Part shown: positions 1-64,000 of the stretch, one piece after another | Position numbering within the stretch: position 1 is the first letter of the stretch | Layout: the number at the start of each line of letters is the position of its first letter | Origin: Chitinophaga pinensis | Lineage (GTDB): Bacteria; Bacteroidota; Bacteroidia; NS11-12g; UBA955 | DNA: 64,000 nt | Reading direction: 5' to 3' | Assembly: GCA_945871905.1 (NCBI GenBank) | Contig: CAMBXL010000001.1 | Location: 124,001-188,000, forward strand | Program-made: the position numbers and the translations under genes | The notes under the pieces: model-generated | The model's database searches: none | The model's input: the letters and a program-made list of their open reading frames with translations, nothing else | What the model was told of the DNA's origin: nothing

Positions 1-228
1 AAAACTAAAATAGATGGTGTTAATTCCGGGATTTAAACTGATAGTGTAAAAGCCGTAGTTGTTAGATTGGGTGCCGTTTTTCTTGTCTTCTGTGTAAATA
101 TTACAATTTGCTAAAACTTCACCATTGGCAGTGTCTTTGACATAGCCACTAAGTGAATATTTGGTTTGTGAAAATACAATATTAGAAATAAAAAAGACGA
201 AACATGTAAAAATAAGTCGGAGTTTCAT
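1..228 (-). CDS. N-terminal fragment of a TonB-dependent receptor-like outer-membrane protein
   Basis: The gene runs off the left edge, and only its first 76 codons are visible. They were read by hand from the reverse strand, with the ATG at 228. Residues 1-20 form a signal peptide (basic MKLR, hydrophobic core, end at VFS/Q). After it comes a carboxypeptidase-D regulatory-like beta-sandwich beginning KYSLSGYVKD, with NCNIYTEDK and the GFYTISLNPG turn typical of this fold. In Bacteroidota this arrangement usually begins SusC/FecA-type TonB-dependent receptors, but the same domain also starts other surface proteins. The receptor assignment is therefore an inference from the domain order. The gene is divergent from glyQS. 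Confidence 0.65.
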   Translation of the reverse strand, partial: MKLRLIFTCFVFFISNIVFSQTKYSLSGYVKDTANGEVLANCNIYTEDKKNGTQSNNYGFYTISLNPGINTIYFSF

Positions 229-354
229 ATGGATGTGCAAATAACACTTAAAAATCAAAAAGGTTTGATTAAGAACAGATTAATTAAACAAAAAAGACGA
301 CAAATCGTGTTTTATTGATTTTTTAATTATACGATTCTCGCGTTTATTTTTTAA

Positions 355-362
355 TATCTTTG
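355..362 (+). promoter_or_regulatory. Predicted -7 box of glyQS (TATCTTTG)
   Basis: Matches the Bacteroidota -7 consensus TAnnTTTG and ends 9 bases before the ATG at 372. No clear -33 TTG is seen at the right distance. Confidence 0.6.
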
Positions 363-371
363 CAATCTCAA

Positions 372-1910
372 ATGAATCAGGAAGAATTATTTAAAAATGT
401 GATATCACACTCTAAGGAGTATGGTTTTATTTTTCAGTCAAGCGAAATTTACGACGGATTAAGCGCCGTGTATGACTACGGACAATTAGGAGTGGAATTA
501 AAAAAGAATTTAAGGGATTTTTGGTGGAAAAGTATGGTTCAAATGCATGCCAATATTGTGGGTATTGATGCCGCTATTTTTATGCACCCTACTACATGGA
601 AAGCGAGTGGACACGTTGATGCTTTCAATGATCCATTAATTGACAATAAAGACAGTAAAAAAAGATATAGAGCCGATGTGCTAATTGAAGATTACATAGC
701 CAAAATAAATGCTAAAGCTGACAAGGAAGTGGAGAAAGCTAAAGCTAAGTTTGGTGAATCTTTTGATGAGGTTTTATACAGACAAACCAATACAAGGGTT
801 TTGGAGTCAATCAATAAGGCAGCTCAAATTGAGGCAAGATTCAAAGAGGCCTTGGAACAAAATAATTTAGAAGAAGTAAGGCAAATAATTATTGATTGTG
901 AAATAGCTTGTCCTATTTCGGGAACTAAAAATTGGACTGAAGTGAGGCAGTTTAACTTAATGTTTTCAACTCAAATAGGGTCTTTGTCTGAAGATTCCAA
1001 TACCATTTATTTAAGACCCGAAACAGCCCAAGGGATTTTTGTTAATTATTTGAATGTTCAAAAAACAGGAAGAATGAAAATTCCTTTTGGTATAGCCCAA
1101 ACAGGAAAAGCTTTTAGAAATGAAATTGTAGCTAGGCAGTTTATTTTCAGAATGAGAGAGTTTGAACAAATGGAAATGCAGTTTTTTGTTCGTCCTGGTA
1201 CGGAAATGGAGTGGTATCACTATTGGAAAGATACCCGAATGAAATGGCATCAGGCTTTGGGTTTGGGTGAAAATAAACACAAGTTTCACGACCACCTTAA
1301 ATTGGCACACTATGCCAATGCCGCTTGTGATATTGAATTTGAGTTCCCTTTTGGATTCAAAGAACTTGAAGGAATTCACAGTCGTACCGATTTTGACTTG
1401 AAAAAACATGAATCATTTTCAGGTAAAAAATTGCAGTATTTTGATCCCGAATTAAATGAAAGTTATGTGCCTTATGTTGTTGAAACTTCAATTGGATTAG
1501 ACCGTTTGTTCTTGGCAGTAATGTCTCAGGCTTACATGGAAGAAAAACTAGAAGATGGAACGTCAAGGGTTGTTTTGTCTATTCCTTACGCACTCGCACC
1601 TATTAAAGCCGCGATTTTACCATTGGTTAATAAGGACGGTTTGCCCGAAAAAGCAGACGAAATTGTTAATTTATTGAAATACGATTTTAATGTTGCTACA
1701 GAAGCTAAAGATGCTATTGGAAAAAGATACAGAAGAAACGATGCCATTGGAACGCCTTTTTGTATAACCGTAGATTATGATACCATGGAAAACAATACGG
1801 TTACTATTCGTAACAGAGATACAATGACACAGGAACGTGTGGCAATCAGCGATTTATGGACAATATTAAACAGAGATGTTAGTGTTTCAAACTTGTTAAA
1901 GAAGTGCTAA
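372..1910 (+). CDS. glyQS: Glycine--tRNA ligase (single-chain alpha2 type)
   Basis: Charges tRNA-Gly with glycine in the cytoplasm; the enzyme is a class II synthetase working as a homodimer. The 512-residue protein begins MNQEELFKNVISHSKEYGF and shows the usual order: an N-terminal catalytic segment (SEIYDGLSAVYDYGQLG), a helical insertion near residues 95-170, class II motif 2 (GKAFRNEI), motif 3 (ETSIGLDRLF), and a C-terminal anticodon-binding domain (from about LPLVNKDG to the end). An in-frame TTG at 360 lies inside the predicted -7 box, so the ATG at 372 is taken as the start. The gene has its own promoter and is not tightly linked to gcvT. Confidence 0.96.
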   Translation: MNQEELFKNVISHSKEYGFIFQSSEIYDGLSAVYDYGQLGVELKKNLRDFWWKSMVQMHANIVGIDAAIFMHPTTWKASGHVDAFNDPLIDNKDSKKRYRADVLIEDYIAKINAKADKEVEKAKAKFGESFDEVLYRQTNTRVLESINKAAQIEARFKEALEQNNLEEVRQIIIDCEIACPISGTKNWTEVRQFNLMFSTQIGSLSEDSNTIYLRPETAQGIFVNYLNVQKTGRMKIPFGIAQTGKAFRNEIVARQFIFRMREFEQMEMQFFVRPGTEMEWYHYWKDTRMKWHQALGLGENKHKFHDHLKLAHYANAACDIEFEFPFGFKELEGIHSRTDFDLKKHESFSGKKLQYFDPELNESYVPYVVETSIGLDRLFLAVMSQAYMEEKLEDGTSRVVLSIPYALAPIKAAILPLVNKDGLPEKADEIVNLLKYDFNVATEAKDAIGKRYRRNDAIGTPFCITVDYDTMENNTVTIRNRDTMTQERVAISDLWTILNRDVSVSNLLKKC

Positions 1911-1944
1911 TGGTTTAAATTGTAAGACCTTTTTTACAAAACAC

Positions 1945-1974
1945 TTGAAAAGTTTTAAATAAGTTCTAACTTTG
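1945..1974 (+). promoter_or_regulatory. Predicted promoter of gcvT (TTG-N19-TAACTTTG)
   Basis: TTG at 1945-1947 is followed after 19 bases by TAACTTTG at 1967-1974. This is the best full match to the Bacteroidota -33/-7 consensus in the window. The start codon is 15 bases downstream. Confidence 0.75.
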
Positions 1975-1988
1975 AGCCTTTAAATAAT

Positions 1989-3083
1989 ATGGACAATAAT
2001 CAAGCTTTACAGTCGGTTGAACTAAATGATTTACACATTTCTTTAGGTGGTAAAATGGTGCCTTTTGCAGGTTTTAACATGCCTGTTCAATACAGTAATT
2101 TAATACAAGAACACCATGCTGTAAGAAACAGTGTTGGCGTTTTTGATGTTTCCCACATGGGTGAATTTGTTCTAAAAGGCGACAAAGCGTTAGATTTAAT
2201 TCAGTTGGTTACAAGTAATGATGCTTCAAAACTAACAGATGGTAAAGTACAATACAGCTGTTTGCCTAATAATACGGGTGGAATCGTTGATGATTTATTG
2301 GTTTATAGATACAGTGAAACCGAATATTATTTAGTAGTAAATGCTTCAAATGTTAAAAAAGATTGGGATTGGATTTCTTCGCACAACACTTTTGGAGTGC
2401 AGATGGAAGACATCAGTAATCAATTAAGTTTATTAGCCGTTCAAGGTCCTAATGCAATTAAAGTATTACAAAAATTAACAGAAGTTGAACTTTCTTCTAT
2501 GCCTTATTATTCATTCAAAACTGGAACGATGGCTGGGATAGATGATGTTATCATTTCAAATACAGGCTACACCGGTGCAGGTGGTTTCGAATTATACGTT
2601 TGGAACAAAGATGCAAAAGCACTTTGGGAGGCTGTTTTTGAAGCTGGAAAAGAATTTGATATTGTTCCTTGTGGTTTAGGTTGCAGAGACACATTAAGAC
2701 TCGAGAAAGGATTTTGTTTATATGGAAACGATATAGACGATACTACATCGCCAATTGAAGCTGGTTTGGGTTGGATTACTAAGTTTACAAAAGATTTTGT
2801 AAACAGTGCCTATCACAAATCTTTAAAAGACAACGGTGTTACCAAGAAATTAGTTGGTTTTGAAATGATAGACAGAGGAATTCCTCGTCAGCATTATGTA
2901 ATCAAAGATGCAGAAGGCAATAAAATAGGGGAAGTAACCTCAGGAACACAATCTCCGAGTTTGGGTAAAGCCATCGGAATGGGTTATGTTGCTATTTCTC
3001 ATGCCAATGCTGATACCGAAATTTTTATAGAGATCAGAGATAAAAGCCTGATAGCTAAAGTGGCAAAAATTCCTTTTTTATAG
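1989..3083 (+). CDS. gcvT: Aminomethyltransferase, glycine cleavage system T protein
   Basis: Transfers the methylene group from the aminomethyl-lipoyl H protein to tetrahydrofolate, releasing ammonia, as part of the glycine cleavage complex. The 364-residue length is normal. Family motifs are clear: FDVSHMGE near residue 52, the folate-domain stretch [11 protein letters not shown], and [13 protein letters not shown] followed by YGNDID. The C-terminal barrel ends with GKAIGMGYV. The gene is alone: gcvH and gcvP are not in the window, which is common because the three genes are often scattered in this phylum. Lipoamide dehydrogenase, the L protein of the same complex, is encoded at 27.3 kb. 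Confidence 0.96.
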
Positions 3084-3166
3084 GAAAATCCCACCTACAT
3101 TTTCAATTTACTTTTTAAGAAACAAGCCCATGACAAACTTTATTGAAATTGGGTTGTTAGAAGAAT

Positions 3167-3340
3167 ATGTTTAAAAATCTTTTCAAAAAGAAAACTGAAT
3201 TAGAAGTGCTAATGGAAAAATACCAAGCATTACTCAAAGAATCTCACCGTTTGTCATTGATAAACAGAACCCAATCAGATGCTGTAAGGGTGGAAGCAGA
3301 AAAGATTGCCGACCAAATAGAGGTTTTAAGACAGAAGTAA
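3167..3340 (+). CDS. Small Lacal_2735/DUF6435-type protein
   Basis: A 57-residue ORF read by hand: MFKNLFKKKTELEVLMEKYQ and on to EVLRQK. It is lysine- and glutamate-rich and should form a helical hairpin or short coiled coil. The pattern of an MFK start, a KYQALLKESHRLS helix, a polar NRTQSDAVR loop and a second EAEKIADQIEVL helix matches a small cytoplasmic family widespread in Bacteroidota, known to me as Lacal_2735 or DUF6435, of unknown function. It lies between gcvT and korA on the same strand. Confidence 0.75.
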   Translation: MFKNLFKKKTELEVLMEKYQALLKESHRLSLINRTQSDAVRVEAEKIADQIEVLRQK

Positions 3341-3396
3341 AGCCCTTAATTTGTACGATTGTGATTTTTATCACATAGAATAATCGTTTATTTTAC

Positions 3397-3404
3397 TAAT
3401 TTTG
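3397..3404 (+). promoter_or_regulatory. Predicted -7 box of korAB (TAATTTTG)
   Basis: Exact TAnnTTTG match 18 bases before the GTG start of korA. No -33 TTG is visible at the right spacing. Confidence 0.55.
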
Positions 3405-3422
3405 AACTCTTAATTTTATTTT

Positions 3423-5261
3423 GTGCAATCCAATCATTCATACAAGAATATCGTTGTAAAGTTTGCAGGAGATAGTGGAGATGGTGTTCAGTTGACTGGT
3501 ACTCAGTTTGCCGAAACCAATGCATTGTTTGGAAACGATATTGCTACTTTTCCCGATTTCCCCGCAGAAATTAGAGCGCCAATAGGTACCTTGCCAGGTG
3601 TTTCTGGTTATCAAATTCATTTCAGTAGTGAGTCGGTATTAACCCCCGGCGATTTATACGACGTATTAGTAGCGCTCAATGCGGCGGCTCTGAAAGTGAA
3701 TATCAAATTACTAAAACCAAATGGGATAATCATCGTCAATAAAGATGGTTTCGATTCTCGTAATCTACGTTTGGCTGGTATTTCGGAAAACGACCATCCT
3801 CTTACCAATGGTAGTTTGGATAATTTTACGGTTTACGAAGCCGATATTACCCAACTAACCAAAAAAGCAGTTTCTGAATTTAACTTAGGAAATAAGGAGT
3901 CAGAAAGATGCAAGAATATGTTTGTGTTAGGAATGGTGTATTGGTTGTTTGACAGAGAAATTCAAAATACCATTCAATTCTTAGAAAAAAGATTCTCTAA
4001 GAATGAAGATTTGATGAAGGCAAACATTAAAGCCCTTCAAGCAGGTTATTTTTTTAGTGAAACATCAGAACTATTCAGTAGTCAATATCATATTGATGCA
4101 GCCGAAACTCCGGCAGGACTTTACAGAAGTATTAATGGAAACCAAGCCACAGCGCTAGGGTTGCTTGCGGCTTCTGTAAAATCAAATATTCCTTTGTTTT
4201 TAGGGTCTTATCCTATCACACCGGCATCGGATATTTTGCACGAGTTGTCTAAGCACAAAGGGTACGATGTAATGACCTTTCAAGCGGAGGATGAAATAGC
4301 AGGTGTTTGTGCTGCAATAGGCGCTTCGTATGCAGGTCATATTGGTATTACCACTAGTTCAGGTCCCGGAATTGCACTCAAAACAGAAGCCATCGGATTG
4401 GCAACAATGCTTGAACTTCCATTGGTTATTTGCAATATCCAAAGAGGAGGTCCCTCGACTGGTTTGCCGACCAAAACAGAGCAATCTGATTTACTTCAGG
4501 CGTTGTATGGCAGAAACGGAGAATGTCCTTTAGTTGTAATTGCCGCTTCATCACCTTCCGACTGTTATGAAATGGCCTATATGGCAGTTAAAATTTCATT
4601 GGAACACACAGTGCCTGTTATGTTTTTGAGTGACGGTTACATTGCTAATGGCGCACAACCTTGGAAAATAAAACAATTGGATGAGTTGCCTGATATACAG
4701 TCGCACTTTATTACGCAAGTAAAAGAGGGTGAGGTATATAGACCCTATCAAAGAGAAGAGAATCTGTCTCGTTTTCACGCTATCCCGGGTTCTGAAGGTA
4801 TGACCCACAGAATAGGCGGCTTGGAAAAAGAAAATATTACAGGGAATATCAGTTATGAAGGGGCTAACCATGAATTAATGGTGAAAATTAGAGCTCAGAA
4901 AGTGGCCAATGTAGCGCACCAAATTCCTTTGATAGAATTTGACCAAGGAGATGAAAACTCAGATTGTTTGGTTATCGGTTGGGGCAGTACTTATGGAAGT
5001 ATTTTTACAGCTGTTACTGAGTTAAAGTCAGAAGGTTTGAATGTGGCGCAATTGCATTTAAAATACATCAACCCTCTTCCGTTGAATTTTCACGAAAAAC
5101 TTAAACCATTCAAACATGTGTTTGTGGCTGAGTTAAACAACGGTCAATTGATAAAATTAATACGAGAACAATTTTTGATAGATGCATTAGGGATCAATAA
5201 AATTCAAGGTCAACCATTCAGTTTGCTTGAAATTAAAGAAACCATCAAACAACATATTTAA
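3423..5261 (+). CDS. korA: 2-oxoacid:ferredoxin oxidoreductase, fused gamma-alpha subunit
   Basis: Alpha chain of a 2-oxoacid:ferredoxin oxidoreductase, most likely acting on 2-oxoglutarate, which links oxidative decarboxylation to ferredoxin reduction. The 612 residues combine a gamma-type domain (about 1-190, beginning VVKFAGDSGDGVQLTG) and the pyruvate-ferredoxin-oxidoreductase alpha domain (about 215-570, with GSYPITPASDILHELSK, FQAEDEIAGVCAAIGASYAG and TTSSGPGIALKTE). The start is GTG at 3423; no better ATG precedes the conserved N-terminus. The beta-subunit gene follows 4 bases after the stop. The fused gamma-alpha plus beta form without a separate delta ferredoxin is the aerobic KorAB arrangement. 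Substrate preference is inferred. Confidence 0.92.
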   Translation: MQSNHSYKNIVVKFAGDSGDGVQLTGTQFAETNALFGNDIATFPDFPAEIRAPIGTLPGVSGYQIHFSSESVLTPGDLYDVLVALNAAALKVNIKLLKPNGIIIVNKDGFDSRNLRLAGISENDHPLTNGSLDNFTVYEADITQLTKKAVSEFNLGNKESERCKNMFVLGMVYWLFDREIQNTIQFLEKRFSKNEDLMKANIKALQAGYFFSETSELFSSQYHIDAAETPAGLYRSINGNQATALGLLAASVKSNIPLFLGSYPITPASDILHELSKHKGYDVMTFQAEDEIAGVCAAIGASYAGHIGITTSSGPGIALKTEAIGLATMLELPLVICNIQRGGPSTGLPTKTEQSDLLQALYGRNGECPLVVIAASSPSDCYEMAYMAVKISLEHTVPVMFLSDGYIANGAQPWKIKQLDELPDIQSHFITQVKEGEVYRPYQREENLSRFHAIPGSEGMTHRIGGLEKENITGNISYEGANHELMVKIRAQKVANVAHQIPLIEFDQGDENSDCLVIGWGSTYGSIFTAVTELKSEGLNVAQLHLKYINPLPLNFHEKLKPFKHVFVAELNNGQLIKLIREQFLIDALGINKIQGQPFSLLEIKETIKQHI

Positions 5262-5265
5262 CAAA

Positions 5266-6285
5266 ATGGAATTAACAGAAATCCAATCCCCTTTTTTTAC
5301 ATCAAAGGATTTAGAGACCGACCAAGAAGTGAGATGGTGTCCCGGTTGTGGTGATTATGCCATTTTGAAAAGTGTTCAAAATGTATTGCCTGAACTTGGG
5401 GTTCCTAAGCATCAGTTTGTTTTTATATCTGGTATAGGTTGTTCATCACGTTTTCCTTATTACATGGATACTTATGGTATGCATTCCATACACGGAAGGG
5501 CTGCTGCTATTGCTACAGGTGTTAAGTTAGCTAATCCCGAACTTAGTGTTTGGATGATAACAGGCGATGGCGATAGTTTGAGCATAGGTGGAAATCATTT
5601 GATACACACACTCAGGAGAAATCCAGACATCAATATTTTATTGTTTAACAATGAAATCTATGGGTTAACCAAAGGTCAGTTTTCCCCAACCAGTCATGTT
5701 GGGCAAATTACCAAATCATCCCCAATGGGAGTTGCCGATAGCCCATTTAATCCTTTGGCTTTAGCTTTAGGAGCTGGTTCTACTTTTGTGGCCCGAACGA
5801 TGGACAGGGACTTAAAACATCAACAATTGATGTATAAAAGAGCTTATTTTCACAAAGGGACTTCATTGGTGGAAATTTATCAGAATTGCAATGTGTTTAA
5901 TGATGGTGCTTTTGATGTTTTTACAGCCAAAGGAAGCAAGCCTGAAACGACCTTGTTTTTGACACATGGACAGCCGCTTGTGTTTGCAGAAGGAACTAAG
6001 GGTATAATGTTACAGGGGCTCACTCCCGTAATTGTTGAGTTAGATAAAGTTAATAAAGATGATTTGTGGATACACGATGAAAAAGATTTAACCAAAGCAC
6101 ATTTGCTTTCGCAGTTTTTTGATAAAGAGCATTTCCCACGTCCTTTTGGCGTAATTTATGCCATAGAAAATAAACCTGTTTTTAATGAAGTTATGAAGCA
6201 ACAAATTGTTGATAGTAAAATTGAAAATAAGCAATTGGCATTCAGTAAATTACTCAAATCTTCGAGCAGTTGGGAAATTAAGTAG
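5266..6285 (+). CDS. korB: 2-oxoacid:ferredoxin oxidoreductase, beta subunit
   Basis: Thiamine-diphosphate-binding beta chain partnering korA. The 339-residue protein has the expected WCPGCGDYAIL near residue 24, a conserved cysteine (GIGCSSRFPYYM), the TPP/magnesium motif GDGDSLSIGGNH and NNEIYGLTKGQFSPTS. The ATG at 5266, 4 bases after the korA stop, is chosen over an upstream in-frame TTG inside korA because the conserved region begins soon after it. The tight spacing indicates co-transcription with korA. Together they would replace or supplement the lipoate-dependent 2-oxoglutarate dehydrogenase step of the TCA cycle. Confidence 0.93.
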   Translation: MELTEIQSPFFTSKDLETDQEVRWCPGCGDYAILKSVQNVLPELGVPKHQFVFISGIGCSSRFPYYMDTYGMHSIHGRAAAIATGVKLANPELSVWMITGDGDSLSIGGNHLIHTLRRNPDINILLFNNEIYGLTKGQFSPTSHVGQITKSSPMGVADSPFNPLALALGAGSTFVARTMDRDLKHQQLMYKRAYFHKGTSLVEIYQNCNVFNDGAFDVFTAKGSKPETTLFLTHGQPLVFAEGTKGIMLQGLTPVIVELDKVNKDDLWIHDEKDLTKAHLLSQFFDKEHFPRPFGVIYAIENKPVFNEVMKQQIVDSKIENKQLAFSKLLKSSSSWEIK

Positions 6286-6332
6286 AGTTTAATTTTTAAT
6301 TTTTTATTATGTTTGAAGATTAATTTAATAAC

Positions 6333-8285
6333 ATGGTAAAATATTTTATACTCTTTTTGTCATTTCTATTTTGTTTTTTTAAATCATCTGCACAAGATAC
6401 CATTAAGGTAAACACCCACAATAAAGTGGTGATTAAAACCAATCCTTCAGTTGGTCATACTTATTATTCTTCATGGGGGACTTTTCCTGCAAAGGATGTT
6501 TCATACCGTAAAGTATATTTGTATTTGGAATTTGGATGTGCTCCCGGTTTAAGATGTGGAGAATGGGATTATTTAAACCATATTTATATTGGTAAAAAAG
6601 GAGGAGTTAATGGCGATAGTTTGCATTATGAATTGGCAAGATTTATTACGCCTTATGGTTTTTACTGGAACAGTAGTCAAAATTGGAAGCATGGTTGGAT
6701 CTTTGATGTGACTGAATTTTCTGATATTTTGCATGATTCAGTTCAGATTTTATACAAACACACAGGTTATGAGTTAAACACAGACAGAGGTTGGACAGTA
6801 ACATTAGATTTTAATTTTGTAAAAGGAGAGCCTGCACTTATTCCTATTGGCTACAAAAGTTTACACAGTTTGAATGCGCCTTATGGCAATCCAATTAGAA
6901 CCTTCGAAAGTGTAGTGACTGACAAGTCTTTTCAAGTGGCTGTTGGTGCTGATTATACGGACATTATGACCTTACAAACAGGACACGGAATGGATACAGC
7001 GGAGTATTGTGCTGAATTTTGTTCCAAAAGAAGAACTTTGAAATTAGATGGTCAAGTGATTTCTGAAAAAAATATTTGGAGAGATGATTGCGGCTTTAAC
7101 AGCTTGTTTCCTCAAGCTGGTACATGGGTTTACGACCGTGCAGGTTGGTGCCCTGGTGCTCCTGTGTATGCAGATCATGTTTATTTGCCAACGGCATCTG
7201 GTTCCAATCATACACTCTCTTTTAATATGGAAACATACAATAATATTTTTTATAAAAATGCTAATTATTCTATTTCTTCTTACGCATTTTTCTATAAAAA
7301 CAATCAGAAGCAAATCGATGCTAGTGTAGATAGGATACTTTCTCCATCAACAGAATTTGAAAGTTCTAGATTGAACCCAACCTGTGGAGCGCCTATAATT
7401 AGAGTGAAAAATATGGGTAAGGAAACCATTACTTCTTTAGATTTTGAATATGGTAAAGTTGGTGGCTCATTGCAAAAAATATGGGTGCCTTGTAATATCA
7501 AACCATTTGAGACTCAAGTTTTAACTTTAGAAGCGGTCTACAATTGGACTGGTGCTAGTAACCAATTTGTGGTTAATATTACCAAAGTAAATAGCAAAGA
7601 AGATGAATATCGCAAGGACAATGTTGCTTACAGTACTATTGCCAATGCACCTGTGACTCCAAATGCTATTGTTGTTTTATTGAAAACAAATAGCGCTCCT
7701 TCAGAAAATTCATATACGATTAAAGACGCTTGGGGTAAAGTAATTCGTAATAAATCTGGTTTTGCACCTAATACTATTTACAGAGATACCGTTTATTTGG
7801 ATAATAATGTGTGTTATACATTCGAGTTTTCAGACGAGGGTCAAGGTCCAAGCAATAATCCATTGAATGAAGATGGTTTAGAATGGTGGGCTAATTCTCG
7901 CGATGGTGCTGGCTATGTTCAATTAAGACGTTTGTCGAACAATGCGATGTTGAAAAATTTCCTTTCAGATTTTGGGACTAAACATATTTATAACTTCACA
8001 AGTTCATATTCTATGTCAACCGATGCCCCTGAGTTGGGTCAATCTATGGAGCTGTTTGTGTTTCCAAATCCTGCTCACAATGAAGTTAATTTACACATTG
8101 AATCAGCCAATAATGGTTTGTTTCAAGTGAGTATAGTTGATGTAACAGGTAAGGAAGTTTACAAACGCAAAGGTCAATCAAACAGTGAGGATATTCAAGT
8201 TGCTAACTTGGCAAAAGGGGTTTATACAGCAATAGTAAACAAAGATGGGGTTGTATTGACTAAAAAGTTTGTAGTATTGGATTAA
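6333..8285 (+). CDS. Secreted PNGase F-like protein with T9SS sorting domain
   Basis: A 650-residue exported protein. Residues 1-20 form a signal peptide ending SSAQ. The middle resembles the two-sandwich fold of peptide-N-glycosidase F-related proteins: EFGCAPGLRCGEWDYLNHIY near residue 70, FITPYGFYW, and GWTVTLDFNFVKG. The acidic residues in CGEWDY could be catalytic, but I cannot confirm active deglycosylation. The last 80 residues, starting ELFVFPNPAHNEV and ending LAKGVYTAIVNKDG and KKFVVLD, are a type A T9SS sorting domain, so the product should be exported and either surface-anchored or released. It may act on glycoproteins outside the cell. It follows korB by 47 bases but is functionally separate. 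Confidence 0.8.
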   Translation: MVKYFILFLSFLFCFFKSSAQDTIKVNTHNKVVIKTNPSVGHTYYSSWGTFPAKDVSYRKVYLYLEFGCAPGLRCGEWDYLNHIYIGKKGGVNGDSLHYELARFITPYGFYWNSSQNWKHGWIFDVTEFSDILHDSVQILYKHTGYELNTDRGWTVTLDFNFVKGEPALIPIGYKSLHSLNAPYGNPIRTFESVVTDKSFQVAVGADYTDIMTLQTGHGMDTAEYCAEFCSKRRTLKLDGQVISEKNIWRDDCGFNSLFPQAGTWVYDRAGWCPGAPVYADHVYLPTASGSNHTLSFNMETYNNIFYKNANYSISSYAFFYKNNQKQIDASVDRILSPSTEFESSRLNPTCGAPIIRVKNMGKETITSLDFEYGKVGGSLQKIWVPCNIKPFETQVLTLEAVYNWTGASNQFVVNITKVNSKEDEYRKDNVAYSTIANAPVTPNAIVVLLKTNSAPSENSYTIKDAWGKVIRNKSGFAPNTIYRDTVYLDNNVCYTFEFSDEGQGPSNNPLNEDGLEWWANSRDGAGYVQLRRLSNNAMLKNFLSDFGTKHIYNFTSSYSMSTDAPELGQSMELFVFPNPAHNEVNLHIESANNGLFQVSIVDVTGKEVYKRKGQSNSEDIQVANLAKGVYTAIVNKDGVVLTKKFVVLD

Positions 8286-8294
8286 TGTAATTTA

Positions 8295-8314
8295 AAAATG
8301 GAATTATCCATTTT
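8295..8314. terminator. Short hairpin between convergent genes, possible terminator
   Basis: AAAATGG (8295-8301) pairs with CCATTTT (8308-8314) around a 6-base loop, between the T9SS gene and rmuC, and overlapping the rmuC stop. It is short and AT-rich, so the call is tentative. Confidence 0.3.
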
Positions 8315-9737
8315 CATCTTCTAACTCATCCTCAATTCCCAAAACTTCATTGCTTTTATCGAAAGTTAATGACTGTACATTTTTGAGTTGTCTGTCTATC
8401 GCCCTTGTTCTTATTTCGGCACTTTCTATCACATTTGAAGCTTCCTGTAGTTTCTTTTTGGTTTTGACAAGTACGTCACCAAATTTGCCAAACTCAGTTT
8501 TTACTGCTCCCAATAAATCCCAAACTTCACTGCTTCTTTTTTCGATGGCTAGTGTGCGGAAGCCCATTTGTAAACTATTCAAGAGTGCACTTAAAGTCGT
8601 TGGTCCAGTAATGGTGATTTTATATTCTTTTTGCAATTGCTCAAATAATCCCGGCGTTCTTAATACCTCGCCAAATAAACTTTCATAAGGTAAAAACATG
8701 ATGCCATATTCTGTAGTGTTGGGTGGATCAATGTATTTTTCTCTGATGTCTTGTGCATTTTTGCGAATGCCTCTTATAAAGGCTTTTCTGTATTCTTCAA
8801 TTTTTTCAATATCACCTTTGTCGTAAGCCTCAACCAACGATTCATAATCCTCTTTTGGAAATTTAGAATCGATAGGTAACCACAAGCTTTTATCTAAATT
8901 ATTGCCATTTGGCATTTTTATAGCAAACTCAACCACTGCACCACTGCCCACTTTGGTTTTTACGTTTTTCTCATATTGTTCGTTTGTTAACAAATCTTCA
9001 ATGATGTTTTGTAGTTGGTATTCTCCTAAAACGCCTCTTGATTTTACATTGCTCATTACTTTTTTGAGGTCGCCTACACTTGTTGCCAAATGTTGCATTT
9101 CGCCCAGTCCTTTGTGAACAGCTTCCAATCGGTCACTCACTTGTTTGAATGATTCACCCAGTCGTTTTTCAAGAGTTTCATTCAGTTTTTCATCTACCGT
9201 TTTGCGCATTTCTTCAAGTTTTTTTTCATTCCCTTCTTGCATGTTTTTAACATTGCTTTCCAGACTCAGTTTTATCTCTTTTAATTTTTCGCTTGTTTCT
9301 ATGCTTTGGTTTTTTTGTTGCAACTGAAAATCTGTATACTGAAGTCTCAAACTTTCTCTGTAATCTTTGAGAGAGTTGTTCAGGTCGAGCTTTAGTTTTT
9401 CTATGTTTTCGCCCAATTCTTTGCGATTGTCCTTGCTGTTAGAATCTATATTTTCTTGAAAAGATTTCAATTGCGTTAAGATTTGACTTAAAAAAGACTG
9501 GATTTGAGAGTTCAGTTCAGTGCGTGTATCTTTAAAAGCTGTGTTATTTTCGCTTCTATTGTTTGAAAACTCAATTTTTAAATGTTGTTCAATTTTGTCA
9601 ATTTGTTGGGCAATGGCTATTGAATTTAAGTCATTTTGATTGGGTTGTAATTGCTTCTTTATTTGCAAAATTAATATGAGCCCAAAAATGCCTATGACTG
9701 AAAAAGCAATGAGAATTATTAGTTGTAAAGTTGTCAT
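8304..9737 (-). CDS. rmuC: DNA recombination protein RmuC homologue
   Basis: A membrane-tethered coiled-coil protein of the RmuC family, linked in E. coli to limiting inversions at short inverted repeats; its biochemical role is unsettled. The 477 residues start with one transmembrane helix (about 5-24, LQLIILIAFSVIGIFGLILI). A long glutamate/lysine-rich coiled coil (about 35-215) follows. The conserved RmuC nuclease-like core (about 220-430) has GVLGEYQLQNIIEDLL, LPIDSKFPKEDYESL and YGIMFLPYESLFGEV. It is convergent with the upstream T9SS gene and divergent from the carotenoid operon. Confidence 0.9.
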   Translation of the reverse strand: MTTLQLIILIAFSVIGIFGLILILQIKKQLQPNQNDLNSIAIAQQIDKIEQHLKIEFSNNRSENNTAFKDTRTELNSQIQSFLSQILTQLKSFQENIDSNSKDNRKELGENIEKLKLDLNNSLKDYRESLRLQYTDFQLQQKNQSIETSEKLKEIKLSLESNVKNMQEGNEKKLEEMRKTVDEKLNETLEKRLGESFKQVSDRLEAVHKGLGEMQHLATSVGDLKKVMSNVKSRGVLGEYQLQNIIEDLLTNEQYEKNVKTKVGSGAVVEFAIKMPNGNNLDKSLWLPIDSKFPKEDYESLVEAYDKGDIEKIEEYRKAFIRGIRKNAQDIREKYIDPPNTTEYGIMFLPYESLFGEVLRTPGLFEQLQKEYKITITGPTTLSALLNSLQMGFRTLAIEKRSSEVWDLLGAVKTEFGKFGDVLVKTKKKLQEASNVIESAEIRTRAIDRQLKNVQSLTFDKSNEVLGIEDELEDENG

Positions 9738-9870
9738 TTTTTAAAATGATTTTTTAAGATAACAAACTTAATTATTATAGAAGTTTTTTCATAATTAAGT
9801 TTAAAATGTTGATGCCGTTTCACACTCAGGTTCTCCTAAATAAAATGTTAAAGAACAAACAAAATCAATG

Positions 9871-9878
9871 TATATTTG
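9871..9878 (+). promoter_or_regulatory. Predicted -7 box of the crtZIB operon (TATATTTG)
   Basis: Exact TAnnTTTG match, 14 bases before the ATG at 9893. Its position decides the crtZ start, since upstream ATG codons at 9806-9847 would lie before transcription begins. Confidence 0.6.
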
Positions 9879-9892
9879 TATTGTTTTTAGTT

Positions 9893-10357
9893 ATGTCAAT
9901 CATATTAAACAGTTTAATTATAATAGTTGGTTTTTTGTTAATGGAGGGAGTTGCTTGGTTTACCCATAAATACATCATGCATGGATTTATGTGGTCTTGG
10001 CATAAGAGTCACCACGAACCTCGCAAGGGTAATTTCGAGAAGAATGATTTGTTCGGAATTGTCTTTGCCTTTGTGTCTGCAGGGCTTATGATTAGCGGCT
10101 CTTGGGGTGATATAGATTGGAAGTTTTATTTAGGTATTGGAATTTTATTATATGGTTTGGCTTATTTTTTAGTTCACGATGTGTTTGTTCACCAAAGGTT
10201 ACCTTTGTTAAAAAGAACAAACAGCGCCTATTTTCAAGCAATGCGTTTTGCGCACAAAATCCATCACAAAGTCTCTTCGAAAGAGGGTGCTGAAGCTTTT
10301 GGTTTTTTATTTGTAAGCAAAAAGTATCTTAACAAATTTAAGCATAAACAAAAATGA
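9893..10357 (+). CDS. crtZ: Beta-carotene hydroxylase (CrtZ type)
   Basis: Di-iron membrane hydroxylase that adds 3-OH groups to the rings of beta-carotene, giving zeaxanthin. The 154-residue form begins MSIILNSLIIIVGFLLMEG. All histidine clusters of the fatty-acid-hydroxylase/CrtZ family are present: HKYIMHG, HKSHHEPRKGNF, HDVFVHQR and HKIHH. Four hydrophobic stretches fit a membrane enzyme. The reading frame extends upstream to 9806, but a predicted -7 box at 9871 and alignment with the usual CrtZ N-terminus (MEGVAWFTHKY close to the start) support 9893. The stop overlaps the start of crtI (ATGA), so translation is probably coupled. Confidence 0.92.
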   Translation: MSIILNSLIIIVGFLLMEGVAWFTHKYIMHGFMWSWHKSHHEPRKGNFEKNDLFGIVFAFVSAGLMISGSWGDIDWKFYLGIGILLYGLAYFLVHDVFVHQRLPLLKRTNSAYFQAMRFAHKIHHKVSSKEGAEAFGFLFVSKKYLNKFKHKQK

Positions 10358-11838
10358 GAAAAAAAATAGTTGTTATAGGAAGTGGATTTGCGGGACTGAC
10401 AAGTGCCTCTTATTTGGCAAAACAAGGTCATCAAGTTACGTTGTTGGAAAAAAATGACCAAGTTGGTGGTCGTTGCAGAAAATGGGAAACAGAAGGCTTT
10501 ACCTTTGATATGGGTCCAAGTTGGTATTGGATGCCCGAAGTATTCGAAAATTTTTTCAAGGATTTTGGATACAAAGTTTCTGATTTTTACGAATTGCTAA
10601 GGCTTGACCCAGCCTATCGCATCTATTTTACCAATAATGAACAAATTGATATTCCCGCAAGTTTAGATGAGTTGGTGAATGAATTTGAAAAAAGAGAAAA
10701 AGGAAGTGGGGCTAAATTAAGAGCATTTTTGAAAGATGCTGAATACAAGTACCATACTGCCATGTCAGATTATGTAAAACGTTTGTCTGATTCTATTTTT
10801 GAGTTTGTAGAACCCCGTTTAATCATCAAATCGTTCCAACTGAGCTTGTTTTCTTCTCTAAGAAAAGCGGTTAGAAAAGAGTTTAAAAATCCATTATTGG
10901 TGAGTTTGCTCGAGTTCCCTGTTTTGTTTTTAGGTTCAACCCCAGACAATACACCTGCCATGTACAGCATGATGAATTATGCCGATTTGGTTAAAGGAAC
11001 TTGGTTTCCCAAAAAAGGAATGGTTCAAATATCAGATGCATTTGCAAGTGTAGCAAAAAGTCAAGGGGTTACTATTTTGCTTAACAAAGCAGTGACACAT
11101 ATTCGTGTAGAGAATTCCAAAACAGTAGGAGTGGAAGTGGGAGATGAGTTTTATGAGGCAGACATTGTGGTTGCAGGCAGTGATTATCATTTTACAGAAC
11201 AAACGCTTTTAGACAAGAAACACCGTGTGTATGATGAAAAATATTGGGAATCACGAACGATGTCTCCAAGTTCTTTATTGTATTACGTTGGGATCAACAC
11301 AAAACTTAAAGAAGTATTGCATCACAACTTGTTTTTCGATGAAGATTTTGAGCAGCATGCCGTTGAGATATACAAAGAGCCAAAATGGCCAAGTAAACCT
11401 TTGTTTTATTTGTGTGTGTCAAGCAAATCTGACCCAACTTGCGCTCCCGAAGGTTATGAGAATTTATTCTTTTTGATTCCTTTAGCACCAGGTTTGGAGG
11501 ATTCTGAAGCATTAAGAGAAACGTATTTTCAAACCATGACAAAGCGTCTCAAAGAAAAATCGGGAATTGATATCAATGAACATATAGTTGTAAAACGTTC
11601 ATTTGCAATGAATGATTTCGAAAAAGATTACAATTCATACAAAGGCAATGCTTATGGATTGGCAAACACATTATTGCAAACGGCTTTTTTAAAACCAAAG
11701 ATTAAGTCGAAAAAGGTTAAAAACCTGTTTTACACTGGTCAGTTAACTGTACCCGGGCCAGGGGTTCCACCTGCCATTATAAGTGGGCAAATTGTAGCTG
11801 GTGAAATTGAAAAAATGCTAAAATTGAGTCAGTTATAA
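10354..11838 (+). CDS. crtI: Phytoene desaturase
   Basis: FAD enzyme that introduces four double bonds into phytoene to give lycopene. The 494-residue protein opens with the dinucleotide-binding motif (IGSGFAGLTSASYLAKQG), then LEKNDQVGGRC and FDMGPSWYWMPEVF. The C-terminal bacterial desaturase signature is YTGQLTVPGPGVPPAIISGQ. Length is normal for CrtI. It overlaps crtZ by 4 bases and is followed 39 bases later by crtB, so the three form one carotenoid operon. Confidence 0.95.
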   Translation: MRKKIVVIGSGFAGLTSASYLAKQGHQVTLLEKNDQVGGRCRKWETEGFTFDMGPSWYWMPEVFENFFKDFGYKVSDFYELLRLDPAYRIYFTNNEQIDIPASLDELVNEFEKREKGSGAKLRAFLKDAEYKYHTAMSDYVKRLSDSIFEFVEPRLIIKSFQLSLFSSLRKAVRKEFKNPLLVSLLEFPVLFLGSTPDNTPAMYSMMNYADLVKGTWFPKKGMVQISDAFASVAKSQGVTILLNKAVTHIRVENSKTVGVEVGDEFYEADIVVAGSDYHFTEQTLLDKKHRVYDEKYWESRTMSPSSLLYYVGINTKLKEVLHHNLFFDEDFEQHAVEIYKEPKWPSKPLFYLCVSSKSDPTCAPEGYENLFFLIPLAPGLEDSEALRETYFQTMTKRLKEKSGIDINEHIVVKRSFAMNDFEKDYNSYKGNAYGLANTLLQTAFLKPKIKSKKVKNLFYTGQLTVPGPGVPPAIISGQIVAGEIEKMLKLSQL

Positions 11839-11851
11839 AACTTTTTAAAAT

Positions 11852-11859
11852 TATTTTTG
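11852..11859 (+). promoter_or_regulatory. Possible internal promoter -7 box before crtB (TATTTTTG)
   Basis: TAnnTTTG match between crtI and crtB, 18 bases before the ATG at 11878. It could give crtB transcription independent of crtZI. In such AT-rich DNA a chance match is possible. Confidence 0.4.
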
Positions 11860-11877
11860 TTTAAATATTATAGTAAG

Positions 11878-12714
11878 ATGTTTGAGATTTACGAAAAAAA
11901 TTCCTTCGATTGTAGTAAAAAAACTACCAACAATTACAGTACATCCTTTTCATTAGGGATTAAAATGATAAGCAAAAGCCATCGGTGGGCCATTTATGGT
12001 ATTTATGGTTTTGTGCGTTTAGCAGATGAAATTGTTGATACTTTTGAAAGAGAAGACAAGGCAGAATTATTAGCTGAATTCAAAGCAGATACCTACAAAG
12101 CAATTGAAAAAGGGATTAGCTTAAATCCTATTTTGCACTCTTTTCAGAAAGCTGCTAATCAGTTCGGTATTGGTAAGGATTTAATTGAACCTTTCTTTAA
12201 CAGTATGGAAACGGATTTGGGTAAGCAAACATACAACCGTGGACAGTATGATGAATATATTTATGGTAGTGCAGAAGTAGTTGGCTTAATGTGTCTTAAG
12301 GTTTTTTGTGATGGCAAGGAGAGTTTGTATCAACATTTGGTTAGCTCAGCCCGTTCGCTCGGCGCTGCCTTCCAAAAGGTTAATTTTTTGAGAGATATTA
12401 AAAGTGATGTTGAGGACAGAGGTCGCGTTTATTTCCCAACTTTGAATTTAGCAGAGTTTGATGAGTCAGTAAAACGACAAATTATTATGGAAGTTAAGGC
12501 TGACTTTGATAAAGCGCATGTTGGAATAAAACAATTGCCATTAAGTTGTCGTTTTGGTGTTTATACCGCATACCGCTATTACTTAAGATTGCTTGATAAA
12601 ATTGAACGCGTCAATGCTGCTGAAGTTTTAGAAAAAAGAATCAGAGTTGCAAATACCGAAAAAGTGGCTTTGTTAGCCCGTTCTTATGTTAAGTTCAAAT
12701 TCAATGTTTTGTAA
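11878..12714 (+). CDS. crtB: Phytoene synthase
   Basis: Condenses two geranylgeranyl diphosphates head-to-head into phytoene, the first committed carotenoid step. The 278-residue protein has both aspartate-rich motifs of the trans-isoprenyl (squalene/phytoene synthase) family: VRLADEIVDTFE near residue 50 and LRDIKSDVEDRGRVYFP near residue 173, plus YGSAEVVGLMC. The start is the ATG at 11878; an earlier in-frame TTG at 11857 lies inside a -7-like box. It is the third gene of the crt operon, and its last 11 bases overlap the next gene. Confidence 0.94.
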   Translation: MFEIYEKNSFDCSKKTTNNYSTSFSLGIKMISKSHRWAIYGIYGFVRLADEIVDTFEREDKAELLAEFKADTYKAIEKGISLNPILHSFQKAANQFGIGKDLIEPFFNSMETDLGKQTYNRGQYDEYIYGSAEVVGLMCLKVFCDGKESLYQHLVSSARSLGAAFQKVNFLRDIKSDVEDRGRVYFPTLNLAEFDESVKRQIIMEVKADFDKAHVGIKQLPLSCRFGVYTAYRYYLRLLDKIERVNAAEVLEKRIRVANTEKVALLARSYVKFKFNVL

Positions 12715-13195
12715 TTTAAAGTTAGCCTCTCTTTTATTCATTGGTTTTTTTTCGTTTTCATTTATCCAAGTTGATGAAGTTTCGGAACTAAGAGCTTCGT
12801 TCCAAAAAGCATTGACTTCATCTAAGTCAGCAACTGATTTAAATACACTAACTTCCAAGCAAGAAACGGCAATTAAAAAAGCGTATCATGGCGTGTCTTA
12901 TACACTGCTTGGGAAACATGCCACTAACCCATTTAAAAAATTAGAGTATTTAAAAAAAGGGTTGCCTATTCTAAATCAAGCTGTTCAAGAAAAACCCATG
13001 GATGTTGAAATTCGTTTTTTAAGATTTACTGTAGAAGAAAATGTTCCTTCGTTTGTTCAAATAGAACGACATATTAGTGGTGACAAATATTTCTTGATTA
13101 ATAATCTTAAACCTTCTCATACTTATTACGAGTACATAAAAAATTACCTAAAACAGTCTAAAACATTGACTATTGCAGAAAAGGCTAAACTTTAG
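12704..13195 (+). CDS. Exported protein of unknown function at the end of the crt operon
   Basis: A 163-residue protein starting MFCNLKLASLLFIGFFSFSF, a signal peptide or N-terminal membrane anchor. The rest is helical, including SELRASFQKALTSSKSATDL, KLEYLKKGLPILNQAVQEKP and YYEYIKNYLKQSKTL, in a pattern like degenerate TPR helices. An alternative ATG exists at 12686. Both starts are inside crtB, so the gene is probably translated together with it. I do not recognise a named family. The overlap suggests a role linked to the carotenoid pathway or membrane, but this is inference. It is convergent with dnaB, with a 7-base gap. Confidence 0.7.
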   Translation: MFCNLKLASLLFIGFFSFSFIQVDEVSELRASFQKALTSSKSATDLNTLTSKQETAIKKAYHGVSYTLLGKHATNPFKKLEYLKKGLPILNQAVQEKPMDVEIRFLRFTVEENVPSFVQIERHISGDKYFLINNLKPSHTYYEYIKNYLKQSKTLTIAEKAKL

Positions 13196-13202
13196 GGATT
13201 GA

Positions 13203-14804
13203 TTATTCGTGGGGATTGTCATCTCCATCATCATCAAAAATATTGGCACCAAAATCACGTTGGTCTTGGTCGTCTAAGAATGGATTTTCAAGTTGTGATT
13301 TCCCTAAAGAATACAAGTCTGTTTGAGCACTGTGGTCATCGTCGGTGTTTATTTTACTTGAATAAGTAACCATAGTTGGTTCTTGATGGTAATCGCCAAA
13401 ATTCGACATGTCATTTTCGTCGTAGTTCACAAACTTCGCAAAGTTTTCAAGGAAACGAACTTTTGCTTCACCTGTTGGTCCATTTCTGTGTTTTTGAATA
13501 ATAACCTCACCTAAACTTGGGTCGCCAACTTGAGGTTCATTAAGTTTGTAGTAGTTTGGACGCCATATAAATCCAACAATATCCGCATCTTGCTCAATAC
13601 TTCCCGATTCCCTTAAGTCACTCAACTGTGGTTTTTTGTCACCTGCTCTTTTTTCTACGTCACGACTCAATTGAGCTAGGGCAATAATCGGAATATTCAG
13701 TTCTTTGGCTAATCCTTTCAATGCTCTTGAAATGGAACCAATCTCTTGTTCCCTGTTTCCGTTTTTACCTACATCTTCACCTCGCATTAATTGTAAATAA
13801 TCGACAACTACCATTTCAATGTGGTGTTTGCTATGTAATCTTCGGCACTTAGCTTTAAATTCAAAAATTGGTAAAGATGGGGTGTCGTCAATAAAAATTT
13901 GTGCTTTAGAAAGTTTTTGAATTTTAGTGTGGAGTTGAGTCCATTCATGTTCTTCCAAAGTGCCTTTTTTTAGTTTTTCGCTCGAAATTTCACTTTCAGC
14001 AGCAATAAGCCTCGTAACCAATTGTGCGGCACTCATCTCAAGTGAGAAAATAGCAACGGGTTTCATGAAATCAACGGCAGCATTTCTAAGCATGGTTAGG
14101 GCAAGTGCCGTTTTCCCCATACCCGGCCTAGCTGCTAATATAATTAAATCTGACTTTTGCCAACCGGAAGTAATGTTGTCTAAATTTTTAAGACCGCTTG
14201 GAATGCCTGTTAATCCATCTTTTTTGTCGTGGTTAGCTTCAATAATACTGATGGCTTCGTTAATAATGCTAGAAATTTCTTTGTAAGAACGTTTCATACC
14301 ATCATTTTTTACCTCATACAAATCTTTTTCGGTTTCGTCTAGTAGTTTAAAAGCATCAGTACCTTCATCAAAAGCTGACGAAAGTGTTTCTCCTGAAATT
14401 CTAATTAACTCTCTTTGAATAAATTTTTGAATAACAATGTGTGCGTGGTATTGAATATTGGCGGCAGAGGCAACTCTACTGGTCAGTTTGGCTATATAAA
14501 AAGGACCACCAACAAGTTCTAAAAGCCCTTTAATTTTTAGTTTTTCAGTAACAGTTAAGATGTCAACTGGCTGGTTCAGATTGTACAAATCAATCATTGA
14601 TTCAAAGATGAATCGGTTGTTTTCATTGTAAAAATGTTTGCCTTGTAACACTTCAATTGCATCTCTAAGAGCATCTTTCTCCAACATAATAGCCCCTAAG
14701 ATGGCTTCCTCAAAATCCATCGCTTGAGGTGGAATACGTCCCCCTGCATCAAGTGTTGTTAAATCTATGGTCTTTTTTCGTTTTACACTTGGACGTTCTA
14801 ACAT
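13203..14804 (-). CDS. dnaB: Replicative DNA helicase DnaB
   Basis: Hexameric helicase that unwinds DNA ahead of the replication fork. The 533-residue protein has the N-terminal DnaB domain (PPQAMDFEEAILGAIMLEKDAL), a linker, and the RecA-like core with Walker A (AARPGMGKTALAL), Walker B-like VVVDYLQLM and the arginine-finger region RDVEKRAGDKKPQLSDLRESG. An acidic C-terminal tail of about 60 residues (EDQDQRD-like, DDDGDDNPHE at the end) is longer than in E. coli and typical of Bacteroidota forms. A TAnnTTCG-like box is on the reverse strand at 14810-14817, 5 bases from the ATG. Confidence 0.96.
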   Translation of the reverse strand: MLERPSVKRKKTIDLTTLDAGGRIPPQAMDFEEAILGAIMLEKDALRDAIEVLQGKHFYNENNRFIFESMIDLYNLNQPVDILTVTEKLKIKGLLELVGGPFYIAKLTSRVASAANIQYHAHIVIQKFIQRELIRISGETLSSAFDEGTDAFKLLDETEKDLYEVKNDGMKRSYKEISSIINEAISIIEANHDKKDGLTGIPSGLKNLDNITSGWQKSDLIILAARPGMGKTALALTMLRNAAVDFMKPVAIFSLEMSAAQLVTRLIAAESEISSEKLKKGTLEEHEWTQLHTKIQKLSKAQIFIDDTPSLPIFEFKAKCRRLHSKHHIEMVVVDYLQLMRGEDVGKNGNREQEIGSISRALKGLAKELNIPIIALAQLSRDVEKRAGDKKPQLSDLRESGSIEQDADIVGFIWRPNYYKLNEPQVGDPSLGEVIIQKHRNGPTGEAKVRFLENFAKFVNYDENDMSNFGDYHQEPTMVTYSSKINTDDDHSAQTDLYSLGKSQLENPFLDDQDQRDFGANIFDDDGDDNPHE

Positions 14805-15077
14805 ACTTGCGAAACTAAATTAAAAAATTAGTTATTGCGAATTAATCTTATCCATTTTTGGTGTTAATTGATTGTTGATATTATTTAATTAAATAGCATA
14901 TTGTTTTTCTAATTGACAAATTGGCGTTTTGCAGGACTCGCTGTCAGATTAATATTGCAAGTTCATTTGTGGCATCATTGTGGGAACATGAGTACAATAG
15001 TCTACACTTATAACATTAGTGGGATTATTAATTTTAAAATATAAAATCAAACTATTAAATTTGTTTATTATTCAATA
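14805..15077. other. Intergenic region between dnaB and clpC
   Basis: A divergent promoter region of 273 bases. It holds a likely dnaB -7 box (14810-14817, reverse strand) and a clpC -7 box (15056-15063). I saw no small ORF, RNA gene or strong inverted repeat. Confidence 0.5.
15056..15063 (+). promoter_or_regulatory. Predicted -7 box of clpC (TAAATTTG)
   Basis: Exact TAnnTTTG match 14 bases before the clpC ATG. No CtsR-like or CIRCE-like operator was recognised nearby. Confidence 0.55.
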
Positions 15078-17627
15078 ATGGAAGCTAAATTTTCACCACG
15101 CGTTAAAGAAGTGATTCAATTCAGTCGCGAAGAGGCAATTAGAATTGGTCACGATTATATAGGACCCGAACATTTGTTGCTGGGAATGATCAGAGAAGGA
15201 GAAGGAACTGCTGTAAATACCTTAAAATCTCTTGAACTAGATGTCATTAGATTGAAAAAATCTATTGAAGATTTAATCAGAGGTACTGCTTCTCATGTTA
15301 GTAATTTGGGAAATATTCCGCTGACAAAACAAGCTGAAAAAGCCCTTAAAATTACTTACTTAGAAGCTAAGATTTTTAAAACAGATACCATTGGTACTGA
15401 GCATCTTTTGCTCGCTATCCTTAGAGATGAAGACAATGTGGCTTCTAAGGTTTTGTCGCAATATGGTATCACTTACGATTTTTTTAAACAAACTTTATTA
15501 GATGGTTTAGGTTCCGATGGATCAAGAACCCAACTGCCACCAAGTAATGCGTTTGAAGAGGAAGGGGCAGATTCTATGGAAGACAGAAAGTTGGAGGATT
15601 TAAAAAAGAAAAACACCAAATCAAATACTCCTGTCTTAGATAATTTTGGTAGAGATTTAACCAAATTGGCAGAAGATGGTAAGTTGGACCCTATTGTTGG
15701 AAGAGAAAAAGAAATTGAAAGAGTTTCTCAGATTTTATCCAGAAGAAAAAAAAACAATCCAATTTTAATAGGAGAACCCGGTGTAGGAAAAACAGCAATT
15801 GCAGAGGGTTTGGCTTTAAGAATAATTCAAAGAAAAGTATCGCGCGTTCTTTATAATAAAAGAGTTGTTACCTTAGATTTAGCCTCATTAGTAGCAGGAA
15901 CCAAATACAGAGGTCAATTTGAGGAACGTATGAAAGCCATAATGACAGAGCTTGAAAAAGCAGACGATGTAATTTTGTTTATTGATGAAATTCATACCAT
16001 TGTGGGTGCCGGCGGTGCAAGTGGTAGTTTAGATGCTAGCAACATGTTTAAACCTGCATTGGCAAGGGGCGAAGTGCAATGTATTGGTGCTACTACTTTG
16101 GATGAATACAGACAATACATAGAAAAAGATGGTGCTTTAGAAAGACGTTTTCAAATGGTAATCATTGAGCCTGCGTCTCCTGAAGAGTCTATAGAGATAT
16201 TACACAATATCAAAGATAAATACGAAGATCACCACAATGTAACCTATACCGACGAGGCAATAGAAGCTTGTGTAAGAATGAGTAATAGATACATTACCGA
16301 TAGAAATTTACCTGACAAAGCTATTGATGTGTTAGACGAGGTGGGTGCTAGAGTCCATATTACCAATATTAATGTTCCCAAAGATATTCTTGAATTAGAA
16401 GCGCAAATTGAATCTATTAAACAAGAGAAGATTTCGGTTGTAAAAAGTCAAAAGTATGAAGAAGCGGCAAAGTTGAGAGACAAGGAAAAAAACTTAATCA
16501 ATCAATTGGATGCGGCCAAAATAGAATGGGAAAAGGAAACTGGCAGCAACAGATTTACTGTTACAGAAGACAATGTTGCCGAAGTAATTGCCATGATGAC
16601 AGGCATTCCTGTTAAGCGAATTGGTCAAAGTGAAGGTAAAAAATTACTGACCATGGAAAGTGATATTAAGAAGAGAGTAATTGGTCAAGACAAAGCCATT
16701 GAAAAATTATCAAAGGCAATTCAAAGAACAAGAGCGGGGCTTAAAGATCCAAACAAACCGATTGGGTCTTTTATTTTCTTAGGGCCTACAGGCGTTGGTA
16801 AAACAGAATTGGCAAAAGCATTAAGTGAATACATGTTTGATAGTAATGATGCATTAATCAGAATAGACATGAGTGAGTTTATGGAAAAATTTGCCATAAG
16901 CAGATTGGTGGGAGCGCCTCCAGGTTATGTAGGGTACGAAGAAGGCGGTTTGCTGACCGAAAAAGTGAGAAGAAAACCATACTCAGTGGTATTGTTTGAT
17001 GAGGTTGAAAAAGCCCATCCTGATGTGTTCAATATCATGTTACAAGTGTTGGATGAAGGATTTATTACGGACAGTTTGGGACGTAAAATTGATTTCAGAA
17101 ATACGGTTATTATCATGACTTCTAACATTGGTTCCCGTCAATTAAAGGATTTCGGAACAGGGGTTGGTTTTGCCACTACCAATAAATTAGCCAGCAACGA
17201 ATCTGAAAGCAAGCAAGTGATAGAAGGTGCTTTAAAGAAATTTTTCTCACCTGAGTTTTTAAATCGTATTGACGATATTATTGTATTCAATAGTTTAGAG
17301 AAACATGATATTTTGAATATTTTAGAGATTCAAATGAAGAAAATGTTGAAACGCATCGAAGATTTGGGTTACAAAATAGAGTTGTCACAAGAGGCAAAAG
17401 AGTTTATTGCAGAACAAGGGTTTGACAGTAAATTTGGTGCACGTCCGTTGCACAGAGCCATACAAAAGTATTTGGAAGATCCCTTGGCAGAAGAGATTCT
17501 AAAAGGTGATATAGTAGAAGGTTCAGTGGTTAATATTGAACTCGACAAAGAATCCAATCTTTTGAAAGTGATTAAAGATTTACCGCCAACGACTCCCAAA
17601 AAAACCAGAAAACTCAAAGGAGAATAG
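15078..17627 (+). CDS. clpC: ATP-dependent Clp protease ATP-binding subunit ClpC
   Basis: AAA+ unfoldase that feeds proteins to ClpP. The 849 residues show two N-terminal Clp repeats (1-145), a first ATPase domain with Walker [14 protein letters not shown] and Walker [16 protein letters not shown], a UVR segment ([19 protein letters not shown]) that marks ClpC rather than ClpA or ClpB, a second ATPase domain with [14 protein letters not shown] and [16 protein letters not shown], and a D2-small domain. The basic C-terminal tail (KKTRKLKGE) is common in the family. It stands alone and is probably stress-regulated, though no operator is visible. Confidence 0.96.
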
Positions 17628-17736
17628 AGGTATTCGACATTATATAAAGGTCATTTATTTGCTTTAACAGTGTTTTTTATTTTGAATCACGTAGAGAAAG
17701 TTTTAACAGGTTTATCAATAGATTAATAAATTAAAA

Positions 17737-18501
17737 ATGAAACACTTGTTATACAAGCTAGTCATCTTATTCCTGATTGTTTTTCAAGCGTCATCAATGA
17801 GTGCACAAGCTATGCTTGATTTAGAAACGGGAGCTGTATTTTCAGGATTTAACAATGTCAGAATTCCTAATAGTTTGGGTACTGATTTTTCCCTTAAAAA
17901 TGATTTAAAACCCCAAGTAACCCCGTTTTATCGTTTAAGAGGAAGTTATGTAATAAAAAAGCGCCATTCGTTTTCAGTATTATATGCACCACTCAAGATA
18001 AAATCAGAAGGCAATGTTGCAAGAGACATCTTTTTTCAAGGTGTTTTGTTTCCGGCAAACACTGATCTTAATGGGGTTTATCAGTTTAATTCATACAGAC
18101 TTACTTACCGGTATGATATCATCAGCAAACCCAAATTTGCTTTTGGTTTAGGGTTTACAGGAAAAATCAGAGATGCTAAAATTGCACTTTCTGCGCCTGG
18201 ACTTAATGCTGAGAGAGGGAATGTTGGATTTGTGCCAATTGTAAATTTTAGATTCAAATGGAATATAGGTGATAAGTTTGGATTAATTCTAGAAGGCGAT
18301 GCGCTAGCAGCACCTCAAGGTAGAGCGGAAGATATTCAATTGGCCGCAACCTATCAACAGTCTGACAACATCGGTTTTCGTGCAGGTTATCGTATGCTTG
18401 AAGGTGGCGCAGGCAATAATTCAGTTTACAATTTTACCCTAATTCACTACGCCTCATTTGGAATAACTTATACGTTTGGTCGTAAGAAATCGAGCAATTA
18501 A
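17737..18501 (+). CDS. Outer-membrane beta-barrel protein of unknown function
   Basis: A 254-residue protein with a signal peptide (about 1-24, ending MSAQA). Alternating hydrophobic strands follow (FYRLRGSYVIKKRHSFSVLYAP, NSYRLTYRYDII, FGLILEGDALA, IGFRAGYRML), ending in an aromatic strand (FGITYTFGRKK). This is the pattern of an 8- to 10-strand outer-membrane barrel. I do not recognise a specific family. It follows clpC by 109 bases and is followed by repeat-rich DNA. Confidence 0.65.
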   Translation: MKHLLYKLVILFLIVFQASSMSAQAMLDLETGAVFSGFNNVRIPNSLGTDFSLKNDLKPQVTPFYRLRGSYVIKKRHSFSVLYAPLKIKSEGNVARDIFFQGVLFPANTDLNGVYQFNSYRLTYRYDIISKPKFAFGLGFTGKIRDAKIALSAPGLNAERGNVGFVPIVNFRFKWNIGDKFGLILEGDALAAPQGRAEDIQLAATYQQSDNIGFRAGYRMLEGGAGNNSVYNFTLIHYASFGITYTFGRKKSSN

Positions 18502-18623
18502 TTAATAAATTCATAGGTTGGAATGGTGTCGCCACGACGTGGATGAGGGCAATTACTAATGTTTCAGCCATAAACCCATATAACCATTCAATAAATAATT
18601 AATTAAACAACTAAACGAATGAA

Positions 18624-18647
18624 CAATCACGCTTCACGGTGTGAAAC
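18624..18647 (+). repeat. Short dispersed element (CAATCACGCTTCACGGTGTG type), copy 1
   Basis: Contains TTCAC-GGT-GTGAA, a 5-bp stem. Related copies lie at 18779-18802, 18974-18996, 37389-37412 (reverse) and 55972-55994. Confidence 0.65.
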
Positions 18648-18676
18648 AATGTAACAATTAAACAATCATCCTTTTG

Positions 18677-18769
18677 ACACCCTTCAATTCCCTTCGATAA
18701 ACTCTAGGTAAACTAGCTCAGTATAAACTCACTCACGTGACTAGGCTCAGCCTAGTGGATGACAAAAGG
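18677..18769 (+). repeat. 93-base dispersed repeat, copy A
   Basis: Matches 55871-55963 at 91 of 93 positions by hand alignment. It starts ACACCCTTCAATTCCC and ends GGATGACAAAAGG. Parts of it recur in reverse orientation at 37.18-37.22 and 37.46-37.51 kb. Confidence 0.85.
18740..18756. repeat. 17-base perfect hairpin, A-type (ACTAGGCTCAGCCTAGT)
   Basis: 8-bp arms around one base. The same sequence is at 55934-55950. The variant ACTTGGCT/AGCCAAGT at 37347 and 55781 differs by a compensatory pair, so the stem is kept. Confidence 0.8.
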
Positions 18770-18778
18770 TTAATTCAA

Positions 18779-18802
18779 CAATCACGCTGCACGGCTTGAA
18801 AC
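18779..18802 (+). repeat. Short dispersed element, copy 2
   Basis: CAATCACGCTGCACGGCTTG followed by AAAC. It lies 10 bases after the 93-base repeat; the copy at 55972 has the same relative position, so the two elements probably form one unit. Confidence 0.6.
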
Positions 18803-18816
18803 AAATTCCCCTTGCT

Positions 18817-18892
18817 GTCATGTCGACGAAGGAGACATCTTTTCCTGACAGCTTTTCAAAGAGAACCAAGATATCTCCTTTGTCGGTATGAC
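18817..18892. repeat. Imperfect inverted repeat with 25-base arms
   Basis: The left arm, 18817-18841 (GTCATGTCGACGAAGGAGAC and on), pairs with the right arm, 18868-18892, with about four mismatches. The centre holds 26 bases. It could form a stem-loop in RNA. No second copy was seen in the window. Confidence 0.7.
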
Positions 18893-18973
18893 AATACCAC
18901 AAAAAGATTCTGAAACCTTTGCTGGACTTGATTCAGGACGAAAGTCGGTTTATTCAACAACTGAACAACTAAA

Positions 18974-18996
18974 CAATCAGGCTTCACGGTGTGAAA
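18974..18996 (+). repeat. Short dispersed element, copy 3, overlapping a gene end
   Basis: CAATCAGGCTTCACGGTGTG followed by AAA. It overlaps the last codons and stop of the gene at 18977-20254, encoding its final HREA residues on the other strand. Confidence 0.6.
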
Positions 18997-20254
18997 TTAA
19001 ATCAAATGAGATAACTATTGGGATAGATATGAATAGTGAAACCATAAACAAGTAGTGGTAGGGAACGACAATGAAGGCATAAAAGCCAATGATGCCTATT
19101 TTTAAAGTGATTAACTGGATTTGTTCGGGCTTTAATTTTGATTTGTTTTTAACGAAAAACCATACGCTTAATAATGGCAAAAGGAGGTTGATGATTGTTT
19201 GTAGTTTGACAAACGATTCTATCTTATCAACTAGTGTTCCAGGCCAATACAAATAGTAATAGCTGGCAAATCCGAGACCGTTAAACAGTTGATAGGGGTT
19301 GTCGCCAGGTTGTTGCCACGCTTGTCCTTTCCATTCTTGAATATAAACGGGAATAAATGCGCCAAAACTGTCAGTTAACAGTCCAGGATACTTGGAAATA
19401 TAAGGAATAATAAACAAGACCAATGCAAACAAGACACAAAGGGCAGAAAGGATTATCGTTTGTTTCTTGTTTTTGATAAAGCTAGAATAAATATAAAACG
19501 GAGTCCACAACACAATGGAATATCTCGACATTAAAATGCTAGACAATCCGATAGCTTTTGAAAGAGTATTGCCATAAATTAATGCAACTGCAAAAAAGAG
19601 GTAGTAGGCGGATATAAGCGTTTCAATAGTGTGGCCAATAATTACTTTGTCGTCAATATAAAAGCTAAACAAGATAAAAAATGGTAAACTGATTTTTAGG
19701 AAAATAGGGAATTGATGACTAGATGTGTTGATGGTTTTAACGGTGTAATATAAAAAACTCAAAAGTAAAACCAAAAGAGCTAACATTCGATAGTCGGTAT
19801 GGGTAAGTTCGGCACCAACAAAGGGTAACCAATGCATGGGGAAGTAGTTGGGGGTCCAAGAATAAGTGCCTTTGTCAATAGGGGTGTAAACAAACTCGTG
19901 GTTTATAAAGCGACTGACATAGACATTTTGTGTCGTTGGGATAATGTCTGATACGACAATGTCTATGGGAGTTGAGTTGAAAAATGAATTAAAAAAAACA
20001 ATTGTAAATAGGGCAGCCAGAGAAAAAAACAGGTAATACACTTTTTTGTGCTTGCCAATTGGGGTTTCAATTTGAGGGGTATTGTTTTGTTTTTTGAATA
20101 ATTGGAAAGCTAGGAATAGTAATAAGCAAGAGAGAAATGTATTGAAAAGTGAATTTACAGTTGAGGGAAGCCAATTTTTACCAAAAGTATAAAAGCATAT
20201 TTCCAAAAAGAAAATGGCATAAAGAAAAACGACTGACTTATTGAGTTTCAACAT
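18977..20254 (-). CDS. Multi-pass membrane protein, possible GT-C glycosyltransferase
   Basis: 425 residues with about ten hydrophobic segments. A soluble loop between the second and third carries DIIPTTQNVYVSRF and WTPNYFPMHWLPFVG. A polar loop after the first membrane helices with acidic residues and a proline/aromatic-rich motif resembles GT-C-fold polyprenol-phosphate sugar transferases (GT87 or related). I cannot confirm the family. The ATG at 20254 is preferred because the longer frame starts at a TTG inside a predicted -7 box. The last four residues (HREA) and stop lie in a dispersed repeat, so the C-terminus may have been altered by repeat insertion. Confidence 0.6.
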   Translation of the reverse strand: MLKLNKSVVFLYAIFFLEICFYTFGKNWLPSTVNSLFNTFLSCLLLFLAFQLFKKQNNTPQIETPIGKHKKVYYLFFSLAALFTIVFFNSFFNSTPIDIVVSDIIPTTQNVYVSRFINHEFVYTPIDKGTYSWTPNYFPMHWLPFVGAELTHTDYRMLALLVLLLSFLYYTVKTINTSSHQFPIFLKISLPFFILFSFYIDDKVIIGHTIETLISAYYLFFAVALIYGNTLSKAIGLSSILMSRYSIVLWTPFYIYSSFIKNKKQTIILSALCVLFALVLFIIPYISKYPGLLTDSFGAFIPVYIQEWKGQAWQQPGDNPYQLFNGLGFASYYYLYWPGTLVDKIESFVKLQTIINLLLPLLSVWFFVKNKSKLKPEQIQLITLKIGIIGFYAFIVVPYHYLFMVSLFISIPIVISFDLISHREA

Positions 20255-20260
20255 GAGATG

Positions 20261-20268
20261 CAAAACTA
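20261..20268 (-). promoter_or_regulatory. Predicted -7 box (TAGTTTTG) of the membrane-protein gene
   Basis: Reverse-strand TAnnTTTG ending 6 bases before the ATG at 20254. It implies an almost leaderless mRNA. Confidence 0.5.
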
Positions 20269-20320
20269 TTAAAATTTATGTATTTCAGAAGAACAAAGAA
20301 AAAAAAGAAAAAAGAGGCAA

Positions 20321-20350
20321 AAAAAAATCTCCTTTTGAGGAGATTTTTTT
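20321..20350. terminator. Bidirectional terminator after the sigma factor gene
   Basis: A 12-bp perfect stem (AAAAAAATCTCC / GGAGATTTTTTT) around a TTTTGA loop, with T-runs on both strands. It lies 9 bases past the rpoD stop and upstream of the membrane-protein gene promoter. Confidence 0.9.
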
Positions 20351-20358
20351 GATTAGGA

Positions 20359-21222
20359 TTAACCTAAGTATGTTTTTAGGATTTTGCTTTTAGATGATTT
20401 TCTTAATCTTCTAAGTGCTTTTTCTTTGATTTGTCTAACACGTTCTCTTGTAAGGCCAACTTTCTCAGAAATATCTTCGAGGGTGTGAGCCGGTCCACCG
20501 TCTAAGCCGTAATAGTATTTCAAAACATCACGTTCTTTTTCGCTAAGGGTAGAGATAACACGGTTAATTTCTTTTTGCAAAGATTCGTTCATCAACGGCA
20601 CATCAGGATTAGGTTCGTCGTTGTTATCAAGAACACCAAGGAGGGTGTTGTCTTCACCTTCGGTTAGGGGAGCATCTATAGACAAGTGTCTTCCGCTTGA
20701 CTTAAGGGCATTTTCAACCTCAATAAGAGGGATTTCCAGCATTTGAGCAATTTCTTCAGCGGTAGGTTCTCTTTCAAATTCTTGTTCAAGTTTGGCAGCA
20801 GCGGCACTAATACGACCGATAGAGCCTACTTTGTTAAGAGGTAAACGAACAATACGGGATTGGTCGGCCAAGGCTTGAAGGATTGATTGACGAATCCACC
20901 ATACAGCGTAAGAGATGAATTTAAAACCTCTAGTTTCGTCAAAACGTTTAGCAGCTTTAATTAAACCTAAGTTACCTTCATTGATTAAATCACCAAGCGT
21001 TAAACCTTGGTTTTGGTATTGTTTACTAACAGAAACCACGAAACGTAGGTTAGCATTTACTAATTTCTCTAGAGCAGCTTGGTCGCCTTCTCTGATTCTT
21101 CTGGCGAGTTCCACCTCTTCTTGAGCGTCAATCATTTGAACCTTTGAAATTTCGTTCAAATATTTGTCAAGAGATTTGTTCTCACGGTTTGTAAATTGTT
21201 TTGATATTTTAAGCTGTCTCAT
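20359..21222 (-). CDS. rpoD: Primary RNA polymerase sigma factor (Bacteroidota type)
   Basis: Directs RNA polymerase to housekeeping promoters. The 287-residue length matches the short primary sigma of Bacteroidota, lacking the long region 1.1 and insertion of E. coli RpoD. Region 1.2 ([22 protein letters not shown]), region 2 ([52 protein letters not shown]), region 3 ([15 protein letters not shown]) and region 4 with its helix-turn-helix ([19 protein letters not shown]) are all present. Sigma factors of this clade recognise TTG and TAnnTTTG elements, and such boxes recur in this window. A -7 box is present at 21261-21268. Confidence 0.96.
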
Positions 21223-21531
21223 TTATTTTATGGTAGGTCTAAATCTTAGAAAAAAGTTTGCAAATATACGAATTTTGGATTAAAAAAGAGTAGATTTTGC
21301 TAGGAATTTCAAGTACTTCATAGATGCAAAAACCTTGCCAAATATTATAAATCATCTTCATCCCATTGATTACTTTCTGTTTAAAGTAGATTAACATTGA
21401 AGTAGTGTAAAAATAATATAGTGAGAGTGTATTTCAAAGGTTTTGTATAAGGGCAATAGTGTTATAAGTCAAATTTATTTTTAATAGCGCGTAGCTTGAT
21501 GTATATTCGCAAAATAAAATAAATAAATATT
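21223..21531. other. Divergent promoter region between rpoD and sod
   Basis: 309 AT-rich bases. It holds the rpoD -7 box (21261-21268, reverse) and a near-consensus box TATATTCG at 21502-21509, 22 bases before the sod ATG. I saw no ORF, RNA gene or inverted repeat in the middle. Confidence 0.5.
21261..21268 (-). promoter_or_regulatory. Predicted -7 box of rpoD (TATATTTG)
   Basis: Exact reverse-strand TAnnTTTG match, 38 bases before the ATG at 21222. Confidence 0.6.
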
Positions 21532-22140
21532 ATGTCATTCCAATTACCAGAATTAAAATACGCTTACAATGCTTTAGAGCCATTTATTGATGCTAGAACC
21601 ATGGAAATTCACCATTCTAAACATCACAATGCTTATGTGACCAATTTGAACGCTGCTGCTGCAGGAACAGAAATGGAAAACATGTCTATCGAGGATATTT
21701 GTAAAAACATAAGTAAATACCCTGTTGCTGTTAGAAACAATGGTGGTGGTCATTACAATCACTCTTTGTTTTGGGATATTTTAGCAAAACACGATGGTGC
21801 ACAACCTCAAGGTTCTCTTGCTGATGCTATAAACAATGACTTAGGTGGTTTTGAGAAATTCAAAGAAGATTTTTCTAAAGCTGCAGCTACTCGTTTCGGT
21901 AGCGGATGGGCTTGGTTGTGTGTTGAAAATGGTAAACTTAAAATTTGTAGCACTGCCAATCAAGACAATCCATTAATGGACATTGAAGGTGTAAGATGTG
22001 GAACTCCTATCTTAGGTCTAGATGTTTGGGAGCATGCTTATTATTTACATTACCAAAACAGACGTCCTGACTATATCTCTTCATTCTTTAATTTAATCAA
22101 TTGGGATGAAGTAAGCAGAAGATATAGTGCTGCATTGTAG
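21532..22140 (+). CDS. sodA: Superoxide dismutase (Fe/Mn family)
   Basis: Converts superoxide to oxygen and hydrogen peroxide in the cytoplasm. The 202-residue length is standard. The four metal ligands are in the usual places: the first His in [13 protein letters not shown], the second in [10 protein letters not shown], and Asp and His in [20 protein letters not shown]. The NQDNPLM and [16 protein letters not shown] stretches fit Mn or cambialistic enzymes more than strict Fe enzymes, but metal use cannot be settled from sequence alone. It is monocistronic, with a strong terminator 10 bases downstream. Confidence 0.95.
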
Positions 22141-22150
22141 TTCTAAAAAG

Positions 22151-22203
22151 ATTCATAAAAAAAGTCTTAATGAATGTTTTTCATTAGGACTTTTTTTATG
22201 AAT
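22151..22203 (+). terminator. Long-stem terminator after sod
   Basis: Arms 22151-22173 and 22181-22203 pair over 23 bp with one G-U and no bulge, around a 7-base loop (ATGTTTT). An A-run and T-run inside the stem make it work on both strands. Confidence 0.9.
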
Positions 22204-22347
22204 GAGTGTTTTTACAGTGTTTATTCTTAGTTTATTTAAATTTGATGGATATAAAGTCCTAATTATGAGTATTTTTGATTTTTTAATAGAAATTTTGTAC
22301 TTTGTGTTATTAAATCCTATTATTGTACTGCTAATCGCAATTTATAA

Positions 22348-24822
22348 ATGTCAAATTCAATCATTATATCATTGGGAATAGAATCTACTGAATTTGAAGC
22401 TAATACCTGCCGGTATGATGTTTCAAATGGTGTAAATTTTGATTTAATTCTTGTTGATTTAAAAAGTCAGTTAGGGAATTCGGCTTCAGATTTTATTTTA
22501 TTTTTAACTCAATTGGTAGAAGACAAGTTGACACGAGAGTATAAAATAAAAGGTGAGCAAGAAGTGGCTTTTAATGTTACGCCAATTATAGACCCAATGA
22601 CCGGTAACGTATCGGACTTGTATATAAAATGGCAAACAACTCATTTTAAACAAGAGCTTGTTTTGCAGGAAAAATGGAAAGAAGGCGATGGCTTTAATTC
22701 CATGCTTCTGCTTAATTTTAAAGGGGAAGTGCTTAGCTATAATTCTAACTTTAATATAACTTTTGATCAGCTTTTTAAAGATGAACTCTCAAGGGAGCAG
22801 TTTTTGGAGTGGAGTTATGCCATTGCTAGTCAAAGTTTTACAGATGACTTGGTGTTGCCCTACCGCAATGACAATTATGCTTACATTGGGTTTTCCCTCA
22901 TATACAAATCTATTGAAGAGGGAATTTTATATGTGAGGGTTTTCAATAAGAAGTACGATTTAAATGATGTTGATTTGGTAACCAATCAAAATTTCAGTAG
23001 AATTTTTGACAATATTCCGATGGATGTTATTATGTGGAATGACAAACAGGAATATATTTACATCAACAAAAACGCCATCAAAAGCGATGAAATTAGAAAC
23101 TGGTTGATAGGAAAAACAGATTTAGATTATTGCATATACCGAAATAAGCCATTGGATATAGCCTACAACAGAAGAAATGCATTCAATGAAGCGTTGTTTA
23201 CCAAGAAAAGGCAAATCGTTGAAGAAAAATTTGAAGTTGAAGGGAGTTATAAAATTCATGTTAGAATTATTGATCCAATATTATCCAAAGAAAATGAAAT
23301 TCTAAATATTATAGGATATGGGATTGATATATCGGCATTACGTAATTCTCAGGATTCAATCAGTCACTTAAATTATACTTTGAACGAGGCGAGGGAAGGA
23401 GTTGCGCTTTTAAACCCAAAAGGAGAGTATTACTATTTAAACCATTCGCATATCTCAATGTTTGGTTTCGAAAGCCAAGATGAGTTGTTGGGTAAAACTT
23501 GGCATGTGCTGTATGAACAAGATGAAATAGACCGTTTAAATAATGAGATTTTTCCAATATTGGCAAAGGAGAAGATTTGGATTGGTGAAACAAGGGCTCG
23601 AAACAAACAAGGGGAATATGTCTATCAAGAGGTTACATTAACCATAGCGCCTAACAATGATTTAGTTTGTTTTTGTAGGGATATTAACCAAAGAAAAAAA
23701 GAACAAATAGAACTTGAAAAATTAGCAACTGTAGCTAAAAACACCTCTAACTTGGTATTGATATGTGACAAAAATTATAAAATAGAATTTGTTAATAAAT
23801 CTTTCGAAGACATTACGGATTTTAAATTATCGGAATGTAAGGGTAAGGATTTTTATTTCAATTTTAATTTCAATGATGATAATGACAGGATCATTGAAGA
23901 GGTAAGAAGTATTGACAAGAACAGCGATTCAAGTTTGAACTTCCAAGTGTTACAAAGTACTAAGTATTCTCAAACATTCTGGAGCGAAATTAGTGTGAAT
24001 CCAATTGTTGGGTACGATGGAGAAATGTCACATTTAATATTTGTAGAGCGTGATATTACGCCTCAAAAACAAGTAGAAAGCTCTATTAAAGAATCATTGG
24101 CAAAGGAAAAAGAGTTGAGTGAAATGAAGTCTCAATTTGTGAATTTAGCATCACATGAAATAAGAACACCGTTGGCTAGTATTTCATCAAGTGCCGAAAT
24201 GATAAAATTGTATTTTGAAAACAAAAATGTAGATTCTGCCAAGGTGCACAATCACTTGAATAAAATTTCGATTCAAATCACTCGTTTGTCAGAATTGCTT
24301 TCTAATCTTCTATTTGTTGGTAAGATGGATGCTGAAAGTTTGGATTTAAATTTAAAGTTAATAGATATTAAATCATTTATTTCAGAATTAGTCGACGATT
24401 ATAATGTAAGTATTGATGAAAAAAAACAAAGGTATTTGGAGTATAAAGTGGTTTCAACTTTTACAGAACCTGTGTTTTTAAACATTGACAAGGTGCTAAT
24501 TACACATGCTATTGTCAATATAATCAATAATGCATTTAAGTATTCTGAAGGAAAGCAAAATCCACTCTTGGTTTTAAAAATAAGTTCCTCTGAAGTAGAG
24601 GTTTGTGTGACAGATTATGGAATTGGAATCCCTAAAAAGGAGCAGAAAAACTTATTTAAATCGTTCTGGAGGGCTAGTAATACAATTAATATTCCGGGTA
24701 TAGGGCTGGGTTTGGTGTTTGTTAAAAAGATAATTGAAGTGTCTGGAGGCTATGTGTCTATTGACAGTGAGCTTAATAAACACACAACTATCAAGGTTTG
24801 CTTGCCAGTAAAAGATATTTAA
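22348..24822 (+). CDS. PAS-domain sensor histidine kinase
   Basis: 824 residues without obvious transmembrane helices, so probably a cytoplasmic sensor. After an N-terminal region (1-190, no family recognised) come three PAS-like domains (about 195-310, 325-440 and 445-565; for example IFDNIPMDVIMWNDKQEYIY and YTLNEAREGVALLNPKGEYY). The HisKA phospho-acceptor is in FVNLASHEIRTPLASIS (His near 603), followed by a HATPase domain with an N box (NIINNAFKYS), G1 (DYGIGIPKKEQ) and G2 (GIGLGLVFVKKII). The response regulator 100 bases downstream is its likely partner. The signal is unknown. Confidence 0.9.
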   Translation: MSNSIIISLGIESTEFEANTCRYDVSNGVNFDLILVDLKSQLGNSASDFILFLTQLVEDKLTREYKIKGEQEVAFNVTPIIDPMTGNVSDLYIKWQTTHFKQELVLQEKWKEGDGFNSMLLLNFKGEVLSYNSNFNITFDQLFKDELSREQFLEWSYAIASQSFTDDLVLPYRNDNYAYIGFSLIYKSIEEGILYVRVFNKKYDLNDVDLVTNQNFSRIFDNIPMDVIMWNDKQEYIYINKNAIKSDEIRNWLIGKTDLDYCIYRNKPLDIAYNRRNAFNEALFTKKRQIVEEKFEVEGSYKIHVRIIDPILSKENEILNIIGYGIDISALRNSQDSISHLNYTLNEAREGVALLNPKGEYYYLNHSHISMFGFESQDELLGKTWHVLYEQDEIDRLNNEIFPILAKEKIWIGETRARNKQGEYVYQEVTLTIAPNNDLVCFCRDINQRKKEQIELEKLATVAKNTSNLVLICDKNYKIEFVNKSFEDITDFKLSECKGKDFYFNFNFNDDNDRIIEEVRSIDKNSDSSLNFQVLQSTKYSQTFWSEISVNPIVGYDGEMSHLIFVERDITPQKQVESSIKESLAKEKELSEMKSQFVNLASHEIRTPLASISSSAEMIKLYFENKNVDSAKVHNHLNKISIQITRLSELLSNLLFVGKMDAESLDLNLKLIDIKSFISELVDDYNVSIDEKKQRYLEYKVVSTFTEPVFLNIDKVLITHAIVNIINNAFKYSEGKQNPLLVLKISSSEVEVCVTDYGIGIPKKEQKNLFKSFWRASNTINIPGIGLGLVFVKKIIEVSGGYVSIDSELNKHTTIKVCLPVKDI

Positions 24823-24922
24823 AAGTGATGTAATAGTCATACTCAATACTACTATTTTTACAATTGATGTTTAAAAATTTGCATTAAATTAATTTAATTG
24901 TTTAATTTGCAAGAAAATTAAT

Positions 24923-25588
24923 ATGCAATCAAAATCTGTTCTACTAGTTGAAGACGAAAAAATTCTAAGAGAAAACATTGCTGAATTCTTGGAGGTGAAA
25001 GGTTATGAAGTCGTTCAATGCCAAAATGGGAACGAAGCATTGGTACAATTATTGGAACGTGATTTTGATATTATTGTTTCGGATATTGTTATGTCTGATT
25101 TAACTGGTACTCAGTTGTTAGAAAAAATTAGAACAATGAAAGTAAATAAAGAAGCGCCATTTATCTTTATTTCAGCCAAAACAGATCCTAAAGATATTAG
25201 AGAGTCAATGAATATTGGGGCTGATGACTATTTGCCAAAACCATTTTTATTCCACGACTTAGAGCGATCTATCCAAAAACGTTTAGAGCGTTTTGCGGAG
25301 GTTAAATCAACGTCTCAAAGTGAAGATGGTATGTATAGGAAAGTTAATGAGCTTTCACCTGCAGAGGTTAATGCACTTTCATTGTTAAATACACTAACTA
25401 AAACCCAAAAAATAGTGTTTGAAAAAATATCTAAAGGCATTTCTTCAAATGAAATTGCTGAGCAATTGGATATATCGGTAAGAACCGTTTTGAATCACAG
25501 ACATAATATCGCTAAAAAACTACAATTGCAAGGTACTTATTCAACCATGCGTTTAGGACTTAAGCTGAAGTCTAATACTAACTCTTAG
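24923..25588 (+). CDS. Response regulator with LuxR-type DNA-binding domain
   Basis: 221 residues. The receiver domain (about 4-122) has the acidic pair (VEDE), phospho-acceptor Asp54 in IVSDIVMSD, a switch residue in FISAKTD and Lys106 in YLPKPF. A GerE/LuxR helix-turn-helix lies near 155-215 (LTKTQKIVFEKISKGISSNE, IAEQLDISVRTVLNHRHNIA). It follows the histidine kinase on the same strand and should be activated by it. Target genes are unknown. It is convergent with the next gene, with a 2-base gap. Confidence 0.92.
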   Translation: MQSKSVLLVEDEKILRENIAEFLEVKGYEVVQCQNGNEALVQLLERDFDIIVSDIVMSDLTGTQLLEKIRTMKVNKEAPFIFISAKTDPKDIRESMNIGADDYLPKPFLFHDLERSIQKRLERFAEVKSTSQSEDGMYRKVNELSPAEVNALSLLNTLTKTQKIVFEKISKGISSNEIAEQLDISVRTVLNHRHNIAKKLQLQGTYSTMRLGLKLKSNTNS

Positions 25589-25590
25589 TA

Positions 25591-26202
25591 TTAAAATAAA
25601 AGTGTAATATAACAAGTTGCAAAACCTGTTGCATACCCAACATAAAGTTGAGAAGGAGTATGTGCGTTAAGAGTTAAACGTGCCCATCCTGTTGCCCCAC
25701 TTACCAATAACAAACTTACTAAAAATAATGTGAAAACATTTAGATGACTGTTCATTGTTAAGTAAAAATACAAGGCCACTAATCCACCACAACCAATGGC
25801 ATGTGAACTAATGGTCCATTTGAAATTGACCAAAATATTAATTGCAATACACAGGATTGTGCCAATTAAAAATTGAACGGGAAGGCCTGAAAAATCATTT
25901 TTGTACAATTGGAAAGCGGTGTAAGACAGCAGTATCATTATAACAGCATATGGAACCATTCGCTGCTTGGCATTTGACAAAATATAATTTGAAATAAGGT
26001 TAAATCGTTTTAATAAATACATACTCAATAAAGGCATTAGCAATGTATTTATAGCAATGTAAATGGAAAGTGTGTAAAATTGTTCTTCGTAAAACTTACT
26101 ATAGTAATAAGGATGAAATTTCAGAATACTGAACAACCCCAAATTGAGTAAAATTAATGGATGGGTAACAACTGAAACAAACTTAGCCGTATTTTTTAAC
26201 AT
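25591..26202 (-). CDS. PAP2-like integral membrane protein
   Basis: 203 residues with about six hydrophobic helices. Two motifs near the C-terminus resemble the PAP2 phosphatase active site: KWTISSHAIGCGG (motif 2 S-x-H) and GWARLTLNAHTPSQLYVGY (motif 3, arginine and histidine followed by a T-P-x-Q turn). The first PAP2 motif is weak, so activity on lipid phosphates is uncertain. It lies 7 bases downstream of the MetH N-half gene on the same strand and may be co-transcribed with it. Confidence 0.65.
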   Translation of the reverse strand: MLKNTAKFVSVVTHPLILLNLGLFSILKFHPYYYSKFYEEQFYTLSIYIAINTLLMPLLSMYLLKRFNLISNYILSNAKQRMVPYAVIMILLSYTAFQLYKNDFSGLPVQFLIGTILCIAINILVNFKWTISSHAIGCGGLVALYFYLTMNSHLNVFTLFLVSLLLVSGATGWARLTLNAHTPSQLYVGYATGFATCYITLLF

Positions 26203-26209
26203 GGTAGGT

Positions 26210-27226
26210 TTATTTTAGTTGTAATTCAGGCACTTGTCGTGGGGCGTATTTAGCTGCCACTAAAGCAATTTCTTTGATATGTTCAGGCGTTGTGCCGCAG
26301 CAGCCACCTATCATATTAACCCAACCTTCTTTCATAAATTGTTCAACGACATTGGCCATTGCTTTGGGAGATTCATCGTACTCCCCAAATTCATTAGGTA
26401 ATCCTGCATTAGGGTAAGCAGTTGTGTATATCCATGAAACTTTACTTATTTCACTAATATGTGGCATCATGTCCCTGGCTCCCAAAGCACAATTTAAGCC
26501 GATACTTAATAAATTGGCATGAGAAAGTGAATTCCAGAAAGCCTCAGGGGTTTGCCCACTTAATGTTCTACCACTGGCATCGGTTATAGTTCCCGAAACC
26601 ATAACAGGAATATCCAAATGTCGTTCTTCTTTAATGGTGTTTATGGCAAATAAAGCAGCCTTAGCATTCAAAGTGTCAAAGATAGTTTCCACAAGTAGCA
26701 AGTCAACCCCGCCATCTATTAAAGCATTGATTTGTTCACTGTAAGCTTCGCACAGGTCGGAAAAAGTAACAGCCCTATAGCCGGGTTGGTTTACATCAGG
26801 ACTGAGTGAGGCAGTTCTATTGGTTGGTCCAATTGCACCTGCCACAAATCTTGGTTTATCAGGATTTTTTAAAGTGTATTCATTGGCGATTTTTTTAGCG
26901 ATTTTAGCCGCTTCCAAATTGATTTCTCTCACTAAATCTTTCATGTTGTAATCGGCCATAGAGATAGATTGAGCATTGAATGTATTGGTTTCAATGATGT
27001 CTGCGCCCGACTCTAAAAATTGACCGTGTATTTCAGAAATAATTTGCGCTTGGGTTAAAACAAGCAAATCATTGTTGCCTTTTACCAATTGTTCAATGTC
27101 TTTGAAGCGTTCACCACGGTACTGTTCTTCACTCAAATTATATTTTTGAATCATAGTACCCATAGCGCCATCAATAATCATGATGCGTTTACTTAATATG
27201 TCTTTTATCGTTGTTTCTGTGCTCAT
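26210..27226 (-). CDS. metH: Methionine synthase, N-terminal homocysteine-binding half
   Basis: Homocysteine S-methyltransferase domain of cobalamin-dependent methionine synthase. The 338 residues cover only the Hcy module, beginning MSTETTIKDILSKRIMIIDG with IDGAMGTMIQ close behind. Zinc ligands are the cysteine in GLNCALGA and the pair in GGCCGTTPEH. Full-length MetH is about 1,200 residues; in many Bacteroidota the enzyme is encoded by two genes, and the cobalamin and folate half is not in this window. The ATG at 27226 is chosen because a longer frame to 27268 runs through a hairpin. The gene is downstream of lpdA on the same strand. Confidence 0.88.
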   Translation of the reverse strand: MSTETTIKDILSKRIMIIDGAMGTMIQKYNLSEEQYRGERFKDIEQLVKGNNDLLVLTQAQIISEIHGQFLESGADIIETNTFNAQSISMADYNMKDLVREINLEAAKIAKKIANEYTLKNPDKPRFVAGAIGPTNRTASLSPDVNQPGYRAVTFSDLCEAYSEQINALIDGGVDLLLVETIFDTLNAKAALFAINTIKEERHLDIPVMVSGTITDASGRTLSGQTPEAFWNSLSHANLLSIGLNCALGARDMMPHISEISKVSWIYTTAYPNAGLPNEFGEYDESPKAMANVVEQFMKEGWVNMIGGCCGTTPEHIKEIALVAAKYAPRQVPELQLK

Positions 27227-27245
27227 TGTATTTATTTGTTTGTAA

Positions 27246-27288
27246 AAACCCCTCTTTCTGTGAATCAAATTGACAAAAAGAGGGGTTT
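27246..27288 (-). terminator. Hairpin between lpdA and metH, terminator or attenuator
   Basis: Perfect 12-bp arms AAACCCCTCTTT (27246-27257) and AAAGAGGGGTTT (27277-27288), with a 19-base loop. Read on the reverse strand it ends in a short T-run, so it should terminate lpdA mRNA. It sits 20 bases before the metH start and could also act as a leader element. Confidence 0.75.
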
Positions 27289-27326
27289 GGGAAAAAGTAT
27301 TTAACTCAATTGAATGAGTTAGTGTA

Positions 27327-28712
27327 TTATAAGTGAATACATTCGTTGTAGGCTTGCGCTACTGCTTCCATAATAGCTTCACTCATTGTAGGGTGAGGAT
27401 GGATAGATTTAATGATTTCATGTCCTGTGGTTTCTAGGTTACGAGCAACAACTGCTTCAGCAATCATATCTGTTACGCCTTCACCCACCATGTGACAACC
27501 CAACCATTCGCCATACTTAGCGTCAAAAATAACTTTAACAAAACCATCTTTGTGTCCGCTAGCACTTGCTTTACCACTTGCAGAGAATGGGAATTTACCC
27601 ACTTTAATATCGTAACCTTTCTCTTTGGCTTGTGCTTCGGTATAACCTACTGATGCCACCTCAGGATGGGTGTAAGTACAACCAGGAATATTGTTATAGT
27701 TGATAGGGTGTGGATGTAAACCAGCAATTGCTTCAACACAAGTGATGCCTTCAGCACTTGCTACGTGAGCTAAAGCAGGACCGTGAACGATATCACCAAT
27801 TGCATAAACGCCGGCAACATTGGTTTTGTAGAAATCATCAACCAATACTTTGCCTTTGTCTGTTTTAACTCCTGCCGCTTCTAATCCCAAGTTTTCTAAA
27901 TTAGTTACAATTCCAGCTGCACTTAATACAATGTCACATTCAATTGTTTTCATGCCTTCAGGGGTTTTGATGCTTACTTTGCAACCTTTTCCTGCAGTGT
28001 CCACAGCTTCAACAGAACTGTTTACTAAAATATCAACACCATTCTTTTTGTAAGTTTTTTCCATCGCTTTACTTACCTCTTCGTCTTCAACAGGTAATAT
28101 ACGTGGCATAAATTCAACTACAGTTACTTTGGTACCCATAGTATTATAGAAATAAGCGAACTCCATTCCTATAGCACCTGAACCAATTACTACCATCGTT
28201 TTTGGTTGCTCAGGTAATACCATTGCCTCTCTGTATCCAAGCACTTTTTTACCATCTTGTTTGATGTTTGGTAATTCTCTACTTCTAGCACCCGTTGCTA
28301 AAATGATATGGTCAGCTTCGTGTATTTCTTTTTTACCGTCTAAATCAACTTCTACTTTTTTGCTTCCAGCTAATTTGCCGTAACCTTTGATGACAGTGAT
28401 TTTGTTTTTTTTCATCAAAAACTCAATCCCTTTGCTCATGTTGTTAGCAACGCCACGGCTTCTTTTTACCACAGCTTCAAAATCATGGTTGAATTCTTTA
28501 ACGGTGATGCCATAATCAGCACTGTGTTTTAAATACTCATATACTTGAGCTGATTTTAATAATGCTTTAGTAGGAATACAGCCCCAATTTAAGCAAACGC
28601 CTCCTAATTCAGCTTTTTCAACTACAGCAACTGTTTTGCCTAATTGTGATGCGCGAATGGCAGCTACATAACCGCCTGGCCCGCTTCCTATAACAATGAT
28701 GTCAAATTTCAT
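27327..28712 (-). CDS. lpdA: Dihydrolipoyl dehydrogenase
   Basis: FAD enzyme that reoxidises dihydrolipoamide in 2-oxoacid dehydrogenase and glycine cleavage complexes. The 461-residue length is typical. FAD motif IGSGPGGYVAAIRASQLG is at the N-terminus, the redox disulfide is Cys40-Cys45 (GGVCLNWGCIPTKALLKSA), the NAD motif is VIGSGAIGMEFA, and the catalytic His-Glu pair is in SIHPHPTMSEAIMEA. A TAnnTTCG-type box is just upstream. It probably serves several complexes, including the one using GcvT. Confidence 0.95.
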   Translation of the reverse strand: MKFDIIVIGSGPGGYVAAIRASQLGKTVAVVEKAELGGVCLNWGCIPTKALLKSAQVYEYLKHSADYGITVKEFNHDFEAVVKRSRGVANNMSKGIEFLMKKNKITVIKGYGKLAGSKKVEVDLDGKKEIHEADHIILATGARSRELPNIKQDGKKVLGYREAMVLPEQPKTMVVIGSGAIGMEFAYFYNTMGTKVTVVEFMPRILPVEDEEVSKAMEKTYKKNGVDILVNSSVEAVDTAGKGCKVSIKTPEGMKTIECDIVLSAAGIVTNLENLGLEAAGVKTDKGKVLVDDFYKTNVAGVYAIGDIVHGPALAHVASAEGITCVEAIAGLHPHPINYNNIPGCTYTHPEVASVGYTEAQAKEKGYDIKVGKFPFSASGKASASGHKDGFVKVIFDAKYGEWLGCHMVGEGVTDMIAEAVVARNLETTGHEIIKSIHPHPTMSEAIMEAVAQAYNECIHL

Positions 28713-28866
28713 GATGTTAAAAATTTATTTGGTGCGAAAATACATCAAACCCTTGGTTTTTTAAAATCCAATTTTTGAGAAATATAAATATCCCTTCTTG
28801 TTGTATAAAAATGAATTTTTTATAAACGTTACTAAAAAGACTTTTTTCTTAATTCAAATCAATTCT

Positions 28867-28874
28867 TAAATTCG
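28867..28874 (+). promoter_or_regulatory. Predicted -7 box (TAAATTCG) of the MBL hydrolase gene
   Basis: TAnnTTCG variant 4 bases before the ATG at 28879. The same TTCG variant precedes lpdA, dnaB, sod and the gene ending at 33315. Confidence 0.45.
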
Positions 28875-28878
28875 TGCC

Positions 28879-29721
28879 ATGCATTTATATACGATTGATA
28901 CAGGCTTTTTTAAATTAGATGGAGGTGCCATGTTTGGGGTGGTGCCTAAAAGCATTTGGCAAAAATTAAATCCTGCTGATGAAAATAATATGTGCAATTG
29001 GGCAATGCGTTGTCTGTTGATAGAAGATGGCAACCGTTTAATCCTTATTGACAATGGTATTGGGAATAAACAATCTGATAAATTCTTTGGGTTTTATTAT
29101 TTGAATGGTGATGCCAACTTGGATTTGTCTTTGGCTAAACTTGGATTTCACCGCGATGATATTACTGATGTGGTGCTTTCTCATTTGCATTTCGACCATT
29201 GTGGCGGAAGTGTAATTTGGAACAGTGATAGAACCAAATATCAAACTGCTTTTAAAAATGCTAAATATTGGAGTAACGAAGAACATTGGCAACATGCTTT
29301 GGACAGTAATCCACGTGAAAAAGCAAGTTTCTTAACCGAAAATATTATGCCTATTCAAGAAAGTGGACAATTGTTTTTTGTTGAAAATGGGAATGAAGTG
29401 GCCGATTTTATGACATTGCCCAAAGTGTATGGTCACACCGAAGCCATGATGCTGCCACATATCAATTACAAAGGTCAAACCATTGTGTTTTGTGCTGATT
29501 TAATTCCTTCTTTGGGTCATTTGCCCGTCAATTATGTAATGGCTTATGACATTAAACCTCTAGAAAGTATGCGCGACAGACAATCCTTTTTGGAGCAAGC
29601 TATAAAAAATGATTTTATTTTGTTTTTTGAACACGATCCTATAAACGAATGTTGTACCGTTACCAAAAATGAGAGAGGGCAATTTGTGCCTGAAAGGATT
29701 TTTAAATTAGGGGATTTGTAA
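28879..29721 (+). CDS. MBL-fold metallo-hydrolase
   Basis: 280-residue metallo-beta-lactamase-fold hydrolase. The zinc motif HxHxDH is seen in LSHLHFDHCGG. Further metal ligands are probably the His in VYGHTEAMM and the Asp in VFCADLIPS, with the final His in FFEHDP. The layout is closest to the quorum-lactonase/general MBL group, but the substrate cannot be inferred. It stands alone between divergent lpdA and convergent miaE. The predicted mRNA leader is almost absent. Confidence 0.88.
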   Translation: MHLYTIDTGFFKLDGGAMFGVVPKSIWQKLNPADENNMCNWAMRCLLIEDGNRLILIDNGIGNKQSDKFFGFYYLNGDANLDLSLAKLGFHRDDITDVVLSHLHFDHCGGSVIWNSDRTKYQTAFKNAKYWSNEEHWQHALDSNPREKASFLTENIMPIQESGQLFFVENGNEVADFMTLPKVYGHTEAMMLPHINYKGQTIVFCADLIPSLGHLPVNYVMAYDIKPLESMRDRQSFLEQAIKNDFILFFEHDPINECCTVTKNERGQFVPERIFKLGDL

Positions 29722-29750
29722 ACTATTTTTTTCTCTTACCTCATTTACCC

Positions 29751-30353
29751 TTAATGGATTCTATCTCCACGCAGTTCCATAGATTTCATTATGTCTGATT
29801 CGGCCACTAAATATTCATTCCAACGGTTCATGACATAATCGGCAGGTAATATACTTTTGGCTAAATTCAGAAAGGTGTGATAGTGCCCCGCTTCACTTTC
29901 CATAAACTCTCTATAAAAAACCTTAAGATCTTCGTCTTGAATATGTAAACTTAGCAATCTGAAACGCTCGCAACTTCTGGCTTCTATCATGGCGCTGATA
30001 AGTAGTTTTTCCACTGCAACTTGGTCGGGTTTTAATCCGCGTTTTTCTATCGCAAATAATTTGTTTACATAATCGTCTTTGCGAGGCATTTCGAATGGTA
30101 AATTTCTTTTTTTGAGTTCTTTAAGGACTCTTCGGAAATGCCCCCACTCTTCAGCTACAATGGGAGTAACCTCTTCAACTATTTGTGGGTAATGGGCATA
30201 TTTTACAATCAATGAAATGCCAGTTGTGGCCGCTTTTTGTTCACACCAAGCGTGGTCACTTAAAATAAATCCAATATTCATTTCAGCGATATTTACCCAT
30301 CTAGGGTCGGTAGCCATAATAAGTCCTAACTTGGTTTTTTGATGTTCTTGCAT
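29751..30353 (-). CDS. miaE: tRNA-(ms2io6A)-hydroxylase
   Basis: Non-haem di-iron enzyme that hydroxylates the isopentenyl group of ms2i6A37 in tRNA. The 200-residue length is normal for the ferritin-like MiaE family. Iron-ligand helices are visible as VAEEWGHFRRVL, MIEARSCERFRLL and ESEAGHYHTFLNLA, and the N-terminal DPRWVNIAEMNIGFILSDHA is characteristic. An alternative start at an internal methionine (MATDPRW) is possible. Oxygen dependence fits an aerobic lifestyle. Confidence 0.9.
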   Translation of the reverse strand: MQEHQKTKLGLIMATDPRWVNIAEMNIGFILSDHAWCEQKAATTGISLIVKYAHYPQIVEEVTPIVAEEWGHFRRVLKELKKRNLPFEMPRKDDYVNKLFAIEKRGLKPDQVAVEKLLISAMIEARSCERFRLLSLHIQDEDLKVFYREFMESEAGHYHTFLNLAKSILPADYVMNRWNEYLVAESDIMKSMELRGDRIH

Positions 30354-30426
30354 TTTTTAAATTGAGTGGTAATGGAAATTCAAATCTGTAAAAATTAATC
30401 ACAATAACAACTGTTTATCGATTTTT

Positions 30427-31647
30427 TTAATCAATTTCATGATAATTGAGGTCTTTACTAAAGGTCTCTTTCATAAGATACAATGAGACAAGTGCTATTA
30501 GCATACATACACTTCCTACTATAATTGCTGCGTTTTGAGCACCCATACTGTCGCTTAATATTTTGAATGAAACCGTAATGGGAACAACGCTAAACCTAAC
30601 AAAATTAGGGACAGTATTAGTCACAGTACTTCTAATATTAGTGCCAAAATTTTCGGAGGCCACTTGAACAAACAATGCCCAATAACCTGTGCCAATTCCT
30701 AGTAATAAACAACTTATTTTGAACTGATTGAAACTTTGAACAGGTGTATTTAAATAATAAAGAATGAGCACTACAGATAAAGACAGATAAATGTAAATAA
30801 CCTTTTTTCTGCTTTTTAAGAGTTGACTTAATAGGCCACTAAGCACATCTCCTGCGCTTAATCCTATGTATGTAAACATAACTGCGGCTCCCAGCATTTC
30901 TTTTGTGTTTACACCCTCAATAGTTACAAATCTGGGCGATAAATTAATTAAGACGCCAATCATAAACCAAATTGGAACACCTATGGCGATAGATTTGAGG
31001 TACAAAAAAGCGCGTTCTTTGGTTTTGAATAGCATAAAGAAATTGCCTCTCGAAATGGATTTATCGGTTTTCAATTGACTGTACATTCCCGATTCAAAGG
31101 CGCCTGCTCTTAAAAGTAACAATGCCAAACCGAGTCCTCCGCCCAAAAAATAAGCCGTTTGCCATTCAACTATTTTGCCAACAAATGCCGCAAAAACAGC
31201 TCCCAATGCCCCAAACGAAACGATAATCATTGTGCCAATTCCTCTTTTTTCTTTGGTCATGGTTTCACTAACCAATGTAATGCCGGCCCCTAGTTCACCA
31301 GCCAAACCAATCCCTGCAATAAATCTACAAAGTGTATATTGTTCAATATTAGTCACCAATCCATTCGCTATATTGGCCAAAGAGTATATTAATATTGACC
31401 CAAATAATACAGAAATTCTGCCTTTTTTATCTCCTAAAATTCCCCACAATAAACCGCCCAATAGCATGCCGAACATTTGCCAATTGAATAAGGAAATCTC
31501 GTATGCTTTGTATGAGTCGCCACTGATGCCTATGGCAGCCAAACTGGTTTCTTTGACTACATTGAATAAAATAAGGTCATAAATGTCAACAAAGTAACCA
31601 AGCGCCGCAATAATGACAATTAAGTAGGTTTTTTTATTGCTTTCCAT
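30427..31647 (-). CDS. Major facilitator superfamily transporter
   Basis: 406 residues with about 12 predicted membrane helices. The MFS signature between helices 2 and 3 is clear (WGILGDKKGRISVLFGS), and CRFIAGIGLAGELGAGITL is the helix 4 to 5 region. These features resemble the sugar/metabolite:H+ symporter group, but the substrate is unknown. It starts 3 bases after the DUF6029 gene ends, so the two are probably one transcript, perhaps an outer-membrane and inner-membrane pair. Confidence 0.88.
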   Translation of the reverse strand: MESNKKTYLIVIIAALGYFVDIYDLILFNVVKETSLAAIGISGDSYKAYEISLFNWQMFGMLLGGLLWGILGDKKGRISVLFGSILIYSLANIANGLVTNIEQYTLCRFIAGIGLAGELGAGITLVSETMTKEKRGIGTMIIVSFGALGAVFAAFVGKIVEWQTAYFLGGGLGLALLLLRAGAFESGMYSQLKTDKSISRGNFFMLFKTKERAFLYLKSIAIGVPIWFMIGVLINLSPRFVTIEGVNTKEMLGAAVMFTYIGLSAGDVLSGLLSQLLKSRKKVIYIYLSLSVVLILYYLNTPVQSFNQFKISCLLLGIGTGYWALFVQVASENFGTNIRSTVTNTVPNFVRFSVVPITVSFKILSDSMGAQNAAIIVGSVCMLIALVSLYLMKETFSKDLNYHEID

Positions 31648-31650
31648 CGT

Positions 31651-33315
31651 TTAAAAACTAGTGCTCAATGTTAGTCTAGCGCCACTGAAAGCTGGTTCCA
31701 CACGACAAACCCCTCCGGTGCAATTAACCCCTTCCACTTGTTTGATGTAGGCCAAAGTAACCACTGTAGGACCATCGGTGTATCCCACAAAACCGCTGTA
31801 ATAGTGAATGATTTCTGAAGGGATGATACTTGAGGGTGAACGGTATGGAACGGTATTTACCATGTCTCCAATACTGAAACTCCAATGTGGTGCATGGTTT
31901 ATTTCGATTATCGCATTGGCAAAACTACCTAAATCCTGTTTGGTGTCTAAATATTGTGCTTCAATACGCAATGATGTTTTGGGAGAAATTTTGTATGTGT
32001 ATTCTACAAAAGGGGTAATGGTTTGAACATCTTTGTATGAAGTGTCTTTTTGTTCATAACGTTGTTGGTCGTAGTAAATGGATTGTACTCCAAATTTTAC
32101 TTTGGATTTTTTGTTTATTTTATGTTGTACTTCTGCATAACGTTCACTAAACAAATGCTTAGGATTCCCATTCATGTCGCCATTTGTTTTCAGGCTATTA
32201 ACACGAGAGTAGTTGAATGAAAAAGTAGTCCCTCGTTTGGGGGTAAATACCAAATCAGCTTGGTAAGCTTCCTCACCCAAAAACTGTGTAACAGCATTGT
32301 ATCTAGCTAGCAAACGGTAGGTGTTTTGTTTGGTAATGGATGGTAAATAGGCAATTAGTCCATTGTTAAGGGTTTCGAATGGAGAGGTTCTAAACGAGAA
32401 ATTTTCAATTCTTTTGTATTGAAGATTGGCGCCAAATGAGATTCTTTTTTTGGAACCTAAACCTGCTTTAGAATAACTTAAAGTGTTGTAGATGATATTG
32501 CCATCTCGGTTCAAAAGTAAACTAGCATCTTGGTTGAAAATAGCTTCTTTGGTTTTGAATAGGTATTCGGAATAAAATTTAAAATCTTTGTAGCCAATAT
32601 CAGCATAACCATTGAAAGCATAAGTATTGTATTTAGGTATGAATCGGGTTTCCAATGATTGTGAATTGATAAATGTAGCGACATTGTTCATGGAATTTTG
32701 GTCGAGCGCTCTGTTTACAATCGATGAACCTAAGTTTAAACGAACATTTTTGATTTTAGCATTGTACTCCGCATTAAATCCTTTGATAGCCTCAGGTGCA
32801 ACGCCAAATCGATCGCCTGAAAAAATATTTCCTTTTTGTTGACCGGCAAACCCTTTTAATGAGAGGTTTTTGTAGTTATATTTAACCCTTAATCCTTGAA
32901 CGGCGTAATCAATGCCAATTAAGCGGTCTTCGTAGGCGCGGAAAATCATGCCTGTGCCAAATTGGTCGTAAAAATGCCCGACTGTAATGTTTAAGTTTTT
33001 AATTGATTTGGAAGCTTGCCAAAAACCAACGCCTTGTTTATTGTAAACACTAATTGGATTTAGCAATGGTGAGTTGTTAAACATGTCATACCTTAATGAA
33101 AAGCTATAACCTTTCAAATCGTAGTTAAGAAAAAGCCAAGCATCTGCGCTCGACTTGTATTTATTGTAAACTTCTGTGGTTGCTCCAATTTTTTCATCGC
33201 GGTCATAAACTTGAACATTGCTCATGAAGTTGCCAGAAAACTTGCCTTTCTCATCATTTTGGGCAAAAGTGGATGAAAAACAGACTATAAAAATAAAAAC
33301 AATTAGATATCTCAT
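31651..33315 (-). CDS. DUF6029-type outer-membrane beta-barrel protein
   Basis: 554 residues with a signal peptide (about 1-18, ending STFAQ) followed by many amphipathic strands (GYSFSLRYDMFNNSPL, NLNITVGHFYDQFGTGMIF, LRVKYNYKNLSLKGFAGQQK). The sequence looks like the DUF6029 family of Bacteroidota, whose function is unknown. The last strand (FSGARLTLSTSF) ends in phenylalanine, as outer-membrane barrels do. Cysteines in VNCTGGVCRVEP near the C-terminus may form a disulfide. It is the first gene of a pair with the MFS transporter; a TAnnTTCG box (33324-33331) lies 8 bases upstream. Confidence 0.8.
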   Translation of the reverse strand: MRYLIVFIFIVCFSSTFAQNDEKGKFSGNFMSNVQVYDRDEKIGATTEVYNKYKSSADAWLFLNYDLKGYSFSLRYDMFNNSPLLNPISVYNKQGVGFWQASKSIKNLNITVGHFYDQFGTGMIFRAYEDRLIGIDYAVQGLRVKYNYKNLSLKGFAGQQKGNIFSGDRFGVAPEAIKGFNAEYNAKIKNVRLNLGSSIVNRALDQNSMNNVATFINSQSLETRFIPKYNTYAFNGYADIGYKDFKFYSEYLFKTKEAIFNQDASLLLNRDGNIIYNTLSYSKAGLGSKKRISFGANLQYKRIENFSFRTSPFETLNNGLIAYLPSITKQNTYRLLARYNAVTQFLGEEAYQADLVFTPKRGTTFSFNYSRVNSLKTNGDMNGNPKHLFSERYAEVQHKINKKSKVKFGVQSIYYDQQRYEQKDTSYKDVQTITPFVEYTYKISPKTSLRIEAQYLDTKQDLGSFANAIIEINHAPHWSFSIGDMVNTVPYRSPSSIIPSEIIHYYSGFVGYTDGPTVVTLAYIKQVEGVNCTGGVCRVEPAFSGARLTLSTSF

Positions 33316-33323
33316 TGAAGGTT

Positions 33324-33331
33324 CGAAAATA
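33324..33331 (-). promoter_or_regulatory. Predicted -7 box (TATTTTCG) of the DUF6029-MFS pair
   Basis: Reverse-strand TAnnTTCG variant 8 bases before the ATG at 33315. Confidence 0.45.
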
Positions 33332-33384
33332 AGACAAATTCAATTATTACGAAAATTTGTTTAATATTTGCAATCAATAGTTGA

Positions 33385-33392
33385 TATATTTG
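33385..33392 (+). promoter_or_regulatory. Predicted -7 box (TATATTTG) of the porin-like gene
   Basis: Exact TAnnTTTG match 7 bases before the ATG at 33400. An out-of-frame ATG followed by TGA (33395) lies between. Confidence 0.55.
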
Positions 33393-33399
33393 CAATGAA

Positions 33400-34071
33400 A
33401 TGAAAAAGCTGTCATTGTTTCTTATGTTGGGATTTGGCGTATTATGTGCTCAGGAAAATAAGGCAAAGTGGGGCTTGTTGGTGTCGCCAGAAATAAAACA
33501 CAGACTCTTAAATTTTGTTCCTTCAAAAGATTTCAGAGCTAATGAAAATCCAGGTTTAGGCGTTTCCTTGGGATTAGTAAGTGTAAAAAATATTTTACCG
33601 AAAACTGAGTTTGAATATGGCGTTCTTTTTGTAAACAAAGGATACAAGACTCAATTTGAAAGAATATTTGGAGACCAAATTGACCCTATTGATGGTATTA
33701 TTGGCAAACCACAAAAGGTGACTTTAAAATACAATTATAACTACATAACATTACCAATTAAATTGAATTGTTATGTAGATGATGATTATTTTATTTCATT
33801 TGGATTACAGCCTGAGGTTTTATTGAGTGCCAATAGAAAAACAGTTTTCCCTGATTCGAAAAGTAGAACAAAAATTGGAAACATTAAGCCTGTAAATACT
33901 TCTTTTTTGGTGAGTGCAGGTAAAGTATTTCATTTAAATAAAATTTCATTTAGAATAGAGCCGACATTGCAATTTGGATTAGTAAACATCCACAAAAGAA
34001 CTGTATTGGTAGGCAAAGAAAGTGAGTATTTATTCAATGTTGGATTGGGAACCAAATGGTTTTTGAATTAA
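33400..34071 (+). CDS. Porin-family outer-membrane beta-barrel protein
   Basis: 223 residues with a short signal peptide (about 1-17, ending VLCAQ) and a beta-barrel pattern (KWGLLVSPEIKHRLL, YNYNYITLPIKLNCYVDDDY, YFISFGLQPEVLLSANRKT, YLFNVGLGTKWFLN). The YITLPIKL strand is the hallmark of the outer-membrane protein beta-barrel (OMP_b-brl_2) family common in Bacteroidota. Function is unknown. It is divergent from the DUF6029 gene. Confidence 0.75.
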   Translation: MKKLSLFLMLGFGVLCAQENKAKWGLLVSPEIKHRLLNFVPSKDFRANENPGLGVSLGLVSVKNILPKTEFEYGVLFVNKGYKTQFERIFGDQIDPIDGIIGKPQKVTLKYNYNYITLPIKLNCYVDDDYFISFGLQPEVLLSANRKTVFPDSKSRTKIGNIKPVNTSFLVSAGKVFHLNKISFRIEPTLQFGLVNIHKRTVLVGKESEYLFNVGLGTKWFLN

Positions 34072-34265
34072 TTGATTTAGATACAATAAGCAGAGCTTTA
34101 ACTTAGCAATTAAAAAACAACTCATCAAGTTTTTTAAATCAAAAATATTTTTATTAAAAATCAAGAATTTAATTACTTTAAGATTTTCAAAAAATCCAAA
34201 ATCTAAAAATCCAAAATCTAAAATTTAAATTGTCCACATTGCTTTTATATCGTTCTGAAATAAAG

Positions 34266-34273
34266 TAATTTTG
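34266..34273 (+). promoter_or_regulatory. Predicted -7 box of carB (TAATTTTG)
   Basis: Exact TAnnTTTG match 20 bases before the ATG. The nearest TTG upstream has a 24-base spacing, so the -33 element is unclear. Confidence 0.55.
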
Positions 34274-34293
34274 CCAAATTTTAATCATCTAAT

Positions 34294-37110
34294 ATGCCAA
34301 AAGACAATTCCATAAAGTCAGTTTTAATCATCGGTAGCGGTCCCATCATCATCGGTCAAGCGTGTGAGTTTGACTATTCGGGGAGTCAGGCTGCTCGTTC
34401 ACTCAGAGAAGAGGGAATTGAGGTGTCGCTTATCAATAGCAATCCGGCAACGATTATGACTGACAAAGTGACTGCAGACCATGTTTATTTGTGGCCGTTA
34501 ACTTGTCAAAGTATTGAAAAAATACTACAAGAACGTCAAATTGATGCTGTGTTACCAACTATGGGTGGTCAAACGGCTTTGAATTTGTGTATTGAAGCAG
34601 AAGATTTAGGGATTTGGGAAAAATACAATGTTAGAATAATAGGTGTAGACACTGCTGCTATTCAAAAAACAGAGAATAGAGAATTGTTCAGACGATTAAT
34701 GATAGACATTGGAATAGGTGTAGCAACTTCCGAAACTGCAAATTCATACCTTGAAGGAAAAGAAATTGCACAGCGAATTGGTTATCCTTTGGTTATCCGC
34801 CCATCCTTTACATTAGGGGGTACTGGTGGTGGTTTTGTTAATAACAAAAGTGAATTAGATGAAAAGTTAAGAATAGGATTAGAAGCTTCTCCAACTCACG
34901 AAGTTCTTGTTGAACAAGCTGTTTTGGGTTGGAAAGAATATGAGTTGGAGTTGTTGAGAGACAATAAAAATGACATTGCCGTTATTTGTACCATTGAAAA
35001 TTTAGACCCAATGGGAATTCACACAGGTGACAGTATAACCATTGCCCCTGCTATGACTTTGAGCGATACTTGTTACCAAACCATGCGTAACATGGCATTT
35101 AAAATGATGCGTAGTATCGGTAATTTTGCGGGTGGGTGTAACGTGCAATTTGCGGTTAACCCAGAGAATGAAGATATTATCGCAATTGAGATTAATCCAA
35201 GGGTGTCTCGTTCATCAGCCTTGGCTAGTAAAGCCACTGGTTACCCGATTGCAAAAATTGCTGCTAAATTGGCCATAGGTTACAACTTGGATGAGTTGAA
35301 AAATCCAGTGACTAAAACAACTTCTGCCTTTTTCGAACCAGCTATTGACTACGTAATTATTAAAATACCAAGATGGAATTTTGACAAATTTAAAGGTGCT
35401 GACAAATCTTTAGGTCTGCAAATGAAATCAGTGGGTGAGGTAATGGCAATAGGAAGAAGTTTTCAAGAAGCCTTACAAAAAGCTTGTCAATCATTAGAGA
35501 TTAGAAAGCATGGTTTGGGTGCTGATGGAACTGGTACTAGAAATTTAGAAGAAATTGTTCACAGCTTGGAGTTCCCTAGCTGGGACCGTTTATTCCATTT
35601 GAAAGATGCTTTAGAAATGGGGGTGCCTATTTCTTCGGTTCAAAAATTAACCAGAATAGACCGTTGGTATTTGGAGCAAATTGCTGATTTGGTGAAAACG
35701 GAAAAAGAAATCAGAAAGTTTACTTTAGATACATTGCCTGAATCATTAATCAGAACTGCCAAACAAAAAGGATACAGTGATTATCAAATTGCTTTTTTAC
35801 TTAAAAATTGTACTGAAGATGATGTTTACGAAAAACGAAAAGCAATGGGTATTCGCAGAACCTACAAAATGGTTGATACTTGTGCGGCAGAATTTCCTTC
35901 ACCAACCAATTATTTTTACTCTTGTTTCGAGACTGAGAACGAAAGTATTAGGTCAGACAAGCGCAAAATAGTCGTTTTGGGAAGTGGTCCAAACAGAATA
36001 GGTCAAGGAATAGAGTTTGACTACAGCTGTGTTCATGGCTTATTGGCTGCCAAAGAAACAGGTTTCGAAGCGATAATGGTCAATTGTAATCCAGAAACGG
36101 TTTCTACCGATTTTGACATGGCTAATAAATTGTATTTTGAACCAGTGTATTGGGAACATTTGTGGGAGATTATCGAACACGAACAGCCTGAAGGGGTTAT
36201 TGTTCAACTAGGAGGACAAACAGCACTAAAACTAGCAGAAAAGTTACACGAAAGAGGAATAAAAATCATTGGCACTTCTTTCCCTGACATGGACATGAGT
36301 GAAGACCGTGGTTTGTTCAGTGATTTACTTAAAGAATTAAAGATTCCTTATCCTAAATACGGTGTTTCTGAAACCGCAGATGAGGCTGTAAAAATAGCAC
36401 AAGAGGTTGGTTATCCTGTTTTGGTTCGTCCAAGTTATGTATTGGGTGGGCAGGGTATGAAAATTGTGATAAATGATGAGGAGTTAGAGGCTGCTGTGAT
36501 TGGATTGTTAGGCGATTTGCCTGGAAATAGAGTGTTAATTGACCATTTCCTTGACAGAGCCGAAGAAGCTGAATGCGATGTAATTTGCGATGGTGAAGAT
36601 TATCACGTTATAGGTATGATGGAACACATTGAACCTGCAGGGATTCACAGTGGAGACAGTAGTGCCGTATTACCTCCGTTTAGTTTGAGCGAAAATGTAA
36701 AACAAAAAATGGAAGAGTATAGTAAAAAACTAGCTTTTTCAATGAATATCAGGGGATTGTTAAATATCCAATTCGCGATTAAAAATGAAGAGGTTTATGT
36801 GATTGAGGCTAATCCAAGAGCGAGTAGAACGGTGCCATTTATTTGCAAAGCATACGATGTTCCTTACATCAATATTGCAACTAAAATAATGTTGGGGACT
36901 CATAAATTAAAGGATTTCAACATTCAACCAAAACAAGAAGGTTATGCTATCAAATTACCTGTGTTTTCATTCAGTAAATTCCCTAATGTAAACAGAGAAT
37001 TAGGTCCTGAAATGAAGAGTACGGGAGAAGCAATTTTGTTCGTAAAAGACACTAAAGATACTGAATTTAGAGAAATCTACAGCAAGAAAAGCATGTACTT
37101 GAGTAGGTAG
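34294..37110 (+). CDS. carB: Carbamoyl-phosphate synthase large subunit, lacking the MGS domain
   Basis: Makes carbamoyl phosphate for arginine and pyrimidine synthesis, with ammonia delivered by CarA (not in the window). The 938 residues contain both ATP-grasp halves: first LIIGSGPIIIGQACEFDYSG and EINPRVSRSSALASKATGYP; second VLGSGPNRIGQGIEFDYSC, LGGQGMKIVI and VIEANPRASRTVPFICKA. The E. coli protein has about 1,070 residues; here the C-terminal MGS-like allosteric domain is absent and the protein ends soon after GPEMKSTGEA. Short CarB proteins are known to me from Flavobacteriia, so this looks lineage-typical. Regulation by UMP or ornithine through that domain is not expected. Confidence 0.95.
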   Translation: MPKDNSIKSVLIIGSGPIIIGQACEFDYSGSQAARSLREEGIEVSLINSNPATIMTDKVTADHVYLWPLTCQSIEKILQERQIDAVLPTMGGQTALNLCIEAEDLGIWEKYNVRIIGVDTAAIQKTENRELFRRLMIDIGIGVATSETANSYLEGKEIAQRIGYPLVIRPSFTLGGTGGGFVNNKSELDEKLRIGLEASPTHEVLVEQAVLGWKEYELELLRDNKNDIAVICTIENLDPMGIHTGDSITIAPAMTLSDTCYQTMRNMAFKMMRSIGNFAGGCNVQFAVNPENEDIIAIEINPRVSRSSALASKATGYPIAKIAAKLAIGYNLDELKNPVTKTTSAFFEPAIDYVIIKIPRWNFDKFKGADKSLGLQMKSVGEVMAIGRSFQEALQKACQSLEIRKHGLGADGTGTRNLEEIVHSLEFPSWDRLFHLKDALEMGVPISSVQKLTRIDRWYLEQIADLVKTEKEIRKFTLDTLPESLIRTAKQKGYSDYQIAFLLKNCTEDDVYEKRKAMGIRRTYKMVDTCAAEFPSPTNYFYSCFETENESIRSDKRKIVVLGSGPNRIGQGIEFDYSCVHGLLAAKETGFEAIMVNCNPETVSTDFDMANKLYFEPVYWEHLWEIIEHEQPEGVIVQLGGQTALKLAEKLHERGIKIIGTSFPDMDMSEDRGLFSDLLKELKIPYPKYGVSETADEAVKIAQEVGYPVLVRPSYVLGGQGMKIVINDEELEAAVIGLLGDLPGNRVLIDHFLDRAEEAECDVICDGEDYHVIGMMEHIEPAGIHSGDSSAVLPPFSLSENVKQKMEEYSKKLAFSMNIRGLLNIQFAIKNEEVYVIEANPRASRTVPFICKAYDVPYINIATKIMLGTHKLKDFNIQPKQEGYAIKLPVFSFSKFPNVNRELGPEMKSTGEAILFVKDTKDTEFREIYSKKSMYLSR

Positions 37111-37241
37111 AAGGGGATGTTAAATTGTTTAATTGTTGCATTGTTAAATAGTTTAATTGATTACTTGTCAACCAGAGAGCTTGTACTGAGCTAGTTTACC
37201 CTGATTATATCGAAGGGAAGTGCTCTCGAAGGGTGTTTAGG

Positions 37242-37340
37242 CGTTGAAGGGTTTAAAGTGTTTAAATGGTTTAAAGTGTTTAAATGGTTGAAAGTGTTTA
37301 AATGGTTGAAAGGGTTTAAATGGTTGAAAGTATTTAAATG
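37242..37340 (+). repeat. 18-base tandem repeat, about five units
   Basis: Units of GTTTAAATGGTTGAAAGT type start at 37260, 37278, 37296 and 37314, with degenerate units on both sides. The period is exactly 18. Units differ by TTT/TTG and AGT/AGG changes. Confidence 0.85.
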
Positions 37341-37346
37341 TCACCC

Positions 37347-37363
37347 ACTTGGCTGAGCCAAGT
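37347..37363. repeat. 17-base perfect hairpin, T-type (ACTTGGCTGAGCCAAGT)
   Basis: 8-bp arms around one base. On the other strand it is identical to the hairpin at 55781-55797, and flanking DNA (37340-37388 against 55753-55804) also matches in reverse orientation. Confidence 0.8.
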
Positions 37364-37388
37364 CAAGTGAGGGTGTCTCTCGAAGGGT

Positions 37389-37412
37389 GTTTCACGCCGT
37401 GCAGCATGATTG
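37389..37412 (-). repeat. Short dispersed element, reverse copy
   Basis: Reverse strand reads CAATCATGCTGCACGGCGTG followed by AAAC, as in the copies near 18.6-19.0 and 55.97 kb. Confidence 0.6.
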
Positions 37413-37598
37413 TTAAATTGTCACCATGAGGTTCTCGAAGGGTGTCACCTATTATGTTAAGCTTAGTCACGTGAGTAAGCATACTCTGAGCTGAGTCGAA
37501 GGGAAGTAAAGGGTGTTTTTTATAGAATTATTCAAAGTTAGAGTAAGTTTTTTTATTGTAATAAAAGATTAATGAACAATATTTTAGGGAAATTTAAT

Positions 37599-37606
37599 TA
37601 CTTTTG
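37599..37606 (+). promoter_or_regulatory. Predicted -7 box (TACTTTTG) of the 564-residue secreted protein
   Basis: Exact TAnnTTTG match 8 bases before the ATG at 37615. Confidence 0.5.
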
Positions 37607-37614
37607 CTCGAATT

Positions 37615-39309
37615 ATGAGACACGTATTTTTCTTTGTAATTCTTTCGACATTTTGTTCAGTTTTTGCACAACCAATAGAACTAGTTAAAAAAACTGAAAT
37701 TAAGTTTACTCCAGGTTTAGATTTGATTATTGTACTTCCGGAGCAAGGAATTCTTCAATTCAATAAGGTAGATAAAAACTTATATAATTCTGTTATTTAC
37801 GATTTTGAACTCAATAAAAAGTCGGAAAAGAAAAGTGAAGTTAATTTAACCAAAAGAATGTCTTATTTAAATACAGTGTTGAGAGACGATGGAATTCATT
37901 TGTACTTTTCTAAACAAAGCTACTTGGGTTTTTTTCCAAAAACTAAAATAGATGAAATTGTAATTGACAATAAAAACAAAGTTGAATTGTTTCAATACAA
38001 AATGAAAAACTATGTTAAGATTATGAACATTAATAAAATTGATGGGCAAAATGTTTTTTCTGGATTTGAAATGTACAAACCTTGGGGATTAAAAAGGGTA
38101 TCAAAGTTTGCTTTTGCATGGTTGCTTTATCCAATTGTAATTCCTGCTAGACCTAATACCAGACCTTTTTTGGCAACATTAGAAGAAGGGAAATTAGAAT
38201 ATATCAATAGAAAAGAATTTAAGTCTTCTAAATACAAAAATATGGGTATTCATGATGTAAAAATCCATAAAGATGATGTATATTTAGGGGTTACTAGTGG
38301 CGTTATTAGAAGTAAAACGCCAATTAAAATAGTAAGAACCAATACAAGTTTTAGTGATATGGAGCAATTTACATACAGAACAGAAAAGTTAACCCGTATC
38401 AATACCTTTCAGTTTAATAATTCAAAAACAGATTCTGTTGGTTTTGATGCCTCAACGGGTTTAAGGATGTTTTATGACTTTACTGGTGGTGCCATGACTA
38501 AGTTCCCTGAAAAGGAAAAATTGAAATATAAAGAAAACTTTGCTGGTAATTATTTCAATGAAAAAGTGTCCTTAAAAACTGTTAAAAATCAATTAGGAGA
38601 TAAATCTTCAAATGAAGTATATTCAAGTTATTCCAATGTTAATTTTAGTAATTCAAAAATTAGAAAAACGATAAATAATCAAGACATTGAGGTTGTTGTT
38701 TCTGAAAAAGTGACACCCATTTATGAAATAGAAGTCTACTATACTACCGATTCTAAAGGAAGAACAACAAGACAAACGAGAACTGTTTTGGTAGGGTATA
38801 CCTACACTAATTTACAAGTGAATTTGATTAACCATACCAAAAACATTTCCAAAACCTATAGTGTTGATCCTGTATTTGAACTAACCAACAAAAAAGAAAT
38901 TAAAGAAAAGTCAGGCGTTCCATTAAAGTTTTACCATTATTTAGCGCCATCTGAAGGTTTTAATACTATTAAACACTCTGTGATAACTTATTCAAGTGAT
39001 GGTCAGTTTTATTTAAGTTATTTACACGGTTTAAATAATACACTATCTTTAGTTTCTGTTGATTTTGATGGTTTTGGAGAAGAGTTTGTTAATGAAATTG
39101 ATGAGGGAGTTAATGATGCAAAGTCTAAAAAGAGAATTGAGGCTACTTTTGGCGGTGGACCTATTAAGATTTATTCAAGACTTAATCTTCAAACGATTTC
39201 TGAAAAAGAATATTTGTTAATTAAAGTTCTCAATAAACAAGGAGGTAAAGATAAAAAGAAGTCAGTCTCAGGTTCCTTCAAAGAACTCAGTATTTACAAA
39301 ATGTTGTAA
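37615..39309 (+). CDS. Secreted protein of unknown function
   Basis: 564 residues with a signal peptide (about 1-18, ending SVFAQ). The remainder is lysine- and asparagine-rich and mainly beta. It contains a hydrophobic stretch (FAFAWLLYPIVIPARPN, near residues 165-181), a region with YYTTDSKGRTTRQTRTVL and a basic C-terminus (KKKSVSGSFKELSIYKML). I do not recognise any family. No T9SS sorting domain or lipobox is visible, so it is probably periplasmic or associated with the outer membrane. Confidence 0.65.
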   Translation: MRHVFFFVILSTFCSVFAQPIELVKKTEIKFTPGLDLIIVLPEQGILQFNKVDKNLYNSVIYDFELNKKSEKKSEVNLTKRMSYLNTVLRDDGIHLYFSKQSYLGFFPKTKIDEIVIDNKNKVELFQYKMKNYVKIMNINKIDGQNVFSGFEMYKPWGLKRVSKFAFAWLLYPIVIPARPNTRPFLATLEEGKLEYINRKEFKSSKYKNMGIHDVKIHKDDVYLGVTSGVIRSKTPIKIVRTNTSFSDMEQFTYRTEKLTRINTFQFNNSKTDSVGFDASTGLRMFYDFTGGAMTKFPEKEKLKYKENFAGNYFNEKVSLKTVKNQLGDKSSNEVYSSYSNVNFSNSKIRKTINNQDIEVVVSEKVTPIYEIEVYYTTDSKGRTTRQTRTVLVGYTYTNLQVNLINHTKNISKTYSVDPVFELTNKKEIKEKSGVPLKFYHYLAPSEGFNTIKHSVITYSSDGQFYLSYLHGLNNTLSLVSVDFDGFGEEFVNEIDEGVNDAKSKKRIEATFGGGPIKIYSRLNLQTISEKEYLLIKVLNKQGGKDKKKSVSGSFKELSIYKML

Positions 39310-39548
39310 AATCTAATTTCCTTAATAATTGTTTATATTCTGTTTGTAATTAAATCATTTTAATTGGTATTAAAAAGTCAGGGCTTGTATTCTTGTAAAA
39401 TAAATATAATTTAATACTAATTAATATTTAAAATATTGCTCATGTGATATTTCTTAAAGAAATTCTTTTTTTATAAATTGAATTTTAAAATCACACAGCA
39501 GTTATTTTTAAAAAACCTTTGTTAAAAATACCATTAAAATTTAAATAA

Positions 39549-41321
39549 ATGATAAAAAATAGAAGTATTTGGATTCGTTCGTCATTTGCAATAGTAACGT
39601 CATTATTGATAATTACACAAAGTTGCAAGAAAAGTAAAATTGATTCTCCTTGGAGTGTGCCATCAGTTTCAACAAGTCAAGTTTTGGGAATTACGGAAAC
39701 ATCTGTTATTGCAGGTGGAGATATTGTTAGCAATGGGGGAACTACTATTACGGCAAGTGGAGTTTGTTGGAGTGCCAATAATAACCCAACTATAGACGAT
39801 AATTTAACTACAGATGGAAGCGATAGTGGTGTATTTTCAAGTAATATTTCTGATTTAACACGTAATACAACTTATTATGTACGTGCATATGCAACCAATA
39901 GCGAAGGCACGGGTTATGGGGATGTAGTTTCTTTCACAACCAATGGTGTTCCTACCTTAACAACGAATGAAGTGACAAACATTACACCCACATCAGCTGT
40001 TGGTGGTGGTAATATCTCAAATGATGGAGGTTCAGCCATATATGAAAGAGGTATTTGTTGGGCAACTAAAGACAATCCAACTCTTGCTGACGAAAAAACA
40101 GCTGATGGTAATGGCTTAGGAGCATTCACAAGCAATATTACGGGTTTATCTGACGGCTCAATCTATTATGCACGCGCCTATGCAATAAACAGCTCTGGAA
40201 CAAGCTACGGCAATATTATTTCATTTTCTACTCAACCGGCTACACTTGCAACATTAACAACTAATTCTATTACCAATGAAACTCAAACCACAGCGAATTG
40301 CGGAGGTGATATTACTAGTAGTGGCGGAGCAACAGTTACGGATAGAGGTGTTTGTTGGAGTTTAAATTCCAATCCTACCATTTTAGACAATTTTACAAGA
40401 AATGGAAGTGGAATTGGGAGTTTTAATAGCAGTATTACAGGATTGTCAAGCGGTACAATTTACTACGTGCGAGCTTATGCAACCAATAAGGTGGGCACAA
40501 GTTATGGTGATAATGAATTATGCATAACACTTGATGCTACAATACCAACATTAACTACAACTTCAATTACGAGTATTACTAATACTACTGCTATAAGTGG
40601 TGGAAATATTTCAAGTGATGGAACCTCAACTATAATTTCAAGAGGTGTTTGTTGGAGTACAAGCCCTAATCCTACAACCGCGAACACTAAAACCTCTAAT
40701 GGAAGTGGTATAGGAACCTTTACAAGCAATATAACAGGTTTGACAGGTGGAGAAACCTACTATGTTCGTTCTTATGCAACGAATGGTGTTGGCACAGCTT
40801 ATGGTAATCAAGTTAGCTTTAAAACGCCACTTGTAATAGGTCAATCATATCAAGGCGGAATTATAGCTTATATTTTGCAGTCAGGTGATCCAGGTTATGA
40901 CGCCAATGTTCAACATGGTTTGATTGCTGCTGCTAATGATGCAATTGGAAAAATTAGATGGCATAATGGGACAAATGTGACAACTGGTGCTACAGGAATT
41001 ATATTAGGAACCGGAAATTCAAATACAACGAAAATTATTAATGTTCAAGCCGGAACTTCAACAACCTATGCTGCTGGTTTAGCAAAAGCATACAATGCAG
41101 GAACCTATACCGATTGGTACTTGCCTTCTAGGGATGAATTAAATAGACTATACTTAAACAGACTTGCAATTGGAGGATTTGATTATTCTATCTCAACCAT
41201 TTATTGGAGCTCGACAGAGACATCATCCTCGGGTGCTTCGAGTCGGAATTTTGCGAATGGAGCTTCACTTAATGATACAAAGTCTACGACTTCTAGAGTT
41301 CGTGCCGTTAGAACATTTTAA
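39549..41321 (+). CDS. Lipoprotein with four repeated modules and a C-terminal DUF1566 domain
   Basis: 590 residues. A signal peptide ends in a lipobox (LIITQSC, Cys26). Four modules of about 96 residues follow (about 38-132, 133-230, 231-327, 328-423). Each has a SGGDI/GGNIS turn, G(V/I)CW(S/A), a glycine-rich middle ending SNITGL, and a YYVRAYATN-type strand; this looks like a fibronectin-III-like beta-sandwich. Residues 425-590 are a DUF1566/Lcl-type domain (QGGIIAYIL, DWYLPSRDELNRLY, YWSSTETSS, RVRAVRTF). It is likely anchored to the outer-membrane surface. Binding or adhesion is plausible but unproven. The next gene is 41 bases downstream. Confidence 0.85.
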   Translation: MIKNRSIWIRSSFAIVTSLLIITQSCKKSKIDSPWSVPSVSTSQVLGITETSVIAGGDIVSNGGTTITASGVCWSANNNPTIDDNLTTDGSDSGVFSSNISDLTRNTTYYVRAYATNSEGTGYGDVVSFTTNGVPTLTTNEVTNITPTSAVGGGNISNDGGSAIYERGICWATKDNPTLADEKTADGNGLGAFTSNITGLSDGSIYYARAYAINSSGTSYGNIISFSTQPATLATLTTNSITNETQTTANCGGDITSSGGATVTDRGVCWSLNSNPTILDNFTRNGSGIGSFNSSITGLSSGTIYYVRAYATNKVGTSYGDNELCITLDATIPTLTTTSITSITNTTAISGGNISSDGTSTIISRGVCWSTSPNPTTANTKTSNGSGIGTFTSNITGLTGGETYYVRSYATNGVGTAYGNQVSFKTPLVIGQSYQGGIIAYILQSGDPGYDANVQHGLIAAANDAIGKIRWHNGTNVTTGATGIILGTGNSNTTKIINVQAGTSTTYAAGLAKAYNAGTYTDWYLPSRDELNRLYLNRLAIGGFDYSISTIYWSSTETSSSGASSRNFANGASLNDTKSTTSRVRAVRTF

Positions 41322-41362
41322 ATTATTCATAAAAACCATCTTAAAAATAATCAAATAAAAAA

Positions 41363-42358
41363 ATGAAAAAAATCATCCCAATTCTAGGAGTAATTCTGCT
41401 TACTTCTTGTTCAATTAACAAAGAAATTAGAAAAGACACCAAAGCACATGATCCAGAAGTCAACCCTACGAGTGTTGGTATGGTGATTAAACCAATTGTT
41501 GCAGATTTGAAAATTGTATCTGTAAAACAATCAGTCACCTATACAGCCGATTTAAAACTGCCGCTTTCTGAAATTAAAAACAATGCGATAGAATTATTTT
41601 TGACAACACATAAGTGTGATTATGTTGTAGATCCAATCTACTCAAAAGTTACTACTGTTGAAAATTCTCAATTGAGTCAGATTCAAATTACAATTACAGG
41701 TTTCCCTGCAACCTACAGTAAAATTTACCAAGTTGATTCTTTGCCAAAATCAGTTGTTCAATATTCATCTATTAATCTACCAGTTAAGCGAGTTGAATAT
41801 ACAAATTCAATTGTAGCAGAGACAAAAGGCAAATCATTTGGAATGGAGTTTTTTACTGGTCCGTTTGTAGGTGCACAAATTGATTATTCAAAAAATATTA
41901 ATGGTTTGCATTATTACATGTCTTTGGAGCAATATCCAACTACAGGAAATGTAAAATTCGACTATGCTATTAATAAAACAGTTTTCACAACAAGTAATAT
42001 CGCATACGACCATAATGCATTTTCAATTGGTGTTTTTAAAGAGAAAGCATTTAGCAAACGTTTTAAAATAAGAGGAGCTGGAGGTGTTAATTATTCAATA
42101 ATGCAATTTACGCAAAGTTTAAAAAATTCTGCTAATAAAACGGAATTCAATAATATTAGTTCAGTTGGATTGCGATTTGGAGCTGCAATTGATTATCGCC
42201 TATACGGTGGAATTTCTTTAATTGGAAGAACTCACGCAAATATTGCACTTTATAATGCTGTAGGACAAAGTGGGGATTATATTAGTGCCATAAGCAATAT
42301 TAAAAATATTGACTATCCTTTGTTAAATATTAGTGCAGGTATTCGATTTAATTTCTAA
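41363..42358 (+). CDS. Lipoprotein with possible beta-barrel end, unknown function
   Basis: 331 residues with a signal peptide and lipobox (ILLTSC, Cys16). The middle (about 60-125) looks like a small alpha/beta domain (ADLKLPLSEIKNNAIELFLT, THKCDYVVDPIYSKVTTV). The C-terminal 170 residues have amphipathic strands (MEFFTGPFVGAQIDYSK, VGLRFGAAIDYRLYGGISL, SAGIRFNF) ending in phenylalanine. I do not recognise a family. It probably shares a transcript with the preceding lipoprotein, and a strong terminator follows. Confidence 0.7.
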   Translation: MKKIIPILGVILLTSCSINKEIRKDTKAHDPEVNPTSVGMVIKPIVADLKIVSVKQSVTYTADLKLPLSEIKNNAIELFLTTHKCDYVVDPIYSKVTTVENSQLSQIQITITGFPATYSKIYQVDSLPKSVVQYSSINLPVKRVEYTNSIVAETKGKSFGMEFFTGPFVGAQIDYSKNINGLHYYMSLEQYPTTGNVKFDYAINKTVFTTSNIAYDHNAFSIGVFKEKAFSKRFKIRGAGGVNYSIMQFTQSLKNSANKTEFNNISSVGLRFGAAIDYRLYGGISLIGRTHANIALYNAVGQSGDYISAISNIKNIDYPLLNISAGIRFNF

Positions 42359-42381
42359 ATAATTGATAATTTGTAAACAAC

Positions 42382-42410
42382 AAAAAAGCCTCACATTGTG
42401 AGGCTTTTTT
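42382..42410. terminator. Bidirectional terminator between convergent genes
   Basis: A 13-bp perfect stem (AAAAAAGCCTCAC / GTGAGGCTTTTTT) with an ATT loop, between the lipoprotein gene and trxA. The A- and T-runs allow it to work on both strands. Confidence 0.93.
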
Positions 42411-42430
42411 AGTTTGGATTTATAACCGAA

Positions 42431-42748
42431 TTACATTTGGTTGTCTAGTTTTTGAGCTAACATTGTTTTAGGTACTGCACCTACAATTTTGTCAACCACT
42501 TCGCCACCTTTGAAAACCAATAATGTAGGTATACTACGGATGCCATATTTAGAGGCAACACCAGGGTTTTCGTCAACGTTCAATTTGCCTATTACCGCTT
42601 TGCCTTCGTATTCTTTTGCTAATTCTTCAACCAATGGTCCAATCATTCGGCATGGTCCACACCACTCTGCCCAAAAATCTACTAATACTGGTTTGTCTGA
42701 ACTTAAAACGTCTTGTTCCCAACTGGAATCTGTGAATTGTTTTGCCAT
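42431..42748 (-). CDS. trxA: Thioredoxin
   Basis: Small dithiol oxidoreductase of 105 residues that keeps cytoplasmic proteins reduced. The active site is WCGPC (Cys30 and Cys33) within [18 protein letters not shown], and the cis-proline is in [14 protein letters not shown]. It has no signal peptide. It lies between the bidirectional terminator and its own promoter (-7 box at 42821-42828), so it is monocistronic. Confidence 0.96.
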
Positions 42749-42820
42749 TTTGTTTATTTATTAATTACTTGTATGCTTGTTAATTGTTATTCAAAAAAAG
42801 AGAATTTAAAATGAATAATG

Positions 42821-42828
42821 CAAAGATA
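42821..42828 (-). promoter_or_regulatory. Predicted -7 box of trxA (TATCTTTG)
   Basis: Exact reverse-strand TAnnTTTG match, 72 bases before the ATG, leaving a leader of about 65 bases. Confidence 0.5.
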
Positions 42829-42887
42829 AAATCCACATTCCATTTAAAAGTATCAATTTTTATAATTCTACTATAGGTTTTACTTGT

Positions 42888-44693
42888 TTATAATTTTTCC
42901 ATTTCAGCCTGAATGTAAGCCGTTAATTTTTCCCCTTTCAGCAATCCTTTGGATAACATCGCTAGGTTTAATGCTTTTTGTGCTATAGAAACCGCTTCGT
43001 TTTCTTCATTTTCAATCAATAGTTTGGCTTTAGGATGGTTGGTGTTTAGAACAGTTTGGTAGCTCAAAGGCATATTGCCAAACATATTGAACCCATTCAT
43101 TTTGCTCATTTCTCTCATTCTTCTGTCATATTCACTCTCTGTAATTGTTAACAGTGATTCTTGAGGCGTTAATGCTTCGGCACTGAATTTAATGTCGGTA
43201 TTGTGATTGGCTTTCTCGAAAATTGAAACTAATTTTTTGCTTTCATCTTCGTTAAGCAAAGCAACTGTTGTGGTTTCTACAGCTATCAATCTGTCAAGAG
43301 CATCGGCATCCACTCTTTTACATTGTACTTTTTCATTTTTTTGTTCTAAGTAGCCTGTAAAATGATTGTCTAGCGGTCCTTCAAATTTTAAAACTTTGTA
43401 ATCTCTACTGTTAGCTGCACTTACATAACTGTGTTGTATTTCAGCATGGTTGGTGTAAAGCATAATGGTATTCCCGTCTTTATCGGTTTGTAATGGTTTT
43501 ATGGCTTCTATAAAATCATTTATCGTGAAATATTGACCATCGGTGGTTTCCAACAAACAAAAGTCTTTGCCTTTTTCTGCAAATTTTTCATCACTCAACA
43601 TGCCGTATTTTACAAACAAATCGATGTTTTGCCATTTTGCTTCGTAATCGGTTCTGTTTTGTTTGAAAAGTTCAGCCAATTTATCCGCTACTTTTTTAGT
43701 GATGTGAGAAGTTATTTTCTTAACATTGCCATCGCTTTGCAAACTGCTTCTTGATACGTTCAATGGAATGTCAGGTGAGTCGATTACGCCATGTAACAAC
43801 ATCAAAAATTCTGGTAAAATATCTTTTACATTGTCCGTAACAAACACTTGGTTGCTGTATAACTGTACTTTGTGTTTCTCTGCTTCTATGGCGCTGTCCA
43901 CTTTAGGGAAATAGAGTATTCCTGTTAAGTTGAACGGGAAATCAACGTTCAAATGAATCCAGAACAAAGGCGCTTCTGCAAATGGATATAATGTTTGGTA
44001 AAACTTAACATAATCCTCATCTTTTAAGTCAGCGGGTTTGCTCAACCACAATGGCTTTTCTTCATTGATGATTTTTCCGTCAAACTCAATAGCTACAGGA
44101 AGGAATTTGCAATATTTGGTTAACAGTTGAGAGATTTTGTAGTTTTCCAAAAAGTCCAAACTGTCCTCAGCGATGTGTAAAATAATATCGGTTCCTCTTT
44201 CGGTTCTGCTGCCTGCTGTTATCGAAAACTGAGTGCTTCCATCACATTCCCACAAAGCTGGCTGTGCACCTTCTTTGAAAGACAATGTGTTGATTTGAAC
44301 TTTGCTCGCTACCATAAAGGCAGAATAAAAGCCCAATCCAAAATGACCTATTACATTCGCATCTGCTTTGTCTTTGTATTTTTGAACAAACTCTTCTGCA
44401 CCCGAAAAGGCCAATTGATTGATGTATTTTTCAATTTCTTCTTCCGTCATTCCTAGCCCATTATCGCTAATGGTTAAGGTTTTGTTTTCTTTGTCAATGC
44501 TAACTGTAATTTTAAATTCACCAGTATCTCCTTTAAATTCACCAATACTCGACAATGTTTTAAGTTTATTACAAGCGTCGGTGGCATTAGAAACCAATTC
44601 TCTCAAAAATATTTCATGGTCACTGTAAAGGAATTTTTTAATGATTGGGAAAATGTTTTCGGTATTTACGGATATTGAACCTGTTTTACTCAT
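42888..44693 (-). CDS. htpG: Molecular chaperone HtpG (Hsp90)
   Basis: ATP-dependent Hsp90 chaperone. The 601 residues carry the GHKL ATP site (LRELVSNATDACNKL, ISDNGLGMT, GHFGLGFYSAFMVA), a middle domain with the conserved VFVTDNVKDILPEFL and VSRSSLQSD stretches, and a C-terminal dimerisation domain ending LLKGEKLTAYIQAEMEKL. It is slightly shorter than E. coli HtpG. It has its own predicted promoter (44730-44737) and is divergent from the YdcF-like gene. Confidence 0.95.
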   Translation of the reverse strand: MSKTGSISVNTENIFPIIKKFLYSDHEIFLRELVSNATDACNKLKTLSSIGEFKGDTGEFKITVSIDKENKTLTISDNGLGMTEEEIEKYINQLAFSGAEEFVQKYKDKADANVIGHFGLGFYSAFMVASKVQINTLSFKEGAQPALWECDGSTQFSITAGSRTERGTDIILHIAEDSLDFLENYKISQLLTKYCKFLPVAIEFDGKIINEEKPLWLSKPADLKDEDYVKFYQTLYPFAEAPLFWIHLNVDFPFNLTGILYFPKVDSAIEAEKHKVQLYSNQVFVTDNVKDILPEFLMLLHGVIDSPDIPLNVSRSSLQSDGNVKKITSHITKKVADKLAELFKQNRTDYEAKWQNIDLFVKYGMLSDEKFAEKGKDFCLLETTDGQYFTINDFIEAIKPLQTDKDGNTIMLYTNHAEIQHSYVSAANSRDYKVLKFEGPLDNHFTGYLEQKNEKVQCKRVDADALDRLIAVETTTVALLNEDESKKLVSIFEKANHNTDIKFSAEALTPQESLLTITESEYDRRMREMSKMNGFNMFGNMPLSYQTVLNTNHPKAKLLIENEENEAVSIAQKALNLAMLSKGLLKGEKLTAYIQAEMEKL

Positions 44694-44729
44694 ACTTTTA
44701 TTTATGCTTTATCTTGTAAACTTAAGTTC

Positions 44730-44737
44730 CAAAAATA
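44730..44737 (-). promoter_or_regulatory. Predicted -7 box of htpG (TATTTTTG)
   Basis: Reverse-strand TAnnTTTG match, 36 bases before the ATG at 44693. Confidence 0.5.
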
Positions 44738-44758
44738 GTACCTCCTTGTTTTCTAGTG

Positions 44759-44766
44759 TAATTTTG
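44759..44766 (+). promoter_or_regulatory. Predicted -7 box of the YdcF-like gene (TAATTTTG)
   Basis: Exact TAnnTTTG match 19 bases before the ATG. A second near-match (CATATTTG) lies closer to the start. Confidence 0.45.
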
Positions 44767-44785
44767 TCATATTTGCAGACAAATA

Positions 44786-45535
44786 ATGTTTTTTTATCTG
44801 TCAAAATTGTTGCTTTTTGTCATTAAGCCTATCGTTTGGGTTTTACTATTTCTATTGGCGTCGGTATTTGCCAAAGAGGACGCCAAACGAAAAAGAAGAT
44901 TGATAAAAGGCTTACTTATTTTATTCCTGTTTTCAAACGGGGTAATCGTGAATGAATTGGTGTTATTGTATGAAAGTGAGGGAACCAAAGATTTAAAACC
45001 GCGTTACGACTATGCCATTGTTTTAGGTGGTTTTAGTAAGATGGATTCAAGTCTAAATAGGCCTGTGTTTTACGAAGCGAACGACAGATTAATGCAAGCC
45101 ATTAGTCTGTATCATCAAGGGATTGTCGGTAAGTTGATTATCAGCAGTGGAAGTGGCAGTTTGCTTAAGCAAGATGAAAAAGAAGCGGATGCTATTGCTT
45201 TGTATCTCAAAAATATTAACATTCCCGATTCCGCAATTATTGTAGAAAATAAAAGCAGAAATACCTCAGAAAACATTGAATTTAGTAGTGTAATATTGGA
45301 TTCACTAAAGGTAAAAACGCCAGTTTTAGTGATATCCAGTGCTTGGCATTTGCCTAGAGTAAAATTGTGCGAAGGGAATAGGGATTTTGATTACTTTGCG
45401 ACCAATTACATAGCCGACAGAAAAAGAGATTACGCCATTGATGCTTATATAGTTCCGTCTGTAAAGGCGATGATGATAATGGAGTTGATGGTAAAAGAAT
45501 GGGTGGGGTATATTACTTATGCAATAAAACATTAA
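44786..45535 (+). CDS. YdcF/SanA/ElyC-family (DUF218) membrane protein
   Basis: 249 residues with two N-terminal membrane helices (about 2-25 and 35-55). The DUF218 domain follows: YAIVLGGF, EANDRLMQAISLY, KLIISSGSGS, ENKSRNTSENIEFS and VISSAWHLPRVKLCE. Members in E. coli affect envelope integrity and vancomycin sensitivity (SanA, ElyC), but the biochemical activity is unclear. The next gene starts 3 bases after the stop, so the two are likely co-transcribed. Confidence 0.88.
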   Translation: MFFYLSKLLLFVIKPIVWVLLFLLASVFAKEDAKRKRRLIKGLLILFLFSNGVIVNELVLLYESEGTKDLKPRYDYAIVLGGFSKMDSSLNRPVFYEANDRLMQAISLYHQGIVGKLIISSGSGSLLKQDEKEADAIALYLKNINIPDSAIIVENKSRNTSENIEFSSVILDSLKVKTPVLVISSAWHLPRVKLCEGNRDFDYFATNYIADRKRDYAIDAYIVPSVKAMMIMELMVKEWVGYITYAIKH

Positions 45536-45538
45536 GTT

Positions 45539-46012
45539 ATGAAAGTTGAGTCGAGCAATATTATAAAAAAGCAATTATTGAACATGGAACCGGTGGCACT
45601 TACCGAGTTGTGTCTTCGATTGATGAAGTATAAAAAAGAAAACAAGGAATTGGTTTCGTATTACTTGTTCAACAAAGGCGACGAGGCGGAGTATGTGGAA
45701 ATGGTAAATAATGAACTTACAGAACTGTTTGAAATGATTCCTAGGAATGGCAAATACAAAGAAGTGAAACAGATCAGAAAGATATTGAAGTTGGCAAGCA
45801 AGCAAATTAAATATTCGGGATTGGCAACCACACAAGTGGAGGTTTTGATTCATTTTTGTAAATTATTAAAGCCAAAAGTTAAGTCATTACAAATGCTGGC
45901 ACTCGACAATATGTACATACAGCAGTTGAAAAAAATCAATATTGCCATGACCAAAATGCACGAAGATTTGCAATATGACTACCTAAAACAGTTGAGTGAG
46001 TTGGAAGGGTAG
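45539..46012 (+). CDS. Helical cytoplasmic protein of unknown function
   Basis: 157 residues, strongly basic and all-helical in appearance (IIKKQLLNMEPVALTELCLR, VKQIRKILKLASKQIKYSG, LQMLALDNMYIQQLKKINIA). No signal peptide, membrane helix or recognised motif is present. It starts 3 bases after the YdcF-like gene and is probably in the same operon. Confidence 0.65.
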   Translation: MKVESSNIIKKQLLNMEPVALTELCLRLMKYKKENKELVSYYLFNKGDEAEYVEMVNNELTELFEMIPRNGKYKEVKQIRKILKLASKQIKYSGLATTQVEVLIHFCKLLKPKVKSLQMLALDNMYIQQLKKINIAMTKMHEDLQYDYLKQLSELEG

Positions 46013-46130
46013 GTGGGGTTGGTTTTATTTCTGCGAAAACCTCTCAAAAGGTATTTATTTCATAGCGACCTCCACCGGTGACAAGGTTAAGTTTGTGATA
46101 CAGTAAAATTAAAGTAATTTATTTTACCCC

Positions 46131-46778
46131 TCACTCAAACACCTTACTTCCCACTCTTATCATGTTGCTGCCACATTGAATGGCTAGCAAGTAATCACCG
46201 CTCATGCCCATGGATACGGTTTGGAAATGAGGGAATAGGTTCAATGTTTGGATGTGGTCGAAATAGTGGCGTAGTTGTTTGAATTCCTTTTCAACTTGCG
46301 CAATGTTGTCAGTATTGCTTGCCATGCCCATTAATCCTGTAATGTTGATGTTTTTGAACTCGCTGATTTGGGGATGATTGATGAGCTCGTAAAGTTCCTC
46401 TTCGGATAGGCCAAACTTACTGTCTTCAGTGGCAATATAAACTTGTAATAAGCAATTGATGACCCTGTTGTTTTTGAGCCCTTGTTTGTTTATCTCTTCC
46501 AATAGTTTAAAGCTGTCTACACTTTGAATCAAATGAATAAAAGGCGCTATGTATTTAACCTTATTGGTTTGCAAATGCCCAATCAAATGCCATTTAATAT
46601 TGTCAGGTAAGGCTTCTTTTCTTTCCAACAAAGCCTGAACCCTGTTTTCAGCAAGGTGCAACATGCCGGCGTCATACACTTGTTTAATTTCTTCAATTGT
46701 TCTGTATTTAGAAACAACAACCAAGTCAACATTTTGGCCTATTTCTTGTTTAATTCTTAATATGTTTTCAGCAACCAT
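46131..46778 (-). CDS. YggS-family PLP-binding protein
   Basis: PLP homeostasis protein of the PLPBP/YggS family, with an alanine-racemase N-domain barrel and no known catalytic role. The 215 residues include the PLP-binding Lys24 (VVSKYRT), the conserved HLAENRVQALLERK, KWHLIGHLQTNKVKYI and phosphate-binding residues SMGMSGDYLLAIQCGSNMIR. It is divergent from the DUF4296 gene, with a shared 16-base gap that holds the promoter. Confidence 0.92.
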   Translation of the reverse strand: MVAENILRIKQEIGQNVDLVVVSKYRTIEEIKQVYDAGMLHLAENRVQALLERKEALPDNIKWHLIGHLQTNKVKYIAPFIHLIQSVDSFKLLEEINKQGLKNNRVINCLLQVYIATEDSKFGLSEEELYELINHPQISEFKNINITGLMGMASNTDNIAQVEKEFKQLRHYFDHIQTLNLFPHFQTVSMGMSGDYLLAIQCGSNMIRVGSKVFE

Positions 46779-46786
46779 TATATTTG
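46779..46786 (+). promoter_or_regulatory. Predicted -7 box (TATATTTG) of the DUF4296-mutS2 pair
   Basis: Exact TAnnTTTG match directly after the yggS start codon on the other strand and 8 bases before the ATG at 46795. It rules out longer in-frame starts upstream. Confidence 0.6.
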
Positions 46787-46794
46787 CAAAATTA

Positions 46795-47151
46795 ATGAAA
46801 CCTTACGTGTATTTTTTCTTTTTGATTTTTATGTTTTCTTCATGCCAATCGGGAGACAAACTCGAAGTGGTAGATTCCAAGCCTGATTGGGTAATTGAAG
46901 AGAATAAAATGATTGATATCATTATGGACTTAAGGGTAGTAGAAGCCGCAGTGTATATCAATTCCAATCAATTGCCAAGAAATAAAACCAAAGATTGGGA
47001 GTTTGTAATGAAAAAACACCAAGTGGCAGACAGTGTTTTTATTAAAAGTCACGAGTATTATGCCGGTTATCCTCAAGTATTGTCTGGAATGTACGAACAG
47101 GTGATTGACCGATTGAGCGAAATGCAAGCCGAAAATTACGAAAATCAATAA
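46795..47151 (+). CDS. DUF4296 lipoprotein
   Basis: 118 residues with a signal peptide and lipobox (FMFSSC, Cys17). The rest matches the DUF4296 pattern: IEENKMIDIIMDLRVVEAAV, a basic loop, and FIKSHEYYAGYPQVLSGMYE near the end. The family is found in Bacteroidota and its role is unknown. The start at 46795 puts the signal peptide at the N-terminus and agrees with the promoter box. mutS2 follows 10 bases later. Confidence 0.85.
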   Translation: MKPYVYFFFLIFMFSSCQSGDKLEVVDSKPDWVIEENKMIDIIMDLRVVEAAVYINSNQLPRNKTKDWEFVMKKHQVADSVFIKSHEYYAGYPQVLSGMYEQVIDRLSEMQAENYENQ

Positions 47152-47161
47152 GTATATCTGA

Positions 47162-49555
47162 GTGAATTATCCAGTTTCCATAGAAGAAAAGTTAGGGTTT
47201 GACAAAATCAGAGAGCTTTTAAAAAAAGAAACCTCAACCGATATTGGTAGAGAGGCAATCAATAAAATTACTTTTACCAATCAATACAATAAAATTCAGG
47301 AATCTTTACAGTTGATAAGTGAGCTTGAATTATTGTCGCAGTCGGGCCATTTGTCTAATACTTTTTTCGAATATCTCGAAGATGTATTAAGTTTTCTAAA
47401 CCCTATTGAAAAAGAGGGTGCCATATTGTACGAAGATGAATGGATGGTGGTAAGCAGTGCATTGACTTGTTTCAATCAATTGTATTTAGAGGTTTTTAAA
47501 CAACAGCATTTGGTGCCTTTGATGGCTCAGAAACAAGCGCGCTTAATTGATTTAAGTCCTTGCCTTAGGTTGATAAATGAAGTCATTGATATTACAGGGA
47601 AAATGAAGCCTGATGCTTCGCCCACTTTAAAGAAAATTTCTACAGCCATTAATGAAAAAGAAAGGGAGATTAGAAAGATTTTACTCTCTAAGTTTGAATT
47701 GGCCAAAAAGAACGATTGGGCAGGAGATACGGAAATAACTATTAGAAACGAACGTTTGGTAATTCCGATTATTGCTGAGCACAAACGAAAAATCAATGGT
47801 TTTGTTCACGATGACAGTCAGAGTGGAAAGTATTTATACATAGAACCCATAGAGTGTTTTGAGGGGAATAATCAGTTGAAAGAATTGGTACTGGAACGCA
47901 AAAAAGAAGTTGAGCGTATTTTAAAACAGCTTACCAAAGATGTTTCTGTTTATAAACAAGCTATTTTACACCATGTGCAATGGCATGCTTTTATGGATGT
48001 GGTAGTTGCCAAACAAAAGTTGAGCAGTAGATTGAAAGCAATTTCGCCTGACATAGTGAAAGAGCAATCACAAGTTAATTTGATTAATGCCAAACACCCT
48101 TTGTTGTATTTGCAGTTTGATAAGGACAATAAAAAGATAGAACCATTAAATTTCCAAACCAATAAAAATGTTCATTTAATATTAATTTCTGGTCCAAATG
48201 CCGGTGGTAAAAGTATAGCCTTAAAAACCATAGGATTACTTCAATACATGTTGCAGTGTGGATTGAAAGTGCCTGTTTCGGTTGGCAGTAGTATGAAAAT
48301 TTACGATGGAATTTTTATTGACATTGGCGACAATCAATCGATAGAAAATAATTTGAGTTCATACAGCAGTCATTTGTGGAGTATGAAAACGTTTATGTCT
48401 GAAATTTCGTCCAAGTCGCTTTATTTAATAGATGAAATAGGAAACGGAACCGATCCTTCAATTGGGAGTAGTATTGCACAAGCAATATTAGAACAGTTTT
48501 TGCAAGCCGAGGCATTTGGGGTTGTTACCACGCATTTTGGGGAACTTAAGGCTTGGGCAAGCGAAACCAAAGGCGTTATCAATGCAAGGATGTTGTACGA
48601 TTTGCAGCATTTGGAGCCCTTGTTTAAGTTGGAATTGGGCAAGCCGGGTAGTTCGTTTGCGCTAGAAGTAGCCTCCAAAGTTGGTTTAAAAACACAAGTG
48701 ATAGAGCGGGTAAGGGAAGTAAATAAGTGGAAAAATCAAATTGATTTAGATGAGCTCATTGCCGAAAACGAGAAAAACAAACAAGAGTTAGTCGAAAATA
48801 ACAAGAGAATACAAGAAAAGGAAACGGTGCTTGACCGACTTTTGAATGATTATCAACAACTGAAAGAAGAGTTAATGTCGAGTAAACAAGCGATATTAAA
48901 AACGGCCAAACAAAAGGCTGAGGAGATTATTGATGAAAGTAATAAGAAAGTTGAGCAAACCATCAAAGAAATAAAGGTTGCGAATGCTGAAAAAGAGCAA
49001 ACCAAAAAGATTAGGGCAGATTTGGAAAAACACAAAAAGCAAATTGAACCTAAGTTGGAAGAAGAGATAAAGCAGGTGCAAAAAACAAAGCCAGTTGAGG
49101 TGTTGAAGCTTAAAGTGGGTGATTGGGTTGTGAGAAATGGACAAACCACCTCAGGCGAAGTCTTAACGTTTAAGAGCACGAAAGCAGAGGTGTTGTTTGG
49201 TCAAATAAAAATGTGGTTGAACATAAGCGACTTGAGTCGTTCCCAAGCCATGACCAAAAAATCTATGAAAAATCAACAGGTAAATCTTCATTTGTTTGAA
49301 AAGCAAAGTCAGTTTTATCCCAATATTGATGTGCGAGGAGTGAGGGGCGAGGAAGCTGTTCAAAAAATAAGTTCATTCTTGGAAGATGCGCATTTAATCG
49401 GAGCTAAGGATTTGAAAGTGATACATGGCAGAGGCCATGGCATATTAAGAACTTTAATTAAAGAACATTTAAAGCAAAATAAATGGGTTAAGAAGTTTGA
49501 GTTTGAAACCGAACAATTGGGTGGTGACGGCGTGACGTTAATTACCCTAAAATAG
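47162..49555 (+). CDS. mutS2: MutS2-type ATPase/nuclease
   Basis: 797-residue MutS2, thought to suppress homologous recombination and, in other bacteria, to split collided ribosomes. It begins at GTG. The clamp and lever helices are followed by the ATPase domain with Walker A SGPNAGGKSIALK and Walker B LIDEIGNGTDPSIG. A long coiled coil (about 540-640) leads to the C-terminal Smr nuclease domain (IDVRGVRGEEAVQKI and VIHGRGHGILR). MutL is not needed for this family. Its last 14 bases overlap the convergent next gene. Confidence 0.94.
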   Translation: MNYPVSIEEKLGFDKIRELLKKETSTDIGREAINKITFTNQYNKIQESLQLISELELLSQSGHLSNTFFEYLEDVLSFLNPIEKEGAILYEDEWMVVSSALTCFNQLYLEVFKQQHLVPLMAQKQARLIDLSPCLRLINEVIDITGKMKPDASPTLKKISTAINEKEREIRKILLSKFELAKKNDWAGDTEITIRNERLVIPIIAEHKRKINGFVHDDSQSGKYLYIEPIECFEGNNQLKELVLERKKEVERILKQLTKDVSVYKQAILHHVQWHAFMDVVVAKQKLSSRLKAISPDIVKEQSQVNLINAKHPLLYLQFDKDNKKIEPLNFQTNKNVHLILISGPNAGGKSIALKTIGLLQYMLQCGLKVPVSVGSSMKIYDGIFIDIGDNQSIENNLSSYSSHLWSMKTFMSEISSKSLYLIDEIGNGTDPSIGSSIAQAILEQFLQAEAFGVVTTHFGELKAWASETKGVINARMLYDLQHLEPLFKLELGKPGSSFALEVASKVGLKTQVIERVREVNKWKNQIDLDELIAENEKNKQELVENNKRIQEKETVLDRLLNDYQQLKEELMSSKQAILKTAKQKAEEIIDESNKKVEQTIKEIKVANAEKEQTKKIRADLEKHKKQIEPKLEEEIKQVQKTKPVEVLKLKVGDWVVRNGQTTSGEVLTFKSTKAEVLFGQIKMWLNISDLSRSQAMTKKSMKNQQVNLHLFEKQSQFYPNIDVRGVRGEEAVQKISSFLEDAHLIGAKDLKVIHGRGHGILRTLIKEHLKQNKWVKKFEFETEQLGGDGVTLITLK

Positions 49556-50492
49556 ATTTTTTAAATTTTCGGTATCTGTAAATAAAGCCTGCCACGATTG
49601 TGCTTAAGAAAATCCATAAAACCGCATACCACGGTTGTGAGGATTGGGGCTTTGTAACAATAGGTTTGTTTTTTACTAAAGTTTTTATCGAATCCTCGGT
49701 TAGTGTATCAATAAGCGCATAATTTCCCAAAATAAAAGTTTCAAAGGTTGTGTCCAATTTTATCTCAAATTGGGGATAATCAAAACGAGGGTATTCTATT
49801 TGTGGAATGCCCATCATCATTGGTATGTCAAACTTTGTGGTAATGGGGAAAAGTACGGAATAAGTCCATTTTTCATCAAAGCTAAAAATAATCGTTCCTG
49901 GGTGAAAAAAATAGGGATAGGAAAGTTGTGTTTTTGGGATAGTGAAAAGGGTGGATACGGACAAAGAGTCTGTAAACTCAATCCTTAAGCTATCCCAAGT
50001 CAATTGCTTTGGGAGATGAATCTGTAGGGATTCGTTGTAAATAAAATTGGTATCTAAAGTGAAATCGGCAACAGAGATTTTGATTTTTTGGATTGGTGAA
50101 GTATTACTAGCGGGCGTATTAACAAGTATATTAAGGATATTAATATCTTGTAAATGAGTCATATTAATGCTTATGTTGGTGTTAGCAACAGGGCTGTATA
50201 AGGTGTCTTGAGAATACAGTTGATTTGAGGAAAGTGCGACAAGTAGAAGACTACAAGCATATTTTAATTGCGACTTAGAAACAGGGGAAGTGGGAGTACT
50301 TCGACTGATTTGATGTTTGTAAAACCTGCCGCAGGCATGAGGGTTGTTTTTTAAGAATTGTTCAATTTCTTCTTGTGTAAAAGAGGTAAAATCAATCACG
50401 TTTTTAGCACATGATTGGCAGTGTTTCCCATTTTGGGTAGGAGACATTTGATCCCAATTTTCATGACATGGTTTTGGTATGCATACGTGCAT
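49542..50492 (-). CDS. Membrane protein with N-terminal cysteine-rich domain, unknown function
   Basis: 316 residues. The first 60 hold a conserved Bacteroidota motif: PKPCHENWDQMSPTQNGKHC, then QSCAKNVIDFTSFTQEEIEQ and HACGRFYKH, which could bind a metal through Cys and His. A hydrophobic segment (about 77-93) and a periplasmic domain of about 190 residues with beta strands follow. A C-terminal helix (WYAVLWIFLSTIVAGFIYRY) then anchors the protein. Function is unknown. The 3' end overlaps mutS2 by 14 bases. Confidence 0.7.
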   Translation of the reverse strand: MHVCIPKPCHENWDQMSPTQNGKHCQSCAKNVIDFTSFTQEEIEQFLKNNPHACGRFYKHQISRSTPTSPVSKSQLKYACSLLLVALSSNQLYSQDTLYSPVANTNISINMTHLQDINILNILVNTPASNTSPIQKIKISVADFTLDTNFIYNESLQIHLPKQLTWDSLRIEFTDSLSVSTLFTIPKTQLSYPYFFHPGTIIFSFDEKWTYSVLFPITTKFDIPMMMGIPQIEYPRFDYPQFEIKLDTTFETFILGNYALIDTLTEDSIKTLVKNKPIVTKPQSSQPWYAVLWIFLSTIVAGFIYRYRKFKKSILG

Positions 50493-50620
50493 AAGCTATA
50501 AACTTGTTTATTAAGAATATATTGTTAGGGCTTTTTTACTTGACAAAAAGATGACAAAAGAAAAAAAAGGTAACTAAATCAAGAAAATCGAATTTACTTC
50601 GATATAATAAGCCTTAAACC

Positions 50621-51601
50621 TTAGGCTAAAATCCAATTGAATTTGTATTCCGTTTTTGGAACCACTATTCTATCCGCAATTTTGGTCATTCTTTTAGGTA
50701 ATGCCATTACGTAGTCTCTTGCTTTCTCTGCTTCTTCATTAAACCCTGTCATTGTTTCTATCTTCCATTCGTCAATTAAGGATTGCATAATGTCGATGTA
50801 ATCGTGCGCTGTGTAAACGCCAATTCTTTGAGCGGCATCACTAAAGTTGGAAAAAATATTAAGCTCCGAACCTAACTGTTTTAAGCATTGTGAAGGCATT
50901 AATATTTTACGTTTCATCATGGTTTCAAACGCAATCATCATTTCACTTGGGTCTAGTTCGAAAATTTTGCTTACAAATAATTTATAGGCTTTAGCATGTC
51001 GTGCTTCATCCGCAGCAACCAAACCGCAAAGTTTGGAAAGCATATTGTTGCCTTCTTGCTTAGCTATAGACGCTACTCTTCTGTGTGAAATGTTGGTTGC
51101 CAATTCTTGAAAACTGGTATAAACGAAATTTTTATAAGGGTCGGTTGCGGCTAAATTATCAAAGCCATCTGCGATTAAAAATTGGGTTGATGCCTCAAAC
51201 TGCCTCATGTCTATTCTGCCACATAAGTACAAGTAGCGGTTCAATACATCCCCATGTCTGTTTTCCTCTGCGGTCCATCTTCTAAGCCACTTCATCCAGC
51301 CATTGTTCTCGTATTGATCTACACCTTTGATGCCAGACAACCAAGTTTCGTAGGTCGGTAAAGCCTCTTCGGTAATAGTGTCTGCAACCAAAACCGCTAA
51401 GAAGTCATAAGACAAATTTTGTGCTTGTTCTTGAATGGTTTTTAAGTCGCTAATAAAGCTTGTATCAGAAGTTAAAGGCAATAGTTCAGAGGCTTGCCAA
51501 TTGGTTTCAATAGGTTTTAAATAGTCGTCGCTTATTGAATCTATAGTGGTTCCAATATGTAACATAACTTCGGAACGCTGATCGCTGATTGCTGGGGTCA
51601 T
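50621..51601 (-). CDS. Acyl-ACP desaturase
   Basis: Soluble di-iron desaturase that inserts a double bond into acyl-ACP chains. The 326 residues include the two iron-binding motifs of the family: RWTAEENRHGDVLNRYLYL (ExxH) and LVAADEARHAKAYKLF (DExxH/ExxH). FVYTSFQELATNISHRRVA supplies further ligands. Regiospecificity (delta-9 or other) cannot be read from the sequence. It is probably monocistronic. Confidence 0.92.
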   Translation of the reverse strand: MTPAISDQRSEVMLHIGTTIDSISDDYLKPIETNWQASELLPLTSDTSFISDLKTIQEQAQNLSYDFLAVLVADTITEEALPTYETWLSGIKGVDQYENNGWMKWLRRWTAEENRHGDVLNRYLYLCGRIDMRQFEASTQFLIADGFDNLAATDPYKNFVYTSFQELATNISHRRVASIAKQEGNNMLSKLCGLVAADEARHAKAYKLFVSKIFELDPSEMMIAFETMMKRKILMPSQCLKQLGSELNIFSNFSDAAQRIGVYTAHDYIDIMQSLIDEWKIETMTGFNEEAEKARDYVMALPKRMTKIADRIVVPKTEYKFNWILA

Positions 51602-51771
51602 TAAATGGTATTAAGTCTGTAAAGGTAATAATTTGTATTAATTATTATGAAAATTATTATTCAATGTTAATCATAGTATTCAATTCAATGTTGAATTATA
51701 ATTAAGTAAACAATATGGTAAAATTAATTTAAAATAGGTTTAATGTTATTAATAGATTGTTAAATAATCAA

Positions 51772-52608
51772 CTAGGCGTTTAAATAGATACCATCTTCTT
51801 TGATGACAATTAATTTCTGCTTGTAAAGTAAGCCAATTGTTTTTTTGAAATTTTTTTTACTCATCCCCAATATTGCTTTTATTTCATCGGGATGACTGTT
51901 GTCTGTTAGATGTAAAACGCCTCCCTTTTTGATTATTTTGTCCAAAATCAGTTGTGAACTTGGTTCTATAATATTACGGTATCCAATGGGTCTCAGTGTA
52001 ACATCAATTTTATGGTCGTCTCTAATTTTTTTAATGTAGCCTTTAATTTTGTCGCCTGTTGTAATGTCAATATAAATGTCGTCGAAATACACCAAACCAA
52101 GGTGTTTTTCATTAATCACTACATTGAATCCCAAATCGGTTTTGTTGGCAATAATCAAATTGACTTCTTCATTTTCTTCCACTGTTAATTCCTCGTTTTT
52201 TAAATAACGATTTATTCTTTCTGTGGCGGCCAATCTCCCTGAACTTTTGTCTAAATACATGTAAACCAAATAAGATTGACCAACTCGCATTTTACTTACT
52301 TGCTCTTGAAAAGGCACAAACAAATCTTTTTCCAAACCCCAATACATAAAGGCACCACCTCTGTTAATGTCCACTACCTCTAAGCAAGCAAAGCGGTGCA
52401 TTGTTACATAGGGTTTTAGTGTTGTGGCAACCCATCTTTCTTCATAATCTAGGTAAACAAAAACCTCGATTTCTTCATCCACTTTTATGTTTTTGGGAAC
52501 ATATTTATTGGGTAAAAGGACCTCATCTCCTTCTGCATTTCCCAAAAAAGCACCCGGAGCGGTTAACCTTAAAACTTTCAGTGTATTATAATTGCCTATT
52601 TCTAACAT
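51772..52608 (-). CDS. S1-domain RNA-binding protein (CvfB-like)
   Basis: 278 residues. S1-like OB folds cover about 1-210 (GNYNTLKVLRLTAPGAFLG, LEVVDINRGGAFMYWGLEKD, LVYMYLDKSSGRLAATERI), and a winged-helix domain fills the C-terminus (GVLHLTDNSHPDEIKAILGM, SKKNFKKTIGLLYKQKLIVI). This order matches CvfB, a virulence regulator first studied in Staphylococcus and a translation-related protein in other bacteria. The exact role here is unknown. A -7 box is 8 bases upstream. Confidence 0.88.
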   Translation of the reverse strand: MLEIGNYNTLKVLRLTAPGAFLGNAEGDEVLLPNKYVPKNIKVDEEIEVFVYLDYEERWVATTLKPYVTMHRFACLEVVDINRGGAFMYWGLEKDLFVPFQEQVSKMRVGQSYLVYMYLDKSSGRLAATERINRYLKNEELTVEENEEVNLIIANKTDLGFNVVINEKHLGLVYFDDIYIDITTGDKIKGYIKKIRDDHKIDVTLRPIGYRNIIEPSSQLILDKIIKKGGVLHLTDNSHPDEIKAILGMSKKNFKKTIGLLYKQKLIVIKEDGIYLNA

Positions 52609-52615
52609 CGAACTG

Positions 52616-52623
52616 CAAAGGTA
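52616..52623 (-). promoter_or_regulatory. Predicted -7 box of the CvfB-like gene (TACCTTTG)
   Basis: Exact reverse-strand TAnnTTTG match, ending 7 bases before the ATG at 52608. Confidence 0.55.
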
Positions 52624-52745
52624 ATGTTTTAGTTTGATAAGCTTGGTTTGGGATAAATTTAACTCCTTGTTTTTGCTAAACTTAATGTGGCTTAAATCAA
52701 TTTTAAAATCTTACCTGCTATTGCAATGAAGCTTCGATGTTAAGT

Positions 52746-54110
52746 TTACTTCAACGTAGAATCAAGTTTTCGTCCTAAAAATTGATTAAACCATTGAGCG
52801 CTTTCTTTCAATGTTCTTTTTTTGGTTACAAAGTCCACATGTATCAATCCAAATCGAGGTTCATAGCCTTCGGCCCATTCAAAATTATCAATAAGTGACC
52901 ATGTAAAATAGCCTTTAATATCAACTCCCTCATCCTTGGCATTTAATACTTCTTGAAGGTGCGATTGGTAAAATATAATTCGCTGGTAATCTTGTATGCC
53001 ATTATTTCCTATCACATCATTAAGGGCAATGCCATTCTCAGTAATATATAAGGGAGTATTTAATTGGTATTGACTCAGTTTTATTAATGTGTGATAAATA
53101 CTTGGCGGGTGTATTTCCCAATTCATCATGGTCAACTCTTTGGTTCTTTTGCTTGCAGGAATATGTTTAATGGGGAGTAATGGATTCAAAAAATTATATT
53201 TAAACAATTCTCTGGTATAATTTTGTACGCCAATAAAATCAAGTGGTGTTTTTAATAAATATTCGTCTTTTTTGAGGTAGTTTTTTTGAGATTTGCTAAA
53301 TAATTTGATATTTTCTATAGGGTATCCTTTGCCAATAATGGGCTCAAAAAACAATCTGTTAATCAATGTATCAGCAAGCTTAGCTGCTTTTTTGTTTTGA
53401 GGTTTGGAGTCTGTACTTTCAATGTGTGTGAATGAAAAAGAAGAACCTACGTTAAGGTCAGGATTGATGTTTTTTAATGAATAATAAGTTTTGTTAATAC
53501 ATAAGTTAGCGTGATGTAATGCCTTAATGAATGGAGTAACGCCTTTTCTACCTGGGGCATGAATTCCAAAGAAATAGCCGGCACCAACAAAAACTGAAGG
53601 CTCATTTAAAAGTATCCAATTTTTTACATTTGGTAAGTATTGAATGCAGGTTTTGGAATAATGGTCGAACCAATTCACGATTTCAGGATTGGTCCATCCG
53701 CCTTTTTTTTCGAGTGCCAATGGTAAGTCCCAATGGTATAAGGTTATCCAAGGTGTTATGTCATTTTTTAAACAATAAGCGACGATAGATTGGTAGAATT
53801 CAAAACCTTCAAGATTGATATTTTCGCCGTCGGGCATTACACGAGCCCAAGCAATGCTAAATCTAAAATGCTTGAACCCTATGAATTTTAAATGATCAAT
53901 ATCTTTTTTGTAGTGATTGTAAAAATCAGCAGAATTTTTTAAGTGTTCGCTGTTTTTTATAGGGTGCTTTTTGAAAAATCGGGATGGACGATTGCAAAAC
54001 TCATCCCAAATAGAAGGTCCTTTTCCTCCTGAGTCAGTAGCAGATTCTGTTTGCGCTGCCGAAATAGAGGCGCCCCAAATGAATGATTCACCAAATCTGT
54101 CAACCTTCAA
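52746..54110 (-). CDS. Glycoside hydrolase family 1 beta-glucosidase
   Basis: 454 residues of a GH1 retaining glycosidase. The acid/base is Glu170 in WILLNEPSV, and the nucleophile is Glu358 in LYITENGIAL. FIWGASISAAQTES near the N-terminus and the late YFTWSLIDNFEWAEGY are standard family stretches. There is no signal peptide, so it acts in the cytoplasm on imported beta-glucosides. The start is a TTG overlapping the LpxH-like stop (TTGA), and no ATG lies before the conserved N-terminus. The overlap implies coupled translation. Linkage preference is not known. Confidence 0.9.
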   Translation of the reverse strand: MKVDRFGESFIWGASISAAQTESATDSGGKGPSIWDEFCNRPSRFFKKHPIKNSEHLKNSADFYNHYKKDIDHLKFIGFKHFRFSIAWARVMPDGENINLEGFEFYQSIVAYCLKNDITPWITLYHWDLPLALEKKGGWTNPEIVNWFDHYSKTCIQYLPNVKNWILLNEPSVFVGAGYFFGIHAPGRKGVTPFIKALHHANLCINKTYYSLKNINPDLNVGSSFSFTHIESTDSKPQNKKAAKLADTLINRLFFEPIIGKGYPIENIKLFSKSQKNYLKKDEYLLKTPLDFIGVQNYTRELFKYNFLNPLLPIKHIPASKRTKELTMMNWEIHPPSIYHTLIKLSQYQLNTPLYITENGIALNDVIGNNGIQDYQRIIFYQSHLQEVLNAKDEGVDIKGYFTWSLIDNFEWAEGYEPRFGLIHVDFVTKKRTLKESAQWFNQFLGRKLDSTLK

Positions 54111-54934
54111 TTTTTTTGTATGTTAAATTCTCTCAATAATTCAGTTATTCCAATTTCTTCATCGTCAGTTTCATCCATTTGCTGATTGTCTGTGTGTTGA
54201 TATAAAGTCCAGTCATTGTTATGAAACTCCAATGAAGTTAAGTTCTCTACCCAATCGCCGCTGTTTAAATATTGAATGTTTTTTCCCTCAATCTCTAAAT
54301 TTTTGATACTTGGTTGATGAATGTGACCGCAAACCACTGTTTCACACTTTTGTGAAATGCCGTAATTAACAGAGGCGGTTTCAAAATCGTTGATAAATGA
54401 AATGGCAGATTTAACGCTGTTTTTGATTTGTTTGGATAATGATAAACGTTTGCCTCCAAATTTCTCTGAACAAAAATTAACGAATGTGTTTAGCAGAATT
54501 AGTAAATCATAACATTTTCCACCAAGTTTTGCTAACCATTTGGCGTGTTGAATACTGAAGTCGAATACATCACCATGAAAAAACAAGGTTTTCTTTCCAT
54601 TAATATCCATCATTACCTTGTTCACTAATTTGATATTGCCAAAATTCATGTCAGCGAATTTTCTTAGTAATTCATCGTGATTGCCTGTAATATAGTATAT
54701 ATCAGTACCTCTGTTCGATAATTTTAAGATATAACGTACCACTTTCATGTGGCTTTTTGGAAAATATTTTTTAGAGAATTGCCAAATGTCTACAATATCT
54801 CCATTTAGAATCAGTGTTTTAGGGTCAATGCTTTTAAGATAGTTTAAGAGTTCTTTCGCCCTGCAACCGTATGTGCCCAAATGAACATCGGAAATAACGA
54901 CCAAATCAACTGCTCTTTTGTCTTGATTTATCAT
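54107..54934 (-). CDS. UDP-2,3-diacylglucosamine diphosphatase-like metallophosphoesterase
   Basis: Calcineurin-like phosphoesterase of the LpxH group, which removes UMP from UDP-2,3-diacylglucosamine in lipid A synthesis. The 275 residues contain all five metal motifs: SDVHLG, NGDIVDIWQ, GNHDE, FHGDVFDF and GHIHQP. The ATG at 54934 is preferred over a TTG 12 bases upstream. It overlaps the GH1 gene by 4 bases. Lipid A and glucoside use are not obviously connected, so the coupling may reflect operon convenience. Membership in the LpxH2 type is likely but not certain. Confidence 0.88.
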   Translation of the reverse strand: MINQDKRAVDLVVISDVHLGTYGCRAKELLNYLKSIDPKTLILNGDIVDIWQFSKKYFPKSHMKVVRYILKLSNRGTDIYYITGNHDELLRKFADMNFGNIKLVNKVMMDINGKKTLFFHGDVFDFSIQHAKWLAKLGGKCYDLLILLNTFVNFCSEKFGGKRLSLSKQIKNSVKSAISFINDFETASVNYGISQKCETVVCGHIHQPSIKNLEIEGKNIQYLNSGDWVENLTSLEFHNNDWTLYQHTDNQQMDETDDEEIGITELLREFNIQKN

Positions 54935-55202
54935 TTTTTGAGACAATGACTAATGGATTTTAAAAACAAATTAGACATTAATGAAAAAATAAAATCTATT
55001 ATTCTGCTATTCATGCTACAAAATTCGCTGTTGCATGTAAAAAGAAAATGAAATGTATGTTACTAAAATATATTAGTTAACACGTGTCTTGTTTTTAGGA
55101 TTTTAGATTGTAGAATTAAGATTTTAGAAAGAAGATTTAAGTGTTTAAAAGAAAGATGTTGAAAAGAGGTTTGTCTAATAATAGTTATGGAAATAGGAAA
55201 AA

Positions 55203-55577
55203 TTATTTTTTAGAATAAATAGTTCTAAAATTAGTTTCAAAAGGTGGATGAATAATTTCTGTGTCCCAATCTTGTGGCATCTTTGGAAAATTTTCCTTAG
55301 TTTTTTTTACAAAATTCAACCATCCAGGCATCTCTTCATTAATTATACAAGATTTATGTTCGTGTATAATTTCCATTTCAATTCTGTCAAATGTAACTAA
55401 ATCTCTTTTGAACACATTTATTTCTGAGATTTTGTCCCATCTAAAATATTGGTATTCTTTATTTATTTCTATAATAAAACCATTTTTACAATATTCAAAA
55501 ATAGAATCTTTTGTAATAAGGGAATTTTGTCTTGAATTTAAAGTTTTATTTATTAATTTTTTTAGTAATAACAGCAT
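55203..55577 (-). CDS. Small orphan protein of unknown function, possibly immunity-like
   Basis: 124 residues from the ATG at 55577. A longer frame starts at a TTG (55616) inside a -7-like box (TAGTTTTG, 55614-55621), which argues for the later start. The region is AT-rich even for this genome. A hydrophobic pattern (KNGFIIEINKEYQYFRW) is followed by MEIIHEHKSCIINEEMPGWL and PPFETNFRTIY. From memory, the pattern acidic-x-P-G followed by a P-x-F-x-T-N ending occurs in small proteins near polymorphic toxins, but no toxin gene is seen here. It is flanked by repeats. Confidence 0.6.
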   Translation of the reverse strand: MLLLLKKLINKTLNSRQNSLITKDSIFEYCKNGFIIEINKEYQYFRWDKISEINVFKRDLVTFDRIEMEIIHEHKSCIINEEMPGWLNFVKKTKENFPKMPQDWDTEIIHPPFETNFRTIYSKK

Positions 55578-55613
55578 CAGTTCTTGGTCATAAATTTTTT
55601 CAGAGTTAGAATA

Positions 55614-55621
55614 CAAAACTA
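55614..55621 (-). promoter_or_regulatory. Predicted -7 box (TAGTTTTG) of the small orphan gene
   Basis: Reverse-strand TAnnTTTG match, 36 bases before the ATG at 55577. Confidence 0.45.
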
Positions 55622-55780
55622 ATATTTTATATTACTAAAAAATAATTGAAGAATTGTTTTTTAAAAATAAAAAGAAGTAAATGGAAATAACAATTCCTTT
55701 GAGAGTTAATTACGTCGACTATGTCAGGTTAAACTTGCTAAGCCTAGTGGGTGACAACCTTCGAGAGACACCCTCACGTG

Positions 55781-55797
55781 ACTTGGCTCAGCCAAGT
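55781..55797. repeat. 17-base perfect hairpin, T-type (ACTTGGCTCAGCCAAGT)
   Basis: 8-bp arms around one base. It matches the reverse strand of 37347-37363, including most of the surrounding 50 bases. Confidence 0.8.
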
Positions 55798-55870
55798 GGG
55801 TGACAATAATACAATAATCATTAAATCTTTCAACACCTCAGCAACTAAACAATACAACAACACCCTTTAG

Positions 55871-55963
55871 ACACCCTTCAATTCCCTTCGATAAACTCTG
55901 GGTAAACTAGCTCAGTATAAACTCACTCACTTGACTAGGCTCAGCCTAGTGGATGACAAAAGG
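55871..55963 (+). repeat. 93-base dispersed repeat, copy C
   Basis: Matches 18677-18769 at 91 of 93 positions. The differences are A to G in ACTCTAGG and G to T in CACGTG. The same short element follows both copies after about 10 bases. Confidence 0.85.
55934..55950. repeat. 17-base perfect hairpin, A-type (ACTAGGCTCAGCCTAGT)
   Basis: Identical to 18740-18756, within the 93-base repeat. Confidence 0.8.
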
Positions 55964-55971
55964 GCATTCAA

Positions 55972-55994
55972 CAATCTCGCTGCACGGCGTAAAA
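55972..55994 (+). repeat. Short dispersed element, copy in gap C
   Basis: CAATCTCGCTGCACGGCGTA followed by AAA, related to the copies at 18.6-19.0 and 37.4 kb. Confidence 0.55.
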
Positions 55995-56030
55995 CCAATT
56001 CCCTAAATCCTCTTTCCTAACCCCTAGACC

Positions 56031-57959
56031 CTAGTATTCCCCGCCCACTTTCCTGTCGTTTAACTTTGAGTTGTTGATTTTCGGTAATCTTGATGGTTTA
56101 GAGGTTAAGTTGGCACTATCTGTCAGGCTTTCCATAAAGGCTATGATTTGTTTGATTTCTTTTTTAGTCAACTCCAGTTTGTCGGTTCCTAAGGTTTGAT
56201 ATTCTAATTGGATACCAACTCCTGCACCACCACCATTGTTGTAAAAATTCATCACCTCATCTAAGGTTTGATAGGCGCCATTGTGCATATATGGTTTTGA
56301 AATAATAATGTTTCTTACCGTTGGTGTTTTAAATGAGTAATCATAAAAAGGAACTTGTTCTTTAAGCAATGCACCACCTCTGCCTTTGTCTTTGCCTAAT
56401 ACTTGCTTTTTTTGATGTGGGTTTTCTGATACACCCAATACTTCCGATTCCGATTCTGAATAAAAAGGTGGTACATTGCCGTTAAAAATAGGGGCAAAGT
56501 GACAAGTGCCACAAGCGGCTTTTCCCATAAATAAGTTAAAGCCTTCCACAATCGTATTTTCAGATTGACTTAATTTGTTGGGTGTATTCAGCATCAATTG
56601 GTCAAATTTAGAATTCAGCCCAATAATGGAACTTACATACACACTCATGGCAAATTGAGTATTTTGAATGGAAATAGCATGATTAGTATCCAATTGAAAG
56701 GCTTTGCTATAAAGGGTTTTATATTCAGAACTTTGGTTGATTTTATCTAAAATATCGTTCCAATTGGTGTTAAACTCCGAGCCATTCGTAATCACATGTT
56801 CCATTTGGTCTGTGAGGTCATGCGCTCTTAAATCATGAAAATAGCGGTCACTATAAATGCAATTGATAAGGGTAGGGGAATTCCTGTTTAAATGACCTTC
56901 ATAATTATAAGCCAAACTTTTAGCCAAATGGTCGGTGAACCCTTTTTCGGGATTATGGCAACTGGCGCATGAGCGTTGATTGTTGGCCGATAAAATAGGG
57001 TCAAAGAATAACAATTGCCCTAATGTTTTGGCATTATCGTTAATGAATTTTTTTGGTACATTGATATAATAATCTGAATTTAAAAAATCAGAGGCAAACA
57101 AATTATTAGACAAATAATTAAATGCTTGCGGTTTGTTATTTATTTCAGAGGGTAGTTCTAATTCTGATGCTAAATGGGCTTTAAGCAGTTGGCCGTAAAG
57201 AGGATTAATCACTTGGGTCAAAAACGCATAGCGATTGAATGTTTCAAAATTGTTGTTTTGTTTTAAATAGTTTATGCCTTTATTAAGGGTTTCAAAAATA
57301 GAATCACTCAATAATTTATTTTTGAGCTCAATTTCAGGTTGTAATAAGCTTAAATCGGATTGCATGGTTTCAAATACACTCAAAGCATCTTGAATGCCAT
57401 TGCCAGAACCGGGTGTGTCAAAACCTGTTAAACCCAAAGTAGCGATTCTGATTAATTCAATTCTTGCGGCAATGAAAATGTCTCTAGAATAAATTTCAGG
57501 TAAAGTCAATTGGTTCAATTGTTTGGTCATGTAATCCAATTGGATATGCATTTCTTTTGTTAAGTGTTCAGCGGAATCATCAAAGAGTAATTCATCTAGA
57601 ACTTGTAGGCCTTTAGGTTCTAATACATTTGCGCCAAAACTGTTTTGTTCCAACTTAGGCAAAGGAGCGCCATTGATGTTTTCTTTAATAAATATAGCAT
57701 TATAGTGTTCAGCTAAATATTCCCATGATTTGTAAGATTTTCTTAAACTAAAGTAACTCGATTTTAAAGCTTCAAAACTCAATGTTTTTTGTTCAAACTT
57801 GGATACTTTCCCATTGAATTCATTAACACTCGTTTTGAAATTCTCAAATCTTTTCATGTCATTTTTTTTAATGATTTCAATGGATGAATCACTGTTTTTA
57901 AAAGCAGAAATACTTATAATGATGATAAAGAGTGAAGTTATAGTATATAATTTATTCAT
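56031..57959 (-). CDS. Di-haem cytochrome c peroxidase-like protein with N-terminal extension
   Basis: 642 residues with a signal anchor (about 1-20). The C-terminal part (about 300-630) is a cytochrome c peroxidase/MauG-type domain. The two haem sites are CASCH (331-335) and CGTCH (483-487), with FTDH and YMHNGAYQTLDEVMNFYN as further family stretches. Residues 30-290 form an all-helical extension containing NGAPLPKLEQNSFGANVLEP, not needed for peroxidase activity in the shorter family members; I do not recognise its family. The protein should work in the periplasm on hydrogen peroxide or a partner protein. A hairpin separates it from the upstream PhoX-like gene. Confidence 0.85.
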   Translation of the reverse strand: MNKLYTITSLFIIIISISAFKNSDSSIEIIKKNDMKRFENFKTSVNEFNGKVSKFEQKTLSFEALKSSYFSLRKSYKSWEYLAEHYNAIFIKENINGAPLPKLEQNSFGANVLEPKGLQVLDELLFDDSAEHLTKEMHIQLDYMTKQLNQLTLPEIYSRDIFIAARIELIRIATLGLTGFDTPGSGNGIQDALSVFETMQSDLSLLQPEIELKNKLLSDSIFETLNKGINYLKQNNNFETFNRYAFLTQVINPLYGQLLKAHLASELELPSEINNKPQAFNYLSNNLFASDFLNSDYYINVPKKFINDNAKTLGQLLFFDPILSANNQRSCASCHNPEKGFTDHLAKSLAYNYEGHLNRNSPTLINCIYSDRYFHDLRAHDLTDQMEHVITNGSEFNTNWNDILDKINQSSEYKTLYSKAFQLDTNHAISIQNTQFAMSVYVSSIIGLNSKFDQLMLNTPNKLSQSENTIVEGFNLFMGKAACGTCHFAPIFNGNVPPFYSESESEVLGVSENPHQKKQVLGKDKGRGGALLKEQVPFYDYSFKTPTVRNIIISKPYMHNGAYQTLDEVMNFYNNGGGAGVGIQLEYQTLGTDKLELTKKEIKQIIAFMESLTDSANLTSKPSRLPKINNSKLNDRKVGGEY

Positions 57960-57982
57960 AATGCATTGGGTTTATTGAAAGA

Positions 57983-58014
57983 AAAAGAACCGACACTTTC
58001 GTATCGGTTCTTTT
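57983..58014 (-). terminator. Terminator after the PhoX-like gene
   Basis: The stem AAAAGAACCGA / TCGGTTCTTTT is closed by an inner AC/GT pair with one mismatch and a TTTC loop. It ends in a T-run on the reverse strand. Confidence 0.75.
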
Positions 58015-58041
58015 AATGTTTGTTTATGTTTTGAGATAAGG

Positions 58042-59901
58042 TTATTCAACAATGAATTTTTGAGTCATTCCTTCAGCATTTCTGATGAAATAAACACCAG
58101 ATGCTAATTCTTCAATGTTAATTAAATTAACACCTCTTGCTACTATTACTCTTTGTCCTTGAGCATTGTAGATAGCAACATCAGTTGTTTGGTTGAAATT
58201 TAATTCTCTAGAAGCAGGATTAGGATATACAGTAAACACATTGCTTTCTTCTTTTAAAGTATTGATAATTGAAGTTTTATTTACTTTAAAACCAGAGATA
58301 GCATAGGTTAATGAGTTGTTGTAAGGGAAAGTGTTAGAAGTGCTTGGGTGCTGAGCGTTAAATAACATTGTATTTTCGTCAATTGCAACTCCACCAGTTA
58401 CTTCACCACCTGGAGGGCAAGCAGTAATTCTAATCAAATTATTAAATGTTGGGTTAGGAATACTTAAGTCTAATAAATAAGTTTCACATACAATAGAAAT
58501 ATTTGATGGCATTCTGTTCCAGTTTGTACCATTTAAATCTTCTTGAATTATTAAGTATTCTTTTCCATCAATGTTGATATTGTGAATTCCATCAGGGTTA
58601 GAGAAATGGATTGGAGGGTAAGCAAATCTGTTTTGAGAAGTAAGAGCTGGAGCTAAAGGTCCACCTTCAATGTATGAACGTACTAGATTTGTAGCTGGGT
58701 CGAATTCTAAAACTCTACCATAATAGTCGTTAAATTTACCTGCTCTTACTGAGTCAGCTGCTTGAGCATCAGTTCCAGTAAAGCTTGAACCTTTCAATAC
58801 TCTGAATCTTGATTTATAACCATCAATTAAACCTTGGCTAACTACACCATATCTAGCATTGCCAGAGTTGAATGTAAATGCATCTCTACCAGTCTCTGTG
58901 ATATAAATTTTACCATTAGCTACAGTACCCCATTCTAATCTGTTGAACATAGAAGCACCTCTTCTTACAGCTACTGCATTTAAATCAACCAAAGTATCCA
59001 AATTATTTTCAATAGCAATCCATTTTGTTGGAGCATCTTGCTTGTATACAAACAATTGACCAGTTGTGAAATCATTAGCGGTAGTAGCAACAAATTTAGC
59101 TAAAATGCCCGGAGATCCATCTTCGAATAAATAAACAGTTTTGTTGTCATTCATTACAACACCACCTTCCCAACCAGCTCTACCCCAGTTGTATTGTTTT
59201 CTTACAGCTTTTGCATTATTTGGATCAATTTCTACCATCCAATTTAAGTTTTGGAATTTTTTCAAAACTTTACCATTGAATCCTGGAAAACCAGCAGGTG
59301 TAGTAGTTCCAATAGTGAAATTTGCAGTATCTTTAATACCGCTACCATTGTTAAATATACCACGGTTGCTTGTTTGCATCCACTCTTCAGCAGTCCAGAT
59401 TCTACCATTTGGCGCATTGATACCACCGCAGTTCATCCCTGTTTCACCAACAGTATTAACGAAATCTACGTTAAAGAATTTACCTTTTCTGCCATCAGTT
59501 AAAGTTTGGTCAACAACTTCTAGTTGGTCGTTACTACCTCTTTTCAGTTTGAACATGGTCATTCCGCCACCATCACCAATTTTAGCATCACTAGTAACCA
59601 TTTCGTGGTTAATAATAACATTTCCTAAAATACCATTAGAATTAGCAGGCGCTTTAGAAAAACCGATAAAATCGTGCCATTGTTTAGCAACTGACTTACC
59701 AGCCGCATTGCCATAAGTGCTTGTAGTTTGAACCGTATCAACTCCACCAACAAACAAAACTTGTTGTTTTAGAGGAGATCTTGGCATCCATACCGTTTTT
59801 ACAGACCATGAAGTGTCAATGTTCATTGGAAACGGTGTTTGAGCATTTGCTGCAAAAGCAGACAAACCCAAAGCGATAAAAGTAAAAATTTTCTTTTTCA
59901 T
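58042..59901 (-). CDS. PhoX-like (DUF839) secreted phosphatase with T9SS sorting domain
   Basis: 619 residues. A signal peptide (about 1-20, ending ANAQ) is followed by a PhoX-like beta-propeller: VIINHEMVTSDAKIGDGGGM, MNCGGINAPNGRIWTAEEW (equivalent to the PhoX metal-binding stretch), WGRAGWEGGVVMNDNKTVYL and GKIYITETGRDAF. PhoX enzymes are calcium/iron phosphomonoesterases, but active-site ligands were not checked one by one. The last 75 residues (VYPNPASRELNFNQ and LASGVYFIRNAEGMTQKFIV) are a type A T9SS signal. Its role is probably phosphate release outside the cell. A perfect inverted repeat overlaps its predicted promoter. Confidence 0.85.
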   Translation of the reverse strand: MKKKIFTFIALGLSAFAANAQTPFPMNIDTSWSVKTVWMPRSPLKQQVLFVGGVDTVQTTSTYGNAAGKSVAKQWHDFIGFSKAPANSNGILGNVIINHEMVTSDAKIGDGGGMTMFKLKRGSNDQLEVVDQTLTDGRKGKFFNVDFVNTVGETGMNCGGINAPNGRIWTAEEWMQTSNRGIFNNGSGIKDTANFTIGTTTPAGFPGFNGKVLKKFQNLNWMVEIDPNNAKAVRKQYNWGRAGWEGGVVMNDNKTVYLFEDGSPGILAKFVATTANDFTTGQLFVYKQDAPTKWIAIENNLDTLVDLNAVAVRRGASMFNRLEWGTVANGKIYITETGRDAFTFNSGNARYGVVSQGLIDGYKSRFRVLKGSSFTGTDAQAADSVRAGKFNDYYGRVLEFDPATNLVRSYIEGGPLAPALTSQNRFAYPPIHFSNPDGIHNINIDGKEYLIIQEDLNGTNWNRMPSNISIVCETYLLDLSIPNPTFNNLIRITACPPGGEVTGGVAIDENTMLFNAQHPSTSNTFPYNNSLTYAISGFKVNKTSIINTLKEESNVFTVYPNPASRELNFNQTTDVAIYNAQGQRVIVARGVNLINIEELASGVYFIRNAEGMTQKFIVE

Positions 59902-59912
59902 TTTAATTAATT

Positions 59913-59940
59913 ATTGTTGATGCAAAACTGCATCAACAAT
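59913..59940. promoter_or_regulatory. 28-base perfect inverted repeat at the PhoX-like gene promoter
   Basis: Arms ATTGTTGATGCA (59913-59924) and TGCATCAACAAT (59929-59940) around AAAC, 11 bases upstream of the ATG. On the reverse strand its centre holds a -7-like CAGTTTTG. It could be an operator or a 5' UTR hairpin. Confidence 0.75.
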
Positions 59941-60133
59941 GTTACCATTAGTTTGTTTTCAAATGAAAAGATTGAAAATTTAGTGTTAAAATTACAAGAT
60001 TTTAATGTGTTTTTTAAATAAAAACAACAGCTTGTGCAAATGGAGTTTGTAGTATTTGGAGATTTAAACGTTTGTCTACTAACAATATATTTAAAGGTAA
60101 TATAGAAAGGCTGTATTAATAAAATGTTTAATT

Positions 60134-61750
60134 TTACTCTTTTGCAATTTTTATTCTCGCAATGTTATTCCCTAAAGTATAACTTAAGGTGTAAATACCG
60201 GATTTAAGCATCCCGATATTGTTGATTAATATTGCATTATTTTCAATGTCATAATAGTTCGATAACACCAATTTACCATCTGAAGAATACATTTGAATTA
60301 AACTCGAGGTTTCTTCTGAATTTGCTATTAGGATGTTAATATGGTCTTTGCAAGGATTGGGAAAAGCAATATTATTTTTGTTTTTTTCAATTGATGTGAT
60401 AGTTGTATTTTTATCTTGGTATATTCTTATGTAATCAATTTCTAAAGTACTTTGAGTAAATGTTTGGCTTATGTTAGGAAGAATAGCAATATTTATAAGC
60501 AAGTATTGTTCTAAGTCAAAAGGCCAAGTGCTGTTGTTTTTTAACACAGGTTCATAAGTATAATGAACGACTGAATCAACGCTGAATTCGATTTTATCTG
60601 GAGTCCACTCCATCGAATACAAATGAAACGAATTAGAAGCATTTGGAATTGTTTGTCCCCCTAAATTGACGGTATTGCCAAAACTAGATGGGGAATGGAT
60701 AGCACTTTGAACAAAATTTTGATTTTGCCCCCAATGTTCTAGAATATCTATTTCGCCGCATGCCGGCCAAGGCGTGTTACCATAACCTAAGTTTTGCCAA
60801 TAAGCCCCTCTTTCATCAATGTTTTTTCCTAATGTCCATACAGCAGGCCACGTTCCAACGCCAAAAGGAAGTTTTGCACTAAACTCTACTCTGCCATATT
60901 TAAAGGCAAATTTTGAATTAAGCCTAGCGGAGGTGTATTGTTTGGTTTGGCCTTGGTCTGTGAAGTTTTCTTTCTTTGCTATCACCTTCAAAAGGCCATT
61001 TTCAACAATAGAATTACTTGTTCTGTTTGTATAATGCTGGATTTCACCGTTATACCAACTGCCGGATGTAGGAAGCTGAGTTTGATGATGCCAATTGTTA
61101 TCATTGATATGTCCGTTCGTGTTAAATTCATCAGCCCATACAAGTTTTGTGTATAGAGATTTAGTTGGAGGAGTAGCCAAGTATTCAAAGTTATCAAGAT
61201 AGGCAAGTACGCTGTCTCTGTTATTTTCTCCATTAATTTGAAATACAACTCTATTGAAATCTTTTCTTTGGATTGGAGGCAATGATCCTGCATTTAAGTT
61301 TCTGTATGCGTCTTTGGCAAAATCAAATGTGATTGTTTGCCATTCGTCTGTAAGTATAGTTTTTATTATTTCCGATTGGGTTGACCAAGGTTCGTTGATT
61401 TTACCATCTTGAAGTTTTAAAGAAACTTGATTGATTTGATTGCCGGAGATTTTGTTAGAAGGGACAAATATTTTTAGTGAAAAGACACTTCCTTTGGTAA
61501 GATCAAAATTTCTATCATTTTCAAATCTGACATTGGCGTATAATCCCCCTTTGTCTGAATATTCCAAAACCTTTGAAGAGTTGTTTTGGGGAGTGTTATT
61601 CGGATTTTGTATTCCGAGTTTAATGAAACAATCATCGCCTTTCCAAGAATTAATATTCCCATTCCCTTCAAAATCGTCTTTTAAGATTTGTGAGTTAGAA
61701 ATAAAGGGAAAAATCATTCCAATAAAACAAAAGGTAAATTTTTTAAACAT
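60134..61750 (-). CDS. Secreted GH16 beta-glucanase with T9SS sorting domain
   Basis: 538 residues. A signal peptide ends near residue 20 (ISNSQ). Residues 22-195 form a carbohydrate-binding-like beta-sandwich (LKDDFEGNGNINSWKGDDCF; AYLDNFEY). The GH16 catalytic domain (about 200-455) has the nucleophile Glu333 and acid/base Glu338 in GEIDILEHWG, plus RLNSKFAFKYGRVEFSAKLP. ILEHWG with GTWPAVWTL fits laminarinase/lichenase-type enzymes more than agarases or carrageenases. The C-terminus (AFPNPCKDHINILI; LKSGIYTLSYTLGNNIARI) is a T9SS type A domain. The divergent neighbour encodes a related module protein. Confidence 0.9.
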   Translation of the reverse strand: MFKKFTFCFIGMIFPFISNSQILKDDFEGNGNINSWKGDDCFIKLGIQNPNNTPQNNSSKVLEYSDKGGLYANVRFENDRNFDLTKGSVFSLKIFVPSNKISGNQINQVSLKLQDGKINEPWSTQSEIIKTILTDEWQTITFDFAKDAYRNLNAGSLPPIQRKDFNRVVFQINGENNRDSVLAYLDNFEYLATPPTKSLYTKLVWADEFNTNGHINDNNWHHQTQLPTSGSWYNGEIQHYTNRTSNSIVENGLLKVIAKKENFTDQGQTKQYTSARLNSKFAFKYGRVEFSAKLPFGVGTWPAVWTLGKNIDERGAYWQNLGYGNTPWPACGEIDILEHWGQNQNFVQSAIHSPSSFGNTVNLGGQTIPNASNSFHLYSMEWTPDKIEFSVDSVVHYTYEPVLKNNSTWPFDLEQYLLINIAILPNISQTFTQSTLEIDYIRIYQDKNTTITSIEKNKNNIAFPNPCKDHINILIANSEETSSLIQMYSSDGKLVLSNYYDIENNAILINNIGMLKSGIYTLSYTLGNNIARIKIAKE

Positions 61751-62078
61751 GGTTGGTTTTTTAAAATAAAGACTATTTTGGCAAATGTAATTCTTTTTAA
61801 AAATATTTCATTAAACTGTTAATGTATAAAATTCTAAACCCATTTAATTATTTATTTTTTACATAAAAATAAACGCGATTTTCAATAAAAATGGGGAGTT
61901 TTTTGTATTTTATTAATAATTCCCAGTGTTAATTTAAAAATAACTACTGTAAGTTTGTTTGTAATTATTTAATATGTAGCGGGTTAAATATTGTAGTAGT
62001 AGTGATGTAGTGTCAATATTTGTTAATTCAATGTTAAAAAATTTAATTTGTTTTCGGTTTTAATTAAAAATAGATAAA
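61751..62078. other. Divergent promoter region between GH16 and the module protein
   Basis: 328 very AT-rich bases. A GH16 -7 box lies at 61782-61789 (reverse). No clear -7 box was found for the module gene and no inverted repeat was seen. Confidence 0.5.
61782..61789 (-). promoter_or_regulatory. Predicted -7 box of the GH16 gene (TACATTTG)
   Basis: Exact reverse-strand TAnnTTTG match, 31 bases before the ATG at 61750. Confidence 0.5.
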
Positions 62079-63956
62079 ATGAAAAAAAATTACAAATTTA
62101 AAATGTTTAAAGTCAGTTTGATGTATCAAATTGCTTTCTTAACACTGCTTTTTTCAAGCATTGGTTTACACGCTCAAAAAAATCCAATTGATTTTGAAAC
62201 AGGCGGTAATGGCGCAACTTGGACGTGGACTGTCTTTGAAAACAGTTCAAACCCAGCTGTTGAAATTGTTACTAACCCGAATCAATCGGGGATTAATACA
62301 TCTTCTAAAGTTATGAAATTTAAAGCTTTACAAGCTGGAAATCCTTGGGCAGGTTGTGAATCAAAGCATGGTTCAACAGATTTAGATACTTTTTCTTGGA
62401 ATTCAAATAACCGTATCATTAAGATTATGGTATGGAAATCTGAAATTAGTGATGTAGCAATCAAAATTGCTTCAAGCACAAATTGGTCGGAGACAGAAGT
62501 TAAAATTCCTAATACAAAAATTAATGAATGGGAAGAATTGACTTTTGATTTTACTAATAAAATTAATCCTCCTTCAGGAAATGGTGTTTTAGACCAAATT
62601 ATTATTTTCCCTGATTTTCAAACAAGAACTAGCGATAATATCTGCTATATAGACAATATTACATTTAATGCAGGAACAGCATCTGAACCAACTACGGCTG
62701 CCCCAACACCTACACAAGCATCTGCTGATGTAATTTCAATGTTTAGTAATGCTTATACTAACAAAACGGTTAATACATGGAGAACTGATTGGTCGGCAGC
62801 AACTCTTTCTGATGTTAAAGTAGCAGGCAATGATACCAAAAAATACTCTTCATTGGATTATGTAGGAATTGAAACTGTTGGAGCAAATGTGATCGACATT
62901 AAGGATATGCTATACTTCCATATTGATGTTTGGACTCCCAATGTTAATTCTATGAGTGTGAAAATTGTTGATTTTGGTGCTGATGGTAATTTTGGTGGAG
63001 GAGATGATAAAGAACATCAAGTTACTTTAACTCCTACAAAAAACGGTTGGAATAGTTTTGATGTGCCTATGTCTGATTTTACTGGATTAACTTCTAAACA
63101 ACATATTGCACAATTAATTTTTAGTTGTACTCCTGCCGGTCAAGGAACTTTATATTTGGATAATATTTTTTATCACAAATCGCCAATTATCGACCCTAAT
63201 ACTCCACAGGAGGCTGCTCCAACACCAGTATTTGTGGGAACGGATGTGATTTCATTGTTTAGTAATGCTTACACCAATAAAACGGTTAATACTTGGCGCA
63301 CAGATTGGTCTCAAGCAACTTTATCTGATTTGCAAATCAAAGGTAATGATACTAAGAAATATACTTCATTAAATTTTTCAGGAATTGAAACTGTTGGTGC
63401 AAACGTTATTGATGCTTCTAGCATGGATAGATTTTATTTCAATGCTTGGACGCCTAATTTAACTTCACTTAAAGTGAAATTAGTTGATTTTGGTGCTGAT
63501 GGCGCATTTGGTGGAAGTGATGATAAAGAACATGAACTTACATTGACTGCTCCAACCTTAAACAGTTGGAATACATACGATTTGCCTTTGTCTAGTTTTA
63601 CTGGATTGACAACCAAAGCACACATTGCTCAATTGATCTTAGTAGGAACTCCATCAAATGCTGGAACTGTATTTATTGACAACGTTTTGTATAGAAAAGA
63701 AGCACTTTCTGTGTCTAATACTACTTTAAATACTATCAATGTTTATCCAAACCCAGCGACAGAACAAGTTACTTTATCTTCAACTAATACAATTGCTTCA
63801 GTTGAATTATTCAATAGCCTAGGTCAAAAAGTTTTAAACTTAAATTCTGATTCAAATATCGTGACAATCGATATTGCTAATCTTAACAAAGGTATATATA
63901 CTATAAAAACAAACACCGACAATGGACAATCTGTTTCTAAACTGATTGTAGAGTAG
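62079..63956 (+). CDS. T9SS-secreted protein with carbohydrate-binding-like modules
   Basis: 625 residues. An N-terminal signal peptide (to about residue 33, ending LHAQ) follows a basic start. Module 1 (about 35-205) is a beta-sandwich with NPIDFETGGNGATWTW and ICYIDNITF. Modules 2 and 3 (about 214-370 and 386-540) are near copies of each other, each with DVISxFSNAYTNKTVNTWR, VDFGADG.FGG.DDKEH, TGLT and YLDN/FIDN strands. Such modules accompany GH16 laminarinases in Bacteroidota, and the GH16 gene is adjacent. No catalytic domain is visible, so it probably binds polysaccharide. The end (VYPNPATEQVTLSS; LNKGIYTIKTNTDNGQ) is a T9SS type A domain. Confidence 0.85.
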   Translation: MKKNYKFKMFKVSLMYQIAFLTLLFSSIGLHAQKNPIDFETGGNGATWTWTVFENSSNPAVEIVTNPNQSGINTSSKVMKFKALQAGNPWAGCESKHGSTDLDTFSWNSNNRIIKIMVWKSEISDVAIKIASSTNWSETEVKIPNTKINEWEELTFDFTNKINPPSGNGVLDQIIIFPDFQTRTSDNICYIDNITFNAGTASEPTTAAPTPTQASADVISMFSNAYTNKTVNTWRTDWSAATLSDVKVAGNDTKKYSSLDYVGIETVGANVIDIKDMLYFHIDVWTPNVNSMSVKIVDFGADGNFGGGDDKEHQVTLTPTKNGWNSFDVPMSDFTGLTSKQHIAQLIFSCTPAGQGTLYLDNIFYHKSPIIDPNTPQEAAPTPVFVGTDVISLFSNAYTNKTVNTWRTDWSQATLSDLQIKGNDTKKYTSLNFSGIETVGANVIDASSMDRFYFNAWTPNLTSLKVKLVDFGADGAFGGSDDKEHELTLTAPTLNSWNTYDLPLSSFTGLTTKAHIAQLILVGTPSNAGTVFIDNVLYRKEALSVSNTTLNTINVYPNPATEQVTLSSTNTIASVELFNSLGQKVLNLNSDSNIVTIDIANLNKGIYTIKTNTDNGQSVSKLIVE

Positions 63957-64000
63957 ACCTTTTTAAATTGTTGTTAAAGGCTGGATGTGGATTTAATTCG

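Follow-up and report, generated by a model that had tools for sequence, protein, structure and literature searches.

A TAACA direct-repeat array and a probably accidental palindrome at the promoter of a phoX-like gene

Phosphate promoters and the phoX-mauG pair

The PHO box of PhoB and PhoP regulators is described as two direct repeat units of 11 nt, with CTGTCAT in E. coli and GTTCACC in Streptomyces coelicolor, and with a consensus that varies between species (PMC4415409). For the Bacteroidota, PhoB of Bacteroides fragilis has been found to bind the pst promoter in a gel shift with a 512-bp fragment (PMC3547664), and the word 'consensus' is absent from the available text of that paper. In this case, a Bacteroidota PhoB acts directly on a phosphate promoter and, by analogy, a similar action may be proposed for the promoter described here. 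No published DNA consensus for a PHO box in Bacteroidota was found in the open-access literature searched, a coverage outside which most subscription papers and preprints lie.

Among the genes that respond to phosphate in this phylum, a PhoX-like and a MauG-like gene of Flavobacterium johnsoniae (Fjoh_2478 and Fjoh_2477; PMC8115612, PMC8812569) rise on Pi depletion, with values of 12.50 and 9.58, respectively, in the DE column of PMC8115612. The two genes are described as forming a phoX-mauG operon in all Flavobacterium genomes, and inducible phosphatase activity is reported to be lower in a phoX mutant (PMC8812569). In the accessible parts of PMC8115612 and PMC8812569, no promoter element was found for this pair.

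The same two genes, in the same order, are present in the window, by which we mean the whole 64-kb stretch of DNA that was analysed. The phoX-like gene (58042-59901, minus strand) encodes a protein of 619 aa with a T9SS sorting tail, and a gene for a MauG-like di-haem peroxidase, its conserved partner, lies downstream (56031-57959, minus strand). As in F. johnsoniae, the PhoX-like protein has no Pfam match of its own; in effect, neither Pfam nor NCBIfam, including PF05787, gives a PhoX call for the window protein. The F. johnsoniae product, in contrast, is annotated as a lipoprotein, whereas that of the window carries the T9SS tail. An ortholog that is 51% identical to the window protein (L055) matches the PF05787 PhoX profile at 3e-30. 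When the predicted model of the window protein (mean pLDDT 76) was compared with the PDB, PhoX of P. fluorescens ranked first (4a9v; E 4.2e-16, TM-score about 0.5), with the next match at E 2.5e-7. The model points to a PhoX fold, in agreement with the original prediction of a PhoX-like gene, and the phosphatase function is a predicted one.

In 26 of the 27 ortholog loci, there is a MauG relative directly downstream of phoX, and the remaining locus (L053) ends within phoX. Between the phoX stop codon and mauG there is a hairpin with 11-bp arms and TTTT at its end (window 57983-58014), and hairpins are found at about the same place after phoX in three ortholog loci (L060, L062, and L064). This hairpin may be a leaky terminator, with mauG expressed by read-through. 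The distribution of phoX itself is patchy, with a full-length match in 2 of the 17 genomes of the genus, namely the window genome and that of the nearest ortholog, and with matches at E 1e-30 or better in 9 of the 70 genomes of the family. The genome of the nearest ortholog, whose protein is 88% identical, is called G008 hereafter; L003 and L032 are the same locus and were counted once.

Core promoter and TAACA array

A -7 box, CAGTTTTG, is found upstream of phoX at 59923-59930 on the minus strand, recognized from its sequence and the consensus TAnnTTTG (PMC9723704), from which it differs by one mismatch. The original prediction had correctly placed such a box, on the gene strand, at the centre of the inverted repeat that is discussed below. 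Because TAnnTTTG is located at -12 to -5 from mapped starts in Flavobacterium psychrophilum (PMC9723704), transcription is predicted to begin near 59918 (minus strand), which is 17 bases before the ATG. Within the putative PHO box, the unit with the highest conservation is a TAACA at 59940-59944 (minus strand), at -18 from the TTTG, which is kept in G008. A second TAACA (59984-59988, minus strand), at -62, is located 44 bp further upstream (4 x 11) and reads TAACC in G008. The array of the window is thin, with these two in-register TAACA only.

A comparable layout is observed in the orthologs. In most of their promoters, a TTTG box lies roughly 20-35 bases ahead of the ATG, in many cases with a CATCAA-like sequence after it, and TAACA repeats are found upstream of this box. 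Pairs of TAACA exactly 22 bp apart occur in 11 of 31 distinct upstream sequences (three duplicates, L061-L063, removed); in 300 shuffles, such pairs occurred in 0.07 sequences on average and in no more than 2. The register of the repeats was set by the distance to the last TTTG ahead of the gene, a rule that is blind to TAACA, in 28 ortholog promoters that included those of the window and G008 (L042, L054, and L060-L063 left out). By this count, 37 of the 41 TAACA fall in one 11-bp register, and 21 of 25 do so when near relatives are removed (L003, L040, L043, L047, L048, and L057 also left out). At least one TAACA in register is present in 18 of the 28 promoters, and none in 10. In one of the promoter comparisons, L042, with its short upstream sequence, and L060, which has no TTTG anchor, were left out along with the three duplicates; L052 is devoid of upstream sequence and was never used for promoters.

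Two characteristics of a PHO box were looked for. Direct repeats in 11-bp units were found across the ortholog promoters, and array-like sites were found before several unrelated phosphate genes (those for PstS, a PHO4 transporter, and a Porin_O_P protein), in a scan that was not blind. The array resembles the PhoB/PhoP PHO box in its 11-bp direct repeats, in its position just upstream of the core promoter, and in its occurrence before phosphate-acquisition genes. It differs in its TAACA core, in often having 2-4 scattered in-phase copies (22, 33, or 44 bp apart), in its fixed distance to the Bacteroidota -7 box TAnnTTTG, and in that its binding protein is putative. The PhoP box of Bacillus subtilis is made of TTAACA-like repeats; its core and 11-bp phasing look like those of the array, although it belongs to a different phylum and a different core promoter.

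Array-like promoters at other genes

As a means of finding a regulon, the rigid exact pattern failed in the window genome and in the family. TAACA-17-TAACA-13-TTTG with up to 2 mismatches is not enriched in the window genome (109 matches versus 114 for the reversed control), and the exact pattern occurs 6 times in 69 family genomes versus 11 times for the reversed control. Four of these 6 exact matches were examined; one is before pstS, two are before a gene that by eye looks nucleotidyltransferase-like, and one is within a gene. In nine genomes that were chosen via ortholog loci, there are 47 matches with at most 1 mismatch versus 33 for the control. The 12 exact matches in these nine genomes comprise 8 before phoX, 2 before TonB receptors, 1 within a gene, and 1 before a channel-like gene (named by eye).

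The array was also searched for with two models, R1 and R2, whose rows were picked with the identity of the genes known and were therefore not blind; in the window genome, each scan took 150 first-look candidates, out of about 2500, to scoring. R1, a model of sequence only, was built from 16 phoX-ortholog promoters, without the window genome and G008, and was run on ten genomes. In the window genome, its best match lies within a gene, and the window promoter is second (E 0.022), a match that is homologous to the model and hence not independent. The third match is before the gene of a choice-of-anchor I protein, and the fourth is before that of a PHO4-family phosphate transporter (pit; E 0.095). 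The best match in G008 is before the same PHO4 transporter (E 2e-4), while the two best in G026 are before a Porin_O_P protein and before a PBP_like_2 protein that we interpret as PstS. In other genomes, R1 matches are found before TonB receptors and before lipoproteins that lack a Pfam family. By description alone, these lipoproteins resemble the phosphate-starvation lipoproteins of F. johnsoniae (PMC8115612). Of the 23 R1 sites examined, 5 are within genes, 2 are not followed by a gene within 260 bases, and 16 precede genes, including 2 (L188 and L193) before a gene with no evident link to phosphate. In 17 collected promoters, 46 of the 56 TAA[CT][AG] words are in register, a count that is partly circular; for words outside the stretch scored by the model, this is the case for 11 of 18.

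Some of these loci deserve separate mention. The choice-of-anchor I protein (L177, G000:C6:122893) is large, with a weak 5'-nucleotidase tail that scores below cut-off and an array-like promoter, and it is possible that this product is an extracellular phosphatase of the PHO regulon. One genome without phoX (G016) has array-like sites before transporter and lipoprotein genes.

R2 drew on 11 promoters of genes other than phoX, taken from genomes other than that of the window, with L189 left out for its forced gap and the G008 rows left out on purpose, and yielded 12 matches with E of 1 or less in the window genome. Nine of them were examined in context, of which 3 are within genes; a tenth, at window 51707-51756, was placed only, and the genes on both sides of it are on the opposite strand; the other two are at C1:1242 and C4:45513. 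The best match (E 1.7e-4) falls in a divergent TonB-receptor region (L219, G000:C13:26301-26499), where two array-like promoters stand back to back between a 106-aa ORF and a TonB receptor that resembles PHO-type receptors. Further matches precede the PHO4 transporter (E 0.0145) and the choice-of-anchor protein (E 0.265), and the phoX promoter of the window is 8th of the 12 (E 0.445). R2 also matches at 55014-55071 (minus strand; E 0.44), a second candidate PHO promoter in the window, which is located before a metallophosphoesterase gene (54107-54946, minus strand). The product of this gene belongs to PF12850 and is LpxH-like by NCBIfam, below cut-off. The TAACA/TTTTG element at 55014-55071 is nearly the same in G008 (L226), and in F. 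johnsoniae, the genes that respond to phosphate include that of another PF12850 member, PlcP (PMC8115612).

With respect to the protein that would bind the array, several OmpR/PhoB-like regulators are encoded in the genomes searched, and none of the PhoB-like proteins of four genomes scores above the curated PhoB cut-off. A candidate PhoB-type regulator is encoded at G000:C12:14361-15023. PhoU (TIGR02135) was rejected as a marker of the pst operon, as it has no match in 8 genomes (G000, G008, G031, G057, and G070-G073), with 13 of 14 controls matching. In G026, a genome outside this search, pstS is present. The sensing of phosphate could differ in these genomes.

It could be that the array is real but is bound by a regulator other than PhoB, or that it is a general upstream element of Bacteroidota. 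PhoB binding is something that we infer here, and this reading can call on the scores of the OmpR/PhoB-like proteins below the curated cut-off, as well as on the two R1 sites whose gene shows no evident phosphate link. Nevertheless, the arrays stand before phosphate genes of unrelated families, their 11-nt units have the geometry of a PHO box (PMC4415409), and a general element should enrich the rigid pattern, for which no enrichment was observed. We regard another regulator or a general element as unlikely. Instead, the site at 59913-59940 is, in our judgement, quite likely the promoter of a phosphate-starvation operon, phoX-mauG, with PhoB-type activation through a TAACA PHO box, in which the palindrome is incidental. 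A PhoB-type response regulator would bind the TAACA repeats, which are arranged head to tail at multiples of 11 bp, and once bound would recruit RNA polymerase to TAnnTTTG, with transcription starting near 59918. In this way, low phosphate would lead to the activation of phoX-mauG. Points against this reading are the unenriched rigid pattern, the thin array of the window, the ortholog promoters devoid of an in-register TAACA, the low rank of the window promoter with R2, the R1 sites within genes, and the scores of the PhoB-like proteins. The link to the phosphate state that had been suggested for this promoter is supported, but through the direct-repeat array.

The palindrome over the core promoter

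The inverted repeat, ATTGTTGATGCA-AAAC-TGCATCAACAAT, occupies 59913-59940, with all 12 arm positions paired around a 4-nt loop (12 + 4 + 12), and is assigned to no strand. Eleven bases separate it from the ATG of the phoX-like gene on the minus strand. The original prediction was exact as to this perfect 28-base repeat and its place just upstream of the start codon, and had read it as an operator that could block transcription. With arms of at least 12 and loops of 0-12, there are three inverted repeats across the 64-kb window, including this one. At window 42382-42410 and 20321-20350, there are perfect inverted repeats with arms of 14 and 13 and with A-run/T-run flanks, which are terminator-like. 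An arm of at least 12 is present in 8 of 60 dinucleotide shuffles of the window, with a mean of 0.15 per shuffle. A repeat with 12-bp arms is uncommon, yet it is not extraordinary within 64 kb.

With a start near 59918, the palindrome would cover about -22 to +6. The TTTG/CATCAA region of the -7 box and start (TTTTGCATCAA), which is conserved because it is the core promoter, makes up the right arm, and the left arm corresponds to the variable spacer that separates the -7 box from the last repeat. The last TAACA overlaps the palindrome by a single base, at 59940.

Conservation in orthologous promoters had been named beforehand as a test that could refute an operator. In G008, the 19 bases directly upstream of the palindrome are identical to those of the window, while 4 of the 12 positions differ in the left arm and 1 of 12 in the right arm. 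Consequently, 8 of the 12 pairs remain, four are broken, and none is compensated. This is the highest pairing among 27 orthologs (G008 included and the window excluded; the duplicates L061-L063, L042, L060, and L054, whose right arm is cut, were left out). At the equivalent positions, these orthologs have a mean of 3.74 of 12 pairs versus 3.67 when the arms are swapped between orthologs. The palindrome is not conserved, and its two half-sites are not kept together in the orthologous promoters compared, which is the result that had been named as refuting. Further genomic sites were not found either: a second copy of the palindrome is absent from the genome, even when as many as 3 of the 22 specified bases are allowed to differ, although an operator with a single target would likewise give one genomic copy only. 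The half-site, for which a search had been proposed, is at chance level in the window, with 3 matches at no more than 1 mismatch, two of which are the arms themselves, versus 3.2 expected.

These observations bear on the idea that a dimeric repressor binds the palindrome over the -7 box and the start and blocks transcription, perhaps as a recent gain of the lineage. Perfect 12-bp arms that are centred on the -7 box, and the limited number of shuffled windows that hold an equally long arm anywhere, would fit such an operator. It is, however, quite improbable in view of the uncompensated breaks in the nearest ortholog, the chance pairing in the others, the single genomic site, and the unenriched half-site, as well as the core promoter that explains the conservation of the right arm. 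It is also hard to credit that the palindrome is a newly gained, species-private control element over an old PHO promoter. According to this proposal, the conserved core TTTTGCATCAA would have been copied inverted into the spacer, perhaps by one template switch, giving a repressor site or hairpin-prone DNA at the melting point that would now set the basal level.

It is highly improbable that the repeat acts as a 5'-leader hairpin that sets the stability or translation of the phoX mRNA. The RNA fold predicted for the repeat is stable (-15.6 kcal/mol, z -4.06; none of 200 shuffles equally stable) and would end shortly before the ATG. The predicted start at 59918, however, lies in the right arm, of which only the last six bases would be transcribed, and therefore the fold could not form except in a transcript that starts further upstream. 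Compensatory changes are also lacking in G008. Finally, a terminator, which had been judged unlikely from the outset, can be dismissed, as the repeat has no T-run and a terminator scan of 58000-62200 gave none.

As far as these sequences indicate, the palindrome is probably accidental, and the spacer of the left arm would have become complementary to the right arm by drift or by one template-switch mutation. In the last 60 bases before the ATG, 4 of 12 left-arm positions are changed between the window and G008 versus 3 of 48 elsewhere (Fisher p 0.025). This excess of change fits one template switch, although it is suggestive only, as there is no closer outgroup to polarise the change; a chance product and a template switch cannot be told apart from these sequences.

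PHO boxes are already known as a kind of element, and the palindrome as a functional feature is not supported. The TAACA array in 11-base steps, for its part, looks like the phosphate-starvation switch of this bacterial group. Given its fixed 11-bp register relative to TAnnTTTG, such an array would make it possible to identify parts of the phosphate regulon in these genomes from their sequence. In addition, this case shows that a striking perfect palindrome can be incidental, while the adjoining degenerate direct repeat is the conserved signal.
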